Assembly (NCBI RefSeq): GCF_017377745.1
Contig: NZ_JAFVMG010000001.1
Coordinates: 434,001-498,000, forward strand
DNA: 64,000 bases
Source of the DNA: Acetobacter suratthaniensis
GTDB taxonomy: Bacteria; Pseudomonadota; Alphaproteobacteria; Acetobacterales; Acetobacteraceae
Direction: 5' to 3'
Shown: positions 1 through 64,000 of the stretch, piece by piece
Numbering within the stretch: position 1 is the stretch's first letter
Layout of the letters: every line of letters begins with the position of its first letter
Notes under the pieces: model-generated
What the model saw: the letters and a program-made list of their open reading frames with translations, nothing else
Database searches by the model: none
Told to the model about the DNA's origin: nothing
Program-made: the position numbers and the translations under genes

Positions 1-180
1 GAGCGTGTCCTGCGTATGCGATTTGGTATCGGCATGAACACAGACCACACGCTTGAAGAAGTGGGGCAGCAGTTTAACGTTACGCGTGAGCGTATCCGTC
101 AGATTGAAGCCAAGGCCCTGCGTAAGCTCAAGCACCCGAGCCGTAGCCGCAAGCTGCGCTCCTTCCTGGATGATAATTGA
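1..180 (+). CDS. rpoD: RNA polymerase primary sigma factor RpoD, 3' end (partial)
   Basis: The window opens inside this gene; reading from base 1 gives 59 codons ending in TGA at 178-180. The visible part is sigma region 4.2, the helix-turn-helix that contacts the -35 element: [20 protein letters not shown] followed by the basic tail [18 protein letters not shown]. This sequence is nearly invariant in alphaproteobacterial RpoD, so the housekeeping sigma-70 factor is a firm call. The rest lies upstream of the window. A GNAT gene starts about 30 bp after the stop, so read-through from rpoD is possible. Confidence 0.95.
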
Positions 181-208
181 TCCATCCGGGATAGAACCTG
201 TCACGCGC

Positions 209-748
209 ATGCGGGTGGGCATCACCTTCATGCGCATGACTGCAGCACCAGCCTATCCACGCTTTTTGCTACCGGTGGGCTGGATGCTCGAACATGGCGT
301 GCATCCAAGCATTGCGGATTACCGCTTTCTGCAGGACAGGGTCGGGCGTTCGTGCTGCTGGTGGATGCGTCAGGCTGCATCGGATGACATGCTGGGTCGC
401 ATTCTTGCCCAGCGCGGCACGGCCATTGGCCTTTTGCGCGAATACAGCGTGGTACGTGGCTTTTACGAGCTTGACCGGCGCAACCCCGAGGATGTCAATC
501 TCTGCTACTTCGGGCTGTTTCCTCAGGCCATTGGCCGTGGGGTAGGGCGTGCTTTTCTTGATGGTGTCCTGCGTGAGGCATGGCGCGGGCATACCCGTCA
601 GGTTCGGGTGAATACCTCCACGGCGGATCACCCACGCGCCAGACAGCTTTACCTGCAGGCGGGGTTCAGGCCCGTGCGGCAGGTAGAGGAAGAATGGAAC
701 GTGCCGGACAGGCTGGGGCTGGATATTCCGGCTCATTTGCGCGTCTGA
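209..748 (+). CDS. GNAT family N-acetyltransferase
   Basis: A protein of about 179 residues in the GNAT fold, which transfers an acetyl group from acetyl-CoA to an amine. The core reads NLCYFGLFPQAIGRGVGRAF, containing the acetyl-CoA pyrophosphate loop Q-x-x-G-x-G-x-G/A, followed by VRVNTSTADHPRARQLYLQ and AGFRPVRQ, the usual C-terminal half of the fold. The substrate cannot be told. No start has a clear ribosome-binding site: ATG codons at 170, 209, 230 and 236 are all possible; 209 is taken because the family similarity (AAPAYPRFLLPVGW) begins just after it. It follows rpoD directly and may be co-transcribed with it. Confidence 0.8.
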   Translation: MRVGITFMRMTAAPAYPRFLLPVGWMLEHGVHPSIADYRFLQDRVGRSCCWWMRQAASDDMLGRILAQRGTAIGLLREYSVVRGFYELDRRNPEDVNLCYFGLFPQAIGRGVGRAFLDGVLREAWRGHTRQVRVNTSTADHPRARQLYLQAGFRPVRQVEEEWNVPDRLGLDIPAHLRV

Positions 749-803
749 CCCTGTTTTTCCCTTGCTTTTCTCCCCCTTTCGTGGTTGACACTGCCCTTTC
801 CCT

Positions 804-827
804 GCCGGGCATGTGGCATTGCCCGGC
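804..827 (+). promoter_or_regulatory. Perfect 8-bp inverted repeat in the rpsF leader
   Basis: GCCGGGCA at 804-811 pairs with TGCCCGGC at 820-827 across an 8-nt loop. No T-run follows, so it is not a classical terminator. A TTGACA hexamer sits just upstream at 785-790, but no good -10 follows at 17 bp. The hairpin lies in the 183-bp space between the GNAT stop and rpsF and could be an mRNA 3' end or part of the ribosomal-protein leader. Confidence 0.45.
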
Positions 828-931
828 TATACCTGCGGCATTTCTGCCCGTCTGTTTCAGGCTGGGCAGGGGGCACCGATAGCCGGAAGGGTCTGGTTCG
901 GGCGGGTTGATTTGATCCGAAGGGAGTGAAC

Positions 932-1378
932 ATGCCGCTTTACGAAACCGTGTTTATTGCACGGAATGATATTTCCCAGCAGCAGGTTGATGTGATCATT
1001 GATGGCATCACCGCGCAGATCGAAGCTGATGGCGGCGCTGTCCGCAAGCGCGAATACTGGGGCCTGCGTAGCCTTGCCTACCGCATCAAGAAGAACCGCA
1101 AGGGTCACTACACCCTTCTGGGTCTGGAAGTGCGTTCGGAGCTGCTCAAGGAAATCGAACGCCAGCTTTCCCTGAACGAAGACGTGCTGCGCCTGCTGAC
1201 GCTGCGCGTGGAAAGCATTGACGAGACGCCCTCACCGGTTCTGTCCCGCAAGGGTGAAGACCGTGGCGAGCGCAGCTTCCGTGGTCCCAAGCCGGCCGGT
1301 GGCCGTTTTGAGAGCGGTCGTGGCCGTCGTGGCGGCGAAGATCGTCCGCTTGAGTCAGCCGACAACGGAGCGGAGTAA
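932..1378 (+). CDS. rpsF: 30S ribosomal protein S6
   Basis: S6 binds S18 and 16S rRNA in the platform of the small subunit. The start [20 protein letters not shown] and the segment [20 protein letters not shown] are diagnostic. The ATG at 932 follows AAGGGAG by 5 nt; an in-frame GTG two codons earlier overlaps that Shine-Dalgarno and is less likely. At 148 residues it is longer than the roughly 95-135 typical of the family, because of an arginine/glycine-rich C-terminal tail (about residues 105-148, with [14 protein letters not shown] and GRGRRGG). First gene of rpsF-rpsR-rplI, the usual order. Confidence 0.96.
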
Positions 1379-1383
1379 GCGCT

Positions 1384-1659
1384 ATGTCTGAATCGATGGA
1401 AATCAACCCCGCCGCCCGCCGCCCCGCTGTTGGCGCGCGTCGTCCGTTCTACCGTCGTCGCAAGTCCTGCCCGTTCTCCGGCCCCAACGCGCCGGCGATC
1501 GACTACAAGGACGTGCGTCTGCTCAGCCGCTTCCTGTCCGAACGTGGCAAGATCGTGCCGAGCCGTATCACTGCGGTTTCCGCCAAGAAGCAGCGTGAGC
1601 TGGCGCAGGCTATCAAGCGCGCCCGCTTCCTGGCCCTGCTTCCCTACGTTGTAAGCTGA
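1384..1659 (+). CDS. rpsR: 30S ribosomal protein S18
   Basis: S18 forms a heterodimer with S6 on the 30S platform. The 91-residue product carries the family core [20 protein letters not shown] and [20 protein letters not shown], with the usual hydrophobic end LALLPYVVS. The N-terminal 20 residues are alanine/proline/arginine-rich and variable, as is normal. It lies 5 bp after the rpsF stop and 12 bp before rplI, so the three genes are almost certainly one transcript. Confidence 0.96.
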
Positions 1660-1671
1660 GGGGAACCGATC

Positions 1672-2259
1672 ATGGCTGCTACAGAAGTAATCCTGCTCCA
1701 GCGCGTTGAGCATCTGGGTCAGATGGGTGAAGTCGTTAAGGTGCGTCCTGGTTACGCCCGTAACTTCCTTCTCCCCCAGGGTAAGGCTATTCGCGCCAAT
1801 GCGGGCAACCTTGCCCGTTTCGAGCGTGAACGCGTCCAGCTTGAAGCGCTGAACATCAAGCGCCGCGAAGAAGCAGAGCGTCTGTCCGAACGGATGGAAG
1901 GTCTGGCCGTTGTCCTGATCCGTCAGGCCGGTGATAGCGGGAGCCTGTATGGTTCCGTCAGCACGCGCGACGTTGCGCAGGTTGTCACGGAAGCTGGCTT
2001 CACCATCGACCGTCAGCAGGTTTCGCTGGCGCACCCCATCAAGTCCCTTGGGCTTTATGAGGTTAAGGTGGCTCTGCACCCCGAAGTTGTGGTGCCGGTG
2101 ACCGTCAATGTCGCACGTTCGGAAGAAGAAGCCGAACGTCAGGCACGTGGCGAAGCTGCGACCCCGGAAGAAGAAGCGACTCTCGCTGGCGATGAAGCCT
2201 TCATTGAAGGTGAAATCGTTGCTGAAGACGCTGAAGACGCACAGGGCGACGCCGCCTGA
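1672..2259 (+). CDS. rplI: 50S ribosomal protein L9 with acidic C-terminal extension
   Basis: L9 binds 23S rRNA at the base of the L1 stalk. The start [20 protein letters not shown] and the region [20 protein letters not shown] are the L9 signature. The ATG follows GAGGGGAACCGATC, giving a good ribosome-binding site. The protein has 195 residues against about 150 in most bacteria; the excess is a strongly acidic tail after about residue 145, rich in Glu, Asp and Ala ([18 protein letters not shown]). A rho-independent terminator 30 bp downstream ends the operon. Confidence 0.96.
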
Positions 2260-2289
2260 TAAGGCGGTTTTCCTGCAAGGAACCGGGAA

Positions 2290-2320
2290 AGGGGGCGGAG
2301 TGATCCGCCCTCTTTTTTTG
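2290..2320 (+). terminator. Rho-independent terminator after rplI
   Basis: GGGCGGA (2293-2299) and TCCGCCC (2304-2310) form a perfect GC-rich stem with a 4-nt loop, followed by TCTTTTTTT. It closes the rpsF-rpsR-rplI operon. Confidence 0.9.
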
Positions 2321-2447
2321 TCTTCTGTCCGTCTGCATTGCTGCCATCTGCCTGTCCGGTAAGGGGGTATCCCCTTTTTTCATGCCACTTTTCTTTTCTC
2401 TGGCTTATGCTCATCCAAGTTTGCCAGTGCAGGAAGAGGAATGTGTA

Positions 2448-3659
2448 TTGAAACACCTTCTGGACATGGTCTTACGACAGTTTGTTTCTTACGGCTGTCT
2501 GTCCGTTTACTGGTCAGATGGCGCCTTCAGCCAGTATCAGGGCAGCAGGGTAGGGCCGCAGGCGGCTCTCAGGCTCAAAGACGCACAGGCCGAGCGGGCA
2601 TTGCTGCTCAATCCGGGGCTGGGGGTGGGTGAAGCCTATATGGAAGGCAACCTGCAACCGGTAGACTGCACGCTTTACGACCTGCTCGAACTGCTCATGC
2701 TCAATGCGATGGAGCCTGCGGGCCATGTAAGCGAGCGTCTGGCCTCTGCTCTGCGTTATGTCCGGCGAGGCTGGACACAGTTCAACCCGGCGGCACGGGC
2801 GCAGCGGAATGTCGCGCATCATTATGATCTGGGCAACAGCCTCTACCAGTTGTTTCTGGATAAGGACTGGCAGTATTCCTGCGCATATTTCCGCTATGGC
2901 ACCGAAACGCTGGATGAAGCGCAGGAGGCCAAAAAACAGCATATAGCCGCCAAGCTTTTGCTCGACAGGCCGGGGCTGGAGGTGCTGGACATAGGGTGCG
3001 GGTGGGGTGGTATGGCCCTGACCCTTGCGCGTGATTATGGGGCTGTGGTGACGGGTATTACCCTCTCGCAGGAGCAGCTTGCTTTTGCGCGTGAACGGGC
3101 CCGGCAGGAAGGGCTCGAGCGGCGTGTGCGGTTTGAGCTGCTTGATTACCGCCACCTCAGGCGGCAGTTTGACAGGATCGTATCTGTTGGCATGTTCGAG
3201 CATGTCGGGATTGGGCATTACAGCCAGTTTTTCGATGTGGTGAAAAACAGCCTGAAACCCGATGGTGTGGCGCTGGTACATTCCATCGGGCGGAATGACG
3301 GGCCGGGTACGACCAATCCGTGGATTAACAAATACATTTTCCCCGGAGGATATTCTCCCGCCCTGAGCGAAGTACTGCCCGCGATCGAGCAGGCAGGCTT
3401 ATGGGTAACGGATTGCGAAATCCTCCGGCTGCATTATGCCAAAACGCTTGCCTGCTGGCGTGAGCGCTTTGCCGCCCGCAGGCCCGAAGCCGTTGCATTG
3501 TATGATGAACGTTTTGCCCGGATGTTCGAATTCTATCTTACAGCATCGGAACTGGCGTTCCGTGTGCAGGGACATATGAACTTTCAGGTGCAGCTTTCCC
3601 CCTCGCTTGAGGCGGTGCCTTTGACGCGTGATTATATTGCGGAGGCGGAAAAGGGCTGA
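2448..3659 (+). CDS. cfa: Cyclopropane-fatty-acyl-phospholipid synthase family methyltransferase
   Basis: A 403-residue SAM-dependent enzyme that adds a methylene bridge to unsaturated acyl chains of membrane phospholipids, a common acid and ethanol tolerance trait. The SAM-binding motif VLDIGCGWGGMALTLA sits near the middle, preceded by NVAHHYDLGNSLYQLFLD and followed by GITLSQEQLAFARERA and FDRIVSVGMFEHVGIGHY, all standard for the family. I prefer a TTG start at 2448 (MKHLLDMVLRQF), 7 nt after GAGGA; an in-frame GTG at 2427 and an ATG at 2382 lack such a site and add a non-conserved leader. It stands alone, convergent with the envelope operon. Confidence 0.88.
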   Translation: MKHLLDMVLRQFVSYGCLSVYWSDGAFSQYQGSRVGPQAALRLKDAQAERALLLNPGLGVGEAYMEGNLQPVDCTLYDLLELLMLNAMEPAGHVSERLASALRYVRRGWTQFNPAARAQRNVAHHYDLGNSLYQLFLDKDWQYSCAYFRYGTETLDEAQEAKKQHIAAKLLLDRPGLEVLDIGCGWGGMALTLARDYGAVVTGITLSQEQLAFARERARQEGLERRVRFELLDYRHLRRQFDRIVSVGMFEHVGIGHYSQFFDVVKNSLKPDGVALVHSIGRNDGPGTTNPWINKYIFPGGYSPALSEVLPAIEQAGLWVTDCEILRLHYAKTLACWRERFAARRPEAVALYDERFARMFEFYLTASELAFRVQGHMNFQVQLSPSLEAVPLTRDYIAEAEKG

Positions 3660-3682
3660 GGCCGCTACCGAAAGGTAGTGCG

Positions 3683-4684
3683 TCAGGTGCTTTGCGTGCG
3701 GGAGAGATCGCGTGTGACATACACGCCCCGCTTCATAGAGACATGCAGCACGGAGGCCCGGTACCAGTATCCACGCTGGCCGGGTACCATGCCGGTATTG
3801 AAAGCCGGGTGAGTATATTTGAGTTCCAGCTCGTTGTTATGTTCGAGTGCCACTGAATAGACATGAGTACGCCAGCCCATGCTGGCGGAAACGGTAGAAT
3901 GGGTAGCGTTGAGCATGGTGCGCACATGGTCATGGCGGATCACCTGCTGCCCGGCCATAACCAGCATGGCCAGACCGGCGGCGCAGGCAGCGGCATGCCC
4001 GATGGAGCGAAAGACCTCCTCATTCACCAGATGCAGCCAGAACCGTACGAGCAGCGTTGCCGTAATGCCTGCCAGCGCTACAACGGCACCGGCCAGCAGC
4101 ACCTGCTGGTTCAGCAGGCCATAGGCGGCGTAAAGCCCAATTTTTGTCAGATGCAGAAGGATGTCATTGGCTGCGCGTGTGGCAATAATGGCCTCCTTGC
4201 GCAGTCCCAGTCGATGATAAAACGCGTTGAATAACAGGCCGACCGCCCCGGTAAATCCTGAAATGAATCCAGCCAGAAAACCAATGCCGGGCAGGAGGCG
4301 CATGGAAACGGGAGGGGGGGCGGAAGCACTCTCTGGAGCTGGCTTTTTACGGCGCAGTAGCAGTGGCAGATTGCCCAGCAGGAACAGGCCCAAGAGCAGA
4401 TCGAGATACATGGGCTGCATCAGACTGAGCATCCACACGCCCAGCCATGCTCCCGGCAGGCTGGCTGGCACAAAGTAGCAGACAACCCGCCAGTTGATCG
4501 CTCGGAAAAATGTGGCAATCCGTGTTGCGGAACTGACCGCAGTGCCAAGAGAAAGGGCCGCAGGGATTTGCTCGGGTGCCAGTAATGTACCCAGAACCGG
4601 CATAACAAGAAGGCCTGCGCCGCCACCGGAAACTGTGCTGAGACTGAAAGCTAGCAGGGCAACGGCAAAAAGCAGGACGATCAT
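3683..4684 (-). CDS. TauE/SafE family sulfite exporter-like permease with C-terminal extension
   Basis: The first about 245 residues form the multi-helix TauE/SafE (DUF81) permease: an N-terminal half beginning MIVLLFAVALLAFSLSTVSG, a basic loop (RRKKPAPES), and a second half with the repeated GFLAGFISGFTGAVG motif. The family moves sulfite, sulfoacetate and related anions across the inner membrane; the substrate here is unknown. The final roughly 85 residues (from QQVIRHDHV to the stop) are hydrophilic and not part of the usual fold, which ends near 250-260. ATG 4684 begins the first helix; an upstream extension to 4765 would overlap rsmA. It lies 53 bp after rsmA, same strand. Confidence 0.8.
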   Translation of the reverse strand: MIVLLFAVALLAFSLSTVSGGGAGLLVMPVLGTLLAPEQIPAALSLGTAVSSATRIATFFRAINWRVVCYFVPASLPGAWLGVWMLSLMQPMYLDLLLGLFLLGNLPLLLRRKKPAPESASAPPPVSMRLLPGIGFLAGFISGFTGAVGLLFNAFYHRLGLRKEAIIATRAANDILLHLTKIGLYAAYGLLNQQVLLAGAVVALAGITATLLVRFWLHLVNEEVFRSIGHAAACAAGLAMLVMAGQQVIRHDHVRTMLNATHSTVSASMGWRTHVYSVALEHNNELELKYTHPAFNTGMVPGQRGYWYRASVLHVSMKRGVYVTRDLSRTQST

Positions 4685-4737
4685 AGCGCGCAGGACTCCT
4701 CGGTGCGAGAGTCCAGTAACGTAAAAGAGAGGCTTTT

Positions 4738-5571
4738 CTAAGGCTGGCTGGCGAGAGCCTGCCATGCACGGGCCAGGCGGTCGAACTCGTCTATTGTCAG
4801 GGTTTCGGCCCGGCGTGTTCCATCTATGTCAGCGCGTTCGAGCAGGGCATTGCCCTTCAGTCCTTTGAGCGCACCGCGCAGCATCTTGCGGCGTTGCCCG
4901 AAGGCTGCGGCCGTAACCTGCTCCATAGCGCGGAACAGAGCGGGGTCGGGCTGGTTGGCATGGGGGGTGATACTCGCCACGGCAGACCATACAGCAGGCG
5001 GGGGCGAAAAGGCGCCGGGGGGTAGTTTCATGACAACGGCGCAATCCGCACACCACTGGCTGAGCACGGCAAGGCGTCCGTAATGTTCACTGTCAGGGGC
5101 CGCACAGATGCGCTCGGCCACCTCAAGCTGGAACATCAGGGTCATGCGTTCCCATGCCCCCCCCTGACGCAGCCAGCCGACCAGCAGCGGGGTTGCGACA
5201 TTATAGGGAAGATTGGCGACAATCTGGCGCGGAGCAGGGCAGAGTGTTGTCAGGTCTTTTTTGAGCGCATCGGCCTGTATGACATCGAGCCGTTGGGGAA
5301 AGAGCGTTGCCAGTTCCTCAATGACCACAACCGCGCGCGGGTCGAGTTCCACGGCATAGACATGGCTTGCAGGGGTTGCCAGCAGGGCGCGTGTCAGCCC
5401 GCCGGGGCCGGGGCCAACCTCAACCACATGACGGCCATCAAGATTGCCCGCGAGTGCGGCGATGTGTTCGGTAATACCGGGGTCAAGCAGGAAGTGCTGG
5501 CCCAGCGCCTTGCGGGCATCCAGACCGTGGCGGCGGATGACATCGGCAAGGCTTTCCAGTGTGGCAGGCAG
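4738..5571 (-). CDS. rsmA: 16S rRNA (adenine(1518)-N(6)/adenine(1519)-N(6))-dimethyltransferase
   Basis: RsmA (KsgA) dimethylates two adjacent adenines in 16S rRNA helix 45 late in 30S assembly. Seen: LADVIRRHGLDARKALGQHF at the N-terminus, SAM motif VEVGPGPGGLTRALL, and catalytic NLPYNVATPLL. No ATG, GTG or TTG exists in frame near the expected N-terminus. The nearest canonical-type start is TTG at 5658, 83 nt inside surA, which would add about 29 unrelated residues. A CTG at 5571 lies 9 nt after a strong AAGGGAG (within the end of surA) and gives a 277-residue protein starting exactly where the family does; I use it. pdxA, often found between surA and rsmA, is missing. Confidence 0.9.
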   Translation of the reverse strand: MPATLESLADVIRRHGLDARKALGQHFLLDPGITEHIAALAGNLDGRHVVEVGPGPGGLTRALLATPASHVYAVELDPRAVVVIEELATLFPQRLDVIQADALKKDLTTLCPAPRQIVANLPYNVATPLLVGWLRQGGAWERMTLMFQLEVAERICAAPDSEHYGRLAVLSQWCADCAVVMKLPPGAFSPPPAVWSAVASITPHANQPDPALFRAMEQVTAAAFGQRRKMLRGALKGLKGNALLERADIDGTRRAETLTIDEFDRLARAWQALASQP

Positions 5572-5575
5572 GAGA

Positions 5576-6922
5576 TTACGCTCCCTTGAGTTTGACGCGC
5601 ATATCGATAATGGCGCGGCGGTGCAGGTCGCTATCAAGCTGGCGGGCGGCCTGCTCAACGCGCTCGTTCATGAGCTGATCGGCGATTTCGCTGGGCGAAC
5701 GGTCAGAGAAGTTCTTTTCTTTTTTCTCGCAGACCATCAGCAGGTCGATCCCATCGCGCGAGACCATGGGGCGTGAGACTTTGTTGAGCGGCAGATTGGC
5801 CAGCACGGCCTGCATCTGCGGGTTCAGGCGCTCAAGCGGGAGTTCACCCGGATCGCTTGGGCGTTTTTCCCCTTCGGCCTTGTTCAGGCGTTCCATATCC
5901 GCGCAGTTATTCGCGCTCTGGGATAGGTGCAGGGCTTTTTGGAGTGTCGCCTGCTGCTGCGGAGTAACATGCTGGGGGTCGAGCAGGGTATCGAACGGCA
6001 GGAACACCTGTCGGGCGGAAATGACATGCCCGATTTCCTTGCCGACCGTGCGCTTGCCATTCAGCGTGACGATCAGGAAGCCGCCGGGTACGGTAATCGG
6101 GTTGGAAATGGCGCCCACTCCCACGGGCATCTGCCGGACAATGTTCACAACCGCAGGGTCGAGTTCATCTTCCTGCACCCAGCCCATCGAGCCGCCATCC
6201 AGAGCGGTCTGGCTCTGCGAGAACTGTGCGGCAACGATGGGAAAGGGCGCACCCTTCCGCAGTTCCTGAATAATGGTGTTGGTAAAGTCCAGCTCGTCCT
6301 CGGCGTGACGGGGGTCTTCAACCTTGACGAAAATTTCACCGATTTCGTATTCGGTGCGGCCTTCCTCGCGCTGGAGGGCTGCCTGACGCTGGGCAATATC
6401 CTTGGCCGCAACACGCGAACGCTGGCCAAGCTCCTGCCGCAGAACCTGAATCCAGCCAATCTGCACCCGGATCTGGTCGATCAGCGTTGTGAGCGAGACA
6501 CCGTCCTTGGCCAGATGGGCACGCAAAGCCCCTTCTTCCATGCCGTTGCGATGTTCGATGTTGCTGATGGCGGCGGCAATCTGGTCAAGCGGCACGTTGA
6601 TGTGGCGGCTGAGGATTTCCTGTGTGCGCAGGCGCTCGTCAATCAACTGCCGGATAATCTGCGGGCGCAGACGATCCATCAGTTCGGGAGAAACGGGCAG
6701 GCCGGTGGACAAAGCAAACAGTTTGCCACGGTTGTCCACATCGCGTCGGGTCAGCGGCACACTGTTGACGACCGCAACAATGGAGTTATCAGGCTTGGGC
6801 GCGGCTTTGGCTGCGGTATCGCCATGCTGCTCCTGCTGGCTGGAGGCGGCAAGGGCAGTCGCCAAAGGGGCCGACAGGGCCGCCACGGTGTAGCAGGCCA
6901 GAGTAAGGGAGCGCAGGCGCAT
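5576..6922 (-). CDS. surA: Periplasmic peptidyl-prolyl cis-trans isomerase / outer-membrane protein chaperone SurA
   Basis: SurA escorts unfolded outer-membrane proteins, including LptD, through the periplasm. The 448-residue protein has a signal peptide (MRLRSLTLACYTVAALSAPL, cleavage near residues 25-27), an N-terminal chaperone segment with IVAVVNSVPLTRRDVDNRGK, and parvulin rotamase features EIGEIFVKVEDP, ALDGGSMGWVQEDELDP and PGGFLIVTLNGKR. A second stretch after about residue 300 (HVISARQVFLPF) is the weaker second rotamase-like domain. It sits between lptD and rsmA on one strand, so chaperone and a main client share a transcript. Confidence 0.9.
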   Translation of the reverse strand: MRLRSLTLACYTVAALSAPLATALAASSQQEQHGDTAAKAAPKPDNSIVAVVNSVPLTRRDVDNRGKLFALSTGLPVSPELMDRLRPQIIRQLIDERLRTQEILSRHINVPLDQIAAAISNIEHRNGMEEGALRAHLAKDGVSLTTLIDQIRVQIGWIQVLRQELGQRSRVAAKDIAQRQAALQREEGRTEYEIGEIFVKVEDPRHAEDELDFTNTIIQELRKGAPFPIVAAQFSQSQTALDGGSMGWVQEDELDPAVVNIVRQMPVGVGAISNPITVPGGFLIVTLNGKRTVGKEIGHVISARQVFLPFDTLLDPQHVTPQQQATLQKALHLSQSANNCADMERLNKAEGEKRPSDPGELPLERLNPQMQAVLANLPLNKVSRPMVSRDGIDLLMVCEKKEKNFSDRSPSEIADQLMNERVEQAARQLDSDLHRRAIIDMRVKLKGA

Positions 6923-7003
6923 ACGGGACGGTCTTTCAGCTTTCTGCCAGATCAGGCGCAGTTATACCTGATAACGGAGGCCGCGACATTTTTGAAGCAG
7001 TTC

Positions 7004-9346
7004 TTATTTGACGCCAAAGGCGCCAAGGGATTTGAGGGTGAGCGTAACAAGGTAGGTCGAGTAACGCTGTATGCCGCCAATGGAGGTGTATTGCTTGAGA
7101 TACATGAAATCGATGCCAAAGCAGTCATTGTTGTAACCGGCCGTGACGCCGTTGGTGACAAACTCCTGACGGGAAAGGCTGCGGCGCGAAAAGATGGAGG
7201 CATGCGCGCCAGACCAGTAAACCGATACGCCACCGCTGATTTCGCTTGTGCGGGCTGTGTACAGGCGATTGAGGTTATTCGTGCGGTAGTCGGTGGCGTA
7301 GTAGTAGTACGGGGTTACCGGCTCCCAGATATATCCGCCGTTCAGCCTAAAGTGCGGGACATTGACGTTGAACAGGGCGTCGCCAAAATTGATCTGCGAT
7401 GTGTACGGGTCGTAGCGCATGCGCGACGTGAATGAAAAATACTGCGTGGGCGCAACGCGTGCGCGCGCAACAACATCGGAAGCATGGTGGTCCAGCCCGG
7501 AATAGGGCAGGCGATCATGTTCGACATGTTCCTGAAAGCTTTGCCCGGCCAGCAGGTCTACCTCGTGTCCGTCCCATGTCCAGTTGGCATGCACACCCAC
7601 ATTGGCGCGCAGCCCGCCGTCCAGCCTGTCTGTGCCCTGATAGCGGTTGAGGGAGAACAGGGTTGAATCGGTAAATTCGTAGGAAAGGCTGTCTTCGTTC
7701 GGGAGGCTGTCATTGGCGCCGTTGCCTGTGTTGGGCGCGTAAATGGCCTGCACGATCGGCTCAAGCAACTGCGTGCCCCGGCCGTGTTCGAAGGTGCGGA
7801 CAAAAGGCCAGTTTGTTTTGAGCGCAATGGTGGGCAGCACCATCCCCGAAATCGCGCCATGGCCTGCGGCGTGCGCGTAGTAGTTCGGAAGCTGATACAG
7901 GTTGAAAGCGCGATAGAGCATGGAGTCCAGTCGCAGGGTTAGCAGGAACTGTTCGCCTGATTTGCTATGGAAGGGGCGATCCCAGTTGAGCTGCAACTCA
8001 CCGCGCTGGTCGGTCGTACCGATGGTACGGCGTAGGTAGAAATCCGTAGTGTTCACGCTCAGCCGTCCGCCAAGGGCATCAGGCTGGCCGACAAAGCTGT
8101 ATGTATAGCGGGGCAGGGCCGAGGGCAGATCCGAGTTGTGGATCACGCCCTGATTGAGGCCTTGATAGTATTGCGCGTCCAGCCTGCTGTAAGACCCGGT
8201 GCCGAACCCTTCCAGAAAGGCGTTCGAGGCGAGCGTTTCGTTACCGTAGCCCTGCACACGATAGTCACGCATGTAGTTGGCGGAGGTGGCAAGGTTGATA
8301 TTGGCCCCGGCGCGCCAGTATTTGTTGATGTTGAACAGGCCGCGGGCAAAAATATGCCCCTGCATGCCGTGGGGATCACCGCTGCTGACACTGTTGCCGA
8401 AGCCGTTGGTGTAGTTGAGGTTGTGGTGGGTATCGTAGGCAAAACCACCACGGATGTTGAGCGAGCCGAAATTCAGCGCCTGTCTGTAGATGCCGCTAAG
8501 CTGGGGGCCGGTCGAGGTCGCGAAAAGCCCCTGAACGCTCAGGTCGGACTGATCGTTGATGGCCCAGTAATACGGGATGGTGAAGTACGTGCCCAGATAG
8601 CTGTCATGCGGGGTGATGCCGGGCATGAGAAAGCCGCTCTGCCGCTTGGCGGAAGGGTCGGGCATGGAAAAGAACGGCAGGTATAAAACCGGAATGCCCA
8701 GAATATCGACATAGGCATCACGGAAGTCGATTTTGGAGTGTTCAAGGTCCTGTGTCGCGCCATAGGCCCGGAACTGCCAGAACGGCGCGCGTGTCTTGTC
8801 CTTGGCGCAGATTTCGCATGCGGTGTAAACGGCGCGGCTCAGGTCGTTTACCTTACCATCGGTGCGCCTGAGCCCATTGGCGGCCATTTTCACGTTGTCG
8901 GCCATATTGGCATAGACGTGCAGCATAACGCCATTTCGCATGCCACCGTTCAGTTCGGCATAATGGGAGTACAGAACCGAGCCATCAGGCTGTACGACCG
9001 CCACGTTGCCACGTGCGGTGACAACGCCCGTATCGCGGTCATATGTGATCTGGTCGGCTCTTAGAACGCGCTCATCCTGCCAGACCTGCACATTGCCCGA
9101 CCATGTTACGGTATGATCAGTGTCGTTGTAATCGACCTTGTCCGCCTGAAACGTGGCGGGGGCATCCGGCGAGCTGCTTCTCGACGTGTCGAAGTGTATC
9201 TGCTGCGGACGGAACTGTGCCAGAGCCACAGAGGGGCGCAGCAGTAAGGAACAGGCAATGATACTGCCCAGAGCGGTGGCAGCGCTCAGGCTGGCCCGAC
9301 GGCAGGGGCGACTTGCGCGGTATAAGGGCCGGAGCGCCAGGGACAA
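7004..9346 (-). CDS. lptD: LPS-assembly protein LptD
   Basis: LptD is the outer-membrane beta-barrel that, with LptE, inserts lipopolysaccharide into the outer leaflet. After the signal peptide comes the periplasmic OstA-like domain (FQADKVDYNDTDHTVTWSGN and YDRDTGVVTARGNVAVVQPD), then the barrel with ILGIPVLYLPFFSMPDPSAK and KRQSGFLMPG, highly characteristic of LptD. I place the start at TTG 9346, 10 nt after GGAGG, giving a clean signal peptide (LSLALRPLYRASRPCRRASL onward, cleaved after VALA). ATG 9391 is an alternative without a good ribosome-binding site and adds PGDHPAFTSGGW before it. The start abuts or overlaps the end of lptG, implying translational coupling. Confidence 0.92.
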   Translation of the reverse strand: MSLALRPLYRASRPCRRASLSAATALGSIIACSLLLRPSVALAQFRPQQIHFDTSRSSSPDAPATFQADKVDYNDTDHTVTWSGNVQVWQDERVLRADQITYDRDTGVVTARGNVAVVQPDGSVLYSHYAELNGGMRNGVMLHVYANMADNVKMAANGLRRTDGKVNDLSRAVYTACEICAKDKTRAPFWQFRAYGATQDLEHSKIDFRDAYVDILGIPVLYLPFFSMPDPSAKRQSGFLMPGITPHDSYLGTYFTIPYYWAINDQSDLSVQGLFATSTGPQLSGIYRQALNFGSLNIRGGFAYDTHHNLNYTNGFGNSVSSGDPHGMQGHIFARGLFNINKYWRAGANINLATSANYMRDYRVQGYGNETLASNAFLEGFGTGSYSRLDAQYYQGLNQGVIHNSDLPSALPRYTYSFVGQPDALGGRLSVNTTDFYLRRTIGTTDQRGELQLNWDRPFHSKSGEQFLLTLRLDSMLYRAFNLYQLPNYYAHAAGHGAISGMVLPTIALKTNWPFVRTFEHGRGTQLLEPIVQAIYAPNTGNGANDSLPNEDSLSYEFTDSTLFSLNRYQGTDRLDGGLRANVGVHANWTWDGHEVDLLAGQSFQEHVEHDRLPYSGLDHHASDVVARARVAPTQYFSFTSRMRYDPYTSQINFGDALFNVNVPHFRLNGGYIWEPVTPYYYYATDYRTNNLNRLYTARTSEISGGVSVYWSGAHASIFSRRSLSRQEFVTNGVTAGYNNDCFGIDFMYLKQYTSIGGIQRYSTYLVTLTLKSLGAFGVK

Positions 9347-9348
9347 AA

Positions 9349-10458
9349 TCAGCCATCCTCCAGATGTAAAAGCAGGGTGATCGCCAGGCATAGCCCAGCT
9401 ACGGCGGGAACCCACGCCGCGAGAACCGGCGGCAGTACACCTGATTTGCCGAACTGTTCCGCGACCTTGGATACCGTGAAAAGCAGAAAACCGGCGGCAA
9501 CGCCAGAGCCGATCATACGAGCGACCCCGCCATGGCGCGAGGGTCGCATGGAAAAGCCCGCCGCGACAAGGCACATGGTGCCGCTCAGCACCGGCAGAGC
9601 CAGCAGGGACTGGAAGTGGATACGGTGGCGGATGGACGAGAATCCAGAGCGATCCAGCAGAACTATAAAGCTTGGCAGTGCCCACACGGATAGCGTGTCA
9701 GGCGAAGCAAAGCTTTCCTGCACCCGGTTTACGGTCAGGTCGGTGGGTAAAACGATACGCCCGACAGCAGAGGGCAGTTCGTTGGGGAGAGTCTGAGAGG
9801 CTTGGTCCAGAATCCAGAAGCCGTGATCGAGGTAGCCGCTGTGGGCTTCGATTCGGGAAATGAGGTCGTTATTCTTGTTCAGCCGCAGGACACTGATATT
9901 GCCGATCTGCAAGGCCGTATTATGGAACCGTACGGTGCGTGCATGCAGGATGGCGATACCGTGGGGCGTGGTCTGATCAGCCTGACGGAGCCATAGAGAC
10001 CCGCCGGAAATGCTCAGTGGCCCATCATCCGAACGCAGGTAGCGCTGGTCGAGCTTTTCCGCCCATGAATACATGATGGAGGACAGGGGCGAGACGACGG
10101 TTGTCGCAAAAACACCGATCAGGATAGCGGAGGTTAGCGGCGCCATCAGGAACTGCCAGACGGAAATGCCTGCCGCACGGGCCACCACCAGTTCGGATGA
10201 GCGTGTCAGACGCCAGAAGCAGAACACCCCCCCCAGAAGCGTTGCAAAGGGCAGGATCAGAATGGTGAAATAGGGCAGGTGGAGCCCTGCGATTTCCGCC
10301 GCAACCGATGGTCCCGCATTGGGGTGGGCTGAGGCGCGGCGCAGCAGATCAAGAAAATCAAACAGACAGACCATGCCCGTGAGTGACGCCAGCATGACGA
10401 GCACCGACAGCACAAATTGCTTCGCAATATAACGCGAGAGGGTGAAAGCCACGGTCAT
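9349..10458 (-). CDS. lptG: LPS export ABC transporter permease LptG
   Basis: LptG is an inner-membrane half of the LptB2FG transporter that extracts lipopolysaccharide and feeds it to the Lpt bridge. The 369-residue protein has the YjgP/YjgQ layout: N-terminal helices (FTLSRYIAKQFVLSVLVMLA, then FDFLDLLRRA), a central periplasmic jellyroll of about 150 residues, and C-terminal helices. ATG 10458 starts the conserved N-terminus. LptG rather than LptF is inferred from its place directly upstream of lptD; the partner lptF, normally adjacent, is not here, the next gene upstream being a porin. Confidence 0.85.
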   Translation of the reverse strand: MTVAFTLSRYIAKQFVLSVLVMLASLTGMVCLFDFLDLLRRASAHPNAGPSVAAEIAGLHLPYFTILILPFATLLGGVFCFWRLTRSSELVVARAAGISVWQFLMAPLTSAILIGVFATTVVSPLSSIMYSWAEKLDQRYLRSDDGPLSISGGSLWLRQADQTTPHGIAILHARTVRFHNTALQIGNISVLRLNKNNDLISRIEAHSGYLDHGFWILDQASQTLPNELPSAVGRIVLPTDLTVNRVQESFASPDTLSVWALPSFIVLLDRSGFSSIRHRIHFQSLLALPVLSGTMCLVAAGFSMRPSRHGGVARMIGSGVAAGFLLFTVSKVAEQFGKSGVLPPVLAAWVPAVAGLCLAITLLLHLEDG

Positions 10459-10627
10459 GAGGCTACAAGCAGCCCACAAGGCAGCGGGCGGCTTGAGCGG
10501 AACACCGCAGGCCCCTGTTTGTATCGGAACCATGCGCGCTGATGCGGGGCGAGTGAACAGTCATCTAACCGTTACTTAGCTCACCCCGCAATGGAACAAC
10601 AGCCCTGTGTGTAATCAGCTGTCGGTT

Positions 10628-12310
10628 TTAGAAGAGCAGGATCACACCGGCTGAGGCGGTGTCATCACTTTCGGAACTGCCGTTATGGGCATCGGACGAG
10701 GTGTGGGCATATTCACCCACCAGATTCAGCCAGTCTGTCAGGTGATAATAAGCTGCCCCGATAACGGACTGGTTGCGGCGTACCAGATAGCCGGGATCGA
10801 CCGTCCTGGCTTCGCCCCCGGCGAGATAGAGATTGCTGACGCCGTAACTGCCGACCAGTTTGAGGCGTTCGGTTATGTTGTAGGCGGCCTGCACGTAATA
10901 GCCTTCGGAATCGCGCTTGCTGCCATTGGCGGCGACGCCGTCAAAGAACAGGCCGGTGGTGCCCAACCCGCTGCCGCGATAGTAGTAGGCCACCCCTTCA
11001 AAGCCTTTGTAGCTGACCTTCGCGCCGATATCGCCCGCTTCCACCATGGCGGCGTGGTGACCGGTATCGGTAGTGATACCCACCCCTTGCAGGTTCTGCT
11101 GGTGCTGGATCAGGAAGCTGGCCCAGATCTTGGCTTTGACCTCGCCAAAGGTCGCCTCATACGTGACCTTGCCCTGGATCATGGGCGAGGAATGCTGCGT
11201 GGAGGAGGCGGAATATGGATTGCCTTTCGCATCGGCCCCAGCGAACTGGAACTCATCCAATGGCTGGAAAATACCGACACTACCCTGCACACCGGCAATC
11301 TTGGGGGTGGTGTAGGTAATCTGCGGAATCCAGTCCGCATATACGTAACCCACGCCAATCCGGCCCAGAGAGGTGTTGCCCGGAGCGGAGTTGCTGCCGG
11401 TGGCCCCCACACTGAGCAGCGTTGCATCGTTCAGAATGGCATCGCCACCAAACAGGGCGAGGTCACGCCCGACCTTGAATGTACCCACATGGCTGTTGCC
11501 GAAGGTGACGTAAATCTGACGGAAATCGATGCCCGGCGTGCCAAGACCGACCGGGCTACCGCCCGTATTGGCGTTCATAGCGCCGTTTTTGGCGTTGTTC
11601 ATGCCCGGATACATGCCCAGAACCGCATCAATATCCCAGCCCTGCTGCTGGGTGCTGAGCTTGAGGATCAGCCCGGCAGGCAGCAGGCCGTTGCGCACGC
11701 CCGAGGAGTCAAAGCCCGAACTGCCCGTGGACACGCCGCCGCCAATGGCTGGCCCGCCACCGGGGCTGTTGAAGGTGTAAAACCCGTTGATGAAGCCGGA
11801 GAGGTTGATGTCCACCGGCCCGGTTTTGAAGGTCAGGCCCTTGCCGGGTACGTATTTGGCCACGCGCACGAAATCGGCCTGATTCATGGCGTCCAGAGCC
11901 TTCTGCGCGGAGCGGGCGCTGGCTTCCGCACGGGTGGCCGCATCCTCAGCACGTGAAGATGAGGCGACATCGGGGGCGGCTTCAAACCGGATGCCGGGTT
12001 CATAACCGTTGCTTACCCCGCTCGTGCCTGCGCCGTGCGCAACATGGCTTGCGGCCTGCTGTGTGGCATGGGCGTGTGGGGCGGCAGAGCGGGTCGAGCG
12101 GGCAGGGGCATCCTGTTCGGCAGCGGTATGGCGCAGGTGCTTGCTCAGCAGGGTGGAGTATTCGTGTTGGGTCAGGTTGCCCTTGGCGCGCAGAATATCC
12201 AGCAGGTCGCTATAATCGTCCGCCATGGCGTGGCGGGCCATCGTATATGGCAGGCTGGCCACTGATGCGGCCATGACGGTAGCAACCAGTGCCTTTTTTC
12301 TTGATGCCAT
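10628..12310 (-). CDS. Putative outer-membrane porin
   Basis: A 560-residue exported protein with a signal peptide (MASRKKALVATVMAASVASL, cleaved after HAMA), a short helical segment YSDLLDILRAKGNLTQHEYS, a low-complexity Ala/His/Ser linker to about residue 140, and then a long barrel-like region with alternating aromatic strands (GPVDINLSGFINGFYTFNSP, KVGRDLALFGGDAILND) ending in a terminal aromatic (SAGVILLF). This is the layout of porins such as OprO/P or DcaP relatives; the solute is unknown. ATG 12310 follows GGGAG by about 11 nt. It is divergent from the GntR gene across 607 bp. Confidence 0.75.
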   Translation of the reverse strand: MASRKKALVATVMAASVASLPYTMARHAMADDYSDLLDILRAKGNLTQHEYSTLLSKHLRHTAAEQDAPARSTRSAAPHAHATQQAASHVAHGAGTSGVSNGYEPGIRFEAAPDVASSSRAEDAATRAEASARSAQKALDAMNQADFVRVAKYVPGKGLTFKTGPVDINLSGFINGFYTFNSPGGGPAIGGGVSTGSSGFDSSGVRNGLLPAGLILKLSTQQQGWDIDAVLGMYPGMNNAKNGAMNANTGGSPVGLGTPGIDFRQIYVTFGNSHVGTFKVGRDLALFGGDAILNDATLLSVGATGSNSAPGNTSLGRIGVGYVYADWIPQITYTTPKIAGVQGSVGIFQPLDEFQFAGADAKGNPYSASSTQHSSPMIQGKVTYEATFGEVKAKIWASFLIQHQQNLQGVGITTDTGHHAAMVEAGDIGAKVSYKGFEGVAYYYRGSGLGTTGLFFDGVAANGSKRDSEGYYVQAAYNITERLKLVGSYGVSNLYLAGGEARTVDPGYLVRRNQSVIGAAYYHLTDWLNLVGEYAHTSSDAHNGSSESDDTASAGVILLF

Positions 12311-12917
12311 TGAAGTCCGCGCTCCCAATCCATTGAAATTGCTCTGTGAGAGACAAGGCTTCCTGCCGTCAATACGTGCCGTGTTGAACTGGCGGTGTGT
12401 TCATGCCGTTTGATGGGAAGCATGCAGGCCCATGAAGGCGCAGGCCGTTGGAAAAATGGCGGAAGTTATTACAACGATCAGGCAGGAATGTGGTATTTCG
12501 GGGCCTGCGCGGACATTGTAAAAATGTAAGCCTTGCTAAAAGGGAAATTAAATAGCCCTGAGGGCCGGTGCGTTTCTCGTGCGCGTTTTCTTGAGTGTGG
12601 CGCAGGGGGTGCTGTGCTGTCATGGAGTGTTGATGACGGCCCGTTTATGTGCGGGGCAGGGCTGTGCGGGCATTGTGGCTCTCACGAAGTTTTTATTGCA
12701 ACCCGAGCGGTTCTGGCGCGCCCTGAACCCGTGCCAGAGGGTATGCCAGCGGAATCCTGCGTGATTCCATCACTGTGTCGGGTTCCCTCATGGCGGAATT
12801 TTGATAGAGTCGGAAACGGTGCGGTGGCGGCATCATGGGTCGGTGCTGTGTACCGGGCCGGACGGTGGCGCGCCGGATTTTGTATCATGGACAAACAGAG
12901 CGGACGGCTTACGCGCA
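12311..12917. other. Divergent intergenic region between porin and GntR regulator
   Basis: About 600 bp holding the upstream regions of both genes. Seen: a small dyad ACATT-N5-AATGT at 12513-12527 in an A/T-rich patch, and a palindrome GCCCTGAGGGC about 40 bp further on. The second half (12801-12917) is an open extension of the GntR frame with no family similarity and is more likely leader than coding. No RNA gene recognised. Confidence 0.4.
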
Positions 12918-13607
12918 ATGAGAGCAGGCTCTATTTTGGTGACACCAGACCATACACGCCCCGAAGGACGTGGTGCGCTGGCTGCATACGCCTATCAGCA
13001 GATCAGAGATCAGCTCATTTACTGTCACTATCAGGGGGGAGAGCGGCTGGTGCTGCGGCCTCTGGCGGCGGCTCTGGGCCTTAGCCCCACGCCTGTGCGC
13101 GAGGCGCTGCTGCGCCTTGTGTCGGAGCAGGCGCTGGAGCTGGACGACCGTAACACAGCCTGCATTCCAGTGACGACGCGAGAGGTCTTTCTGGAAATCC
13201 ACGGTGTGCGGGGCGATCTGGAGGAGCGTATTACGCGCGAACTGGCCACCCACGTCACGGCAGATGAAATCGCGGTTATGCGCGCAAAGCATCACGATTT
13301 CATTCTGGCGTATGAGGCGGGTAGCCCCCATGCGGCCGCAGTCGCCAATGTGGTTTTTCATAGCACCACGGCGCGTTTTTCGCGGCGTCTGCTCACTGTC
13401 GGGCTTATCAGGGGGTTGTGGGCGCGAATGGGGCCGGTTTATGCCGCCACCAATTGCCTGCCGCCCATTACCCCGGCAGACCCCGAACACCCGCACTTGC
13501 GGCTGATCGCGGCGTTCGAGCGGCACGACCCGGAGGCGGCTGTCGCAGCCCTGCGGGACGATTTCATGCAGGCGCGTGTCTGGCTGGAGCCATTGCTGCC
13601 GGGTTGA
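12918..13607 (+). CDS. GntR family transcriptional regulator (FCD type)
   Basis: A DNA-binding regulator of about 229 residues. The N-terminal winged helix-turn-helix includes AYAYQQIRDQLIYCHYQGGE, RLVLRPLAAALGLSPTPVRE and ALLRLVSEQALELDD, a textbook GntR domain; the all-helical C-terminal FCD ligand domain follows (GVRGDLEERITRELA, then HLRLIAAFERHDPEAAVAAL). FCD regulators usually sense organic acids or sugar acids through a metal site; the effector is unknown. I chose ATG 12918 since the region back to 12801 shows no conservation. It is divergent from the porin gene, which it may control. Confidence 0.85.
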   Translation: MRAGSILVTPDHTRPEGRGALAAYAYQQIRDQLIYCHYQGGERLVLRPLAAALGLSPTPVREALLRLVSEQALELDDRNTACIPVTTREVFLEIHGVRGDLEERITRELATHVTADEIAVMRAKHHDFILAYEAGSPHAAAVANVVFHSTTARFSRRLLTVGLIRGLWARMGPVYAATNCLPPITPADPEHPHLRLIAAFERHDPEAAVAALRDDFMQARVWLEPLLPG

Positions 13608-13615
13608 AACCCTTG

Positions 13616-13646
13616 CGCCCCGGCCCTGTGATAAGGGGCCGGGGCG
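13616..13646. terminator. GC-rich hairpin between gntR and minE (convergent genes)
   Basis: CGCCCCGGCCC (13616-13626) and GGGCCGGGGCG (13636-13646) make a perfect 11-bp stem. No T-run follows directly, although TCTTTTTT begins about 8 nt beyond on the plus strand. It lies between the stops of two convergent genes and probably ends the gntR transcript. Confidence 0.6.
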
Positions 13647-13652
13647 AGGGTA

Positions 13653-13934
13653 TCAGTCTTTTTTGCTGAGCCGGTCTGTCAGGCCCGGCACTTCCACGTC
13701 AATTTCCAGCACCGAGCACTGCGCCCCACGATCCATCTTGATCTGAACCTTGTCCTGATCGACCGAGATGTGGCGCTTGATCACTTCCATGATCTCGCGG
13801 TGCAGTTTGGCGAGCAGATCATCCTGATTGTCGCCATCCACTGACATGCGTTCATGCGCCAGCAGAATCTGCAACCGATCCCGCGCAATGGGGGCGGAGG
13901 AGCGTTTATTGAACAGGTTGGAGAGAAAACTCAT
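13653..13934 (-). CDS. minE: Cell division topological specificity factor MinE
   Basis: MinE displaces MinD from the membrane and drives the oscillation that keeps the Z-ring at mid-cell. The 93-residue product begins [20 protein letters not shown], with the amphipathic membrane-targeting N-terminus, then [10 protein letters not shown] (the MinD-contact segment) and [15 protein letters not shown] 13934 overlaps the minD stop by 4 nt (ATGA). Last gene of minCDE. Confidence 0.95.
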
Positions 13935-14746
13935 GCGGCTCTCCATTTAAACAGCCAGTCGAGCAGACCGCGCCGCTCGGTGGGGATGGTAACCTTAATA
14001 TCCTCGCCCATCAGGCGGCGTGCGGCTTCCATATAAGCCCCGGCGGCAGCGCTGTTGGGTTCGGCAATGGTAACGGGTGCGCCAAGGTTGGAGGCCTTGA
14101 GCACATCCGGGCTTTCGGGAACGATGCCCAGCAGCGGAATGGACAGGATTTCCAGCACATCGTCCGTGCCCAGCATGTCGCCCGATGCCGCGCGCTGCGG
14201 GTCATAGCGGGTCAGCAGCAGGTGCTTGGGCATTTTTTCGCCCGCGCGGGCTTTTTCTGTCGTGCTGTCCAGCATGCCGATAATCCGGTCGCTATCGCGC
14301 ACGGAGGACACTTCGGGGTTGGTGACGATCACGGCCATATCGGCATGGTGCATCGCCATCTGTGCGCCACGCTCGATCCCGGCGGGGCTGTCGCAGATCA
14401 CCCAGTCGAATTTTTCGCGCAGTTCCGCAATGATTTTGGCCACGCCTTCTGCGGTCAGGGCATCCTTGTCGCGGGTTTGCGAGGCGGGGAGCAAAGACAG
14501 GCTTTCGATCCGCTTATCCTTGATCAGCGCCTGAGCCAGATTGGCATCGCCCTGAATAACGTTGATCAGATCAAACACCACGCGGCGTTCGGCCCCCATG
14601 ATGAGGTCGAGATTACGCAGGCCGACGTCAAAATCTACCAGCACCACACTCTGCCCGGTCTTGGCCAGCGCCGCCCCGAGAGCCGCGGTTGTAGTGGTCT
14701 TGCCGACGCCACCCTTGCCTGATGTGACGACGAGAACCTTTGCCAT
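13931..14746 (-). CDS. minD: Septum site-determining ATPase MinD
   Basis: MinD is a membrane-cycling ParA-type ATPase that recruits MinC to the poles. The deviant Walker A is present at the start ([20 protein letters not shown]), as are [20 protein letters not shown] and [19 protein letters not shown]. The C-terminal 10-12 residues ([14 protein letters not shown]) are the amphipathic membrane-targeting helix. Full length at 271 residues. It lies 158 bp downstream of minC, an unusually wide gap for this operon, and overlaps minE. Confidence 0.96.
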
Positions 14747-14904
14747 CGGTGTTCCTTTTCTTTCAGGTCATGCCGCCGGCCCCTCGGCGCGGTCATTGCA
14801 GCGACATTAGCGGGTTGTATTAGAAAATGTAACTTTGAATTTTTCGTTTACAGAGGGCTTTTTTTTGCCATTTTTCGCCCGGCGTTACAGTGCTGTGCAT
14901 TTGC

Positions 14905-15759
14905 TCAGCCGGGCATGGCGCGGAAGACCAGCCTTTCGCCTTCCAGCAGGATCTGGGTGGGACCGCTGGCGCAGGTCGGGTCCATTTCCTCGGCGGTGGC
15001 GTAAAAGCCGTCTATGGCCACCAGTTCCGCATCCAGAGCCTTCGTAAAAACCCGTGAAGCGCCTCGGCCGCCGATACCTGCCACCGCGCGCCCACGCAGA
15101 GCGCCGTAGATATGGATGGAGCCACCGGCGGAAACCTCGGCGCCGGAGGCTACGGCCCCCATCACCACCACATCGCCTTCAGGCCAGATCACCTGCTGGC
15201 CTGAGCGGATGCTTTCTTCCACCACAAGGGTCATGGGCTGGGCGGCGTTTTTGGCCGGGGTGGTGCTGTCGGTGTCTGTTTCGGAGGGGGCTGCTTCACG
15301 CTGCGGCGTGGGGGATGTGCGGGCGGAGGTCGGGCTTTCAGGCCAGTCCCATCCTTTGGTTGCTGGCCAGTCGCGGCTACCGCCTTCGATCCCGATAATG
15401 CGGATGCCGCGTTGCCTGAGATCATCGGGCAGGGAGGACAGGTCGGGCGTATCCGCCTGCACCATGCTCAGATCTACGATAACGGGTTTGCCCGTGAAAA
15501 AACCGACCGAACGCGCGATCTGCTGATCCAGCGCGGTCAGCCAGTCCGTCAGGGGAGATTCCGGGGTCAGGGTCAGGGCCACGAACGTGCGCCCGGACAT
15601 GCGGATGCGCGGAAGGTGTGCTGATGGGCCAGCCGAGGATGTGCCAGACAAGGAAATACCGCCGCTCTCAAAACAGGTGGTCAACAGATAGGGCGTGCGC
15701 ACAAAAACCGGGTCAGGATTCCCGGCGCTGGAAAACCGGCACGCGCCTGCTCTACGCAT
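14905..15759 (-). CDS. minC: Septum site-determining protein MinC
   Basis: MinC blocks FtsZ assembly away from mid-cell. The N-terminal FtsZ-interacting domain contains SGRTFVALTLTPESPLTDWL and KPVIVDLSMVQADT; after a Pro/Thr/Ser-rich linker (about residues 140-175) the C-terminal beta-helix domain follows (SGQQVIWPEGDVVVMGAVAS, GAEVSAGGSIHIYGALRGRA). The start is uncertain: ATG 15759, GTG 15702 and ATG 15600 are in frame, none with a clear ribosome-binding site, and the region before SGRTF is poorly conserved. Confidence 0.9.
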   Translation of the reverse strand: MRRAGACRFSSAGNPDPVFVRTPYLLTTCFESGGISLSGTSSAGPSAHLPRIRMSGRTFVALTLTPESPLTDWLTALDQQIARSVGFFTGKPVIVDLSMVQADTPDLSSLPDDLRQRGIRIIGIEGGSRDWPATKGWDWPESPTSARTSPTPQREAAPSETDTDSTTPAKNAAQPMTLVVEESIRSGQQVIWPEGDVVVMGAVASGAEVSAGGSIHIYGALRGRAVAGIGGRGASRVFTKALDAELVAIDGFYATAEEMDPTCASGPTQILLEGERLVFRAMPG

Positions 15760-15878
15760 TGGCGGCTTGGCTGGCCGAAGGCAAGTGCTTTGTGCCACGA
15801 GACACAATTGCAACAGCTTTTCGGCGGTCTGTGTTTTCCCTCTGGCGTGGGGGCGGGCAATGGCATAAACGGAGGCGT

Positions 15879-16547
15879 ATGCGTACCCTCCTGCATTTTC
15901 CGATATCCCCGGCCAGCCGGACTGTGCGTCTGGTGCTGGGTGAGAAGCGTCTGCCGTTCGAACCGGTGATTGAGCGCGCGTGGGAACAGCGCCCGGAACT
16001 GCTCGCCATTAACCCGGCGGGAGATGTGCCCGTTCTGATCGAGGATAACGGGCTGATTGTGCCCTCATCTCCTGTTATCTGCGAATATCTTGAAGAAGCC
16101 TATGCCGACACCCCATTGATGGGCCGTACGCTGGCGGAACGGGTAGAGGTACGCCGTGTGGCTGCGTGGTTTGATACGCTGTTCGCGCGTGAAGTATCAG
16201 GGCGTTTTATTGATGAACGGGTGATGAAGCGGCTGAGTGGGCGCGGCAACCCCGATGGCGGCGCCTTGCGTGATGCCTATGCCTCCATGCGCCCGCTGAT
16301 GCGCTATGCCAACGAATTGGCCGAAAACCGGAACTGGCTGGGGGGCGGCTTTCTGTCGCTGGCCGATTTTACGGCGGCGGCCCATCTGTCCTGCATGGAT
16401 TTTATTGGCGATATCGACTGGGCGCGCGTGCCTGCACTGCGCGACTGGTACGCCCGCATGAAGTCGCGCCCCTGTTTCCGCCCGCTTCTGGCTGATCGTA
16501 TTTCCGGCATTACACCGCCCGAATACTATACCAATCTGGATTTTTAA
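15879..16547 (+). CDS. Glutathione S-transferase family protein
   Basis: A 222-residue protein with the thioredoxin-like GST N-terminal domain (LLHFPISPASRTVRLVLGEK, then NPAGDVPVLIEDNG and SPVICEYLEEAY, including the cis-Pro and the SxxI glutathione-binding segment) and an all-helical C-terminal domain (NWLGGGFLSLADFTAAAHLS). The enzymatic role is unknown; such proteins conjugate or reduce electrophiles with glutathione. GGAGG lies close before ATG 15879. The long in-frame opening upstream (15618-15878) is antisense to minC and is not coding. The next gene follows after 5 bp, so the two are probably one operon. Confidence 0.85.
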   Translation: MRTLLHFPISPASRTVRLVLGEKRLPFEPVIERAWEQRPELLAINPAGDVPVLIEDNGLIVPSSPVICEYLEEAYADTPLMGRTLAERVEVRRVAAWFDTLFAREVSGRFIDERVMKRLSGRGNPDGGALRDAYASMRPLMRYANELAENRNWLGGGFLSLADFTAAAHLSCMDFIGDIDWARVPALRDWYARMKSRPCFRPLLADRISGITPPEYYTNLDF

Positions 16548-16552
16548 AAATT

Positions 16553-17776
16553 ATGAACGGACTTTCTGGCGCGGCTGCGGCCGTGCAGGATGTGGTTGTT
16601 GTCGGCGGTGGCGCGGCAGGCCTGATGACGGCTCTTGTCGCAGGGCGGCGCGGCCTGCGGGTGAGCGTGCTCGAACACGGGCCGGAGGTCGGGCGTAAAA
16701 TCCTGATTTCAGGTGGTGGCCGCTGCAATTTTACCAATACCGACATGCGGGCCGAACGCTTTCTTTCCAATAACCGGCATTTTGTTAAATCCGCTATCAG
16801 CCGCTACCGGCCAGAGCATTTTCTGGCCATGCTGGGGCGGCACGGCATTGCCTGGCATGAAAAAAAGCTGGGCCAGCTTTTTTGCGATCATTCTGCATCA
16901 GACATTGTGCAGATGCTGCTTGATGAGTGCCGCGCGGCTCATGTGCGTATCCTGACAGGTGTTCGGGTCAGCGGGGTCAGCAAGGCCGATCACTTCACGG
17001 TGCAGACCTCGGCGGGCACCCTGCACGCACGCTCTCTGGTGCTGGCCAGCGGCGGGCTGTCCATTCCCAAGCTGGGGGCGAGCAGCTTTGCTTATGATGT
17101 GGCCCGGCAGTTCGGTCTGCCGGTTGTCAAACCCGAGCCTGCGCTGGTGCCGCTTGTGTTCGGGCATGAGGAGGATGCGTGGCTCCGCACGCTGGCCGGG
17201 GCTTCGCTGCCGGTGCGGGCCGCATGCGGCAAGGTCGCGTTTGAAGAGGCGTTGATGTTTACGCATCGGGGGTTGTCTGGCCCGGCACTGTTGCAGATTT
17301 CTTCTTTCTGGCGCGAAGGGCAGGCGCTCTCGCTTGATCTCGTGCCGGGGCAGGATATGGCGGCAGCGCTCGCGGGCCTGAAAAAAAGCGGCGTAAGAAC
17401 ACAGGCCCCCGCGACACTGGGGCGCTGGATGCCGCATCGTCTGGCGCAGGCGCTCAGTGCGCGCTACCTGCCCGAAAAGCTGCATGGCAGGCCGCTGGCC
17501 GAATGGGCGGATAAAGATGTGGCCGCCCTTGCCCGGCATATCAGCCATATGGCGCTTACACCCACCGGCACCGAAGGTTTTGCCAAGGCCGAAGTGACGC
17601 GCGGCGGTGTGGATACGTGCGCCCTGTCCTCACGTACGATGGAAGCCACAACCGTACCCGGTCTGTATGTGGTGGGCGAGGCGGTTGATGTAACCGGCTG
17701 GCTGGGTGGGTATAATTTCCACTGGGCATGGGCCAGCGGCCATGCCGCGGGCGAGGCCGTAGCTGCGGCTGCCTGA
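16553..17776 (+). CDS. BaiN/HI0933-like FAD-dependent oxidoreductase (TIGR03862-type flavoprotein)
   Basis: A 407-residue flavoprotein with the N-terminal dinucleotide-binding motif VVVVGGGAAGLMTALVAGRR, the family hallmark GRKILISGGGRCNFTNTDMR, and a C-terminal FAD-contact segment VVGEAVDVTGWLGGYNFHWA. These match the HI0933/BaiN family, closest to the group known as the PP_4765-type flavoprotein. The substrate is not established. It begins 5 bp after the GST gene and converges on rsmI. Confidence 0.85.
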   Translation: MNGLSGAAAAVQDVVVVGGGAAGLMTALVAGRRGLRVSVLEHGPEVGRKILISGGGRCNFTNTDMRAERFLSNNRHFVKSAISRYRPEHFLAMLGRHGIAWHEKKLGQLFCDHSASDIVQMLLDECRAAHVRILTGVRVSGVSKADHFTVQTSAGTLHARSLVLASGGLSIPKLGASSFAYDVARQFGLPVVKPEPALVPLVFGHEEDAWLRTLAGASLPVRAACGKVAFEEALMFTHRGLSGPALLQISSFWREGQALSLDLVPGQDMAAALAGLKKSGVRTQAPATLGRWMPHRLAQALSARYLPEKLHGRPLAEWADKDVAALARHISHMALTPTGTEGFAKAEVTRGGVDTCALSSRTMEATTVPGLYVVGEAVDVTGWLGGYNFHWAWASGHAAGEAVAAAA

Positions 17777-17811
17777 GGCGGTTGGTCTCAAGCAGCCGCT
17801 TTGATGGCGGG

Positions 17812-18789
17812 CTAGTTTTTGGGCTGGCTGGCCAGTTCCAGTGCGCGGGCATAAACAATCCGCTTGGGCAGGCCAGCGGCTGCGGCGGCTAGTGCCGCGG
17901 CATCCTTGACCGAATGTGTTGCCAGCAGGGTTTTCAGTGTTGTGTCCAGATCATCCGCGCTAGCGCTTTCTTCCGGGGCAGGGCCAAGCAGCAGGGTGAT
18001 TTCGCCACGGGGGGCTGTTTCTGTATAGAAGGCTGCCAGTTCTGACACGCTGCCCCGGCGTATTTCCTCAAATCTTTTTGTCAGTTCCCGCGCTACGGCG
18101 GCGGGCCGCTCCGGCCCGAACACGGCTGCCATATCGTGTAGGGTATCGGCCAACCGGTGCGGGGCTTCATGCCAGATCAGGGTAGCCCCCAGACCGGCGC
18201 GCTCAGCCGCATGCAGGCGGGCAAAGGCTTCGCGACGGGCAGCGGAGCGTGGCGGCGGAAAACCCGCGAACAGGAACGGATAAGGCGGCAGGCCCGACAG
18301 TACAAGGGCTGTCAGAGCCGCATTGGGGCCGGGTACGGCGGTTACTGTAATGCCAGCTTCTATGGCTGCGCGTACCAGCCGGTAGCCGGGGTCGGACAGC
18401 AGGGGCATGCCCGCATCTGAAACCAGTGCAATCCGGGCTCCGGCCTGCAGGCGGGCCACAAGGGCTGGCACACGCTGGCGCTCGTTATGTTCGTGCAGGG
18501 CCTCCGTGCGCGCACTGATCCCGCGATCGGTTAAAAGCCGCGCGGTTGTGCGCGTATCTTCGCACAGCACGAGTTCAGCCGAGGCCAGAGCTTCGGCCCC
18601 GCGAGGGCTGAAGTCCCCCAGATTGCCGATAGGCGTTGCCACCAGCACCAGCGTTGCGGGGGGTACACTGCTGGAAGAAGGCACATGACTTGGCGCTTCT
18701 GCTTCAGTATGCAATGGATCAGTCTTGTCATGCGGCGGCTCATCAGGCTGGCTGGCGGTAAAGGATGATGTGGATGATGACGCGCGCAT
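17812..18789 (-). CDS. rsmI: 16S rRNA (cytidine(1402)-2'-O)-methyltransferase
   Basis: RsmI methylates the ribose of C1402 in the 30S decoding centre. The tetrapyrrole-methylase fold is clear: LVLVATPIGNLGDFSPRGAE, VLCEDTRTTARLLTDRGI, ALVSDAGMPLLSDPGYRLV and AVPGPNAALTALVLSGLP. ATG 18789 has an ideal AGGAG 6 nt upstream. The first about 45 residues are a Ser/Pro/His-rich extension not shared by the family, giving 325 residues against roughly 285. It is divergent from the lipoprotein gene with 65 bp between, the same head-to-head arrangement as rsmI and lpoA in Escherichia coli. Confidence 0.93.
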   Translation of the reverse strand: MRASSSTSSFTASQPDEPPHDKTDPLHTEAEAPSHVPSSSSVPPATLVLVATPIGNLGDFSPRGAEALASAELVLCEDTRTTARLLTDRGISARTEALHEHNERQRVPALVARLQAGARIALVSDAGMPLLSDPGYRLVRAAIEAGITVTAVPGPNAALTALVLSGLPPYPFLFAGFPPPRSAARREAFARLHAAERAGLGATLIWHEAPHRLADTLHDMAAVFGPERPAAVARELTKRFEEIRRGSVSELAAFYTETAPRGEITLLLGPAPEESASADDLDTTLKTLLATHSVKDAAALAAAAAGLPKRIVYARALELASQPKN

Positions 18790-18854
18790 ATTCGCTCCTG
18801 TCAGGGCTTTGTGCTCAAGCTCTGGCGGCAAATGCCCCCCCGAGCAAGGCCGGA

Positions 18855-20291
18855 ATGGCCAGAATCTCGGTGGCTTATGCCACATATGCGCCAAAAGGGC
18901 GCGGTCTTGCTGCTCTTGGGCTGGGCGGGCTTCTGCTGGCCGGGTGTGCGCAGCAGTCTTCCGGGCCGGGTGCTGGCCCTGCCAGCGTGCCTGAAGCTCA
19001 AAAGCCAGCAGCGACCCGCAGCGTTGGTGTTCTATTGCCCCTGAGCGGGGCCAATGCGCCTTTGGGGCGTGAATTGCTGGCCGGGGCAGAAATGGCCTTG
19101 GCCATGCAGCCCGTGCAGGGAACCCCCGGCGTGCAACTGAAGGTGGATGCCCACGATACAGCCGCACCCGGTGGCGCGGCAGAGGCTGCCGCGGCCGCTG
19201 TGCGTGCGGGCGACAGTGTCCTGATCGGGCCGCTGACCAGTGGGGATACGGCAGAGGCCGCCCCGGCCGCACAGGCAGGCCGGGTGCCGGTTCTGGCCCT
19301 GACCAGCGATGTTACGCAGGCCCGCCCCGGTATATGGGTGATGGGGATCACTCCTGAAGATCAGGTGCAGCGTCTGGTGGAGCAGGCCCGGCAGGAAGGG
19401 CGCAAGCGGTTCGCGGCTTTGCTGCCTGATAACCCTCTGGGCCGGGCAATGGGCAATGGCTTGCAGGTTGCCTGCCGCGATCAGGGGCTGGCGGAGCCTG
19501 TCATCAGTTATCATTCCAGCGCGCCTGACAGTGTTACGGATGCGCTTAAACAACTCAGCGGCATCAACAGCAATGGCGCCTCGCTCCCTGCCGGTGTGGC
19601 AGGGGCGGCGCCGGATACGCAGGCCCAACCGCTGCCTGCCGATCTGGCCACGGCATTGGGGCAGGCAGGGAATGAAGCCGCCAGCGCCCCGGCGAGTGTG
19701 CCGGGGGGGAATGTCAGCAATGGTGTGGCGGGCATGAGTGCTTCGGGGCAGAGCATTGCTCCCCCATCGCTGCCGTTCGATGCCTTGCTGCTGGGAGATA
19801 CCGGGCTTCCGCTGAAAACCGTTATGACCGCATTGAACGATATGCAGGTTAGCCTACCGGCAGTGCGGATTATGGGGCCGGGCCTGTGGGCGGCTTTTGC
19901 CAGCAAGCTCGGGCCGATCCGTGGCGCATGGTATGCAGCCCCCAACCCGTCAGCACGGCAGGGTTTTGTGGCGCGTTTTTCCGCGCAGTATCAGCACGCA
20001 CCCAAGCCGCTGGTTGATCTGACTTACGATGCGGCAGGGGCTATCCGTACCCTGACGGATGAGGGCGCCAAGGATTTCCCGCCCAAACTGCTCACCCGTC
20101 CAGCCGGTTTTCAAGGGGTGGATGGCGCGTTTGTGCTGCTGCCTGATGGGCGGGTAAGGCGGGCTCTGGCCGTGTTTGAAGTGATTGGCAGTGGGGCGGA
20201 TGCGCGTATGATCGCTACCGCACCCACCAATGTTGCCCCACGCGTGGCCCCTGCGAGTAGCGCGGTCAAAGCGCCTGCTGGCGGCGCCTGA
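18855..20291 (+). CDS. LpoA-like penicillin-binding protein activator (lipoprotein)
   Basis: A 478-residue lipoprotein: ATG 18855 gives MARISVAYATYAPKGRGLAA and a lipobox LLAGC with the acylated cysteine at residue 31. The mature part has the periplasmic-binding-protein fold of the LpoA/YraM family (VGVLLPLSGANAPLGRELLA, VLIGPLTSGDTAEA, IWVMGITPEDQVQRLVEQAR, VDLTYDAAGAIRTLTDEG). In enterobacteria LpoA stimulates PBP1A from the outer membrane; that role here is inferred. A Gly/Ala/Ser-rich insertion (about residues 235-300) interrupts the domain. Position opposite rsmI supports the family. The usual downstream yraN is missing. Confidence 0.8.
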   Translation: MARISVAYATYAPKGRGLAALGLGGLLLAGCAQQSSGPGAGPASVPEAQKPAATRSVGVLLPLSGANAPLGRELLAGAEMALAMQPVQGTPGVQLKVDAHDTAAPGGAAEAAAAAVRAGDSVLIGPLTSGDTAEAAPAAQAGRVPVLALTSDVTQARPGIWVMGITPEDQVQRLVEQARQEGRKRFAALLPDNPLGRAMGNGLQVACRDQGLAEPVISYHSSAPDSVTDALKQLSGINSNGASLPAGVAGAAPDTQAQPLPADLATALGQAGNEAASAPASVPGGNVSNGVAGMSASGQSIAPPSLPFDALLLGDTGLPLKTVMTALNDMQVSLPAVRIMGPGLWAAFASKLGPIRGAWYAAPNPSARQGFVARFSAQYQHAPKPLVDLTYDAAGAIRTLTDEGAKDFPPKLLTRPAGFQGVDGAFVLLPDGRVRRALAVFEVIGSGADARMIATAPTNVAPRVAPASSAVKAPAGGA

Positions 20292-20313
20292 TCCTACGTA
20301 AGAAGGCTGCCTA

Positions 20314-20358
20314 TCAGGTTCGGTGTCATGATTATGAAGAGCCGAACCTGACTTTTTT
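20314..20358 (+). terminator. Rho-independent terminator after the lpoA-like gene
   Basis: TCAGGTTCGG (20314-20323) pairs perfectly with CCGAACCTGA (20342-20351), then CTTTTTTG. It ends the transcript 25 bp after the stop codon. Confidence 0.85.
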
Positions 20359-20445
20359 GAACTGAACGATAGATGGCTACCTATTGGCGCGGTTTATAGG
20401 AAGTTCTTGCCGTATATCCGCAGGGTATTGGTAAAATCAGATGGG

Positions 20446-20477
20446 AGAGGCAGATGATGGAGAATTCATCTGTCTCT
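20446..20477. repeat. 12-bp near-perfect hairpin in an intergenic region
   Basis: AGAGGCAGATGA (20446-20457) pairs with TCATCTGTCTCT (20466-20477) with a single G-T position and an 8-nt loop. It lies between the lpoA terminator and a 42-codon ORF and is not followed by a T-run, so it may belong to a small RNA or a leader. Confidence 0.5.
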
Positions 20478-20555
20478 GTCTGATCGAGGTTATGAAACCG
20501 CACATCATCTCTTGTTGATCCCAAAAAGAGAGCGCTTGAAAAAAGAACACTTTTT

Positions 20556-20684
20556 ATGGGGATTATTTTCTGGCTGATCCTGTTGGCCGGCACATTTGGC
20601 CTTATTCTGGTGGGCTTGCTGGTTGGGTATGTTTTTACCTTTTTATCCAGTCAGCCCTCATCAGCTATATCAGGGCAGGTGTAA
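20556..20684 (+). CDS. Putative single-helix membrane microprotein (42 aa)
   Basis: An ATG-initiated ORF of 42 codons ending TAA. The product begins MGIIFWLILLAGTFGLILVG and continues LLVGYVFTFL before a short polar tail (SSQPSSAISGQV): one long transmembrane helix with a polar C-terminus. The composition is far from random for a GC-rich genome, but the ribosome-binding site is weak (A-rich). I do not recognise a family. It lies alone between two terminated genes on opposite strands, downstream of the 20446 hairpin. Confidence 0.4.
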   Translation: MGIIFWLILLAGTFGLILVGLLVGYVFTFLSSQPSSAISGQV

Positions 20685-20781
20685 GGCTGACGGCCAAACA
20701 GCTTCCGGCATAATGCCGGGCCTGCTCCGGCGAGGACTGGAGAGCGTTTCATCCGGATAGACGATCATATCAGGGAGGCCA

Positions 20782-22413
20782 TTAGCGGCGTGTGCGTGCC
20801 ATGGCTGTGAGTGACTGCGCCACGCGGCTGATAACATCCGCCCATTGTCTCGGGGTGGTCTGGCGGATGATGCGCAGGTTCGGATACCACGGCGTATCGT
20901 CGCGTCCATGCAGCCAGCGCCAGCAGTTATCATAGCGATCCATCAGTAGCACCGGTTTGCCCAGACCGCCCGCCAGATGGGCAACAGATGTATCCACACT
21001 GACAACCACATCCAGCCCCATGATCAGGGCGGCGGTATCATCCATGCTGTGCAGGGCTTCTGTCGGATCGTACAGGCGCATGTCTTCGGGCGGGTCTGTC
21101 ATCTGTTCGGCATAGGGGCCTTTTTGCAGGCTGATAAGCGCAACCCCCGGCAGGCGGCCCAGCGGTTCCAGAGCGCTCAGGGGGAGTGAGCGCCGTCTGT
21201 CCACAATATGGGCGGCGAGTGTGTGGTTGCGTGGCGCTCCACCCCAGACCAGCCCGACCCGCAGAGCTTTGCCAGAGGGAAGCAGGGCCGCCATTGTCTG
21301 TGTTTTTGCAGTATTGGCGTGCAGGTAGGGCACGGGCGCGCCCCACGGTGTCTGTGTGTGCTGGAAAAGGCGCGGCAGGCTGATAAAGCCGCAATAGCTG
21401 TCAAAGCTGGGGAGAGCGGGGGCATCGTCCCGCATGACATGTACGCTATGGACGCCCTGCACCCTTTGGCAGAGCTGGCTCAGGGCTGGTGGCACCAGTA
21501 GGTGCACCTGCGCACCGCGTTGCGCGAGTGCTGGCACATAGCGCAGGTACATCAGCGTATCGCCCAGTCCCTCCTCATGCACGAGCAATACGCGCTGGCC
21601 ATCAAGCCGCTCCGCGTCTTTCAGGGGGGGCAGGGTGGCATTGTCCGGCAGCGCCGTGTGACCCGGCAGGGCATGTCGCCATTCATGGGCCTGCCAGCCC
21701 GTATCGTATTGCCCAGCTTTTAATAGGGCTACGGAGCGGTTGAAGTGAAAACGCGCATCATCCGGGCGGAGGGCAATGGCTTCATCAAAATGACGGAGGG
21801 CTTTTTCCATCTGCCCCTGACCTGTCAGGATCGTGCCGATATTGACCAGCATGGCCGCGCGTTCGGCAGGGGGCGAGGGTAGGGGATGCAGGCATTCCAG
21901 CGCAGCCTGCATGTTGCCCTGTTCAGTCAGGGCCATGGCCAGCAGACTACGTGCAGGCGTTGCTTCAGGTGCGAGGGCTACGGCCTGTTTGAGCAGGCTG
22001 ATGGCGGCATCATGCTGGCCGGTCTGCACCAGTAGGCTGCCGAGTGTGGCATGGATGCGTGTATCATCGGGCGTGCGGCGTAGCAGGGCTTGCCCGGTGG
22101 CGAGGGCTTCGGGCCTGCGATCCTGCGCTATCATCAGTTCGGCCAGATCCTGCAAGGGGTGCTGGCTATTGGGGTGGCGGCTGGCCACAGCGGCGAGAAT
22201 ATCCGCCGCCCGTTCGGGCTTGCCCGTTGCCGCCAGACCGAGCGCATAAAGAATGGCGGCCTGTTCCGCGTGGTTGTTCTCGGGCAGGGGGAGCTGACCG
22301 TATGCTTCCAGCCGGGGCAGTACCTGCCAGAACAGTCCGGCTTTCATATCGGCCAGGCAGGTGCGTAAAAAATCAGCGCTCAGAGGGGTTGGTTTTGGGG
22401 TGGCGGGTTTCAT
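20782..22413 (-). CDS. TPR-repeat protein with C-terminal glycosyltransferase-like domain
   Basis: A 543-residue protein in two parts. Residues about 40-250 are tandem tetratricopeptide repeats (AILYALGLAATGKPERAADI, ATLGSLLVQTGQHDAAISLL, FDEAIALRPDDARFHFNRSV). The rest resembles the ADP-heptose/GT9 fold seen in TPR-fused proteins: QRVLLVHEEGLGDTLMYLRY, LRVGLVWGGAPRNHT and VVVSVDTSVAHLAGGLGKPV, the last being the nucleotide-sugar site. It may glycosylate a protein or surface polymer; the acceptor is unknown. ATG 22413 is preferred to the upstream start at 22431. Confidence 0.78.
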   Translation of the reverse strand: MKPATPKPTPLSADFLRTCLADMKAGLFWQVLPRLEAYGQLPLPENNHAEQAAILYALGLAATGKPERAADILAAVASRHPNSQHPLQDLAELMIAQDRRPEALATGQALLRRTPDDTRIHATLGSLLVQTGQHDAAISLLKQAVALAPEATPARSLLAMALTEQGNMQAALECLHPLPSPPAERAAMLVNIGTILTGQGQMEKALRHFDEAIALRPDDARFHFNRSVALLKAGQYDTGWQAHEWRHALPGHTALPDNATLPPLKDAERLDGQRVLLVHEEGLGDTLMYLRYVPALAQRGAQVHLLVPPALSQLCQRVQGVHSVHVMRDDAPALPSFDSYCGFISLPRLFQHTQTPWGAPVPYLHANTAKTQTMAALLPSGKALRVGLVWGGAPRNHTLAAHIVDRRRSLPLSALEPLGRLPGVALISLQKGPYAEQMTDPPEDMRLYDPTEALHSMDDTAALIMGLDVVVSVDTSVAHLAGGLGKPVLLMDRYDNCWRWLHGRDDTPWYPNLRIIRQTTPRQWADVISRVAQSLTAMARTRR

Positions 22414-22506
22414 GGGTGGGTCCCGGAACAAAGGCTGTGGCGTGCGTCAGAATATCCGTGTTGGCGCATGCGCGAAACCTGCGGGCAGGCAAAAGAGGGG
22501 TGACAT

Positions 22507-22545
22507 AAAAAAAACCGGCACCCCTTTTGGGCCGCCGGTTTTTTT
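22507..22545 (-). terminator. Rho-independent terminator after carD
   Basis: AACCGGC (22513-22519) and GCCGGTT (22534-22540), with inner CCCC/GGG pairing, flanked by A-run and T-run on both sides. It lies 30 bp past the carD stop and can act in either direction. Confidence 0.88.
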
Positions 22546-22574
22546 GAGCAGTCTGACCGTCCTGTGTAAGCCGT

Positions 22575-23165
22575 TCAGGCGGCTTTCATGACGGCGGTCA
22601 GGGATTCCAGAACCTCGTTGGGTTCCTTCTTTTCCAGCACCGCGACTTCGGCCACAAAGCGTTCCTGAGCGGCTTCAAACAGCTTGCGTTCGCTGAAGCT
22701 GCCATCCAGGCTATCGACATTACGGCGCAGGTCACGCAGAACTTCGGCAATCTGCACCAGATCGCCCGAGTTGATTTTTTCCTGATAGGCCACCGCACGG
22801 CGCGCCCACATGCCCTTGCTGACATGCGGCTTGCCTTTGATGATGGCCATGGCCTTGTCTACAATCTCGCGCGAGACGATCTTGCGCAGCCCGGCCTTGC
22901 GGGCCTTGGTCAGCGGGATACGCAGGGTCATCTGGTTGCCGGGGAAGGAAATCTGGATAACTTCCAGCTTCGTTCCGGCTATTTCATCCACCCCGATCCG
23001 GTCCACCCGACCGACACCGTGTGCGGCGTAGACGATGGCATCGCCTTCCTGAAAGGGATCTTCGTCCTTTACCTTGGTTTTTGCCTGGGCTGCGGTCGTG
23101 GCGGCGGCGGTGCGTGCCATTGCATCTGTCACGCCGCCTTTGGGAGGTGCTCTGAAAGTATTCAT
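22575..23165 (-). CDS. carD: CarD family transcriptional regulator
   Basis: CarD-type proteins bind RNA polymerase beta through a Tudor-like domain and stabilise open promoter complexes, often at rRNA and growth genes. The 196-residue product has FQEGDAIVYAAHGVGRVDRI and TLRIPLTKARKAGLRKIVSR (RNA polymerase-interaction domain), then a helical DNA-binding half (KGMWARRAVAYQEKINSGDL, AEVLRDLRRNVDSLDGSFSE). ATG 23165 has AAAGG 7 nt upstream; openings further upstream show no similarity. Confidence 0.92.
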   Translation of the reverse strand: MNTFRAPPKGGVTDAMARTAAATTAAQAKTKVKDEDPFQEGDAIVYAAHGVGRVDRIGVDEIAGTKLEVIQISFPGNQMTLRIPLTKARKAGLRKIVSREIVDKAMAIIKGKPHVSKGMWARRAVAYQEKINSGDLVQIAEVLRDLRRNVDSLDGSFSERKLFEAAQERFVAEVAVLEKKEPNEVLESLTAVMKAA

Positions 23166-23232
23166 AACCTGACCTTTTAGCATAAAAATGCGTGTTTGTC
23201 TTGTAAAACAGCCGATAGAAGCAGGTCTGCGG

Positions 23233-24108
23233 TTATGATTGCACGCCGTTGACTGTCTGTAGCGCCGGGGCTGTGGGGTCTCCTGTCGGTTGCAGCACGT
23301 CAATTTCGATCGTGCGTGCCATGGTGGCCATTGGCAGGGCGTGCAATGTGTTGGCGAATGGCTCCTGCAGGTCGCTTGCACTTTTGTCGAGCACAAGGAA
23401 CAGACAGCCTACAAGGCTTGAACCCAGTGGTGTAATCCATTCGAGTGTCTGCACCATGGACAGCGGCAGCACGATACAGAAAATATTCACCAGCACGCGG
23501 GGCAATACGGAAAACTGCATCGGCAGGGGGGTGTTGCGAATACGCTCCAGCCCGCCCTGTGCATTGGCAAGATCGGACAGGATGCGGTCGATCTGTCCAT
23601 GCACGGCGCCATCGATGTTTTTCTTGCGGACTTCTTCCGCAACCCCAAGTCCGATCTGGTAAAGAATGGCATTGGGCTGGTTGCGATAACCGACAATGGC
23701 CTCACGCATGGAGGCTGGTAGCAGGCGGTTGATATCCTCGCTGGCATCCAGCTTGCCCAACGCCATGCGCAGGGCATGTGGGTAGGCGGCAATGGCGTAC
23801 ATCAGGTCGTGCCTATCGCCCAGCAGGGTGCCGGCCTGTCGGCCGAAGGAGCGGCAGTTGTTGGTGATGCTCCCCCACAGGGTACGGCCTTCCCACCAGC
23901 GGGAATAAGCGCTGGTGCTGCGAAAGCCCATGAACAGCGCCAGAGCCGAACCGATCAGGGGTACCGGCAGGCTGGGTTGTTCCATCCATTCCTGATGGAA
24001 AACCTGAAAAAGAATGACCACCACAAAATCCCAAGCTGCCATGAGCAGGAGAATGGCGCGCACCTCGCGGTATATGATGCGTAGTCCCTTGCGTGGGTCA
24101 ACGATCAT
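23233..24108 (-). CDS. Bestrophin family membrane channel protein
   Basis: A 291-residue protein of the bestrophin/UPF0187 family, homopentameric anion or cation channels of the inner membrane. Seen: MIVDPRKGLRIIYREVRAIL, membrane helix LLLMAAWDFVVVILFQVFH, the hallmark LFMGFRSTSAYSRWWEGRTL, and TPLGSSLVGCLFLVLDKSAS near the C-terminus. No operon partner: carD is 67 bp downstream on the same strand and fghA is divergent. Confidence 0.88.
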   Translation of the reverse strand: MIVDPRKGLRIIYREVRAILLLMAAWDFVVVILFQVFHQEWMEQPSLPVPLIGSALALFMGFRSTSAYSRWWEGRTLWGSITNNCRSFGRQAGTLLGDRHDLMYAIAAYPHALRMALGKLDASEDINRLLPASMREAIVGYRNQPNAILYQIGLGVAEEVRKKNIDGAVHGQIDRILSDLANAQGGLERIRNTPLPMQFSVLPRVLVNIFCIVLPLSMVQTLEWITPLGSSLVGCLFLVLDKSASDLQEPFANTLHALPMATMARTIEIDVLQPTGDPTAPALQTVNGVQS

Positions 24109-24265
24109 CCAGACTGTCTCCTTTCTTGTCGGGGCTGTATTGCCCGTCCGTGCTCTAACATGACACAGTAACAGTGGTTTCCCGATATGGCAGCTTTATG
24201 TTGGTGATGCCAGCCGGGCGATACTGTTGAAAACATATGGTGAAATGCCGGAGGAATATTAAGCA

Positions 24266-25129
24266 ATGCAAGCCAGCGCCGGATTGACCCTGCGGGAAGA
24301 GCACCGCTGCCATGGTGGTAGCGTGCAGTTTTATGAGCATCAGTCCGAAGTGCTGGGCCTGCCTGCGCGGTTTGGCGTGTTTCTGCCTCCCGCAGCGCTG
24401 GAAGGTAAGCGCGTGCCGATTCTGTACGTGCTGGCCGGGCTGACCTGCACGGATGAAACGTTCCTGATCAAGTCGGCCGCTCTGGCCGAGGCCGCGCGGC
24501 TGGGCCTGGCCATTGTCGCCCCCGATACCTCGCCCAGAGGGGCCGGGGTGCCGGGAGAAGAGACGGATTGGGATATGGGCACGGGGGCTGGTTTCTATCT
24601 GGATGCCACGCAGGAACCGTGGAGCCGCCATTATCGCATGGATAGCTATATCAGCCGTGAACTGCCTGCTCTGGTGGAGGCGGCGCTGCCGCTGGATGGC
24701 GCACGGCGTGGCATTACCGGCCATTCCATGGGCGGGCATGGTGCGCTGGTGCATGCGTTGCGTAATCCTGAGTTCTGGAAATCGGTTTCGGCTTTTGCGC
24801 CGATCGTGCATCCGTCCGCCGTACCATGGGGCGAAAAAGCTTTTACCGCCTATCTGGGCGATGACCGCGCGACATGGCGCGCCTATGATGCAGTTTGCAT
24901 GCTGGAAGACGGATTGCGCCACCCCACGACCATTCTGGTCGATCAGGGGGATGCGGATCAGTTTCTTGAGCGCGAACTCCAGCCGTGGCATCTGGAAAAC
25001 GCAGCACGCGCCGCAGGTCAGAATCTGACCCTGCGGCGCCATGCGGATTATGATCACTCTTACTGGTTCGTGCAGAGTTTCGCGTGCGAACACCTGCGCC
25101 ACCACGCGGCCATTCTGGGCGCGCTGTAA
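24266..25129 (+). CDS. fghA: S-formylglutathione hydrolase
   Basis: This alpha/beta-hydrolase releases formate and glutathione from S-formylglutathione, the last step of glutathione-dependent formaldehyde removal. The nucleophile motif GHSMGGHGALVHAL is present, with VLAGLTCTDETFLIKSAAL near the oxyanion region, DQGDADQFLERELQPW (acid) and YDHSYWFVQSFACEHLRHHA (catalytic His). At 287 residues it is full length. A GGAGG lies about 11 nt before the ATG. The partner dehydrogenase adhC/frmA is not adjacent. Confidence 0.94.
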   Translation: MQASAGLTLREEHRCHGGSVQFYEHQSEVLGLPARFGVFLPPAALEGKRVPILYVLAGLTCTDETFLIKSAALAEAARLGLAIVAPDTSPRGAGVPGEETDWDMGTGAGFYLDATQEPWSRHYRMDSYISRELPALVEAALPLDGARRGITGHSMGGHGALVHALRNPEFWKSVSAFAPIVHPSAVPWGEKAFTAYLGDDRATWRAYDAVCMLEDGLRHPTTILVDQGDADQFLERELQPWHLENAARAAGQNLTLRRHADYDHSYWFVQSFACEHLRHHAAILGAL

Positions 25130-25167
25130 GGCTATTCGGTCTTTATCGCCCTATCCGGGGGCGCTGG

Positions 25168-25743
25168 TCAGGTAATAGGCCTATGCGCCATGCCTGCCAG
25201 CGCCCCCAGCCATTTGAGGTATTCTGTCATCAACAGCCGCAGGGTTGAAAGCTGTGTCAGGTGGTGCATGGCGGGCGGTGTAACCGGGCAGGCATACAGG
25301 GTGACATCGGGCAGGGTGCGGCCCAGTTCCAGCATGGCGCGGCGCATATGGTAGCCCGCCGTAACCACCACAAGGCTGCTGATATGGTTGTCAGCAACCC
25401 ATGTGGCGGTTTCTTCCGCATTACCAATGGTCGAGCGGGCCTGATAGCCCAGCGTAATCCGCCTGCCGAGCGTTTTTTCCTGCTGGGGTAGGAGCAGCGC
25501 TTGTTGGGAGGCCTGCGGGGCCACGCCTGAAATAAGCAGCCATTGGGCCTGCCCCTGTTCCAGAAGGCGTAGCGATGTTTCCACCCGTCCCGCCCCGCCG
25601 GTAAGCGCTACAATGCCTGCCGTATGGGGCAGAGGCCCGGCAGGCTGGAGCGCATCGCGCACGAACCAGCCAAAGCCACACAGGAACAGTAACGGCAGGC
25701 CCAGCAACACAAAAGCCCGGGCCAGTCTGGCAAGACGGCGCAT
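25168..25743 (-). CDS. YdcF family (DUF218) membrane protein
   Basis: A 191-residue protein with one N-terminal transmembrane helix (FVLLGLPLLFLCGFGWFVRD) and a periplasmic DUF218 domain: GIVALTGGAGRVETSLRLLE, WLLISGVAPQA, STIGNAEETATWVADNHISS and LVVVTAGYHMRRAMLELGR. Relatives include ElyC and SanA, linked to envelope and peptidoglycan precursor metabolism; the reaction is not established. ATG 25743 overlaps the ftsX stop (TGATG), so it is translated with ftsEX, hinting at a cell-envelope role. Confidence 0.85.
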   Translation of the reverse strand: MRRLARLARAFVLLGLPLLFLCGFGWFVRDALQPAGPLPHTAGIVALTGGAGRVETSLRLLEQGQAQWLLISGVAPQASQQALLLPQQEKTLGRRITLGYQARSTIGNAEETATWVADNHISSLVVVTAGYHMRRAMLELGRTLPDVTLYACPVTPPAMHHLTQLSTLRLLMTEYLKWLGALAGMAHRPIT

Positions 25744-26729
25744 CAGGGCAGGCGGCGCAGCCACAGGCGCACGATCAACTGGGTTGTCAGCCAGCAGATC
25801 AGGGCGGCAGCAAGGGGTAGGCATCCAAGGCCGATCAGCAGGTCTGAGGGCATGGAGCCAAGGAAGGCATCCTGACCTGTCAGGCTGTTCTGCGTGGCGG
25901 TGGCCGGAACCCCGTCCGCCTCCGCCGTGAAGGGGGCTGTAATCTGAAGCAGGGCAAACAGCGGAACACAGGCTAGAACCGTGCCTGTCAGACCGCCCCC
26001 AAAGGCAAGCGAGGCCGTTCTGCGGGCGAAGCGTCCGGCAATATAACCATCCGAGGCGCCCAGCCCGTGCAGGGTGGTAATGACATCACGGCGCGAGGCC
26101 AGCCCCGCACGGGTGGTCAGGCCCGTAATCAGGGTTGCAACCCCACAGACACTCAGGAGCGCGAGCCCCGCACAGGCCAGCAGGCTGTTGGCCAGAGCGT
26201 GCAGGCGTGTGCTCCACAGGCTGTTGCGTTCTACAATAACACCGGGGGCTACAGCCGACAGATCCTGCTCCAGCGTCGCGGGAGGGAGAGTGCTATCGGG
26301 CAGCTCAACCCGCAGGACGGCGGGTAGGGGCATGGCCGAGGGGCTTGTCGCTGTCTGTCCTTTGAGGCCGCTGCCCAGCCACGGCTCCAGCAGGTTTCCC
26401 AATTCCTGCGCGGAAAGACGGTGCACGATACTGCCCGCAGGCAGGCTGACCAGTGCGGCCTGCACGGCATCTGCCCGGCTTTGCTCGCCGGGAGCCTGCA
26501 CGCCACCGGAAGCCTGACGGGCAGGCTGATCCGGCTGGGGCACCTGAATAACGACAAGCTGTGCGGCTCCTCCGGCCCAGCGGGCAGAGAGCGCGCGGGC
26601 ACCACAGGCCCCGGCCAGTGTCAGGGCCGCCAGAAACCCAACCATGGCCACGAGTGCGAACAGCCCGCGATCGGGTAGGGTTTCGCTCAGAGACAGGCCA
26701 TCCCGCCTGCGGGTGGAGCGGCGGCTCAT
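25743..26729 (-). CDS. ftsX: Cell division ABC transporter permease FtsX
   Basis: FtsX is the membrane partner of FtsE and conveys ATP-dependent conformational change to periplasmic peptidoglycan hydrolases at the septum. The 328-residue protein has the FtsX order: a basic cytoplasmic start, helix 1 (GLFALVAMVGFLAALTLAGA), an extracellular domain to about residue 175, then helices 2-4 (LLACAGLALLSVCGVATLIT, GGGLTGTVLACVPLFALLQI, LIGLGCLPLAAALICWLTTQ). Sequence similarity is weak, as is usual for alphaproteobacterial FtsX; the ATGA overlap with ftsE supports the call. Confidence 0.88.
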   Translation of the reverse strand: MSRRSTRRRDGLSLSETLPDRGLFALVAMVGFLAALTLAGACGARALSARWAGGAAQLVVIQVPQPDQPARQASGGVQAPGEQSRADAVQAALVSLPAGSIVHRLSAQELGNLLEPWLGSGLKGQTATSPSAMPLPAVLRVELPDSTLPPATLEQDLSAVAPGVIVERNSLWSTRLHALANSLLACAGLALLSVCGVATLITGLTTRAGLASRRDVITTLHGLGASDGYIAGRFARRTASLAFGGGLTGTVLACVPLFALLQITAPFTAEADGVPATATQNSLTGQDAFLGSMPSDLLIGLGCLPLAAALICWLTTQLIVRLWLRRLP

Positions 26730-27406
26730 AGGGGGGGCGTCTCGTCGCTTACAAGGTGGCCACGTTCGAGAAAAAGTGCAGGGTGGGGCAGGCGGCGCAC
26801 GAGGGCCTCGTTATGGGTCGCAACAATCACGGTGGACCCCATGGCGCTGAGTTCCGCGAACATGTCCAGCAGGCGGTGCGCCTGACTTTCTTCCAGCGCA
26901 TTGGTTGGTTCGTCAGCCAGTATCAGGCCGGGACGGTGGATAATGGCACGCGCTATTGCCGTGCGCTGCTGCTCTCCGCCGGAAAGGCGCTCGGCGGGGG
27001 CATCGTGGTATTCGCTAAGGCCGACCCATTTGAGAATGGAGCGGATTTCATCGCGGATTTCATCTTCCGGGCGGTTTTGCAACCGCATGGGCAGGGCGAT
27101 GTTATCCGCGACCGACAGGCCCGGCATCAGGCGGAAATCCTGATGGATCATGCCAATCCGGCGGCGCAGCATGACAAAGGTGGCGCGTTTCTGTTCGTCG
27201 TTAACTGGCTGCCCCAGCACGACCATTCGCCCTGATGTGGGCAGGGTTTCAACATGCAGCAGGCTCAGCAGGCTGCTTTTGCCAGCCCCAGAAGGGCCAA
27301 GCAGCCAGCGGAAGCCCCCCTGCGGCACGGAAAAAGACAGCCGCGAGAGAACGGGGGCGGGGTCTTTTCTGGCCCGACGCCAGGAAACGGTATCCAGATG
27401 GATCAT
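26726..27406 (-). CDS. ftsE: Cell division ATP-binding protein FtsE
   Basis: The ATPase of the FtsEX division complex. The 226-residue protein has Walker A GPSGAGKSSLLSLLHVE, Q-loop region RRIGMIHQDFRLMPGLSVAD, ABC signature RLSGGEQQRTAIARAIIHRP, Walker B LILADEPTNALEES and switch His in VIVATHNEALVRRL. The strongly conserved FtsE phrase around HQDF and LSVADN separates it from generic LolD-type ATPases. Its stop overlaps the ftsX start by 4 nt. Confidence 0.93.
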   Translation of the reverse strand: MIHLDTVSWRRARKDPAPVLSRLSFSVPQGGFRWLLGPSGAGKSSLLSLLHVETLPTSGRMVVLGQPVNDEQKRATFVMLRRRIGMIHQDFRLMPGLSVADNIALPMRLQNRPEDEIRDEIRSILKWVGLSEYHDAPAERLSGGEQQRTAIARAIIHRPGLILADEPTNALEESQAHRLLDMFAELSAMGSTVIVATHNEALVRRLPHPALFLERGHLVSDETPPL

Positions 27407-27480
27407 GCGGGCTGGCCCTGATGCGGTGCGGGGCTGGGGGTGGCGCTATGGCCCATGGTCATGTTCAGGCCCGGCGGGGC

Positions 27481-27882
27481 TTACATGTTGCGCGCGGCAA
27501 GGGCTGTCAGGGTGGAGGCTGCGGCGGCCACCGCCATCAGGCCAATGCCATCACAAATCAGGCTGGTTGCGCTGAGTACATGCCCGCCCAGCACGATTTC
27601 GTGCGGGATGGCGGCTGCTGCGTTGCTGATGGCGTCACGCGCCTGCGGGTCTGCGGCGGCGGTAGAGCGGGTTAGCGCGCCTGTCAGGCTGGGAACGGCG
27701 GCCCAAACCACCCCTGCAATAAGCAGGAAAGGGGCCAGAAGCTCTGCAATCTGCTGAATGAAACCCGAGACAAAATGGCAGATGACCCAAAGGGCTGTGC
27801 AGATAAGGCTGAGGATGGTCGATCCGCCTTCATGCTGGGCGGGAGCGGGGGGCTGCGGTGCAAGAGGAGTGCGCTGATCCAT
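27481..27882 (-). CDS. Hypothetical membrane protein upstream of ftsEX
   Basis: A 133-residue protein not recognised. It has a proline-rich cytoplasmic start (MDQRTPLAPQPPAPAQHEGG), two close hydrophobic segments (ILSLICTALWVICHFVSGFI, LLAPFLLIAGVVWAAVPSL), a charged middle stretch and a C-terminal hydrophobic segment (ICDGIGLMAVAAAASTLTAL). ATG 27882 follows AAAGGA by about 11 nt; the opening further upstream is less convincing. It precedes ftsE by 74 bp on the same strand, so it may be transcribed with the division genes. Confidence 0.6.
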   Translation of the reverse strand: MDQRTPLAPQPPAPAQHEGGSTILSLICTALWVICHFVSGFIQQIAELLAPFLLIAGVVWAAVPSLTGALTRSTAAADPQARDAISNAAAAIPHEIVLGGHVLSATSLICDGIGLMAVAAAASTLTALAARNM

Positions 27883-28131
27883 GAACCCGTTTTTCCTTTG
27901 GGGGGTGCGATTATGGAGCCTGTTATACAGGGGGGCGGGTGGTTGTGTCACGTCATGGAAGGCGTGGCGGGTGGCCGGAAGGGGTAGAACACGCCCTGCT
28001 CACGCATTCGCGAGCAGACGGCGCTTTGTTCCGGCGTTTAAGGTAGGGGTAAGTCGTCTGGCAGGAACACCGCATGGCTTTGCGGGTTTCTCTGGCATGT
28101 TTGGTTTCGCAGGGGAGCGTTCCGGTCGTTC

Positions 28132-29934
28132 ATGCAGTTTCTTTCGTGTACCGTGATGTTCGCCGGGGTGAACGCACAGGCAATGGCCTGTCTGCGCGAT
28201 GTTCTGAGCATGCGGGGGCTGGATTTGCGCAGTGTACCCGATGCGGCGGCGGTGTTCTCCAGTTTTGATGACGTTCTGCCCGATCTGGTGGTGGTACCCG
28301 AAACCCTGCCTGATATGGCGGCTACGCGGTTGTGCCAGCATCTACGGCTGAATGCCGCAACCCGAGGGATGCCGGTTGTCGTGCTGATGCCCGAGCATAA
28401 TCCCGGCAGGGAACATGAACTGCTTGATCGTGGGGCGGATGCCTGTTTCTGCATGGAGGATGACCCGGTTATCCTGCTGTTTCGTATCTGCGCCCTGCTG
28501 CGCGAATACGGGGCTGATGCCGCCGAGCGCGAGGGGGTTACCTTCCGTCAGCCGACTGTCAGCGTGGTAACGGCTCCGGGCGGCGCTTTGTGGTCATGGC
28601 CCGGTGGGCGGGATCGGGCAGCCTCTGCTGAAGGGGGGCTGGTGGATATGTTCCGCCGCAACGGACAGAAAGCCCAGCTTGTGGATGACCCGGACAGGCT
28701 TGATCTGGCCGGCAATGGATCGGGCGGCGGCATACCACCGGACTGCGTGGTGGTGGACTTGACCTGCCCGGCGTTTGAAGGGCTGGCGCTGGCACGCACG
28801 GTGGCGGCGTTCAGGCGGCGCACACGCCAGTGCGTGCGTGTGATGGGGGTGGTGGAAAAAAGCGCTGATTCGGCTGAAAAAATCCGTGTCGCCTTTGAAG
28901 CAGGCGTAGATGATCTGGTCGATACCGACATCCGCCCCGACCTGTTTTTAGCGCGTGTGGCAGCCCTTGTGCGGCGCAAGAGCCTGCAGGATGAAGTGCA
29001 GCGCGAAGAAGCCCATATGGAAAGTGCGCGCGCCCGTGCCGCACTGGCCGATGCCCTGCGGCGCGTGAATGCTGATCTGGCAGCCGCCAACCGCAAGCTG
29101 ATAGACGCGCAGGCCAAGCTGGTACAGTCCGCCAAAATGGCATCGCTTGGGGAACTTGCGGCCGGTATCGCCCATGAGTTCAATAACCCGCTGGCTTTTG
29201 TGCTGGCGCATGAAAACACGGCCAAACGCAGTGTGGCGCAGGCATTGCAGGCCATCCGTCTGGGCGATACGCAGCAGGCCGAGGCCGCATTGGCCAAGGG
29301 GAGCGAGCGACTGGCCTCGTCTTTCGTAGGGCTTTCGCGCCTGCGGGATCTGGTGGTGAGCCTGCGCCGTTTTTCCCGGTTGGATGAGGGAGAGTTCCGG
29401 CGGCTGGATGTGCCAGAAGCCATTAGCATGGTGCTGACCCTGCTGGCCCCCAAGCTGGGAGAAGAAATAGAGGTGGAATGCCAGCTTAAGGCCCCGCCGG
29501 AGCTTGTCTGTCAGGCCGCACTGGTCAATCAGGTGGTGATGAACATTGTCAGCAATGCTGCTGATGCCATTCTGGAAAAACGCGCACTGACCCGCCGCGC
29601 ACAGGGCGTGGTAGCGGTGGTTAAAGACCGGATTCTGTTGCAGTCCGGCCTGCAACCGCGCGAGGGCGGCGAGGGCAATGATTACGTCCTGCGCATTTGT
29701 GATACCGGCCCCGGCGTGCCTGATGCGTTACAGGAGCGTGTGTTTGAGCCGTTTTTTACCACCAAGCCCGTTGGTTCGGGTACGGGGCTGGGTCTGGCTA
29801 CGGCGTATGGTGTTGTGCAGGCCCACGGCGGGAGTATTGTCATAACAAGATCGGAAAGCCTTGGTGGCGCCTGTTTTACCATTCGGGTGCCATACAGAGC
29901 AGCAGAGGAGCGGCGCGGTGAACACGTTGCCTGA
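28132..29934 (+). CDS. Sensor histidine kinase with two degenerate receiver-like N-terminal domains
   Basis: A 600-residue soluble kinase. Residues 1-125 and about 140-282 look like two receiver folds. In the first (LPDLVVVPETLP) the phospho-acceptor Asp is replaced by Pro56; the second keeps Asp209 in PDCVVVDLTCP. A coiled-coil (about 285-335) leads to the HisKA motif ELAAGIAHEFNNPLAF with phosphorylatable His348. The ATPase domain has N-box NQVVMNIVSNAADAIL, G1 DTGPGVPD and [20 protein letters not shown]. No transmembrane segment or known sensor domain. It overlaps the next kinase gene by 17 nt, so the two are translationally coupled. Confidence 0.85.
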   Translation: MQFLSCTVMFAGVNAQAMACLRDVLSMRGLDLRSVPDAAAVFSSFDDVLPDLVVVPETLPDMAATRLCQHLRLNAATRGMPVVVLMPEHNPGREHELLDRGADACFCMEDDPVILLFRICALLREYGADAAEREGVTFRQPTVSVVTAPGGALWSWPGGRDRAASAEGGLVDMFRRNGQKAQLVDDPDRLDLAGNGSGGGIPPDCVVVDLTCPAFEGLALARTVAAFRRRTRQCVRVMGVVEKSADSAEKIRVAFEAGVDDLVDTDIRPDLFLARVAALVRRKSLQDEVQREEAHMESARARAALADALRRVNADLAAANRKLIDAQAKLVQSAKMASLGELAAGIAHEFNNPLAFVLAHENTAKRSVAQALQAIRLGDTQQAEAALAKGSERLASSFVGLSRLRDLVVSLRRFSRLDEGEFRRLDVPEAISMVLTLLAPKLGEEIEVECQLKAPPELVCQAALVNQVVMNIVSNAADAILEKRALTRRAQGVVAVVKDRILLQSGLQPREGGEGNDYVLRICDTGPGVPDALQERVFEPFFTTKPVGSGTGLGLATAYGVVQAHGGSIVITRSESLGGACFTIRVPYRAAEERRGEHVA

Positions 29935-32029
29935 CACAGCGGAGCGGCCTGTCGTTCTGGTTGTGGATGACGAGCCTGAAATTCTGGTGGCGCTGACCGA
30001 CCTGCTCGATCAGGCGTATCACGTGCTGGCCGCGTCCTCCGGCGAGGAAGGGCTGGCCCTCTTGCGCCAGAACCCGGATGTGGCGGTCATTATTTCCGAC
30101 CAGCGCATGCCGGGCATGACGGGCGATGTGTTTTTTGCCCATGCCCGCGAACTGAGTGGCGCAGGTGCCATTCTATTGACCGGCTATGCCGATATTTCCG
30201 CCGTGGAAGCCGCCCTCAACCGGGGGCAGATTTCCTTTTTTGCGTACAAACCGTGGGATGATGAAACCCTGCTGTCCATGGTGGGGCAGGCGGCGGATCG
30301 TTACCGGCTGGAAAACGAACTGGCGCGTGAGCGTCTGCTGCTGCGCGGCCTGCTGGAAAACCTGCCATTCGGGCTGGGTTTCAAGGATCACAACGGCAGT
30401 TTCATTCGCCTTAACCAGCAGATGGCGCGGGAGTTCAACCGTAGTGTTGCGGATTGCCTTGGCCAGCAGGAAGATGATCTGGTCGATGGCACCCGGCTGG
30501 AAAGCCTGCGGCAGGCGCAGAGTGATCTGGTCGCTTCAGGCCGTGACCAGCAGGTGCTGCAACTGCCCGGCCCCGATGGTCAGTCCCGCTGGCACGATCT
30601 GACCCGTGTGCGGCTGGACACCCTGCGCAACGAGCCGGTGCGGGCGCATACGCTGTCGGCTTATTCCATTCTGATCGACCGTGATGTGACAGAGCTGCTC
30701 AGTCTGGAGCAGCGCTTGCAGCAGGCCCAGAAAATGCAGGCCATTGGCACGCTGGCCGGTGGTATCGCGCATGATTTCAATAACCTGCTAACGGCCATTC
30801 TGGGTTCGCTCGAACTGGTGCAGGACCTTGAACCACCGAAGGAGGCTGCCACCTCGCGTCTGTATCAGAACGCCATGCAGGCCGCGCGGCGTGGTGCTGT
30901 GCTCACCCGCCGCCTGCTTGATTTCAGCCGCCCGCGCCACCTTGTGTGCCAGCAGGTGGATGTGGCGGAAATGCTCGAACACCTGCGCGATTTCCTGATG
31001 CGGGGCAAAGTGCCAGACGATATCCGGGGCGAACTGGATGCAGAGCGCTTCAAGCCGGGCAGCGGGTGGGAGCGTGTCAGCTTCGAACTGCCCGATATAG
31101 CCCTGCCCCCCGTGTGGACGGACGCAACACAGCTCCAGCTTGCCGTGCTCAATCAGTGCCTGAACGCGCTGGAGGCCCAGCCGCAGGGCGACAGTGCCTG
31201 CGTGGTGAGTGTGCGTCTGGCGGACAAGCTCCTTGGCCGTCATCTGGGGGGTGAGCATGCCAGTGCATGGGTTGTGGTGCAGATCCGCGATCATGGCGCG
31301 GGTATGACAGAGGAACAGCGCGCCCGTATTTTTGAGCCGTTCTTTACCACCAAGGATGTCGGGCAGGGCAACGGGCTCGGCCTGTCCATGACCTACAGCT
31401 TCATCAGCCATTGCGGGGGTGAAGTGCGTGTGGAGGGTATTCCGGGGGGCGGTACGGCGGTCGAGCTGTGGTTCCCTGCCATGGCGCGTGGAAAAGGGCT
31501 GGAACAGCCAGCACAGCCCCCTTTGCCCGCGCGCAAGGTTTTATCCGTGCAGGATGATCCGGCCAGCGCCGACTGGGAGCAGGATACGGTCAAGGAAAGT
31601 GGAGAAGGGCGCGTGCCTGCGCGCGCACTCTCCACCCCCGTTACGCAGGATATGGCCCGCGTGCTGCCCGCTGCGGCGGAGGGGCGGATCATTCTGGTGG
31701 TGGATGACGAGCCGGGTGTGCGGGCGGTTACGGCTGGTTTCCTGCGCCGCGCGGGCTATGCGGTGCTGGAATCCTCCAGCGGTATGGATGCGCTGGAGGC
31801 TGTACAGCAGCATGCGGACATAGCCCTTGTGGTCATGGATGTGAAAATGCCCGGCATGAATGGTGGCGAGGCCGCACGGCATATCCATACCCGCAGGCCA
31901 GAACTGCCAGTGCTGTTCGTAACTGGCTATGCTGATTTTGGCCTGCTGCCCGAAGGGGTTGCCGTGCTGCACAAGCCTTACACGCGCGATGCCCTGCTGG
32001 GAGATGTCAGGGCCATGCTGGCGGCCTAG
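29918..32029 (+). CDS. Hybrid sensor kinase (receiver-PAS-HisKA-ATPase-receiver)
   Basis: A 703-residue cytoplasmic kinase. Domain order: receiver (about 10-125; Asp61 in [13 protein letters not shown], Lys in FAYKPWDD), PAS-like (about 145-265; [20 protein letters not shown]), HisKA with His285 in [20 protein letters not shown], HATPase (about 410-515; [20 protein letters not shown]) and a second receiver (about 588-700; Asp641 in [13 protein letters not shown], Lys in [12 protein letters not shown]). GTG 29918 has AGGAG 7 nt upstream inside the previous gene. No DNA-binding output domain or separate regulator is encoded next to it. Confidence 0.88.
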
Positions 32030-32050
32030 GATTGCCTTGCTGGTGGGTAT

Positions 32051-32566
32051 TCAGGAGGGGGCGGGCTGGCCGAAATGCCGGTACACCTCGGTATTCTGCG
32101 CGGGGCTGGTTGCGGCCAGATCATGCTGTGCGCCAAGGCGGCGTGCCAGTGTGCGTGAACGTGCATTGTCCATGTGGATATAACTGACCAGCGAGGGCAG
32201 GCGGCGGACATCGCGCGCCCAGTCCCGCAGGGCGGATGCGGCCTCAAACGCGTAGCCAAGCCCTTCCGCTTGGGGGAACACCAGCCAGCCTATTTCATGT
32301 TCGGGAAAAAACGGGCCTGCATTGATCCCGACCTGCCCGAGGCAATGCCCGTTAGCGCGGTCTTCCATCATCAGCGCGCCCACACCGAATAAATCCCACT
32401 GGGCATGATCGGCGCAGAACATGCCCCAGGCCCGGTCAGCCGCAAAAGGCCCGCTCATGTGGTGGCTGCGTTCAGAGGCCATGAACGTGGCATAAGCAGG
32501 CCAGTCGCTAAAACGCATGGGCCGCAGGAGCAGGCGCTTGGTGTGTAAAGTAGGGGCAGGAGGCAT
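32051..32566 (-). CDS. RimJ/RimL-type GNAT N-acetyltransferase
   Basis: A 171-residue acetyltransferase. It begins TLHTKRLLLRPMRFSDWPAY, the typical RimJ/RimL opening, and has CLGQVGINAGPF, EIGWLVFPQAEGLGYAFEAA (acetyl-CoA loop) and SYIHMDNARSRTLARRLGAQ. Substrate unknown: the family modifies ribosomal protein N-termini, small molecules or antibiotics. ATG 32566 follows CAGGAGG. It converges on the kinase pair and is divergent from hslV. Confidence 0.82.
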   Translation of the reverse strand: MPPAPTLHTKRLLLRPMRFSDWPAYATFMASERSHHMSGPFAADRAWGMFCADHAQWDLFGVGALMMEDRANGHCLGQVGINAGPFFPEHEIGWLVFPQAEGLGYAFEAASALRDWARDVRRLPSLVSYIHMDNARSRTLARRLGAQHDLAATSPAQNTEVYRHFGQPAPS

Positions 32567-32695
32567 GAAACAACACGGATGTAGGGCGTTATTAACGGCG
32601 CGAAACTGCACCGGCTGGCGTTGATAACGCAAGACATAATAGCACGAGCTAAAGAGACACGCGGCAGGTGTTGTGAGGTCCAGAAGCGCTTACCC

Positions 32696-32723
32696 CTTGT
32701 GCTGGCGGAGTAAACGCCTATTT
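32696..32723 (+). promoter_or_regulatory. Possible RpoH-type heat-shock promoter of hslVU
   Basis: CTTGTG (32696-32701) and CCTATTT (32717-32723) are 15 nt apart and end 10 bp before the hslV start, giving a short leader. The hexamers resemble sigma-32 elements (CTTG and CCNAT-T type), and hslVU is a classical heat-shock operon. Inferred from sequence only. Confidence 0.4.
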
Positions 32724-32733
32724 CTTTGGGATC

Positions 32734-33333
32734 ATGCAGAACTCATTCATTGCTTCCTCTCCCTATGATCCGGTCGGCTGGCATGGCACGACCATCCTAT
32801 GTGTAAGGCGCGGGCCATGCGTGGCCATGGCGGGCGATGGCCAGGTGACGCTGGGCAGCACCGTTATCAAGGGCAATGCCCGTAAAGTGCGCAGGATCGG
32901 GCCTTCGGGTTCCATTCTCGCAGGCTTTGCCGGTGCCACGGCGGATGCCTTTACTCTGCTCGAACGGCTTGAAGCCAAGCTGGAACGCTATCCCAACCAG
33001 CTTGAGCGTGCCTGCGTGGAACTGGCCAAGGACTGGCGTACGGATCGCTATTTGCGTCGTCTCGAAGCGATGATGGCCGTGGCCGACGCCGAACATTCCT
33101 ATACCCTGACCGGCAATGGCGATGTGCTGGAGCCCGAAGATGGGGTGATCGCTATTGGCTCGGGTGGCAACTATGCTCTGTCCGCCGCCCGCGCACTGCT
33201 GGGCGTGGAAGGGCTGGGGGCCGAGGAAATTGTGCGCCGCAGCATGAAAATTGCTGGCGATATCTGTGTTTATACAAACCATTCTGTCAGGGTTGAAACG
33301 CTTGAAACCCGCGCCACTACGGGAGATGCGTAA
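32734..33333 (+). CDS. hslV: ATP-dependent protease subunit HslV
   Basis: HslV is the proteolytic dodecamer of the HslUV (ClpQY) protease that degrades misfolded and regulatory proteins. The 199-residue precursor is cut at HG/TTILCV so that Thr19 becomes the catalytic N-terminus; next come [20 protein letters not shown] and [20 protein letters not shown], the family signatures. It overlaps hslU by one base (TAATG). Confidence 0.97.
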
Positions 33334-34646
33334 TGCAGGCACCTGATCTGTCGCCACGCGGCATTGTTGCTGAACTGGATCGCTTTATCGTTGGGCAGAC
33401 CGATGCCAAGCGCGCGGTTGCCATTGCCCTGCGTAACCGCTGGCGTCGGGCGCAACTGCCTGATGGCCTGCGTGAAGAAGTGGTGCCCAAGAACATCCTC
33501 ATGATCGGGCCGACGGGCTGTGGCAAAACTGAAATTGCCCGCCGTCTGGCGCGGCTGGCACAGGCACCGTTTCTGAAGGTTGAGGCCACCAAGTTTACCG
33601 AAGTCGGTTATGTGGGCCGCGATGTGGACAGCATCGTGCGCGATCTGGTTGATGCCGCCATTGTCATGCTCAAGAACGCCCGCCGCAAGGATGTGGAAAC
33701 GCAGGCCGCACAGGCTGCGGAAGAGCGTATTGTGAATGCGCTGGTGGGCGAAGGTTCCTCGGCGGATACCAAAAGCCGTTTTCGCAGCATGCTGCGCAGC
33801 GGTCAGTTGGAAGACAAGGAAATAGAAATTGCCGTGGCCGATGCGGCCCCCGCCGGTGCGGGTGAAATGCCGGGCATGGTGCCGGGGCAGGTTGTCAATT
33901 TTGGCGACATGATGAAATCCTTCATGAGCCGCACCCCACGCCCCCGGAAAATGACCGTGGCGGCCGCACGCGAACAGCTTAAAAACGAAGAGATCGAAAA
34001 GCTGCTCGACAGCGAGGCGCTGACGCGGGAGGCCGTGTCGATCGCGCAGGAAAATGGCATTGTCTTTCTTGATGAAATCGACAAGGTCTGCGCCCGCTCT
34101 TCTGAAAGCGGCGTGAAAGGGGGCGATGTCTCGCGTGAAGGTGTGCAGCGCGATCTGTTGCCGCTGATCGAAGGCACGACCGTTTCCACCAAATATGGGC
34201 CGGTTCGCACGGATCATATCCTCTTTATTGCTTCAGGGGCATTCCATCTGGCCAAACCGGCTGACCTGCTGCCGGAGTTGCAGGGGCGCCTACCGATCCG
34301 TGTGGAATTACAGCCGCTTTCGCGGGCAGACCTGCGCCAGATCCTGACCGCACCTGAGCATTCTCTGCTCAAGCAGTATGTGGCTCTGATGCAAACAGAA
34401 GGCGTGGAACTGGACTTTTCTGACGACGCCGTGGATGCGTTGGCCGAACTGGCAGCGGATATAAACGAACGGGTCGAGAATATCGGTGCGCGGCGGTTGG
34501 CCACCGTTCTGGAAAAACTGCTTGAAGATATCTCGTTTAACGCGCCGGAGCGGCAGGGAGAAAAAATGACAGTCAGTGCCGCGATGGTTCATGAAAAGGT
34601 CACGCCGCTTGCGCAGCGCGGCGATCTGAGCCGGTTTATCCTGTAA
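33333..34646 (+). CDS. hslU: ATP-dependent protease ATPase subunit HslU
   Basis: HslU is the AAA+ unfoldase that feeds substrates into HslV. The 437-residue protein starts with [20 protein letters not shown] and has Walker [19 protein letters not shown], pore-loop/Walker B regions ([34 protein letters not shown]) and sensor-2 region [20 protein letters not shown]. The C-terminus GDLSRFIL is the conserved peptide that docks into HslV. Its stop overlaps the sufE start. Confidence 0.97.
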
Positions 34647-35086
34647 TGGAAGCACCGTTTTTCGTTCCGCCCGAAGAAAGCGCGGCTGAAGCCATCGAGG
34701 CCATCCGTGATGAGCTTGAACTGTTTGATGACTGGATGGAGCGCTACCAGTACATCATAGAAATGGGGCGCAAGCTCCCGCCGTTTCCTGAAAACTGGCA
34801 GAATGACGCCCATAGGGTGCCCGGTTGCCAGAGCCAGGTCTGGCTGGAGGAAAAAGCCGAAGGCGACAGGCTGTATTTTGCAGGCCTGTCTGATGCCGCC
34901 ATTGTCAGTGGGCTGGTCGCTCTGCTGCTGCGCGTTTATTCGGGGCGCACAAGGGCTGAAATTGCGGCTACCGACCCGTCTTTCCTGCGTGAGTTGGGGC
35001 TGGTGCAAGCTCTGTCCACCAACCGGGGCAACGGGGTGGAGGCCATGGCGCGGGCTATCCGTTCGGCAGCGGCCCAGCCAGCCTGA
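34646..35086 (+). CDS. sufE: SufE family cysteine desulfurase activator
   Basis: SufE accepts persulfide sulfur from SufS and passes it on for iron-sulfur cluster assembly. The 146-residue protein has the active-site motif VPGCQSQVWL with the acceptor cysteine, preceded by LFDDWMERYQYIIEMGRKLP and followed by ISVGLVALLLRVYSG-type sequence (seen as IVSGLVALLLRVYSGR) and FLRELGLVQALSTNRGNGVE. Coupling to hslVU by a one-base overlap is unusual; cluster supply would serve the adjacent iron-sulfur aldehyde dehydrogenase, though that is only proximity. Confidence 0.92.
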   Translation: MEAPFFVPPEESAAEAIEAIRDELELFDDWMERYQYIIEMGRKLPPFPENWQNDAHRVPGCQSQVWLEEKAEGDRLYFAGLSDAAIVSGLVALLLRVYSGRTRAEIAATDPSFLRELGLVQALSTNRGNGVEAMARAIRSAAAQPA

Positions 35087-35158
35087 AACCTGAGTACTCT
35101 GGTGGGGGGCTTTTAGACCCGGCGCCATAAGGCAGGGCGTTGGATGATCCATAAAGAA

Positions 35159-35195
35159 ACGGGGCGGAGGCCATAGCGGCCCCGCCCCGTTTTCT
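35159..35195. terminator. Bidirectional terminator between sufE and aldH
   Basis: ACGGGGCGG (35159-35167) pairs with CCGCCCCGT (35182-35190), with inner GGCC/GGCC pairing, followed by TTTCT on the plus strand and TTTCTTT on the minus strand. It serves both convergent transcripts. Confidence 0.85.
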
Positions 35196-35216
35196 GTTGC
35201 ACCGTTTGGTGTGTGC

Positions 35217-37538
35217 TTAGCCCGCCTTGTTCAGACCTGCCAGCACATCCGCCGGGCGAATGGGCAGGTGGCGCAGGCGCACACCAACAGCATTGAAAAT
35301 TGCATTGCCAATGGCGGGGGCGATGGTGGTCACACCCGGTTCGCCCAGACCCATGGGCTTTTCCGTACTGGGCAGGAACTCAATGTCCATGTCCGGCACA
35401 TCGGCAATACGCAGCGGCGTGTAGGTATCAAGGTTACGGTCACGCACGTTGCCGTTCTCGATTTCCGTGCCTTCGAATAGCGCCATGCTCAGGCCCCACA
35501 GTGCTCCGCCTTCAGTCTGGGCGGTAGCGCCATCGGGGTCGATCACGGTGCCTGCGTCGAGCACCAGCCAGATTTTCTCGCAGGTGACAACGCCCGTTCT
35601 GCGGTCAACCCGCACGCGGGCGGCACCGGCAGTCCATGTTGGCATGCCGCGTTCCTGACCGAAGGTCGTGGCAATGCCAATCCCTGTATCGGCAGGCAGG
35701 TCGGTGCGGCCATAACCGCATTTTTCCGCCAGACGCTTGAGCACCGCGGCCTGACGGCTGGCGCCACCAACGGAATCCGGCGCGGAACCGGCATTGCGCC
35801 CCTTGCTGATCAGCAGGCTCAGGCGCAGGCTGACAGGGTCTTTGCCGATGTCATGGGCGACTTCGTCCAGAAAGCTTTCATGCGCCCAAGGCGTCCAGCC
35901 GGAACTGACCGAACGCAGCCAGCCGGGCCGGAACGTGGCATCGGCCAGATCGTTGTCGAGTGCGCGCACTCGCATCGGACCTACAGTGTACCAATGATCG
36001 GCCCCGGCAATGGCGAACTGGTCGTAAGGCTTGCCATCGGCCCCTTTTTCCATGAATGCCGCAGCCATGACACGGGTTGGCCAGCCAGCGGCGGCATGGT
36101 GCTGCCAGCCCTGAAACGCGCCGTCCTTTGTCATGGCAGCGCGTACGGTCTGGATGGAAGGCGAGCGGATTGAGTCGTACTGAACATCATCCGAACGGGT
36201 AAAGATCAGCTTGACCGGCTTGCCACCCAGCGCCTTGGAAATCAGGGCCGCAGGTACGGCGTAGTCACCATTCAGGCGTCGGCCGAACCCACCGCCCAGC
36301 ATGTAGCTGCGCATCACCACATCGGTTTCGGGCACGCCCAGCGCCTTGGCGATGACAGGCAGGAACAGGGACTGCCACTGGTTGCCGCAATGCACTTCCC
36401 ATTTGCCTTCATGCAGGCGGGCCAGCGCGTTCAGCGGCTCAAGCTGATAGTGCAGGACAGACGAGCAGGTATAGGTATGCTCCACAACCTTCTCGGCATG
36501 GGCAAAGGCTTCATCCACCCCGTCATCATTGAAGACGCAGGAACCGCCTTCCTTGTTGGCGATCTGGGCGCGGCCATGCTCGATAATGTCGTGTTCGCTT
36601 ACATGCGCCGTAGGCCCGGCTTCCCATGTGACCTTCAGCGCATCGGTCGCGCGGATGGCAGCCGGGTAGGACGAGGCCAGCACAGCCACCCAGCCGGGCA
36701 CCGTGCCGGAGGGATCTTCCAGCACGATATGGCGGATATAGCCCTTGACCTTTTTGGCTTCCGTTTCATCCACCGAGACAACCTTGGCCCCGTAGCGGGT
36801 AGGCGGCAGCTTGGGGCGGGCGTACACCATGCCTTCTAGCTTGGCGTCTATCCCGTAAACAGCCGTGCCATCGGTCTTTGCCGGAATATCGAGTGCGCGA
36901 ACCTGCTTGCCGATCAACCTGCGTTCGGAGGCGGGCTTGAGCGGCAGCTTGGCCATTTCTTCGGGCGTGAAGCTGCGGGTCGGGTGTGCGCGGCTGACGA
37001 TATCGCCATAAGCGATGGAGCGCTGGCCTGCGATGACATGACCATTACGGGCAACACAGGCCGCCGGGGCCACACCCAGCAGCTTGGCCCCTTCTGCCAC
37101 CATGACGGTGCGTGCGGCCGCTCCGGCCTGACGGAACTGATCCCACGTCATCCAGACCGACCACGACCCGCCGGTGACCATCAGGCCCCATTTTGGATCG
37201 GTATCGACATAGGTGATACGCACCTTGTCCCAGTCGGCTTCCATTTCATCAGCAATGATCCGGGCCAGAGCTGTGCCGATATGCTGGCCCATTTCCGCGC
37301 GGATGATGTTGATGTTCACCCAGCCATCAGGCGCGATGGAGCACCACAGCGTGGGCTCGAAGGCTCCGGCTTCAGGCAGATCCGCCGCCGCCTGCGGGAA
37401 AACGGGAGCCGCCTTGGCCGAGCGGGCGAAACCGAAGAGAAAGGCCGAGCCTGCGGCTGTCAGCAGAAAGCCGCGCCGGGTGGGGCCCAGCCCCGCCGAA
37501 CGATCCTGACGGGCTGCGATGCGTTCGAGCTTACCCAT
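35217..37538 (-). CDS. aldH: Membrane aldehyde dehydrogenase, molybdopterin large subunit
   Basis: The catalytic subunit of the periplasmic-facing aldehyde dehydrogenase that turns acetaldehyde to acetate and passes electrons to ubiquinone through its partners. The 773-residue protein has a twin-arginine signal (TRRGFLLTAAGSAFLFGFAR) and the isoquinoline/aldehyde oxidoreductase fold: MGQHIGTALARIIADEMEAD, GTAVYGIDAKLEGMVYARP, SYMLGGGFGRRLNGDYAVPA and GLGEPGVTTIAPAIGNA, whose Glu is the catalytic base. It resembles AldH of vinegar bacteria as remembered. ATG 37538 overlaps the small-subunit stop by 8 nt. Last gene of a three-gene operon. Confidence 0.9.
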   Translation of the reverse strand: MGKLERIAARQDRSAGLGPTRRGFLLTAAGSAFLFGFARSAKAAPVFPQAAADLPEAGAFEPTLWCSIAPDGWVNINIIRAEMGQHIGTALARIIADEMEADWDKVRITYVDTDPKWGLMVTGGSWSVWMTWDQFRQAGAAARTVMVAEGAKLLGVAPAACVARNGHVIAGQRSIAYGDIVSRAHPTRSFTPEEMAKLPLKPASERRLIGKQVRALDIPAKTDGTAVYGIDAKLEGMVYARPKLPPTRYGAKVVSVDETEAKKVKGYIRHIVLEDPSGTVPGWVAVLASSYPAAIRATDALKVTWEAGPTAHVSEHDIIEHGRAQIANKEGGSCVFNDDGVDEAFAHAEKVVEHTYTCSSVLHYQLEPLNALARLHEGKWEVHCGNQWQSLFLPVIAKALGVPETDVVMRSYMLGGGFGRRLNGDYAVPAALISKALGGKPVKLIFTRSDDVQYDSIRSPSIQTVRAAMTKDGAFQGWQHHAAAGWPTRVMAAAFMEKGADGKPYDQFAIAGADHWYTVGPMRVRALDNDLADATFRPGWLRSVSSGWTPWAHESFLDEVAHDIGKDPVSLRLSLLISKGRNAGSAPDSVGGASRQAAVLKRLAEKCGYGRTDLPADTGIGIATTFGQERGMPTWTAGAARVRVDRRTGVVTCEKIWLVLDAGTVIDPDGATAQTEGGALWGLSMALFEGTEIENGNVRDRNLDTYTPLRIADVPDMDIEFLPSTEKPMGLGEPGVTTIAPAIGNAIFNAVGVRLRHLPIRPADVLAGLNKAG

Positions 37539-38019
37539 GGGAAGTCTCCTTGCCGGATGTCTGGGCACGAAGGGCCGCCGCAGCCTTTTTGATGGCCTTG
37601 CGGATTCGCACATAGGTCATGCACCGGCACAGGCTGCCGCCCATGACGCCGTCGATTTCTTCGTCCGTCGGGTCCGGGTAGTCCTTGAGCAGGCTGACGG
37701 CCTGCATGATCTGGCCGGACTGGCAGTATCCGCATTGCGGAACCTGAATGTCCTTCCATGCTTCCTGCACGGGGTGCTGGCCCTGTGGGTCCAGCCCCTC
37801 GATGGTGGTGATGTCCGCCCCCTCGATGGAACTCATGGGGGTAATGCACGAGCGGGTAGCCCGCCCGCCCACCAGCACGGTGCATGCACCGCACTGGCCA
37901 ACGCCACAGCCGAATTTTGTGCCGGTCAGATCCAGATCGTCACGCAGGGCCCACAGCAGGGGGGTATCTTCCGGCACATCGATGCTGACATCACGGCCGT
38001 TGAGTTTAAACGTTATCAT
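37531..38019 (-). CDS. aldF: Aldehyde dehydrogenase, [2Fe-2S] small subunit
   Basis: A 162-residue electron-transfer subunit with two [2Fe-2S] clusters. The plant-type ferredoxin cluster ligands lie in FGCGVGQCGACTVLVGGRAT (plus a later Cys in SCI), and the second, xanthine-oxidase-type cluster in CGYCQSGQIM and GGSLCRCMTYVRIRKAI. It links the molybdenum centre in AldH to the cytochrome. It lies 21 bp after the cytochrome gene and overlaps aldH. The symbol follows the aldFGH naming in vinegar bacteria, from memory. Confidence 0.92.
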   Translation of the reverse strand: MITFKLNGRDVSIDVPEDTPLLWALRDDLDLTGTKFGCGVGQCGACTVLVGGRATRSCITPMSSIEGADITTIEGLDPQGQHPVQEAWKDIQVPQCGYCQSGQIMQAVSLLKDYPDPTDEEIDGVMGGSLCRCMTYVRIRKAIKKAAAALRAQTSGKETSHG

Positions 38020-38040
38020 GTCTTGCTCCGCTGCCGCGCC

Positions 38041-39387
38041 TTAGTGAGATGAATTGACAGGAACGGACTGCACCGTGCTGCGTACCGCGGCGGCCTTTTT
38101 CTCAAGGTCGGTCCATGGTGGCAGGGTCGTGCGCGTGCGGCGCAGATAGGCGGCGATCCGTGCCATGTCCGCATCGGACAGGGCGTTGTAGAAACTGGGC
38201 ATGGCAACGCCGGACTGCCCTTCTTCCGCGCTCAGGCCGTGTAGCATGACCTGGAAGAGGTTGGTCGGCTCATCCAGCCACAGGGCGTTGTTCAGCGCCA
38301 GTTCGGGGCGACCGAGTACGGGGGCCGGGGCTGCATTGTAATGGCAGGCCGCACATGCGCCCTGATACAGCTTGGCATCCGGGTCGGGGTTAGGCCCGAT
38401 CAGACCTGCACGGGACTGCTCCATGGCGAGAGCCAGTGCTGCAGGGTCGTGCTTGGAGCGTTCGGCTGCGTGGTCAATATCGGCATAATAATGCGCGATT
38501 GCCCGCACGTCTTCTTCCGGTACGGTGGACAGGAAGCGGTGCGGCACGGGCGACATCGGGCCGCCAGCCGGGCCATGCAGCGGTGCCACCCCAAAACGCA
38601 GGTACTGGAAGAGTTCTTCTTCCGTCCATGTGGTGGGGGTGGGGTTGTGCTCGTTCAGTGGCGGGGCAATCCAGTTGTCCACCACGGCGCCATCGTACTG
38701 AGCGCTTTTCTTTTCGGCACCCATGAAGTTGCGCGGCGTATGGCACGCACCGCAATGCGCGTTGCCTTCTGCCAGATAGGCGCCACGGTTCCACAGCGCA
38801 TCATGGCTGGGGTCGGGCTTGTACTCGCCGGGGCTGAAGAACATCAGCTTCCACCCTGCCTGCATGATGCGCAGGCTGAGCGGGAAGGGGAGTTCATTCG
38901 GCCGGGGTTCCAGATGCACGGCGGGGCGTGTCATCAGGAAGGCGTACAGGTCGGACAGGTCCTGATCGGTCATTTTGGTGAAATGATCGTACGGGAACGC
39001 CGGGATCAGGTGTTCACCCTCCCGCGAGACGCCCAGACGCATGGCGCGTTTGAAGGCGGCTTCTGACCATGAGCCGATACCGGTTGCGACATCAGGCGTG
39101 ATGTTTGAGGAATGAATGGCCCCGAAAGGCGTTTCCATCCGGTAATCGCCCGCGAGTTCAGGCCCGGGTGTGCCATCGGTGCGGGTATGGCATTCGGCGC
39201 AATAGCCTTCAGCCGCGACAATCCGCCCGCGTTCGATCTGTTCAGGCGTGAATGTACCGGCTGCCGGCGGTGCGACAGACGGCAGCGCCGGATACCAAGT
39301 GTAATAAAGAAAACCGAGCCCGGCTACAGTACCGACTGCAGCAGCTCCTGCGAGAAAACGTTTGATCACTCCAACCCCCACTCCCAT
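38041..39387 (-). CDS. aldG: Aldehyde dehydrogenase, tri-heme cytochrome c subunit
   Basis: A 448-residue membrane-anchored cytochrome c with three CXXCH sites: CAECH (residues 63-67), CGACH (about 210) and CAACH (about 340). An N-terminal helix (FLAGAAAVGTVAGLGFLYYT) serves as uncleaved anchor or signal. This is the layout of the cytochrome subunits of acetic-acid-bacterial alcohol and aldehyde dehydrogenases, which hand electrons to ubiquinone. It is the first gene of the operon; an FNR-type palindrome lies about 75 bp upstream of ATG 39387. Confidence 0.9.
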   Translation of the reverse strand: MGVGVGVIKRFLAGAAAVGTVAGLGFLYYTWYPALPSVAPPAAGTFTPEQIERGRIVAAEGYCAECHTRTDGTPGPELAGDYRMETPFGAIHSSNITPDVATGIGSWSEAAFKRAMRLGVSREGEHLIPAFPYDHFTKMTDQDLSDLYAFLMTRPAVHLEPRPNELPFPLSLRIMQAGWKLMFFSPGEYKPDPSHDALWNRGAYLAEGNAHCGACHTPRNFMGAEKKSAQYDGAVVDNWIAPPLNEHNPTPTTWTEEELFQYLRFGVAPLHGPAGGPMSPVPHRFLSTVPEEDVRAIAHYYADIDHAAERSKHDPAALALAMEQSRAGLIGPNPDPDAKLYQGACAACHYNAAPAPVLGRPELALNNALWLDEPTNLFQVMLHGLSAEEGQSGVAMPSFYNALSDADMARIAAYLRRTRTTLPPWTDLEKKAAAVRSTVQSVPVNSSH

Positions 39388-39461
39388 GCCGGATACCCTT
39401 GCTTACGAAAGACCAGTGGGGCGCTTTCGTCGCGGCTTACGCATCTGAGGCTGATATTGTT

Positions 39462-39475
39462 TTGACTTGGATCAA
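39462..39475. promoter_or_regulatory. FNR/FixK/Crp-type binding palindrome upstream of aldG
   Basis: TTGACTTGGATCAA fits TTGA(T/C)-N4-(A/G)TCAA, the FNR/Anr/FixK consensus, with one asymmetric base. It is centred about 81 bp upstream of the aldG start codon, which is compatible with activation from about -40 if the leader is short. Inference from motif only. Confidence 0.6.
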
Positions 39476-39478
39476 GTC

Positions 39479-39523
39479 TTATCCGCCTTTTGGGTATCAA
39501 TACAATGTATGGATGGCGGATAA
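39479..39523. repeat. 9-bp inverted repeat upstream of the FNR-type box
   Basis: TTATCCGCC (39479-39487) and GGCGGATAA (39515-39523) are perfect complements 27 bp apart, just outside the FNR-type box. The spacing suits a looped operator or a second regulator site rather than a terminator. Confidence 0.5.
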
Positions 39524-39896
39524 AGACGCGCAAAAGTGAATAAGATTTATTTGTGTGGGGGCTTATGTCGTATGACTTTATTAGAGTAAGACACGTAAAT
39601 GCGCCTGTCTATATTTGACCGTATATAGATAAATGCCTGCCGGGTCTGTCTGGTTACATGCCCGTGCCACACAGCCTGTGGCCATTTTGCGCCGGATCGG
39701 CACAGAACCTGCATGCGGGTTGCATAATATGCAGCGCACCGCAGGGCAGGGCTTGCATGGCGCGAAGCTTTCTTTTAAGGGAGCGCATTCATGCACGCGT
39801 CCGGGCCTGTGGGGCATGCCTGGCCGTGCAAGGCTGAACGTTGCGTTCTTGTGGCGCTGTTCGGTCTGATCCTTTGTGTTTAGCAGGAGTAGTCAA

Positions 39897-40100
39897 ATGC
39901 CCAAGATGAAGACCAAGTCATCGGTCAAAAAGCGGTTCAAGATCACCGCGACCGGTAAGGTGCTCTCGGGCCCCGCTGGCAAGCGCCACGGCCTGATCAA
40001 GCGCACGCAGAAAATGAAGCGCACTGCACGTGGTACGCAGGTTCTGGCTCACCAGGACGGCCGTACAGTGAAGCAGTGGGCCCCCTACGGGCTGGCGTAA
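39897..40100 (+). CDS. rpmI: 50S ribosomal protein L35
   Basis: A 67-residue basic protein beginning [20 protein letters not shown], the L35 signature, and ending [21 protein letters not shown] lies 7 nt before the ATG. Followed by rplT after 14 bp, as in nearly all bacteria. infC is not immediately upstream. Confidence 0.97.
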
Positions 40101-40114
40101 GGAGCATCTGAGAA

Positions 40115-40474
40115 ATGGCACGTGTAAAACGCGGTGTAACCACCCACGCCCGTCATAAAAAAGTTCTGGATCTGGCCAAAGGCTATCGCGGCCGGTCATC
40201 CACCAACTACCGTATTGCGCTTGAGCGCGTTGAAAAGGCGCTGCGTTACGCATATCGCGATCGCCGCAACAAGAAGCGCGAATTCCGCGCTCTGTGGATT
40301 CAGCGTATCAACGCTGCCGTGCGTGAGCATGGCCTGACCTACAGCCGTTTCATCAACGGTCTGGACAAGGCTGGCATCGAAATCGACCGTAAGGTTCTGG
40401 CCGCCATCGCTTTTGATGACGCAGCAACCTTCGCCGAAATCGTAAAGAAGGCGCAGGCCGCTCTGGCCGCCTGA
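40115..40474 (+). CDS. rplT: 50S ribosomal protein L20
   Basis: L20 binds 23S rRNA and is needed for early 50S assembly; in many bacteria it also represses its own operon. The 119-residue protein starts [20 protein letters not shown] and has [40 protein letters not shown] and [21 protein letters not shown] strong terminator follows, separating it from pheS. Confidence 0.97.
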
Positions 40475-40512
40475 TTATCAGGCGCCTGACAGGCTTTTAC
40501 GGCTTTACAAGA

Positions 40513-40544
40513 AGGGCCGCCCGGTTTTCCGGGCGGCCTTTTTT
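40513..40544 (+). terminator. Rho-independent terminator after rplT
   Basis: GGCCGCCCGG (40515-40524), TTTT loop, CCGGGCGGCC (40529-40538) and TTTTTT. Perfect 10-bp stem; pheS is therefore likely to have its own promoter or to depend on read-through. Confidence 0.92.
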
Positions 40545-40690
40545 GCGTTGTGGGCTGTAAATCGGCCTATTATGGGCGGTCAGGGGCGAGCTTAATCGAC
40601 GCAAATGGAGGGTTTTTAGGGATCGGGGCTTTCCTCGGCGGGCAGGAAATTGTATCCGCCGGGTAGCGTTTTCTCCTCGTGTGGGGTTCC

Positions 40691-41761
40691 ATGAGCGACG
40701 ATCTTGATACTCTTCGGCACGAAGTCCTGTCTGAACTGACAGCCGTGACAGACCTGAAAGCCTGGGATGCCGTGCGTGTAGCCACGCTCGGCAAGTCCGG
40801 CCGCCTGACCGGGCTGCTGAAGGCTTTGGGCAAAATGGCACCGGAGGAACGCAAGCAGCGCGGCGTTGCCCTCAACCGCCTACGTGATGAACTGACACAG
40901 GCGGTTGAAGAACGGGGCCGCGCCCTTGAAGCCGCCGCCCTTGAGGCGCGGCTTGTGGCTGAGCGGGTTGATGTCAGTTTGCCGCCAGCGCCTGTCCAGC
41001 AGGGCTATATCCACCCGATCAGCCGCGCGATCGAGGAAATGACCGCCATTTTTGGCGCCATGGACTTTCAGGTGGCGGAAGGGCCGGATATCGAAACCGA
41101 CTGGCACAATTTTTCCGCACTCAATACGCCTGCCCATCATCCCGCCCGTACGGATCACGACACGTTTTACCTGCCGCCCGTGCCGGGGCTGGATGTGGCG
41201 CGCGTTCTGCGTACCCAGACATCGGGCGTGCAGATCCGCACCATGCTGGCGCAGAAACCGCCGATCCGTATCATTGCCCCCGGTCGCACCTATCGTGCCG
41301 ATCATGACGCGACGCACTCGCCCATGTTCCACCAGTGCGAAGGGCTTGTGGTCGGGCAGGATATTACGCTGGGCCACCTCAAGGGCTGCCTGATCGACTT
41401 CCTGCGCGCCTTTTTTGGCAAGCCGGATATGCCGGTTCGTTTCCGTTCTTCTTACTTTCCTTTTACCGAACCTTCTTTGGAAGTGGATATCGGCTGGTCG
41501 CGTAAGACAGGCGAAATCGGCGCGGGTGAAGACTGGCTGGAGGTGCTGGGAGCAGGCATGGTGCATGCGCGCGTTCTGGCTAATTGCGGGCTGGACCCAT
41601 GCACGTGGCAGGGGTTTGCCTTCGGTATGGGGGTGGAGCGCCTGACCATGCTCAAGAACGGCATTCCCGATCTGCGGTCGTTCTATGAAAGTGATATCCG
41701 CTGGCTGCGGCATTACGGCTCTGATCCGCTCGCGCCCGCCATGCTGCACGAAGGGGTGTAG
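40691..41761 (+). CDS. pheS: Phenylalanine--tRNA ligase alpha subunit
   Basis: The catalytic subunit of the alpha2beta2 enzyme that charges tRNA-Phe. The 356-residue protein has the N-terminal coiled-coil (ATLGKSGRLTGLLKALGKM), then class II motifs: HPISRAIEEMTAIFGAMDF, FHQCEGLVVGQDITLGHLKG, RSSYFPFTEPSLEVDI and motif 3 GFAFGMGVERLTMLKNGIPD. ATG 40691 starts the conserved region; the opening at 40679 adds only four residues. It precedes pheT by 3 bp. Confidence 0.97.
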   Translation: MSDDLDTLRHEVLSELTAVTDLKAWDAVRVATLGKSGRLTGLLKALGKMAPEERKQRGVALNRLRDELTQAVEERGRALEAAALEARLVAERVDVSLPPAPVQQGYIHPISRAIEEMTAIFGAMDFQVAEGPDIETDWHNFSALNTPAHHPARTDHDTFYLPPVPGLDVARVLRTQTSGVQIRTMLAQKPPIRIIAPGRTYRADHDATHSPMFHQCEGLVVGQDITLGHLKGCLIDFLRAFFGKPDMPVRFRSSYFPFTEPSLEVDIGWSRKTGEIGAGEDWLEVLGAGMVHARVLANCGLDPCTWQGFAFGMGVERLTMLKNGIPDLRSFYESDIRWLRHYGSDPLAPAMLHEGV

Positions 41762-41764
41762 AGA

Positions 41765-44224
41765 ATGAAATTCACGCTGTCATGGCTGTATGAGCACCTG
41801 GAAACGCAGGCAACTCTGGCCGAAATCTGCGCTACCCTGAACCGTATCGGCCTTGAGGTCGAAAGCGTTGAAAACCGTGGCGCGGCCATTGCGCCGTTTC
41901 TGACCGCGCGGATTGTTGAAGCGGTTCAGCACCCGAATGCGGATCGTTTGCGGGTGTGTCAGGTTGATGCCGGGCCGGGTTTTGAAAACGTGCAGGTTGT
42001 CTGCGGTGCGCCGAATGCGCGTACCGGACTTGCGGTGATTTTCGCGCCACCGGGCACCTATGTGCCGGGGCTGGATATTACCATAAAAAAGGGTGCGATC
42101 CGGGGCGAGGCCAGCGGCGGCATGCTCTGCTCCCTGCGTGAACTGGGGCTGGGCGCTGAAAGCGATGGCATAGCCGAGCTGCCTGAAGATACGCTACCCG
42201 GACAGTCTTATGCCGATTTTGCCGGGCTGGATGAGGTGGTGATTGATATCGCCATTACTCCCAACCGTGGCGATGCGCTGGGTGTGCGCGGGATTGCGCG
42301 CGACCTTGCGGCTGCCGGGCTTGGCACATTGCGGCCTTGGCTGGCCGAGGCGGTGGAGGGGCGTTTCCCCTCGCCGGTGGAGTGGGCCAATACATTCCCC
42401 GAAGCTTGCCCGTGGGTGTTGGGGCGCACGATCCGTGGCGTCAAAAATGGCCCTAGCCCGGAATGGCTGCGCAACCGGCTGGAAAGCATCGGCCTGCGGC
42501 CCATTTCAGCGCTGGTCGATATTACCAATTACTTCTGCTTCGATCTGGGGCGGCCGTTGCATGTGTTTGACGCAGCCCGGATTACGGGCGGGCGGCTGAC
42601 GGTATGCCGGGGGTCGGGTGAAACCTTCCGCGCACTGGATGGGCGTGATTATACCGTAACGGCAGAAGAATGCGTGATCGCGGATCAGGCCGGGGTGCAG
42701 TCTCTAGCCGGGATTATGGGGGGCGAAGCCTCCGGCGCGGATGAGGCAACCACGGATGTGTTTGTCGAATGTGCTCTGTTTGACCCGGTGCGGATTTCGC
42801 TTAGCGCGCGCAGGCTCGGCCTGTCGTCCGATTCCAGTTACCGCTTTGAGCGGGGGGTGGATCAGGCTCTGCCGGTAGCCGCGCTGGAAGCCGCAACACG
42901 CATGATTATTGATCTGTGTGGGGGCGAGGCCAGCGAGGTTGTTTCCGCTGGGGAGCCGCCGCACTGGCAGCGGAACGCCAGCCTGCGCTTTGAAAGCCTG
43001 GCAACGCTTGGTGGTCTGCCGGTTCCGGCGGATGAGAGCGTGAGCCTGCTTGAAAAACTGGGCTTTGAAGTGCGCGACCGTACCGCCGAAAAGGTAGATG
43101 TGGCCGTACCCGCATGGCGTAATGATGTGGCCCAGACACCCGTGCTGGCACAGGGCGACATGCTGCCAGCCGATATTGCCCGTGGGGCCGCTCAGGGTGT
43201 GGCCGAGATCGAAGCCGAGCGGGATCTGGTGGAGGAAGTTCTGCGCCTTAAGGGGCTGGATGCCGTGCCACCTGTCTCGCTGCCGCGTCTGGGGGCGGTG
43301 CCGGGTGCGGCACTTGAGCCGCGCCTTGCGCGCCATGCGCTGGCCCGGCGCGTGCTGGCGGCACGTGGGCTGACGGAAACGGTCGGCTTTTCCTTCGTGT
43401 CGAGCGATGCCGCCGCCCGTTTTGGTGGCGCACCGGAAAGCCTGCGGCTGCTCAATCCGATTGCCTCCGATCTGGATCAGATGCGGCCCACGCCACTTGT
43501 CAGCCTTGCTGCAGCCATTCGCGCCAATAGCGCACGCGGCTGGGCGGATATTGGTCTGTTTGAAATCGGCCCGGCTTTTGCCGAGCAGACGCAGCAGAGC
43601 ATTGCCGCAGGCATGCGCGCAGGCCACACGCCGCGCACGCCCGGTATCGCGGCAGAGCCGGTTTCGCTCTGGGCCGCCAAGGCGGATGCGCTGGAAATCC
43701 TGCGCCAGCTTGGCGTAAACCCTGAGGCCGTTACGACCACGGCGGATGCGCCGGGCTGGTATCACCCCGGTCGTTCCGGTGTGCTGCGGCAGGGGCCAAA
43801 GCTGGTTCTGGCCCGCTTTGGTGAGTTGCATCCCTCCGTATTGCGGGCCGAAGGGATCGATGTGCCGGTTGTCGCGTTTGAAGTCCTGCTTGATGCGCTG
43901 CCCGAACCCAAGCGCCGTAAAAAAGCGCCGCCGCAGCTTTCCGCGTTCCAGCCCGTGCGGCGCGATTTCGCGTTTGTCGTGCCGGACGATGTGGCGGGGG
44001 ATAACGTCCTGCGTGCAGTGCGTGGGGCAGAGCGTCAGCTTGTGGTGGGTGTCAGCCTGTTTGATGTCTATGCTGGCCCGCATGTGCCAGAGGGGCATCG
44101 TTCCATCGGGGTGGAAGTGACCTTGCAGCCCGATGAACGCAGTCTGACGGATGCGGAACTGGAAGCTGTGTCCGACAAGATTGTCGCCGCGGTTGTCAAG
44201 GCTACGGGTGCCGTCCTGCGCTAA
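41765..44224 (+). CDS. pheT: Phenylalanine--tRNA ligase beta subunit
   Basis: The 819-residue partner of PheS, carrying tRNA-binding and editing domains. Seen in order: an N-terminal OB-fold tRNA-binding domain (VEAVQHPNADRLRVCQVDAG), B3/B4 editing region (DITNYFCFDLGRPLHVFDAA, LAGIMGGEASGADEATTDVF), B5 (SLLEKLGFEV), the catalytic-like module and the C-terminal anticodon-recognition FDX-ACB domain (SAFQPVRRDFAFVVPDDVAG). Full length. A long open antisense frame across it is a codon-bias shadow. Confidence 0.97.
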   Translation: MKFTLSWLYEHLETQATLAEICATLNRIGLEVESVENRGAAIAPFLTARIVEAVQHPNADRLRVCQVDAGPGFENVQVVCGAPNARTGLAVIFAPPGTYVPGLDITIKKGAIRGEASGGMLCSLRELGLGAESDGIAELPEDTLPGQSYADFAGLDEVVIDIAITPNRGDALGVRGIARDLAAAGLGTLRPWLAEAVEGRFPSPVEWANTFPEACPWVLGRTIRGVKNGPSPEWLRNRLESIGLRPISALVDITNYFCFDLGRPLHVFDAARITGGRLTVCRGSGETFRALDGRDYTVTAEECVIADQAGVQSLAGIMGGEASGADEATTDVFVECALFDPVRISLSARRLGLSSDSSYRFERGVDQALPVAALEAATRMIIDLCGGEASEVVSAGEPPHWQRNASLRFESLATLGGLPVPADESVSLLEKLGFEVRDRTAEKVDVAVPAWRNDVAQTPVLAQGDMLPADIARGAAQGVAEIEAERDLVEEVLRLKGLDAVPPVSLPRLGAVPGAALEPRLARHALARRVLAARGLTETVGFSFVSSDAAARFGGAPESLRLLNPIASDLDQMRPTPLVSLAAAIRANSARGWADIGLFEIGPAFAEQTQQSIAAGMRAGHTPRTPGIAAEPVSLWAAKADALEILRQLGVNPEAVTTTADAPGWYHPGRSGVLRQGPKLVLARFGELHPSVLRAEGIDVPVVAFEVLLDALPEPKRRKKAPPQLSAFQPVRRDFAFVVPDDVAGDNVLRAVRGAERQLVVGVSLFDVYAGPHVPEGHRSIGVEVTLQPDERSLTDAELEAVSDKIVAAVVKATGAVLR

Positions 44225-44269
44225 CGGCGCAGGGGGTATTTCTGCCGGGTGACGGAAAAGGGAAAGAGT

Positions 44270-45346
44270 ATGGGCTACGGGCAATCTTTCGGTATGGCTG
44301 TTCGCGGCCTCCAGCGTGTCGGGGTGGCCTGTGGTCTGGCGGCGCTGCTCATGTCAGCGCTCCCTGTCGTTCCAGCCCGGGCGGATGGCCTGTCTGATCC
44401 GGCGGATGATGTCATTATTACCGGAGCCGGTTCCAGTTTTGCCGCTCCTCTGTATGGCGGTTGGTCAACGGCGGGGCAGAAAGCCGTTGGCGTACGGGTG
44501 AATTATCAGGCCATTGGCTCGGGGGCCGGGCAGAACCTTGTCAGTGTCGGCACGGTGGATTTTGGGGCATCGGATGCCCCCATGGCGCATGAGCGGCTGG
44601 TGAGCGCCGGGCTGATGCAGGTGCCGACTGCAATTGGCGGCATTGTCGTGACAGCCAATGTGCCCGGTGTGCCTGCAGGCACACTTCGGCTGACCGGGCC
44701 TGTGCTGGCCGATATTTATGCCGGGCGTATTACCCAGTGGAATGACGCGCAACTGGCAGCCCTTAACCCTGGGGCCACCCTGCCAGATCTGCCGATAGCC
44801 CCTTTGCACAGGGCCGATGGTTCCGGCACCACATACGTTTTTACGGATTATCTGGGGCGCGTTTCCTCCTCGTGGCATGAGGGCGTAGGCCGCGGCATGT
44901 CGGTGGATTGGCCTACCGGGGCCGGTGCGCGGGGTAATGACGGAATTGCCGCCTATGTGCGCAATACCGAAGGCAGCATAGGATATGTGGAATATGCCTA
45001 TGCCGCACGCAATAACCTGACAGGTGTGCTGCTGCGTAATCAGGCAGGCAATTTTGTGCCTGCTACGGTCGAGACATTCAGCCACGCGGCCGAAGCCGCT
45101 CATTGGGATGCTGAAGACATGACCGCAACCCTGTGCGATGCACCGGGGGCGCAAAGCTGGCCGATTGTGACCACCACTTATGTGCTGCTGCCTGCTCATG
45201 CCACGGAAGATAACAAGGGGGAGGCGGTGCGCCGCTTTTTCCGCTGGGCCGTGCGCGATGGTGGCCCCATTGGCCAGGCGCTGGATTATGTGCCGCTGCC
45301 CCCACCGGTTGCGCAGGCCGTCATACAACGGCTGGAGCAGCGCTGA
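44270..45346 (+). CDS. pstS: Phosphate ABC transporter substrate-binding protein PstS
   Basis: A periplasmic protein that binds inorganic phosphate for the Pst transporter. The 358-residue precursor has a signal peptide ending near PARA; the mature start IITGAGSSFAAPLYGGW is the PstS phosphate-binding loop, with GSGAGQNLVSVGTVDFGASD and HRADGSGTTYVFTDYL further on. The start could also be GTG 44249. No pstCAB or phoU follows: the neighbours are pheT and an iron-uptake module, so this is a solitary copy or one part of a split system. Confidence 0.88.
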   Translation: MGYGQSFGMAVRGLQRVGVACGLAALLMSALPVVPARADGLSDPADDVIITGAGSSFAAPLYGGWSTAGQKAVGVRVNYQAIGSGAGQNLVSVGTVDFGASDAPMAHERLVSAGLMQVPTAIGGIVVTANVPGVPAGTLRLTGPVLADIYAGRITQWNDAQLAALNPGATLPDLPIAPLHRADGSGTTYVFTDYLGRVSSSWHEGVGRGMSVDWPTGAGARGNDGIAAYVRNTEGSIGYVEYAYAARNNLTGVLLRNQAGNFVPATVETFSHAAEAAHWDAEDMTATLCDAPGAQSWPIVTTTYVLLPAHATEDNKGEAVRRFFRWAVRDGGPIGQALDYVPLPPPVAQAVIQRLEQR

Positions 45347-45397
45347 CGCGAAGTTGTACAATGTTATCCGGCACTTGTTCTGAAGTTGTCCTATGTT

Positions 45398-45420
45398 TCA
45401 TCCACAGATTCTGTGGATAA
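45398..45420. repeat. Convergent DnaA-box pair (perfect 19-bp dyad)
   Basis: ATCCACAGA-T-TCTGTGGAT (45400-45418) is a perfect dyad. On one strand TGTGGATAA (45412-45420) is the complement of the consensus DnaA box TTATCCACA; on the other TCATCCACA (45398-45406) differs from it by one base. It lies in the 246-bp gap after pstS. Confidence 0.55.
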
Positions 45421-45509
45421 ACCAGAGACAGGGCTATCAGGGGCCGGAACAGGGCGCATACGTGGTCGATTGACAAACCTGCTCAGGATGCGGATACATC
45501 GTCTGTAGA

Positions 45510-45524
45510 TGAGAATCTCTCTCA
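45510..45524. promoter_or_regulatory. Fur-box-like dyad upstream of the iron-uptake operon
   Basis: TGAGAATCTCTCTCA has outer symmetry TGAGA/TCTCA and matches the 7-1-7 Fur motif TGATAAT-N-ATTATCA at 10 of 14 positions. It lies 69 bp before the first gene of a probable iron-uptake operon, where a Fur or related site is expected. Weak on sequence alone. Confidence 0.35.
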
Positions 45525-45592
45525 ACATATGATGCCATGCCGTATGCTCCCGCCAGCAGTAAGCGGATGGCAAGCCTGAAAGTCGCCTGTGC

Positions 45593-45883
45593 ATGACCCG
45601 TGGACCCGCAAAAGCCGCAGCAAAAAAAGGGGCGCTGTGGAAACGCTGGCTCAGCCGGGGGGCGTGCATTGTGGCGTTTGCTTATCTTGCAACGCTCGGG
45701 GTTTTCTTTCTGGCGGGAAGACGGCCAGAGGCCATACTGTTCCAGAGTCTCGGTCTGGCTGCCATGCCGCTGCTGATCGTGGTGCTGTTTGCCCTGCCTA
45801 AAGGGCTGTTCAGAGGAACGTTCAAAAGCGGGGCCAGTTTGGTTGTGCTGGGTGTCTCGGCGTTGCAGGCAGGCATATTCTGA
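45593..45883 (+). CDS. Small membrane protein of iron-uptake module (DUF3649-like)
   Basis: A 96-residue protein with a basic N-terminus (RGPAKAAAKKGALWKRWL) and three hydrophobic segments (CIVAFAYLATLGVFFLAG, LGLAAMPLLIVVLFALP, SLVVLGVSALQAGIF). Small three-helix proteins of this kind, often annotated DUF3649, accompany PepSY and DUF3325 proteins beside siderophore receptors; I assign it mainly on that context. Its stop overlaps the PepSY gene start (TGATG). Function unknown. Confidence 0.65.
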   Translation: MTRGPAKAAAKKGALWKRWLSRGACIVAFAYLATLGVFFLAGRRPEAILFQSLGLAAMPLLIVVLFALPKGLFRGTFKSGASLVVLGVSALQAGIF

Positions 45884-47340
45884 TGCGCGATACTCTGCGT
45901 AACCGCATGGGGTGGCTGCATAGCTGGGTGGGTTTTGTCAGCGGACTGATTCTGGTGGTCGTGTTCACCGGCGGTACGCTGGCCATGTTCGATACGGAAA
46001 TAACCCGCTGGATGCAGCCCGAACTGGCGGTGTTGCCGCAAACAGCCCTGACGGCGGAAGCCCTCAATCATGCCGGAGAGCAGATGCAGGCGCTACAGGG
46101 GGCGGGGCAGATGGCGTTTTTGTCCCTGCCTTCAGAGCGCGATCCGGTGCTGCGTATCCTGCATTACGATGGCCACGCCTTTGTTGGCCCAGCCCTGAGC
46201 CCGCGTGACGGCGCGGATTTGAATGTCCGGCAGACACAGGGCGGACAATTGTTTTTTGACCTGCACCAGTCACTCTATCGGGGGCCGGTATGGGGGAACA
46301 TGGTGACGGAAATCGTGGCCATTGGTCTGTTGATCGCGGTTTTTTCCGGGCTTGTTATTCATTTTCGCAATCTTGTACCGGATTTGCTGCTGTTTAGACC
46401 CTTTGCGGCTCCGGGGCGCTCATGGCTGGATGCCCATCTGATGGCGGGCGTGCTGATGCTGCCGTTTATCATCATGATTACCTATACGGGGGCCGTTATT
46501 CACGGGCCGCGCCTGTTTCCCATGATCAGCAACGGGCATGGCGGTAAAGCGGCAAACCGGGCGGGGCCAGACAAAGCGCATGGTATGGCTTCGGCAGCAC
46601 CTCTCGCTCCGATGTGGGAGCAGGCCAAGGCCGTGTTTGGGGAGGGTAATATCGGTTTTATCCGCTTCGAGCCCCGCACGATTTCCTTCTACCGTTCGGA
46701 TGCGGCGGATTTTGTGATGACGCGCGATCATGTCGATTTTTCGCCGCGTGATGGCAGGCAGATTGGCGTCAAATATGGCGAGCGGGGCATACAGGCTCTG
46801 GGGGGCGTCATGCGGGGGCTACATTATGCCCGCTGGGGCACTACGGGGCTGCGCTGGCTGTATTTTGTGTGTGGCGCGGTGGGCAGCGCCATGATGTCGG
46901 CCGGGCTGGTGCTGTTTGTTATCAAGCATCGGCGAGCACATGGCGGTACCGTAAAGCTGGCTCTGGCCGAAGCGTTTACACTGAGTGTCACCCTTGGCCT
47001 GCCGGTGGCGGCGCTGGGTTTTTTGTGGAGCAACCGGCTGATTGCCCCATCACTCGCGCAGCGTGATCTGCTGGAGGCGAAAGTCTTTTTCCTGCTGTGG
47101 CTGTGTCTGTTGCTGCATGCGGTGGTGCGGAGTGGCGCCGGGTGTGTGCGGGCGGCCTGGCGGGAGCAGGCATGGGCTTTGGCCGTTCTGGGCTGCGGGC
47201 TGCCGTTGCTCGATCTTCTGTCGCGCCGGGGTTCGGGCTGGACACCGCAGCTTGATGTCTATCTGGCGGTAGATGCCTGCGCCTTTGGTTTTGGCGTGCT
47301 GGCCATGTGGGGGCAGTCCATGATTGCGCGCGACCGATGA
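45883..47340 (+). CDS. PepSY-associated transmembrane protein (putative ferric-siderophore reductase)
   Basis: A 485-residue membrane protein of the PepSY_TM family. The first helix (NRMGWLHSWVGFVSGLILVV then VFTGGTLAMFDTEITRWMQ) and paired helix-His elements FFDLHQSLYR, WLDAHLMAGVLMLPFIIMI and LRWLYFVCGAVGSAMMSAGL are typical; conserved His residues probably bind heme. Family members beside siderophore receptors are thought to reduce ferric-siderophore in the periplasm. It overlaps the following DUF3325 gene by 4 nt. Confidence 0.82.
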   Translation: MRDTLRNRMGWLHSWVGFVSGLILVVVFTGGTLAMFDTEITRWMQPELAVLPQTALTAEALNHAGEQMQALQGAGQMAFLSLPSERDPVLRILHYDGHAFVGPALSPRDGADLNVRQTQGGQLFFDLHQSLYRGPVWGNMVTEIVAIGLLIAVFSGLVIHFRNLVPDLLLFRPFAAPGRSWLDAHLMAGVLMLPFIIMITYTGAVIHGPRLFPMISNGHGGKAANRAGPDKAHGMASAAPLAPMWEQAKAVFGEGNIGFIRFEPRTISFYRSDAADFVMTRDHVDFSPRDGRQIGVKYGERGIQALGGVMRGLHYARWGTTGLRWLYFVCGAVGSAMMSAGLVLFVIKHRRAHGGTVKLALAEAFTLSVTLGLPVAALGFLWSNRLIAPSLAQRDLLEAKVFFLLWLCLLLHAVVRSGAGCVRAAWREQAWALAVLGCGLPLLDLLSRRGSGWTPQLDVYLAVDACAFGFGVLAMWGQSMIARDR

Positions 47341-47621
47341 TCGCTTTTGTTGCGCTGTTGTGTTGGGTGTCTGCGCTGCTCAGCCACGGTTTGTTGCAGC
47401 CAAAAATCCAGCGCCTGCTGGGGATTGGCAACCGGCATGGCGGCCTGTTGCAAGCGGTGCGGTGTGTGTTGCCGGTGGTGGCGCTGGTTGTGTGCCTGCG
47501 CCAGAGCATGCCGCTTGCCCTGTTGCTCTGGCTGGGCATGTTTTCGCTGGGTGGTCTGTTGGCAGGCGGCGTGTTGACGCTGGCCTCAGTGCGTGCGCGC
47601 AAGCCACGGGTCGGAGCCTGA
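47337..47621 (+). CDS. Small membrane protein (DUF3325-like)
   Basis: A 94-residue protein with three hydrophobic stretches (MIAFVALLCWVSALLSHGLL, VLPVVALVVCLRQSMPLALL, LGMFSLGGLLAGGVLTLA) joined by basic turns. This matches the DUF3325 pattern, a small inner-membrane protein seen with PepSY_TM proteins and TonB-dependent siderophore receptors. ATG 47337 overlaps the PepSY stop (ATGA). Function unknown, but it belongs to the same transcript. Confidence 0.7.
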   Translation: MIAFVALLCWVSALLSHGLLQPKIQRLLGIGNRHGGLLQAVRCVLPVVALVVCLRQSMPLALLLWLGMFSLGGLLAGGVLTLASVRARKPRVGA

Positions 47622-47684
47622 CGGCTTTTGCCGCTGGGTGCATAGGGCCTCTTTACAACGGGATTAAGTATTGGTTATGAGCAT

Positions 47685-47700
47685 GAGTTAATAATAACTC
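47685..47700. promoter_or_regulatory. Palindrome upstream of the siderophore receptor
   Basis: GAGTTAATAATAACTC has perfect 6-bp arms about a 4-bp centre, lies 48 bp before the receptor start, and sits in A/T-rich DNA unlike the flanking genes. It could be an iron-regulator operator; a second dyad CTCGC...GCGAG (47698-47719) overlaps its end. Confidence 0.45.
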
Positions 47701-47748
47701 GCAATTGCATAATGGCGAGACAACCCGTATCGGAGCGCACCTGCCTTC

Positions 47749-49977
47749 ATGATCTGTCGTTTTGCCTCAGTGCCCTGTGCTCTGCTTCTGGTCGTTGAGG
47801 GCGTACTTCATGTCAGAACGGCCCATGCTCAAACGCGACCGGATATTGCGCATGCGCAGGAGCGGCCAGCACCCGCCAACAGTGTGCATGCCGCAGCCCC
47901 TCGCAAGGCAGGCCCGGCCTTGGCGGCAACGCCTGCACCGGCTTTGGCTGCTGAGCATGAAGACATTATGGTTGCGGGCCAGCGTTCTGCTTTTTTGCCC
48001 CATAATGCGCAATCCGCGACAAAAACGCAGACACCGTTGGAACTCACGCCCCAGAATATTACAGTTATTACACAGGAAAGAATGAAAATCCTCAACGCGC
48101 GCAGCGTGTCTGAGGCCATTCGCTATTCCGCTGGTGTGTCTGATTATGGTTCCAAGGATGACCCGCGTGGTTATTTCGGGACAATCCGTGGGTTCAGCCC
48201 GGACATCTATCTCGATGGTACCCGCACGCCGGATGCTTCGTCCTCGCAGTCTTTCAGTATCGAACCCTGGGGGCTGGAGGCCATGGATGTGCTGCGCGGG
48301 GCTTCATCCGCGCTGTATGGGTCGGGTCAGTTAGGGGGTATTATCAATGCGGTCAGCAAACGGCCGACCCTGCACCAGCAGAATGAAGTTACTATCCAAA
48401 CAGGTTCCTATTCGCGGGTACAGGGAGCGGTGGATGTTGGTGGGGCGCTGAACAAGAGCAAGACATTGCTGTGGCGTTTCAACGGCCTGTTGCGAAAATC
48501 CGATACCTACGCGATTAATATCAAAAATAACGAGGTTTATGTCGCGCCATCGCTGCGCTGGCAGCCCGATAGCAAAACAGATTTTACCATTCTGAGCAGC
48601 TACGAGCAGCTGGATGCGGGATCAACAGCCCAGTTTCTACCTGCGAATGGAACCGTTTATCCTTCGCGCTACGGTTATATTGCCCGAAATTTTCTTAGCA
48701 GCGATGCGAATTTTGATGTCTATTCCAAGAGACAGGTTGCCATAGGCTACAATTTTACACGCCAGCTTGCCCCGAACTGGACGATTACGCAAAACATGCG
48801 TTACGCGCATCTTGATCTCGATTACCGGTTTGTCACCACCTCCGCGCTGGCGGCCAACCAGCGGACAATTTCGCGAACGGCCCTGCTACAGACAGCAAAC
48901 TATAACAATGTCACACTGGATACCCGCTCGAACCTTAAGCTGACGACAGGGCCGGTGCATCACGAATTGCTATTTGGCGTTGATTTCAGAAGTGATTTTA
49001 TGGCCAACCGGCGTGGGCAGACCAAAGCGCCATCGCTCGATCTGTATAACCCCATTTATACCGCCATTACCTGGCCCAAAGCGGGCACCTACAGCAACAC
49101 GAACGAGACCGAAACCGATACCGGCCTCTACCTGCAGGAGCAGGCGGAGTGGAAACATCTCTACCTGACGCTGTCCGGGCGGGGGGATTTTACGCAGAGC
49201 CAGACCGTCAATAACCTGACACACGGCAGCACCCCGCAGAAAAACAACGCATTTACCGGGCGTGTTGGCCTGCTTTATGCCTCATCCATCGGGCTTAACC
49301 CCTATGTTGCCTACGCCACGTCTTTTCAGCCACAGGTTGGGCAGACCTATGACAGCACGCCTTATGTACCCACCACGGGCAAGCAGATTGAAGTGGGGGT
49401 AAAATACCGGCCCGTGAAAGCTGTTTCGGGGTTGGAAAACTTTATGCTGACCGCAGATTTTTTCAATCTGGTTGAAAACAATGTGCTGACGGCAGACCCC
49501 AATCATTCGGCTTTCGATGTTCAGACAGGGCAGCAGAGAACGCGCGGCTTCGAGTTTGAAGGTCTCGGGCGCCTGCCGGGCCATGTCGATTTCATTGCCA
49601 GCTATACCTATCAGGACCCGCGTATAACCAGAACGACAGAAGCCGCCCAACTGGGGCAAAGGCCCGTGGCGGTGCCTTCGCATATGGCATCGCTTTTTCT
49701 GAGGCGGGACTTCCAGATGGGGCCGAGCTGGTCAGCCGGTATTGGGGGCGGATTACGCTATACCGGCAACACGGCGGGGGCATTGCCTGCGACCTTTACC
49801 GTGCCGTCGCAATTGGTGGGGGATCTGGTCGCACATTTTGATTACCGCAAAACCCGTGTTCAGTTTAACGGCACCAATATAACGGACCAGAAATACGTCT
49901 CGGTCTGCACACGCGCCGTTGCCTGCGCCTACGCGCCGGGACGCGCCATGTTTGTGACCATCTCGCAGCGCTGGTAG
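47749..49977 (+). CDS. TonB-dependent siderophore receptor
   Basis: A 742-residue outer-membrane receptor. The signal peptide is MICRFASVPCALLLVVEGVL to AHAQ; a Pro/Ala-rich linker follows, then the plug domain (PLELTPQNITVITQERMKIL, RGFSPDIYLDGTRTPDASSS, DVLRGASSALYGSGQLGGII) and a 22-strand barrel ending in an aromatic (FVTISQRW). The KTQTPLELTPQNITVIT opening is typical of ferric-hydroxamate/pyoverdine-type receptors such as FhuE and FpvA. No N-terminal signalling domain is present, so no sigma/anti-sigma control is implied. It follows the PepSY module by 127 bp. Confidence 0.93.
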   Translation: MICRFASVPCALLLVVEGVLHVRTAHAQTRPDIAHAQERPAPANSVHAAAPRKAGPALAATPAPALAAEHEDIMVAGQRSAFLPHNAQSATKTQTPLELTPQNITVITQERMKILNARSVSEAIRYSAGVSDYGSKDDPRGYFGTIRGFSPDIYLDGTRTPDASSSQSFSIEPWGLEAMDVLRGASSALYGSGQLGGIINAVSKRPTLHQQNEVTIQTGSYSRVQGAVDVGGALNKSKTLLWRFNGLLRKSDTYAINIKNNEVYVAPSLRWQPDSKTDFTILSSYEQLDAGSTAQFLPANGTVYPSRYGYIARNFLSSDANFDVYSKRQVAIGYNFTRQLAPNWTITQNMRYAHLDLDYRFVTTSALAANQRTISRTALLQTANYNNVTLDTRSNLKLTTGPVHHELLFGVDFRSDFMANRRGQTKAPSLDLYNPIYTAITWPKAGTYSNTNETETDTGLYLQEQAEWKHLYLTLSGRGDFTQSQTVNNLTHGSTPQKNNAFTGRVGLLYASSIGLNPYVAYATSFQPQVGQTYDSTPYVPTTGKQIEVGVKYRPVKAVSGLENFMLTADFFNLVENNVLTADPNHSAFDVQTGQQRTRGFEFEGLGRLPGHVDFIASYTYQDPRITRTTEAAQLGQRPVAVPSHMASLFLRRDFQMGPSWSAGIGGGLRYTGNTAGALPATFTVPSQLVGDLVAHFDYRKTRVQFNGTNITDQKYVSVCTRAVACAYAPGRAMFVTISQRW

Positions 49978-49989
49978 GCGGGGTGGGGG

Positions 49990-50502
49990 CTAGAGGTGTT
50001 TGCGCATATGTTCGCGCAGGTCGTTGCAGCGTTTGGCGTAATGCGATGCCTTGGAGGCGGTAAAGAAATTAATCAGGAACGCCCCGATGAGCGAGCAGAA
50101 GGAGACAATAATCAGCACCTCGCCCGTCAACTGTATGGCATCGTTGTAGTACAGGGCTGAATACCAGAGCAGGGTTACGCTCAGCACAGCGCCGAAAAAA
50201 CCGAAAACACCGGTGGACTTCATCAAAGAGTCTTCGATGTTTTCGAAAGCCGATGTTTCCTGCCACAGATCGAACAGTTTGCGATCCACATCGCCCACGG
50301 CTTCCGCATGGGCTTCCTTTTCTTGGGCCGTGCGCTTGTGCGGGTTTTTACGGTGGATTTCGAGTTCCTGCCGGGCCTTTGCAAAAACGCGCCGACGCTC
50401 TTTGATAGCGGGCAGGCTGATATCCACAAAGCTCAGAATAGCGACATTAAGCCCGGCTGAAAGCTGCACCACAGCCTGAAAGTCACCCCATGTCACGGCC
50501 AT
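49990..50502 (-). CDS. Hypothetical two-helix membrane protein
   Basis: A 170-residue protein not recognised. An N-terminal hydrophobic patch (FQAVVQLSAGLNVAILSFVD) is followed by a charged helical middle (residues about 35-95, with RRRVFAKARQELEIHRKNP and KRTAQEKEAHAEAVGDVDRK) and two transmembrane helices (VFGFFGAVLSVTLLWYSALY, GEVLIIVSFCSLIGAFLINF) before a basic tail. The shape recalls small membrane-tethered coiled-coil proteins. It is convergent with the siderophore receptor, 12 bp apart, with no operon partner. Confidence 0.7.
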   Translation of the reverse strand: MAVTWGDFQAVVQLSAGLNVAILSFVDISLPAIKERRRVFAKARQELEIHRKNPHKRTAQEKEAHAEAVGDVDRKLFDLWQETSAFENIEDSLMKSTGVFGFFGAVLSVTLLWYSALYYNDAIQLTGEVLIIVSFCSLIGAFLINFFTASKASHYAKRCNDLREHMRKHL

Positions 50503-50606
50503 TCCGCTTTATTCCTTTGTATTGTGTCGCGTATCAGGCCGGGTTTTAAGCCGTGGGCGGGGTGATGGGTAGAGAGAACGGGCATGACTGCCATTCTGTT
50601 ACGTGT

Positions 50607-52376
50607 TCAATGCAGCCAGACCTGTGAGAACAGAACCTGATTGATGGTGGTGTAAATGAAGTGCTTTACCCGCTCGGATGTCAGGATCACGCTTTCCGTT
50701 TCAAACGCCGGAGCCATAGGGGAAAGCGCCATGACATGCTCATTGACCTGCCGCCAGATGGCGTTGCGGGCTTCGTCTGTCAGTGCGGTATCGGAGCGGG
50801 CGCGTTCCATCAGATCCTGTGTCTGCTTGTCGCAAAAACCGGGCAGGTTGATTGAGCTATCCGAGTGGGGGTGAAAGTTTTCGCAGCCTAGCAGCGCATC
50901 CAGAAAATTGGAGGGGGAGGGATAGTCCGCCGCCCAGCCTGTCAGGCCTATCTGTACATGGTTGTCGGTATTCTGCATGTAGGGAAAGGCGATGTTACCA
51001 TTCAGCGGGCGCACGCTGGCTTTGTAGCCAATGCTTTCGAGCATGTCGCGCAGCCATGTACCCATAGCGATGTCGGTGCTGGTGTTTGCGGTAATCAGGG
51101 TTACTTTCTGCCCGGTGGTGCCGCTGGTGCGCACAAGGGCGCGGGCGCGCTCAAGGTCTGGCCCGCGCCACTGGGGGGCAGGGTTTTCAGGTGAGGCGCC
51201 GAGGGTGTAATCGCAGCCGATATCCGAGGCGGGTAGGGATGTCGGCACCATGCCGCAGAGCGGGCGGGCAATCCCCGGCCCGCCATACAGGATAACCAGC
51301 GCTTTGCGGTTGAGCGCATAATTGACAGCCTGACGTGCCGCCAGTTCGGTAAAGGGCGGCTCGTGCATGTTCATGGACAGGAAATAAATAGCCGGATGCG
51401 GCATGACATGCGTGCGGCTGGTAAAGCGGCTGCCGATTTCACCCAGCCGGTCTAGCGGGATCGGGTCAGCCATCCAGTCATACTGGTTGTTTTCAATGGC
51501 GGTAACGGCGGTCTCATCAGGAATGCCGAAACTGTAGGTGATCCTGTCGGGAAAGCCCGCGGGTTGGGCCTGTGGGTTCCACGGCTGAAAATACGGGTTG
51601 CGGCCCAGTTCAAGGCGTGTGGCCGGATCGTAGGTTTCAAGCTGGTAGGGGCCGGTGCCGGGTAGGGGTGTATTGCCGGTATCATGCGCAGGGCTTGAGG
51701 CAGGCAGGATGACGGCATGGATAAAGGCCAGCTTGTGCATGAACTCGGTATCGGGCCGGGTCAGATGGAACGTGATGCGCCGCTGGGCGGGGTCGATTTC
51801 TACGCCTTTTTCCAGTGTGCAGGTTGCGGGGGTATTCAGGCAGGCATCGGCCCCGGCAATGGTGCCGTAAAAGGCGCCAGCCGTGGGAGAGGCCACCTTG
51901 AACAACCGCTGGAAGGAGGCCCGCACGTCCTGCACGCTTACGGACTGACCGTTGGAGAAGCGCAGCCCCGGCCGCAGGGTAAAGCTGTAGGTCAGGCCGC
52001 CATCGGTCGGGGTTGGAATGTTTTCCGCCAGATCAGGCACGATCTGTGCGCCCGCAGGCCCGGCGACTTTGCGGAAGGCTGTCAGCCCGTCATACACATT
52101 GGCAAACAGGTTAACGAAGCGCGCTCCGTAATTGATCTGCGGATCAAGCGTGCCGCCAGAGGCCGAGGCCACCAGACGCAGGGTGCCGCCCTTATGGAGG
52201 CTGGCATCGGCCTGTGCTGCGGAGGGCGTGATTGGCCCGGCTTCGCTCGACTGCTGCGCCATGCAGGGCTGAGCCAGAGCCGCAAGTAGCAGGCCAGCCA
52301 GCATGGCCCCCGCGTTGATAAAGCGCCCACCCCGTAGGCGGGTGGGTAACCCGGTGGTGGGGCTATTCACCCGCAT
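50607..52376 (-). CDS. ABC transporter substrate-binding protein, peptide/nickel type (SBP_bac_5)
   Basis: A 589-residue exported binding protein. The signal peptide contains AGAMLAGLLLAALAQPCMAQ; the mature part has the family entry KGGTLRLVASASGGTLDPQI, NLFANVYDGLTAFRKVAG, the signature YSFTLRPGLRFSNGQSVSVQ with DVRASFQRLF, and FTELAARQAVNYALNRKALV. Such proteins bind oligopeptides, nickel chelates or similar. No permease or ATPase genes are nearby. ATG 52376 overlaps the end of a 48-residue membrane ORF by 14 nt, suggesting coupling. Confidence 0.85.
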   Translation of the reverse strand: MRVNSPTTGLPTRLRGGRFINAGAMLAGLLLAALAQPCMAQQSSEAGPITPSAAQADASLHKGGTLRLVASASGGTLDPQINYGARFVNLFANVYDGLTAFRKVAGPAGAQIVPDLAENIPTPTDGGLTYSFTLRPGLRFSNGQSVSVQDVRASFQRLFKVASPTAGAFYGTIAGADACLNTPATCTLEKGVEIDPAQRRITFHLTRPDTEFMHKLAFIHAVILPASSPAHDTGNTPLPGTGPYQLETYDPATRLELGRNPYFQPWNPQAQPAGFPDRITYSFGIPDETAVTAIENNQYDWMADPIPLDRLGEIGSRFTSRTHVMPHPAIYFLSMNMHEPPFTELAARQAVNYALNRKALVILYGGPGIARPLCGMVPTSLPASDIGCDYTLGASPENPAPQWRGPDLERARALVRTSGTTGQKVTLITANTSTDIAMGTWLRDMLESIGYKASVRPLNGNIAFPYMQNTDNHVQIGLTGWAADYPSPSNFLDALLGCENFHPHSDSSINLPGFCDKQTQDLMERARSDTALTDEARNAIWRQVNEHVMALSPMAPAFETESVILTSERVKHFIYTTINQVLFSQVWLH

Positions 52377-52509
52377 TCTGGCTGATGGCGGTGGGTTCGG
52401 GGGTTTTGAGCAAAAGCGCGCGGAAATTTTGGAACATGGTGCAAAAAACAATAATACCGACCATGATCGCGCCGATGATGATACCGATACGGGTTGCATT
52501 TTCATTCAT
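52363..52509 (-). CDS. Putative 48-aa single-helix membrane protein
   Basis: MNENATRIGIIIGAIMVGII and VFCTMFQNFRALLL form one transmembrane helix with a polar tail (KTPEPTAISQNAGE). The ATG at 52509 begins a short ORF lying in the gap between fumC and the binding-protein gene and ending 14 nt inside the latter, on the same strand. No family recognised. The overlap and strong hydrophobic helix favour a real gene, perhaps an accessory or a coupling leader for the binding protein. Confidence 0.5.
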   Translation of the reverse strand: MNENATRIGIIIGAIMVGIIVFCTMFQNFRALLLKTPEPTAISQNAGE

Positions 52510-52615
52510 CGGAAAGCCTGCCGTCTGCTGGTTGGTGCTGGCCGTAGCCTGTTGTTTTTCTTCTACCCCTAATCCGGTGGGGCGCAAGGGGGCGCAGGTT
52601 TTTCGGCCATGGCTG

Positions 52616-54076
52616 TCAGGCTCCGGCTGTGCCCTGTCCCACCATATCCAGCGGGTTGACCAGCCGGTCGAAGGTTGCGGCATCCACATAGCCCGATTTC
52701 AGGGCGGCTTCTTTCAGGCTTAGATCTTCCTCCAGTGCGATATGGGCAATCTGGGCGGCCTTGTCGTAGCCTATGGCGGGGCTGAGAGCCGTTACCAGCA
52801 TGATGGAGCCTGCCACGTAGCGCTCGATCCGCGCATGGTTGAGGCGGGTGCCCTCCACGGAAAAAATACGGAAATTATGGCAGCCATCGGCCAGAATGCG
52901 GATGCTGTGCAGGCAGTTGGCCAAAATGACCGGGCGCATCACGTTCAGGTCTAGTTGCCCCTGACTGGCGGCAAAAGCGATGGTGTTATCATGCCCCAGC
53001 ACCTGTGTCGCAATCATGACCAGCGCCTCGCACTGGGTGGGGTTGACCTTACCGGGCATGATGGAGGAGCCGGGTTCGTTTTCAGGCAGCAGGAGTTCGC
53101 CCAGGCCGCAACGGGGGCCGGAAGCCAGCCAGCGCATGTCGTTGGCGATTTTGAGCAGAACAATGGCCACGGCCCGCAACCCGGCGGAGGCCCGCGCCAT
53201 CGCATCCAGTCCGGCAAGGGCCGCGAATTTGTTGGGGGCTGTTACAAACGGCCTGCCTGTCAGGCTGGCGATCCGTTCGGCAATGGCCTTGCTGAAACCG
53301 GGAGGTGCATTCAGCCCCGTGCCAACCGCCGTGCCGCCAGCGGCGAGTTCATACAGGCCCAGACGCGCGTTTTTCAGCACCTCCAGCGCATCACGCAGCA
53401 TCTGCACCCAGCCAGACCATTCCTGTCCGACGGTCAGTGGCACGGCATCCTGTAGGTGGGTGCGGCCGATCTTGACGACGTCTTTCCACTCAGCGGCCTT
53501 GGCGTCCAGTGCCGTGGCCAGTTCCTCCAGCCGGGGCAGTAGGCGATCCTCGATTTCGAGCAGGGTGACAACGTGCATCGCGGTGGGGAAGGAGTCATTG
53601 CTCGACTGCCCCATATTGACATCGTCATTCGGATGAACGGGAGTTTTGCTGCCGATCACCCCACCCGCAAGCTGTATGGCGCGGTTGGCGATTACTTCGT
53701 TGACGTTCATGTTGGTCTGGGTGCCTGAGCCGGTCTGCCAGACCGAGAGCGGGAAATGCGCATCCAGTGCGCCCGCACTCACTTCATCCGCTACGCGTGC
53801 GATCAGGTCGGCTTTCCACTGGGGCATCCGGCCTTCGGCGGCATTGACCTGTGCCGCGGCTTTTTTGACAATGCCATAGGCATGATACAGTGGCAGGGGC
53901 ATGCGGTCGGTGCCGATGGAAAAATGCACAAGACTGCGCTGGGTCTGTGCCCCCCAGTAGCGGTCGGCCGGAACATCAATCGCCCCCATGGAATCCTGCT
54001 CGGTGCGGGTGCCGTGCGCGGCAATGCCTACGGGCAGCGAGGCGATGGGCGAAGGCGTGCGGGGTGTATCGGTCAT
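52616..54076 (-). CDS. fumC: Class II fumarate hydratase
   Basis: The iron-independent fumarase of the TCA cycle, converting fumarate and malate. The 486-residue protein has DSMGAIDVPADRYWGAQTQR, TGSGTQTNMNVNEVIANRAI, GRTHLQDAVPLTVGQEWSGW and the family signature GSSIMPGKVNPTQCEALVMI. ATG 54076 is the likely start; the first about 40 residues are a variable extension. Class II enzymes tolerate oxidative conditions, which suits an aerobic acetic acid bacterium. Confidence 0.95.
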   Translation of the reverse strand: MTDTPRTPSPIASLPVGIAAHGTRTEQDSMGAIDVPADRYWGAQTQRSLVHFSIGTDRMPLPLYHAYGIVKKAAAQVNAAEGRMPQWKADLIARVADEVSAGALDAHFPLSVWQTGSGTQTNMNVNEVIANRAIQLAGGVIGSKTPVHPNDDVNMGQSSNDSFPTAMHVVTLLEIEDRLLPRLEELATALDAKAAEWKDVVKIGRTHLQDAVPLTVGQEWSGWVQMLRDALEVLKNARLGLYELAAGGTAVGTGLNAPPGFSKAIAERIASLTGRPFVTAPNKFAALAGLDAMARASAGLRAVAIVLLKIANDMRWLASGPRCGLGELLLPENEPGSSIMPGKVNPTQCEALVMIATQVLGHDNTIAFAASQGQLDLNVMRPVILANCLHSIRILADGCHNFRIFSVEGTRLNHARIERYVAGSIMLVTALSPAIGYDKAAQIAHIALEEDLSLKEAALKSGYVDAATFDRLVNPLDMVGQGTAGA

Positions 54077-54405
54077 TCTGGCTGTCTCCGGGCGCACGTC
54101 GCCAGACAATGACCCATATTACAGAGGGGCCTGCGGTGGCGGATGTGCAAGTGTTCCTGTATGAACATGGGAACAGCAGGGCGCGCGGTGCAGGGCCGGC
54201 GGGTCTGTTTGTGGTCACGTTGGCGAGAGGGATTGCCCTGCCAGTCTGCCTCGTGTGCGTGTTCTTTCATGGTGTGGCCGCATGGCCTCTGCTAGAAGGC
54301 CACACGGATCACTGGCTGCGTCAGTTGCCATGTCTTTGCCTTACCGTTCTGTCTATTAAATGAAATCGACTGGCGGGCGTGTCTGGAACGGGGGAGTAGA
54401 CGGGT
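54077..54405. other. Divergent intergenic region between fumC and the antiporter gene
   Basis: About 330 bp with the promoters of both genes. Two dyads are visible: TGTTCC...GGAACA near 54152-54176, and GTGTGGCC (54272-54279) with GGCCACAC (54298-54305). No RNA gene recognised. Confidence 0.4.
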
Positions 54406-57039
54406 ATGGCGTTAACGGGTCTGGCAGCGGCGCTGCTGGTTATTGCACTGTTGCTGGTTGTCGTGAGCGCGGTGCAGCCTCTGGCCCGCAAGCTGGAACT
54501 GTCCGAAACCGTCCTGCTCGCCATTGTAGGGATTATCATCGGCTCGGTAGCGGATTTCGCGCTGCGTTCCTCCCATGCCTCGGCCTTGAGCGGTATTGCC
54601 GAAACCCTGCTTGATTTCCCGATCAACAGCGAAGCCTTTCTGCTGATCTTCCTGCCTGTGCTGGTTTTTCAGGGGGCGCTGGCTATTGACGTGCGCCGCC
54701 TTGCCCATGAAGCGGCTACGGTCTTGCTGCTGGCCGTGGTGGCGGTGGTGCTTTCCACGGCCATGATCGGTTTTGCCCTGCATCCATTCGCGCAGATGCC
54801 GCTGGTTGTGTGCCTGCTGCTTGGCTCTATCGTGGCGACGACCGACCCTTCCGCCGTGGCGGGTATCTTCCGCGATATTGGGGCCGCCACACGCCTGACC
54901 CGACTGGTGGAAGGCGAGGCGCTGCTGAATGACGCGGCGGCTATTTCCATTTTTTCCATCCTGCTGCCCTCGGTCACGCTGCATAAGGCCATTCACCCCG
55001 GCGAGGCGGTGATCTCGTTTTTCATCTCTTTTGGTGGGGCGGTCATTGTCGGGGTGGTGCTGGGGCGGCTGACACTGGCCATGATGTCGGCTATCGGCAG
55101 TTCCGCCGCCGAAGTGACGCTGACAGTAGCCCTGCCTTATGTGGCCTATATCGTTTCGGATGAATTCCTGTCGGTTTCCGGTGTGGTGGCCACAGCCGCC
55201 GCCGGGCTGACGGTTTCGGTTTACGGGCCATCGACCATCCGGCCACAGACATGGCTGTTCCTTAACCAGTTGTGGCAGCAGTTGGTGTTCTGGGCGGGGT
55301 CTTTGGTGTTCGTGCTGGCCTCCATGCTGGTGCCGCACTTGCTGGTGGGCATGAACCGCTGGGACTGGGTACTGATCCTGATTGCCAGTGTGGCAGGCAT
55401 GGCCGCGCGCGCCGCTGTGGTGTTCGGTATGCTGCCGCTTCTGGCCTGGAGCCGCCTGTCACCCCCGGTGCCAACCCCCTTCAAGGTGACCATGGTCTGG
55501 GGGGGCTTGCGTGGCGCCATTACGCTCGCACTCGCGCTGGCGGTTACGGAAAACGACCATGTTGCCACGCCCATCGCCCATTTTATCGGGATTATCGCCA
55601 CGGGCTTTGTGCTGATTACGCTGCTGGTCAACGGCACGACGCTGCGTTCGCTTGTGCTGTTCCTCAAGCTCGATCAGCTTTCTCCTATTGATGAGGCCAT
55701 GCGGCATCAGGTGCTGGGCATCGGGCTTGGTAACGTGCAGAGGCGAGCCAAGGCTCTGGGTGATGAGCTGGGTTTTTCTGGTGACGCGACCCGCCCCGTG
55801 CTGGAGCAGGTTGCCCGCCGTTCCGAGGAGGAGCAGGCGGTCAATGAGTTCGATAACGCCCTGTCTGATACGCAGCGCATCAATCTGGCCCTGATTACCA
55901 TCGCCAGTCAGGAACGCTCCCTGCTGCTTGACCTGTTCCGCATGAAAGGTCTGTCCCGCAGGGTGATGGAAAACCTGCTGCGCTCGGCCGAAGCCGCGGT
56001 TGACGGGGCGCGACTGGAAGGGCGTCTGGGCTATGTCCGGGCCATACGCCGCAGGCTCAGCCCCACGCTGCGGTTCAGGATGGCGCAGGCAATCCATAAC
56101 TATCTCAAGATAGACCGCCCGTTGATGCTGAGCATGGCCGAGCGTTTTGAAATGCTCATGGTGGCGCATTTCGTGTCCATTTCGCTCACCCGTTTCATGC
56201 GGGTGCGGCTGGAGCCTACTCTGGGCAGCCGCATTGGCGAGATCGTGGCCGAGGTGCTCTCACGCCAACGTAAGCTGCTGGACGAGGCACTGGAAACCAT
56301 GCGCCTGCATTATCATGGTTATGCCGAAGCACTGGAAAACCGCATTTTCCGCCAGATCGTATTGCGGCTTGAGGGCGAAGAATACGATGCGCTGCTATCG
56401 GAATCCCTGATCAGCGAGGAACTGAGCCGCGAACTGATCAAGGAGGTTGAGCGCCGTCGCCACCGGCTGGACAAGCGGCTGAGTTTCGATCTGCGCAGCG
56501 GGATCGAGGAGCGCATCAAGAACGCCACCATTTTCAAAGGGCTGTCCGGCGCGGAACTGCATGATCTGGCAACCACCACAACCCTGCGTTTTGTCACCCC
56601 GCAGGAGGTGATCTGCCGCAAGGGCCGTAAGGTGAAATATGTCTATTTCATCAGCGCCGGTCTGGCGGAGGCGCATGTGGTGGGAGAAGACATGCACTTT
56701 GGCGCGGGTGACCTGATAGGCGCACAGGAGGCGCTCAAACGCTGGCGCTGCGCGGGTACGGTGCGGGCGGTGCAGTTCGGCCACCTTATGGCTATCCGCG
56801 CCTCGCGCTTTCGCAGGCTGGTGGAAGACTATCCGGTTGTGCTGGAGAATATTCAGGGCAATCTGCGCAAGCGTGAAACAGGCGAGAGGCCGCTCAGCCT
56901 GTTGCCACGGCGTAAGCCTAGCCTGAACGATGCATCGGCTGAAACTCCGGTTCAGGAAGAACCAGCGCCGCTGGCGATCGAGGGCAACCCTACACCGCCC
57001 TTGCTGGATGCACCCGCAACCGGGAGCGAAGCCTCTTAA
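54406..57039 (+). CDS. CPA1-type Na+/H+ antiporter with C-terminal cyclic-nucleotide-binding-like domain
   Basis: An 877-residue inner-membrane exchanger. The first about 410 residues are 12-13 helices with CPA1 motifs: IVATTDPSAVAGIFRDIG, EGEALLNDAAAISIFSILLP (substrate-site ND) and MVWGGLRGAITLALALAV. Then comes a long cytoplasmic helical region (about 430-720) and a cyclic-nucleotide-like beta-roll (TIFKGLSGAELHDLATTTTL to ALKRWRCAGTVRAVQFGHL). Its phosphate-binding cassette is altered (GAGDLIGAQEAL, lacking the FGE...R-x-A pattern), so cAMP binding is doubtful. Probably helps pH and Na+ homeostasis; it stands alone. Confidence 0.87.
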   Translation: MALTGLAAALLVIALLLVVVSAVQPLARKLELSETVLLAIVGIIIGSVADFALRSSHASALSGIAETLLDFPINSEAFLLIFLPVLVFQGALAIDVRRLAHEAATVLLLAVVAVVLSTAMIGFALHPFAQMPLVVCLLLGSIVATTDPSAVAGIFRDIGAATRLTRLVEGEALLNDAAAISIFSILLPSVTLHKAIHPGEAVISFFISFGGAVIVGVVLGRLTLAMMSAIGSSAAEVTLTVALPYVAYIVSDEFLSVSGVVATAAAGLTVSVYGPSTIRPQTWLFLNQLWQQLVFWAGSLVFVLASMLVPHLLVGMNRWDWVLILIASVAGMAARAAVVFGMLPLLAWSRLSPPVPTPFKVTMVWGGLRGAITLALALAVTENDHVATPIAHFIGIIATGFVLITLLVNGTTLRSLVLFLKLDQLSPIDEAMRHQVLGIGLGNVQRRAKALGDELGFSGDATRPVLEQVARRSEEEQAVNEFDNALSDTQRINLALITIASQERSLLLDLFRMKGLSRRVMENLLRSAEAAVDGARLEGRLGYVRAIRRRLSPTLRFRMAQAIHNYLKIDRPLMLSMAERFEMLMVAHFVSISLTRFMRVRLEPTLGSRIGEIVAEVLSRQRKLLDEALETMRLHYHGYAEALENRIFRQIVLRLEGEEYDALLSESLISEELSRELIKEVERRRHRLDKRLSFDLRSGIEERIKNATIFKGLSGAELHDLATTTTLRFVTPQEVICRKGRKVKYVYFISAGLAEAHVVGEDMHFGAGDLIGAQEALKRWRCAGTVRAVQFGHLMAIRASRFRRLVEDYPVVLENIQGNLRKRETGERPLSLLPRRKPSLNDASAETPVQEEPAPLAIEGNPTPPLLDAPATGSEAS

Positions 57040-57059
57040 GGAGGCGCACTCCCGGTTGC
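57016..57059. terminator. Long hairpin spanning the antiporter stop codon
   Basis: GCAACCGGGAG (57016-57026) pairs with CTCCCGGTTGC (57049-57059), with an inner GCCTC/GAGGC stem (57031-57035 and 57041-57045) whose loop contains the TAA stop. The T-run is weak (GGTTTG). It lies between convergent genes and may protect or end both mRNAs. Confidence 0.6.
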
Positions 57060-57083
57060 AGGTTTGAGTGGCTTAGCGCCAGA

Positions 57084-57611
57084 TCAGGGTTGAGCCGTAC
57101 GCAGGGCAAGGCCGAACTGCACCCAGCTTACGCCGCTGACAATCAGTTCCACGGCCACGAAAGTGCCGATCAGCCACAGGCCCGACCAGGGCAGGGTCAG
57201 ATACAGGCACAGCCCCACCACAAAGCTGATAAGCCCGCTGAACAGGATCAGGCCCCAGCCCGCCAGTTCACGGTGGCGCATGGCAAGAATGGCGCGGCTG
57301 ATGCCCACAACCATAAAGCAGGCAGCGGCAAAAAGCGTAATGGCGGTGGAACCGGAAACCGGCTCGGCAATCAGGATGCCCCCGGCGACGACGTAAAGCG
57401 CACCGCACAGAAGTGCCAGCATGAAGCCACCCCAGTCCCGCACGGCAACGGCATGCGCGCCCTGCATGATCCCTGCAAAAATAAGCAGGGCGCCGATAAA
57501 GATGGTGCTGGCCAGTGTTACGGCCACAGCCTCCACGCAGGAGACAAAGCCAAGGACGATCAGCAGGGCGCCTATGCCTACGAACAGGGGCCATTTGCGT
57601 GCTAAGGGCAT
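57084..57611 (-). CDS. hdeD: HdeD family acid-resistance membrane protein
   Basis: A 175-residue inner-membrane protein with six predicted helices in two repeats of the DUF308 fold: PLFVGIGALLIVLGFVSCVE, TLASTIFIGALLIFAGIMQG, MLALLCGALYVVAGGILIAE and LILFSGLISFVVGLCLYLTL. HdeD supports survival at low pH in enterobacteria by an unclear mechanism. ATG 57611 follows AAGGAA; the long upstream in-frame opening to 58787 is antisense to rpsD and rejected. A plausible promoter (TATTAT at 57702-57707) precedes it. Confidence 0.85.
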   Translation of the reverse strand: MPLARKWPLFVGIGALLIVLGFVSCVEAVAVTLASTIFIGALLIFAGIMQGAHAVAVRDWGGFMLALLCGALYVVAGGILIAEPVSGSTAITLFAAACFMVVGISRAILAMRHRELAGWGLILFSGLISFVVGLCLYLTLPWSGLWLIGTFVAVELIVSGVSWVQFGLALRTAQP

Positions 57612-57977
57612 GAAGTCTTTTCCTTGATAGGTAAGGGCGGTGGCCAGAACCCGGCCGCACCGTATGACGGCGCATGCGGTCTGTGACCATGCTACCCTGG
57701 CATAATATGGTGCTGGGCGAGGGAGCAAAGAGAAAAATGCACGCCTCCACTCCAGCCTGTCCGGCCTGTGGTGTTGTGTCGGTTTCTTGACAGAAGGCGG
57801 CAGTTTCCGTAAAGGCTGCGACCATTGCCGGGAATGAGGACGGAACGGCCAGCACCCTTTGCGGCTGGTAATGCGTTTCGCGCCCGCTCCAGTCCGTGGT
57901 GGACGGAGACTACCGGTGTAATGACGGGACAGGCAACCGCAAGGCCGCCGCCCGCCTGTTGAGAGTAAGAGCGCACT
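57612..57977. other. Divergent intergenic region between hdeD and rpsD
   Basis: About 365 bp. For rpsD: TTGACA at 57787-57792 and TAAAGG at 57810-57815 with a 17-bp spacer, giving a leader of about 155 nt. That leader has a small stem TCCGT-N5-ACGGA (57893-57907). For hdeD on the minus strand: TATTAT at 57702-57707 with TTTGCT (57724-57729) 16 bp upstream. No small RNA recognised, but the rpsD leader could carry S4 autoregulation. Confidence 0.5.
57787..57815 (+). promoter_or_regulatory. Probable sigma-70 promoter of rpsD
   Basis: TTGACA (57787-57792), 17-bp spacer, TAAAGG (57810-57815). The perfect -35 and weak -10 fit the looser alphaproteobacterial pattern; no other good -35 lies in the leader. 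Confidence 0.45.
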
Positions 57978-58595
57978 ATGAGCAAGCGCCTCGAGAGCAA
58001 GTACAAAATCAATCGCCGCCTCGGCGTCAACCTGTGGGGCCGTGCGAAGTCCCCGGTTAACCGTCGTGAATACGGCCCCGGCCAGCATGGCCAGCGCCGC
58101 AAGGGCAAGCCCTCCGACTTCTCCGTGCAGCTGATGGCCAAGCAGAAGCTCAAGGGCTACTACGGCAACATCACGGAAAAGCAGTTCCGCCGCTACTATC
58201 AGGAAGCCGTGCGTCGTAAGGGCGATACGTCTGAAAACCTGATCAACCTGCTGGAACGCCGTCTGGATGCGGTGATCTACCGCATGAAGTTCGCGATCAC
58301 GCCGTTCGCTGCCCGTCAGTTCGTCAGCCACGGTCACGTGACTGTCAACGGCCGCAAGATGAACATCCCTTCCTACCTCGTGCAGGATGGTGACGTGATC
58401 GAAGTGCGTGAAAAGTCCAAGCAGCTTGCCATCGTTCTGGATGCCGCCCAGTCTGCTGAGCGTGATGTGCCGGAATACATGGAAGTCGATCATCGCCAGA
58501 TGAAGGGCACCTTCCTGCGTGGCCCGCAGCTTTCCGATGTGCCGTACCCGGTGCAGATGGAACCCAATCTGGTGGTCGAATTCTACTCCCGTTAA
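57978..58595 (+). CDS. rpsD: 30S ribosomal protein S4
   Basis: S4 binds the 5' domain of 16S rRNA and starts 30S assembly. The 205-residue protein begins [20 protein letters not shown] and has [40 protein letters not shown] and [19 protein letters not shown], the S4 RNA-binding motif. It stands alone rather than in the alpha operon, as is usual in alphaproteobacteria. A terminator lies 30 bp downstream. Confidence 0.97.
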
Positions 58596-58623
58596 TCCGG
58601 GCGTACAGGTTCGATTTGTGCTG

Positions 58624-58666
58624 CGCCGGGTGGAGGGCCTGCTCTCCACCCGGCGTTTGCCGTTTT
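58624..58666 (+). terminator. Rho-independent terminator after rpsD
   Basis: CGCCGGGTGGAG (58624-58635) and CTCCACCCGGCG (58644-58655), perfect 12-bp stem with an 8-nt loop, then TTTGCCGTTTTT. Confidence 0.88.
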
Positions 58667-58715
58667 TACCGGTGTCAGCCTTTGCGGCCTGCACCGTTTT
58701 GGAACTGGTTTTCAC

Positions 58716-60263
58716 ATGTCTGATCCCGCCATGGCCGAACTGGGCAAGGAAATTGTCCGTCGGCGCACGTTTGCCATTATCTCTCACCCTGACGCCGGTA
58801 AAACGACGCTGACCGAACGCATTCTGCGCGCGGGTGGGGCTATTCAGCTTGCGGGCAATGTGCGCGCCAAAGGCGAGCGGCGCCGGACACGATCAGACTG
58901 GATGGCTATCGAGCGCGACCGTGGCATTTCAGTTGTCAGTTCGGTCATGACGTTTGATTACGGTGGCTGCGTGTTCAACCTGCTTGATACGCCCGGCCAT
59001 GAAGACTTCTCCGAAGATACCTACCGTACCCTGACCGCCGTTGATTCCGCCGTGATGGTGATTGACGCTGCCAAGGGTATCGAAGACCGTACCCGCAAAT
59101 TGTTCGAGATTTGCCGCCTGCGCGATATTCCCATTGTCACGTTCATCAACAAAATGGACCGTGAGGCGCAGGACCCCTTTGCCCTGCTGGACGAAATTGC
59201 ATCCTCGCTGGCGCTCGATACATCGCCCGCTACATGGCCGGTTGGTCGTGCGGCGCATTTCGCGGGTACATATGACCTGCTGAACGACACGCTGCACACC
59301 CCAACGCCCCTGCCGCCCGATGACCCGCGCCTGACGCAACTGCATGAAGAGCTGGAACTGGCGCGAGCCGCGCTGCCGCCATTTGACCGCGAATCCTTCG
59401 ATGCAGGGCATCTGACACCAGTGTTCTTTGGGAGTGCGATCAAAGAAATCGGGGTCACGGATCTGCTGGATGCGCTGGTGGCCTTTGGCCCATCCCCCCG
59501 TGCGCAGGCGGCGGAAAGCCGCACCGTTACGGCAGATGAACCGGGCATGACGGCGCTGGTGTTCAAAATTCAGGCCAATATGGACCCTAACCACCGCGAC
59601 CGTATTGCCTTTGCGCGTGTCTGCTCGGGGCGTCTGACACGGGGTATGAAGCTCCGGCACACCCGTACGGGCAAGAGTTTTGCGGTGCATACGCCGCAGT
59701 TCTTCTTCGCGCAGGACCGCCATCTGGCGGAGGAAGCCTTTGCGGGCGATGTGGTGGGTATTCCCAACCACGGCACGCTGCGTATTGGCGATACGCTGAC
59801 CGAGGGCGAGGATATCCAGTTTACCGGCGTGCCGCATTTTGCGCCTGAAATCCTGCGCCGCGTGCGGCTGGATGACGCGATGAAAGCCAAGAAGCTCAAG
59901 CAGGCGCTGGTTCAGCTTGCGGAAGAGGGCGTGGTACAGCTTTTCCGCCCGCAGGATGGGGCGCCCCCGATTGTGGGCGTGGTGGGCACCTTGCAGCTTG
60001 ACGTGTTGCAGGCCCGGCTGAAGGCTGAATACGGCGTGGGGATCGGGTTTGATTCAACGCCTTACTCACTCGCGCGCTGGATTACCGGCCCGCGTGATAA
60101 AATCGAGGCATTTGCCGGGGTCAACCGTGCCGCGATGGCGGATGATCTGGATGATGATCCGGTGTTTCTCGCCACGTCTTCATTCATGATGCGGCGCACG
60201 GAAGAACAGAACCCCGATATCCGCTTTCATGACATCAAGCAGATTGGGGTGGGGGTGGGCTAA
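58716..60263 (+). CDS. prfC: Peptide chain release factor 3
   Basis: RF3 is the GTPase that removes RF1/RF2 from the ribosome after termination. The 515-residue protein has the P-loop SHPDAGKTTLTERILRAGG, G2/G3 regions (DWMAIERDRGISVVSSVMTF, LLDTPGHEDFSEDTYRTL), G4 FINKMDREAQDP, and RF3-specific segments QFFFAQDRHLAEEAFAGDVV and VGTLQLDVLQARLKAEYGVG. Full length; follows rpsD after a terminator and ends in a strong bidirectional terminator. Confidence 0.96.
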   Translation: MSDPAMAELGKEIVRRRTFAIISHPDAGKTTLTERILRAGGAIQLAGNVRAKGERRRTRSDWMAIERDRGISVVSSVMTFDYGGCVFNLLDTPGHEDFSEDTYRTLTAVDSAVMVIDAAKGIEDRTRKLFEICRLRDIPIVTFINKMDREAQDPFALLDEIASSLALDTSPATWPVGRAAHFAGTYDLLNDTLHTPTPLPPDDPRLTQLHEELELARAALPPFDRESFDAGHLTPVFFGSAIKEIGVTDLLDALVAFGPSPRAQAAESRTVTADEPGMTALVFKIQANMDPNHRDRIAFARVCSGRLTRGMKLRHTRTGKSFAVHTPQFFFAQDRHLAEEAFAGDVVGIPNHGTLRIGDTLTEGEDIQFTGVPHFAPEILRRVRLDDAMKAKKLKQALVQLAEEGVVQLFRPQDGAPPIVGVVGTLQLDVLQARLKAEYGVGIGFDSTPYSLARWITGPRDKIEAFAGVNRAAMADDLDDDPVFLATSSFMMRRTEEQNPDIRFHDIKQIGVGVG

Positions 60264-60284
60264 GGCCCATTGCCTGCTGCGTAT

Positions 60285-60316
60285 AAAAAAAGGGAGCCGT
60301 AAGGCTCCCTTTTTCG
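60285..60316. terminator. Bidirectional terminator between prfC and isocitrate dehydrogenase gene
   Basis: AAAAAGGGAGCC (60287-60298), GTAA loop, GGCTCCCTTTTT (60303-60314): perfect 12-bp stem with A- and T-runs, placed between convergent genes. Confidence 0.93.
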
Positions 60317-60350
60317 TTTCCCGCCCTGTTGCCACGGCGGGAAGGCTGTA

Positions 60351-61382
60351 TCAGACCAGCGCCTGCTTGAGAGCAGCCGTCAGTTCCTTGGTGCCAGCCG
60401 TGCCACCCAGATCGCGTGTGCGCACGCTCCCCGTGGTGATGACTTTGGCAATCGCGCTGTCAATGCGGTCGGCCAGATCACCACGGCCGACATGGCGCAG
60501 CATCATGACCGCGGCCAGCAGCAGAGCCAGCGGGTTGGCAACGCCCTTGCCCGCGATGTCGGGGGCGGAGCCGTGCACGGCTTCGAACACAGCGGCCTTT
60601 TCGCCAATATTGGCACCCGGCGCCATGCCCAGACCGCCAACCAGACCAGCCGTGAGGTCGGAGAGAATGTCGCCGAACAGGTTGGTGGTCACGATCACGT
60701 CGAACTGCCACGGGTTGATAACGAGCTGCATGGCGCAGGCATCGACAATCCGTTCGTTAAATTCGATACGGCCCTTGTATTCCTCGGCAACCTTGCGGCC
60801 TTCTTCAAGGAACAGCCCTGTCAGCAGCTTGAGAATGTTTGCCTTGTGCACGATCGTAACCGTCTTGCGGTTGTTCTGCACGGCGTATTCAAAGGCGTAT
60901 TTGACAATACGGCGGCATTCCGCGCGGGAGGTAAAGCCCGAGCTGAGGGCAATGCCCTTGGGGTCTTCACCCACCGGAATGTAGTGTTCCATCGCCGCGT
61001 AGTACCCTTCAAGGTTCTCGCGGAAGAGCACAAGGTCGATATCCTCGAACTTGCCGCCGGGCACGATGGTCTTGGTGGGGCGCAGGTTGGCGAAAAGCCC
61101 GAATTCCTGACGCAGCGTCACGTTAATGGACTTGAAGCCTCCCCCGACCGGCGTGGTCAGCGGGCCTTTCAGGGCGAGGCCGGTGCGGCGGATGCTTTCG
61201 ATCGTCGCCTTGGGCAGAGGATCGTTTACGGCGTCAACGCCAGCCATGCCGGCCAGTTGGGGATCCCATGCGAATGGGGCACCAACCGCATCCAGAATCT
61301 CGATTACCGATTCAACAATTTCAGGGCCAATGCCATCGCCAGCGATAAGAGTGGCGGGAATGGTCTTGCTGTCTGCTGTCAT
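60351..61382 (-). CDS. NAD-dependent isocitrate dehydrogenase (isocitrate/isopropylmalate dehydrogenase family)
   Basis: A 343-residue decarboxylating dehydrogenase converting isocitrate to 2-oxoglutarate. The family body is clear: PATLIAGDGIGPEIVESVIE, LKGPLTTPVGGGFKSINVTL, LVLFRENLEGYYAAMEHYI, VTIVHKANILKLLTGLFLEE and TTNLFGDILSDLTAGLVGGL. The ANLRPTKTIVPGG segment and short length match mitochondrial IDH3-like NAD enzymes rather than the 400-plus-residue NADP Icd; 3-isopropylmalate dehydrogenase is less likely because of the S-F-K-S-I-N substrate motif. Monocistronic by the flanking signals. Confidence 0.82.
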   Translation of the reverse strand: MTADSKTIPATLIAGDGIGPEIVESVIEILDAVGAPFAWDPQLAGMAGVDAVNDPLPKATIESIRRTGLALKGPLTTPVGGGFKSINVTLRQEFGLFANLRPTKTIVPGGKFEDIDLVLFRENLEGYYAAMEHYIPVGEDPKGIALSSGFTSRAECRRIVKYAFEYAVQNNRKTVTIVHKANILKLLTGLFLEEGRKVAEEYKGRIEFNERIVDACAMQLVINPWQFDVIVTTNLFGDILSDLTAGLVGGLGMAPGANIGEKAAVFEAVHGSAPDIAGKGVANPLALLLAAVMMLRHVGRGDLADRIDSAIAKVITTGSVRTRDLGGTAGTKELTAALKQALV

Positions 61383-61479
61383 TCTGAGAAGCTCCCTTTA
61401 ACTTCGCTGCCTGTTCTGCGCCTCTTTCTCCGGTCAGGCGATTCCCATTTGCGTGACAATTCGCGCCGGGTTCCGTCTT

Positions 61480-63267
61480 TCACGGGCAGTTGAGGGGCGC
61501 ACAGGCGCTTTCCAGCCAGTTTTGCGCGTCCTGCGGTAGCAATGGTGCGATCTGCCCCAGGATTTGCGCATGATAGGCATTCAATCGTGACGTATCTTCC
61601 GCGCCCAGCAGGGCAGGGTCGATCAGGCGCCGGTCGAAGGGCGCCAGTGTCAGTGTTTCAAACTCCAGAAAAGCCCGGAGGCTCTGGGAGTGCTGTAGCG
61701 GGCGTACCATCACCAGCGTTTCAAGCCGGATTCCGTAAGCGCCCGGCAGGTAAAAGCCCGGCTCGTTTGACAGAACCATGCCAGCTTCCAGCGCTATGGC
61801 GGATGGAGCCTTGGCAATGCGGGCTGGCCCTTCATGCACGGACAGGAATGAGCCGACTCCATGTCCGGTGCCGTGGTCGTAGTCCAGAGCATCCTGCCAT
61901 AGGGCGTAACGGGCGAGGGCATCCAGTGCAGTGCCGGTTGTACCTGCGGGGAAGCGCACATGGCCCAGTGTCAGGTTGCCTTTGAGCACACGGGTAAAGG
62001 TAGCGCGCAGGGCATCGGGTGGGGTACCCGGCCCGGTCCAGACCGTGCGGGTAATATCGGTGGTGCCATCAGGATACTGAGCACCGCTATCGCACAGATA
62101 AACCTCGTTCTCGCCCAGCCTGCGGTCGCTTTGCGCAGTGACCCGATAATGGATGATGGCTCCATTGGGGCCAGAGCCGGAAATGGTGGGAAAGGAATCG
62201 CCCCGATAGAGCGGGTGCTCGGCCCGGAACGCTTCAAGCTGCGCCACGGATTCAAGCTCGGTGCAGCCCTGACCCTGCGTGTCCAGCCAGTGCAGAAAGC
62301 GGCATACGGCCACGCCGTCACGCAGATGGGCTGCGCGCATGCCCGCCTGTTCTATGGCGTTCTTGCGGGCCTTGGGCAGCAGGCAGGGATCGGGCGTGGG
62401 GCAGACTGTCGCCCCTGCAGTTTCCAGAACCTGTTTGAACCAGACGGCATTGGAGGTGGGGTCTACCCCAATATGCCGGGCTGTCAGTGCGCTCAGGACT
62501 GCGGGCATATGCTCCGGTGCGTGCAGGCGCACATCCGGCCCGAGCCATGCCTGCACGGCAGGTGGTATTTTGGCTTCAGACACGAACAGATCAAGTGTCG
62601 CATCAGCATGGATCACGGCAAAGGCAAGGATGACCGGTGTGCAGGGAATATCCGCGCCCCGGATATTAAGCAGCCACGCGATGGAGGCACTATCGCTCAG
62701 CACGGCGGCATCCTGCCCGATCCGGCTGAGTTCAGCAGCAATGGCCGCGCGTTTGTTCAGCGATGCCTCGCCCGCATAGTCCAGTGGGTGAATAAAAGCC
62801 GGAGCATCAGGCAAAGAGGGGCGGTCAGCCCACAGCGTGTCTATCAGGTTGTGCGCCGTAGGCACCAATGTCAGGCCCGGAAGCGACAGGAACGGTGCGA
62901 GGGCTGACTGGCTCATGATGCGAGGATCATAACCAATGCGGCTGCCCGGCGTGGCGTTGGCTGCTAGCCATGAAGCGGGGGGAGTGTTGAGGCTGTGCTG
63001 GCACTCCCAACAGGAGGCGTCGACTTCCTGCGCCATCTGGGTTGTGTAGCGGCCATCAGAAAAAACAGCGGCTTTGGTGGCCAGCACCACGGCGCTGCCC
63101 GCGCTGCCGGTAAAGCCTGTCAGCCAGGCCAGACGTTCGGCGCAGGCTGGGGTGTATTCCCCCAGATATTCATCGCTATGGGGGACCAGAAGCCCATCCA
63201 GCCCGTTCTCTGACAATGCTGCGCGCAGGGCTGCAAGGCGGTGGGGAAAAGGATGGGCAGGGGACAT
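61480..63267 (-). CDS. pepP: Aminopeptidase P family protein (Xaa-Pro aminopeptidase)
   Basis: A 595-residue metallopeptidase that removes N-terminal residues before proline. Two creatinase-like N-terminal domains (about 1-310, beginning RLAALRAALSENGLDGLLVP and SDEYLGEYTPACAERLAWLT) precede the pita-bread catalytic domain with metal ligands in DSGAQYPDGTTDITRTVWTG, DHGTGHGVGSFLSVHEGP and LSNEPGFYLPGAYGIRLETL. The three-domain length resembles eukaryotic XPNPEP1 rather than the about 440-residue E. coli PepP. It starts just 2 bp from the prmA stop, on the same strand, so the two are co-transcribed. Confidence 0.92.
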   Translation of the reverse strand: MSPAHPFPHRLAALRAALSENGLDGLLVPHSDEYLGEYTPACAERLAWLTGFTGSAGSAVVLATKAAVFSDGRYTTQMAQEVDASCWECQHSLNTPPASWLAANATPGSRIGYDPRIMSQSALAPFLSLPGLTLVPTAHNLIDTLWADRPSLPDAPAFIHPLDYAGEASLNKRAAIAAELSRIGQDAAVLSDSASIAWLLNIRGADIPCTPVILAFAVIHADATLDLFVSEAKIPPAVQAWLGPDVRLHAPEHMPAVLSALTARHIGVDPTSNAVWFKQVLETAGATVCPTPDPCLLPKARKNAIEQAGMRAAHLRDGVAVCRFLHWLDTQGQGCTELESVAQLEAFRAEHPLYRGDSFPTISGSGPNGAIIHYRVTAQSDRRLGENEVYLCDSGAQYPDGTTDITRTVWTGPGTPPDALRATFTRVLKGNLTLGHVRFPAGTTGTALDALARYALWQDALDYDHGTGHGVGSFLSVHEGPARIAKAPSAIALEAGMVLSNEPGFYLPGAYGIRLETLVMVRPLQHSQSLRAFLEFETLTLAPFDRRLIDPALLGAEDTSRLNAYHAQILGQIAPLLPQDAQNWLESACAPLNCP

Positions 63268-63269
63268 GC

Positions 63270-64000
63270 TTATTGTCCTTTAAGATACGCTGTGGGGCGG
63301 TTGGGCTTGCGGAGCACGAGTGTGGCCCAGTCACCTTCGGTCAGCACCTGCTCAAGCACCAGTCCTTGCTGCCTGTGGGCGGACAGCACCATGCGGATCT
63401 GCGTGCGCAGAAGCCCCGCCAGAATGACGGTGCCCCCGGGGCGCAGGTTGTGGGCGAGGTCTTTGGCCATCAGGCAAAGCGGGCGTGCCAGAATATTGGC
63501 AAAGACCAGATCATACGGGGCTGCGCGGCGGATGGCGGGCGTATTCCAGCCATTGCCCAGCCGACAGGTTAACAGGCGGCCAAGCTGGTTGCGCTGGGCG
63601 TTATGGGCCGAAACCCGTACCGACCACGGTTCAATATCCACCGCCAGAACCGGCCTGTGCAGCAGAGCCGCCGCCGCCATAGCCAGAATGCCGGTGCCGC
63701 AGCCCAGATCAAGGATATGCCGGGGGGCGCGGTGAGCGATCCGCTCCAGTGCGCGCAGGCACCCACGGGTGGAGCCGTGCTCGCCGGAGCCGAAGGCCAC
63801 GCCTGCATCGAGAGTCAGGGCAATGCGGGTGCTGTCGGCCTGATCGGGCAGGTGCGTGCCACGAATGACGAAACGACGGCCCACTGCCTGCTCGGGAAAA
63901 GCTTCGTAGGTGCGGGCCAGCCAGCCTTCGGCCTCGGTGGGGCTGCGTTCAAGCTCCGGGCTTTCGCCGCTGGCCAGTTGGGCCAGCAGCAGGGCCGGGG
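63270..64000 (-). CDS. prmA: Ribosomal protein L11 methyltransferase (5' end beyond window)
   Basis: PrmA trimethylates several amines of ribosomal protein L11. The C-terminal SAM domain is visible: TLDAGVAFGSGEHGSTRGCL, HILDLGCGTGILAMAAAALL, VFANILARPLCLMAKDLAHN and PGGTVILAGLLRTQ. The frame stays open to the window end, adding upstream residues such as EAEGWLARTYEAFPEQAVGR (the substrate-domain hinge), so the gene continues past base 64000 and is partial here; a start at 63884 would be wrong. It precedes pepP by 2 bp. Confidence 0.93.
   Translation of the reverse strand, partial: PALLLAQLASGESPELERSPTEAEGWLARTYEAFPEQAVGRRFVIRGTHLPDQADSTRIALTLDAGVAFGSGEHGSTRGCLRALERIAHRAPRHILDLGCGTGILAMAAAALLHRPVLAVDIEPWSVRVSAHNAQRNQLGRLLTCRLGNGWNTPAIRRAAPYDLVFANILARPLCLMAKDLAHNLRPGGTVILAGLLRTQIRMVLSAHRQQGLVLEQVLTEGDWATLVLRKPNRPTAYLKGQ

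Follow-up and report, generated by a model that had tools for sequence, protein, structure and literature searches.

A proposed Mo-box and a clade-restricted FNR-type box ahead of a predicted molybdenum aldehyde dehydrogenase operon in Acetobacter

The ald operon and related regulatory systems

Vinegar fermentation ends with the oxidation of acetaldehyde to acetate. In Escherichia coli, molybdoenzyme operons such as dmsABC and moaABCDE are under the control of both FNR and ModE. The E. coli ModE consensus is given as ATCGNTATATA-N6-TATATANCGAT, and single-domain forms of ModE are known (PMC545781); ModE is also described as repressing Mo-free nitrogenases while molybdenum is present (PMC7294313). 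For acetic acid bacteria, the membrane-bound aldehyde dehydrogenase bears the name AldFGH (PMC8102297), and GoxR, an FNR-type protein that regulates respiratory and redox genes, is described as the only Crp/FNR-family protein of Gluconobacter oxydans (PMC9429829, PMC7567684).

The window (by which we mean the whole 64-kb stretch of DNA analysed here) derives from an Acetobacter closely related to A. peroxydans, with 96% identity in the first operon protein, and holds an operon in which cytochrome c, 2Fe-2S and molybdopterin subunits occur together (Table 1). This is the make-up of the AldFGH type; we take the three subunits to be AldFGH, and the predicted operon product is a membrane-bound molybdenum aldehyde dehydrogenase that would oxidize acetaldehyde. 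The listed start of the large-subunit frame overlaps the 2Fe-2S gene, and its true start may lie further in. The first gene has two start candidates, ATG 39387 and GTG 39369, the latter being the likelier because in most of the aligned relatives an indel falls between these codons. The intergenic region upstream of the operon is 509 bp long; within it, directly upstream of rpmI-rplT, an infC-like frame is absent. Rfam families matched nothing in 38900-41000 above their gathering scores, and their weak matches fell mostly at 40406-40570, at or after the end of rplT.

Table 1. Coordinates of the operon, its neighbours and the sequence elements between them (window positions)
Feature	Position	Strand	Basis or remark
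Molybdopterin-binding large subunit (ORF as listed)	35217..37613	-	MoCoBD_1, MoCoBD_2
2Fe-2S subunit	37531..38019	-	Fer2, Fer2_2
Triheme cytochrome c subunit, first operon gene	38041..39369	-	3x CxxCH; Cytochrom_C (scanned from 39366)
FNR/FixK-type palindrome TTGACTTGGATCAA	39462..39475	.	motif match; aligned perfect copies in relatives
GATAAG, -10-like, candidate only	39478..39483	-	conserved; read by eye
Reported 9-bp dyad, arms 39479-39487 and 39515-39523	39479..39523	.	judged chance
Element A, AATAAATCTTATTC, near-palindrome	39538..39551	-	conserved
Element B, TCTATAT-N8-ATATAGA, proposed ModE-type Mo-box	39608..39629	.	conservation; consensus PMC545781
rpmI-rplT (ribosomal L35, L20), divergent from ald, other boundary of the region	39897..40474	+	

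The FNR-type box and the adjacent dyad

The first-pass annotation had read TTGACTTGGATCAA as a match to the FNR/Anr/FixK consensus, and this stands: all 10 positions of TTGAY-N4-RTCAA are matched, the copy is the sole one in the window, where 0.14 would be expected, and 12 of 100 shuffles contained at least one. The genome-wide motif search that it had called for gave 15 sites in 3.09 Mb against 2 for the reversed control pattern; some of the 15 lie within reading frames or at their ends. The predicted FNR site ahead of the operon is more than chance. Its reported distance of 75 bp to aldG applies, at 74 bp, to the ATG, and becomes 92 bp when counted from the likelier GTG.

One clear protein of the Crp/FNR type is encoded in the same genome. 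It joins a cNMP-type sensor domain to a Crp-type HTH, over the Pfam cut-offs, and scores 53.5 bits for Crp and 64.4 for HTH_Crp_2; two further genes barely reach the HTH_Crp_2 cut-off. The protein has FNR-like N-terminal cysteines (CLLCDRSRGGLC and one more cysteine) and an ETVSR recognition helix (E..SR), and among solved structures it matches FixK2 and an FNR best. It stays below the NCBIfam cut-offs of FnrL (148.4/300 bits), FixK (126.5/300) and Fnr (82.6/228), and we therefore assign it to none of these subfamilies. Further boxes of the genome precede an OmpW-like gene, a pntAA-like gene and formate dehydrogenase, and one stands where the fnr-type gene starts (the names OmpW-like and pntAA-like were given by eye). 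Those at L104:1869-1882, in the gap between the OmpW-like and fnr-type genes, and at 2100-2113, at the start of the latter, hint at possible self-control; that at L106:1667-1680 lies 144 bp before the pntAA-like (transhydrogenase) gene. A 426-aa gene and the one that follows it are surrounded by three copies of TTGACATCTGTCAA / TTGACAGATGTCAA (L112:1685-1730 and 3046-3059), which may form a plasmid partition operator and not be FNR sites.

The comparison with relatives, also proposed in the first-pass annotation, gave a divided picture: a perfect box is present at ald in 6 of the 24 core Acetobacter loci and has decayed in the remaining 18, and it occurs in none of the 28 loci of three other groups (0/8 other Acetobacter and Ameyamaea, 0/13 Komagataeibacter and Novacetimonas, 0/7 Gluconacetobacter). 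Perfect aligned copies besides that of the window are found at L005, L007, L015, L016 and L043, so that the box is held in position in six genomes of two Acetobacter clades (peroxydans and fabarum). On a tree without A. papayae the presence of the box amounts to two changes, both within a single 11-row clade (the tree omits L007 and L070, whose open frames break off early when read from the match start). By eye, five of the six other rows of this clade retain the ATCAA half in place and one has ATCAG. All 19 Gluconobacter ald loci carry a related TTGA...CAA element, which in 7 of them is TTGA-N6-TCAA, and a -10-like stretch can be made out by eye 24-26 bp past it. On this distribution, FNR control of ald is plausible, though confined to some lineages.

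No class II -10 hexamer was seen by eye ca. 22 bp after the box in the window or in L016, and a sigma-70 scan of 39300-40000 returned zero minus-strand sites and one plus-strand candidate (0.6 expected), which ends inside element B. Just upstream of the box, a -10-like hexamer has GATA in 24/24 core Acetobacter loci and GATAAG in 18 (by eye). If this is a -10, the box would sit on the start point, which comes close to the case that the first-pass annotation itself had set against its reading, namely a transcription start that leaves the site in the leader.

The perfect 9-bp inverted repeat reported beside the box exists as a sequence: TTATCCGCC (39479-39487) and GGCGGATAA (39515-39523) are separated by a gap of 27. 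It does not hold up as a functional site. Inverted repeats of 9 bp with gaps of 3-30 number 42 in the window, and at least one appears in 24 of 500 shuffles of the intergenic region. In the two closest relatives one arm is changed and the other intact (A. peroxydans TTATCTGCC, A. papayae TTATCCGTC), and across the rest of the aligned Acetobacter the drifting arm is unrecognisable. The arm adjoining the box includes the conserved GATAAG; it is the other arm that drifts. Such repeats being common and the arm unconserved, we rule the dyad out as the site of a second regulator and regard it as chance.

A conserved upstream element and a ModE-type protein

In the alignment of the upstream regions, elements A and B are both better conserved than the FNR box. 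Element B, which is located ca. 150 bp further upstream than the box, was counted at ald when found with at most one mismatch within 500 bp. It precedes ald at 42 of the 45 loci of Acetobacter, Ameyamaea, Komagataeibacter and Novacetimonas: 22/24 in core Acetobacter, 7/8 in other Acetobacter and Ameyamaea, and 13/13 in Komagataeibacter and Novacetimonas, with 0.05, 0.05 and 0.00 expected from shuffles, respectively. At the 26 loci of Gluconacetobacter (0/7) and Gluconobacter (0/19) it is absent. CTATAT-N7..11-ATATAG has a single occurrence in the genome of the window. As a bare palindrome the element is not rare, a 7-bp repeat with the same gap turning up in 71 of 2000 shuffles of the region; it stands out by its conservation, not as a palindrome. 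Its core and spacing, TATAT-N8-ATATA, are shared with the E. coli ModE consensus, and its outer bases (TC...GA versus ATCG...CGAT of the E. coli site) are mismatched.

These counts bear directly on the proposal that the operon is chiefly controlled by FNR, either by itself or jointly with a second regulator at the dyad. A perfect box that chance rarely supplies, one clear FNR-type protein in the genome and conservation of the box in two clades all speak for such a role; the dyad, unconserved and of a common kind, speaks against it, and so does the presence of the perfect box at 6/24 core Acetobacter loci versus 22/24 for element B. We consider it decidedly unlikely. Control by oxygen or redox status, as first suggested, thereby persists in reduced form: an FNR-type protein and a box in 6 genomes are there, but the box is not general and element B had been missed. 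More likely, ald is governed mainly by a molybdenum regulator of the ModE type, to which FNR adds a second input in some lineages.

Another reading assigns the elements to the promoter of the divergent rpmI-rplT, since in the window they are located between ald and rpmI. Elsewhere A and B keep company with ald even though other genes stand upstream (by eye, mannitol-dehydrogenase-like, PQQ-dehydrogenase-like, ssb and glycosyltransferase-like); as both elements follow ald, rpmI-rplT is ruled out as their owner, and what probability this reading keeps is minimal. Element A is positioned between the Mo-box and the promoter, and was found at 18/24 loci of core Acetobacter, 1/8 of other Acetobacter and Ameyamaea, 13/13 of Komagataeibacter and Novacetimonas, 0/7 of Gluconacetobacter and 0/19 of Gluconobacter. 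Its sole other exact copy in the genome, at C5:59432, lies 33 bp before a gene of unknown function. A wider regulon for element A was rejected (43 matches with at most 2 mismatches versus 92 for the reversed control), and none of 81 loci with other Mo-box sites has a copy of it within 350 bp of the first site.

The counterpart that we propose for element B is a 115-aa HTH protein encoded in the same genome. It scores 80.4 bits against TIGR00637 (E 7.8e-23), under the curated cut-off of 98.5, and we therefore term it ModE-type; its best solved match is 2ijl (E 7.5e-26). The protein consists of the HTH only, a molybdate-binding (TOBE/Mop) domain being absent from its 115 residues, and a separate 69-aa Mop protein, over its own cut-off, is encoded as well. 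Our searches for ModE and for the motif took in 50 of the 70 Acetobacteraceae loci. In these 50 genomes, ModE-type proteins were found in 38 of 39 outside Gluconobacter (15/15 core Acetobacter, 7/8 other Acetobacter and Ameyamaea, 9/9 Komagataeibacter and Novacetimonas, 7/7 Gluconacetobacter), with matches of 71-83 bits, none of which attains the cut-off. The 11 Gluconobacter genomes gave LysR-like matches of less than 25 bits and no ModE-type gene. Two cases depart from the joint occurrence of gene and site: Acetobacter sp. DsW_063 has element B, and a strong ModE-type match is missing from its draft; Gluconacetobacter has the ModE-type gene, and element B is missing at its ald. At the Gluconobacter potus locus L033:1-729, a gene that is MolA-like by eye stands upstream of, and divergent from, ald; a ModE-type gene was not found in that genome.

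Mo-box-like sites elsewhere and comparison with known systems

With at most one mismatch, the Mo-box motif occurs 110 times in the 38 genomes that have a ModE-type gene, versus 18 for the reversed control, and 36 of the 38 have at least one site; the figures are 5 versus 3 in the 11 Gluconobacter genomes and 3 versus 0 in DsW_063. Family assignment covered 85 of the 86 sites outside ald in the 39 non-Gluconobacter genomes (one site in G037 was left out, and the five Gluconobacter sites were kept outside the assignment). Within 700 bp upstream of recurrent families lie 62 of the 85, a count in which sites of related genomes are not independent. The largest share (32/85) precedes NAD(P)-superfamily aldehyde dehydrogenases of four subfamilies; those tested are nearest in NCBIfam to succinate-semialdehyde dehydrogenase and the acetaldehyde dehydrogenase ExaC, below the cut-offs. 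Molybdenum enzymes together account for 11/85, namely formate dehydrogenase type (7/85, one at only 25% identity) and large subunits of the xanthine-oxidase family (4/85). TonB receptors (12/85) and MolA-like binding proteins (4/85) make up 16/85, their role in molybdenum uptake being putative; the binding protein matches HI_1472 (E 8.6e-12), which we take to be the molybdate protein MolA, and its best match is 4ovk. Smaller counts are nuoA (2/85) and a PQQ dehydrogenase (1/85, itself the reference), and 23/85 sites have no assigned family, 2 of these lying inside nadC-like genes. Most reference families were chosen after the first 40 loci; of the later 44 sites 27 were assigned, 9 of them via references of the second batch. 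The nuoA (complex I) sites, L212:2490 and L222:2526, lie ca. 230 bp before the gene in A. sicerae and a related MAG.

In the genome of the window, sites with at most one mismatch are that at ald and one inside a nadC-like gene, and those with 2 mismatches belong to a TonB receptor, to formate dehydrogenase and to contig C5. Just before the TonB-dependent receptor, L122:3452-3495 holds two head-to-tail Mo-box-like sites (2 and 3 mismatches), where relatives have single, better ones. No site with up to 2 mismatches precedes an NAD(P)-type aldehyde dehydrogenase in this genome, and any switch between the two kinds of aldehyde dehydrogenase therefore rests on relatives. Distances from Mo-box to gene start are 37-324 bp for aldehyde dehydrogenases (one 681), 129-200 for the formate dehydrogenase type, 18-137 for TonB receptors and -5 to 60 for binding proteins; telling activation from repression by this distance fails, as the ranges overlap, and the sign of the Mo-box effect therefore stays one that we infer.

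The many aldehyde dehydrogenases among the targets raise the alternative that element B binds a regulator responsive to aldehyde or ethanol and not a ModE-type protein, which would explain the 32 sites before four NAD(P)-type subfamilies. It leaves without explanation the sites before formate dehydrogenase, TonB receptors and MolA-like genes, the match to the ModE consensus and the co-occurrence with the ModE-type gene, and we think it unlikely.

The joint arrangement of Mo-box and FNR box recurs at a second molybdenum enzyme. In six relatives the formate dehydrogenase has an FNR box of 9/10 positions, its distance from the start of the Mo-box being 137-140 bp in five of them and 79 bp in the sixth, and in the genome of the window a 2-mismatch Mo-box and a perfect FNR box are 68 bp apart there. 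The corresponding offset at ald amounts to 140 bp in L015, L016 and L043, whereas L007, L005 and the window have 152-154 bp. An FNR box of at least 9/10 lies within 350 bp of the Mo-box at 6/7 sites of the formate dehydrogenase type, 1/31 of aldehyde dehydrogenases, 0/4 of the xanthine-oxidase type, 0/16 of TonB receptors and binding proteins, and 4/23 unassigned loci. These counts limit the pairing to ald and formate dehydrogenase, and do not extend it to all molybdenum enzymes.

Our preferred reading, to which we give a probability of roughly 0.6, is a composite switch: ModE-type control through element B, joined in the peroxydans and fabarum clades by an FNR input. The single-domain ModE-type regulator would bind element B and most likely raise ald expression when molybdenum is available, because the enzyme needs a molybdenum cofactor; in the two clades the FNR-type protein would also bind its box and add oxygen or redox control. 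Should GATAAG be the -10, the FNR box would cover the start point and FNR would act as a repressor at low oxygen; alternatively it may activate from about -42, as suggested by the arrangement seen at formate dehydrogenase in some relatives, and in Gluconobacter. The sites and how well they are conserved, the occurrence of both regulator types and the layout shared with formate dehydrogenase were computed directly, and from them we infer the binding of both proteins at ald and the sign of each effect.

A wider model, which we offer tentatively, is a molybdenum switch for aldehyde oxidation. With molybdenum present, the ModE-type protein would turn on the molybdenum-dependent ald and formate dehydrogenase; with molybdenum scarce, it would release TonB/MolA-type uptake and the NAD(P)-type aldehyde dehydrogenases, which are Mo-free, and in some species FNR would act as an oxygen gate on the molybdenum-enzyme operons. 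The separate Mop protein, or some other partner, would have to sense the molybdenum. None of the literature titles listed concerns ModE of acetic acid bacteria; as the word 'mode' is so frequent, this weakly supports its absence from print. If the switch is real, traces of molybdate or tungstate in the medium would decide which aldehyde dehydrogenase works, and the system would be a clear case of a sensor-less ModE-type protein controlling a regulon, in which the way such proteins sense molybdenum becomes testable.

The closest known system is the ModE regulon (E. coli ModE; MopA/MopB of Rhodobacter capsulatus), whose Mo-box shares its core and spacing with element B (PMC545781). As in that regulon, sites stand before molybdenum enzymes and probable molybdenum uptake genes, and a ModE-type HTH protein is present; in contrast, the protein here has one HTH domain and lacks the molybdate-binding domain, the site departs from the known one in its outer bases, and Mo-free aldehyde dehydrogenases are numerous among the targets in relatives. 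The E. coli operons under FNR and ModE likewise combine both site types in one molybdenum-enzyme promoter region, whereas the host here is an aerobe, the enzyme is a periplasmic aldehyde dehydrogenase of oxidative fermentation, and the FNR site is found in some species only. With GoxR the present regulator has in common that it is FNR-type and the single clear Crp/FNR-family protein of its genome; the ald of the GoxR host genus, Gluconobacter, differs in carrying TTGAG-type and not TTGAT-type half sites. Finally, the predicted logic is that of the Mo-free nitrogenases, a Mo-free isoenzyme being held down by a ModE-type regulator while molybdenum is present; for aldehyde dehydrogenases this is no more than a prediction.
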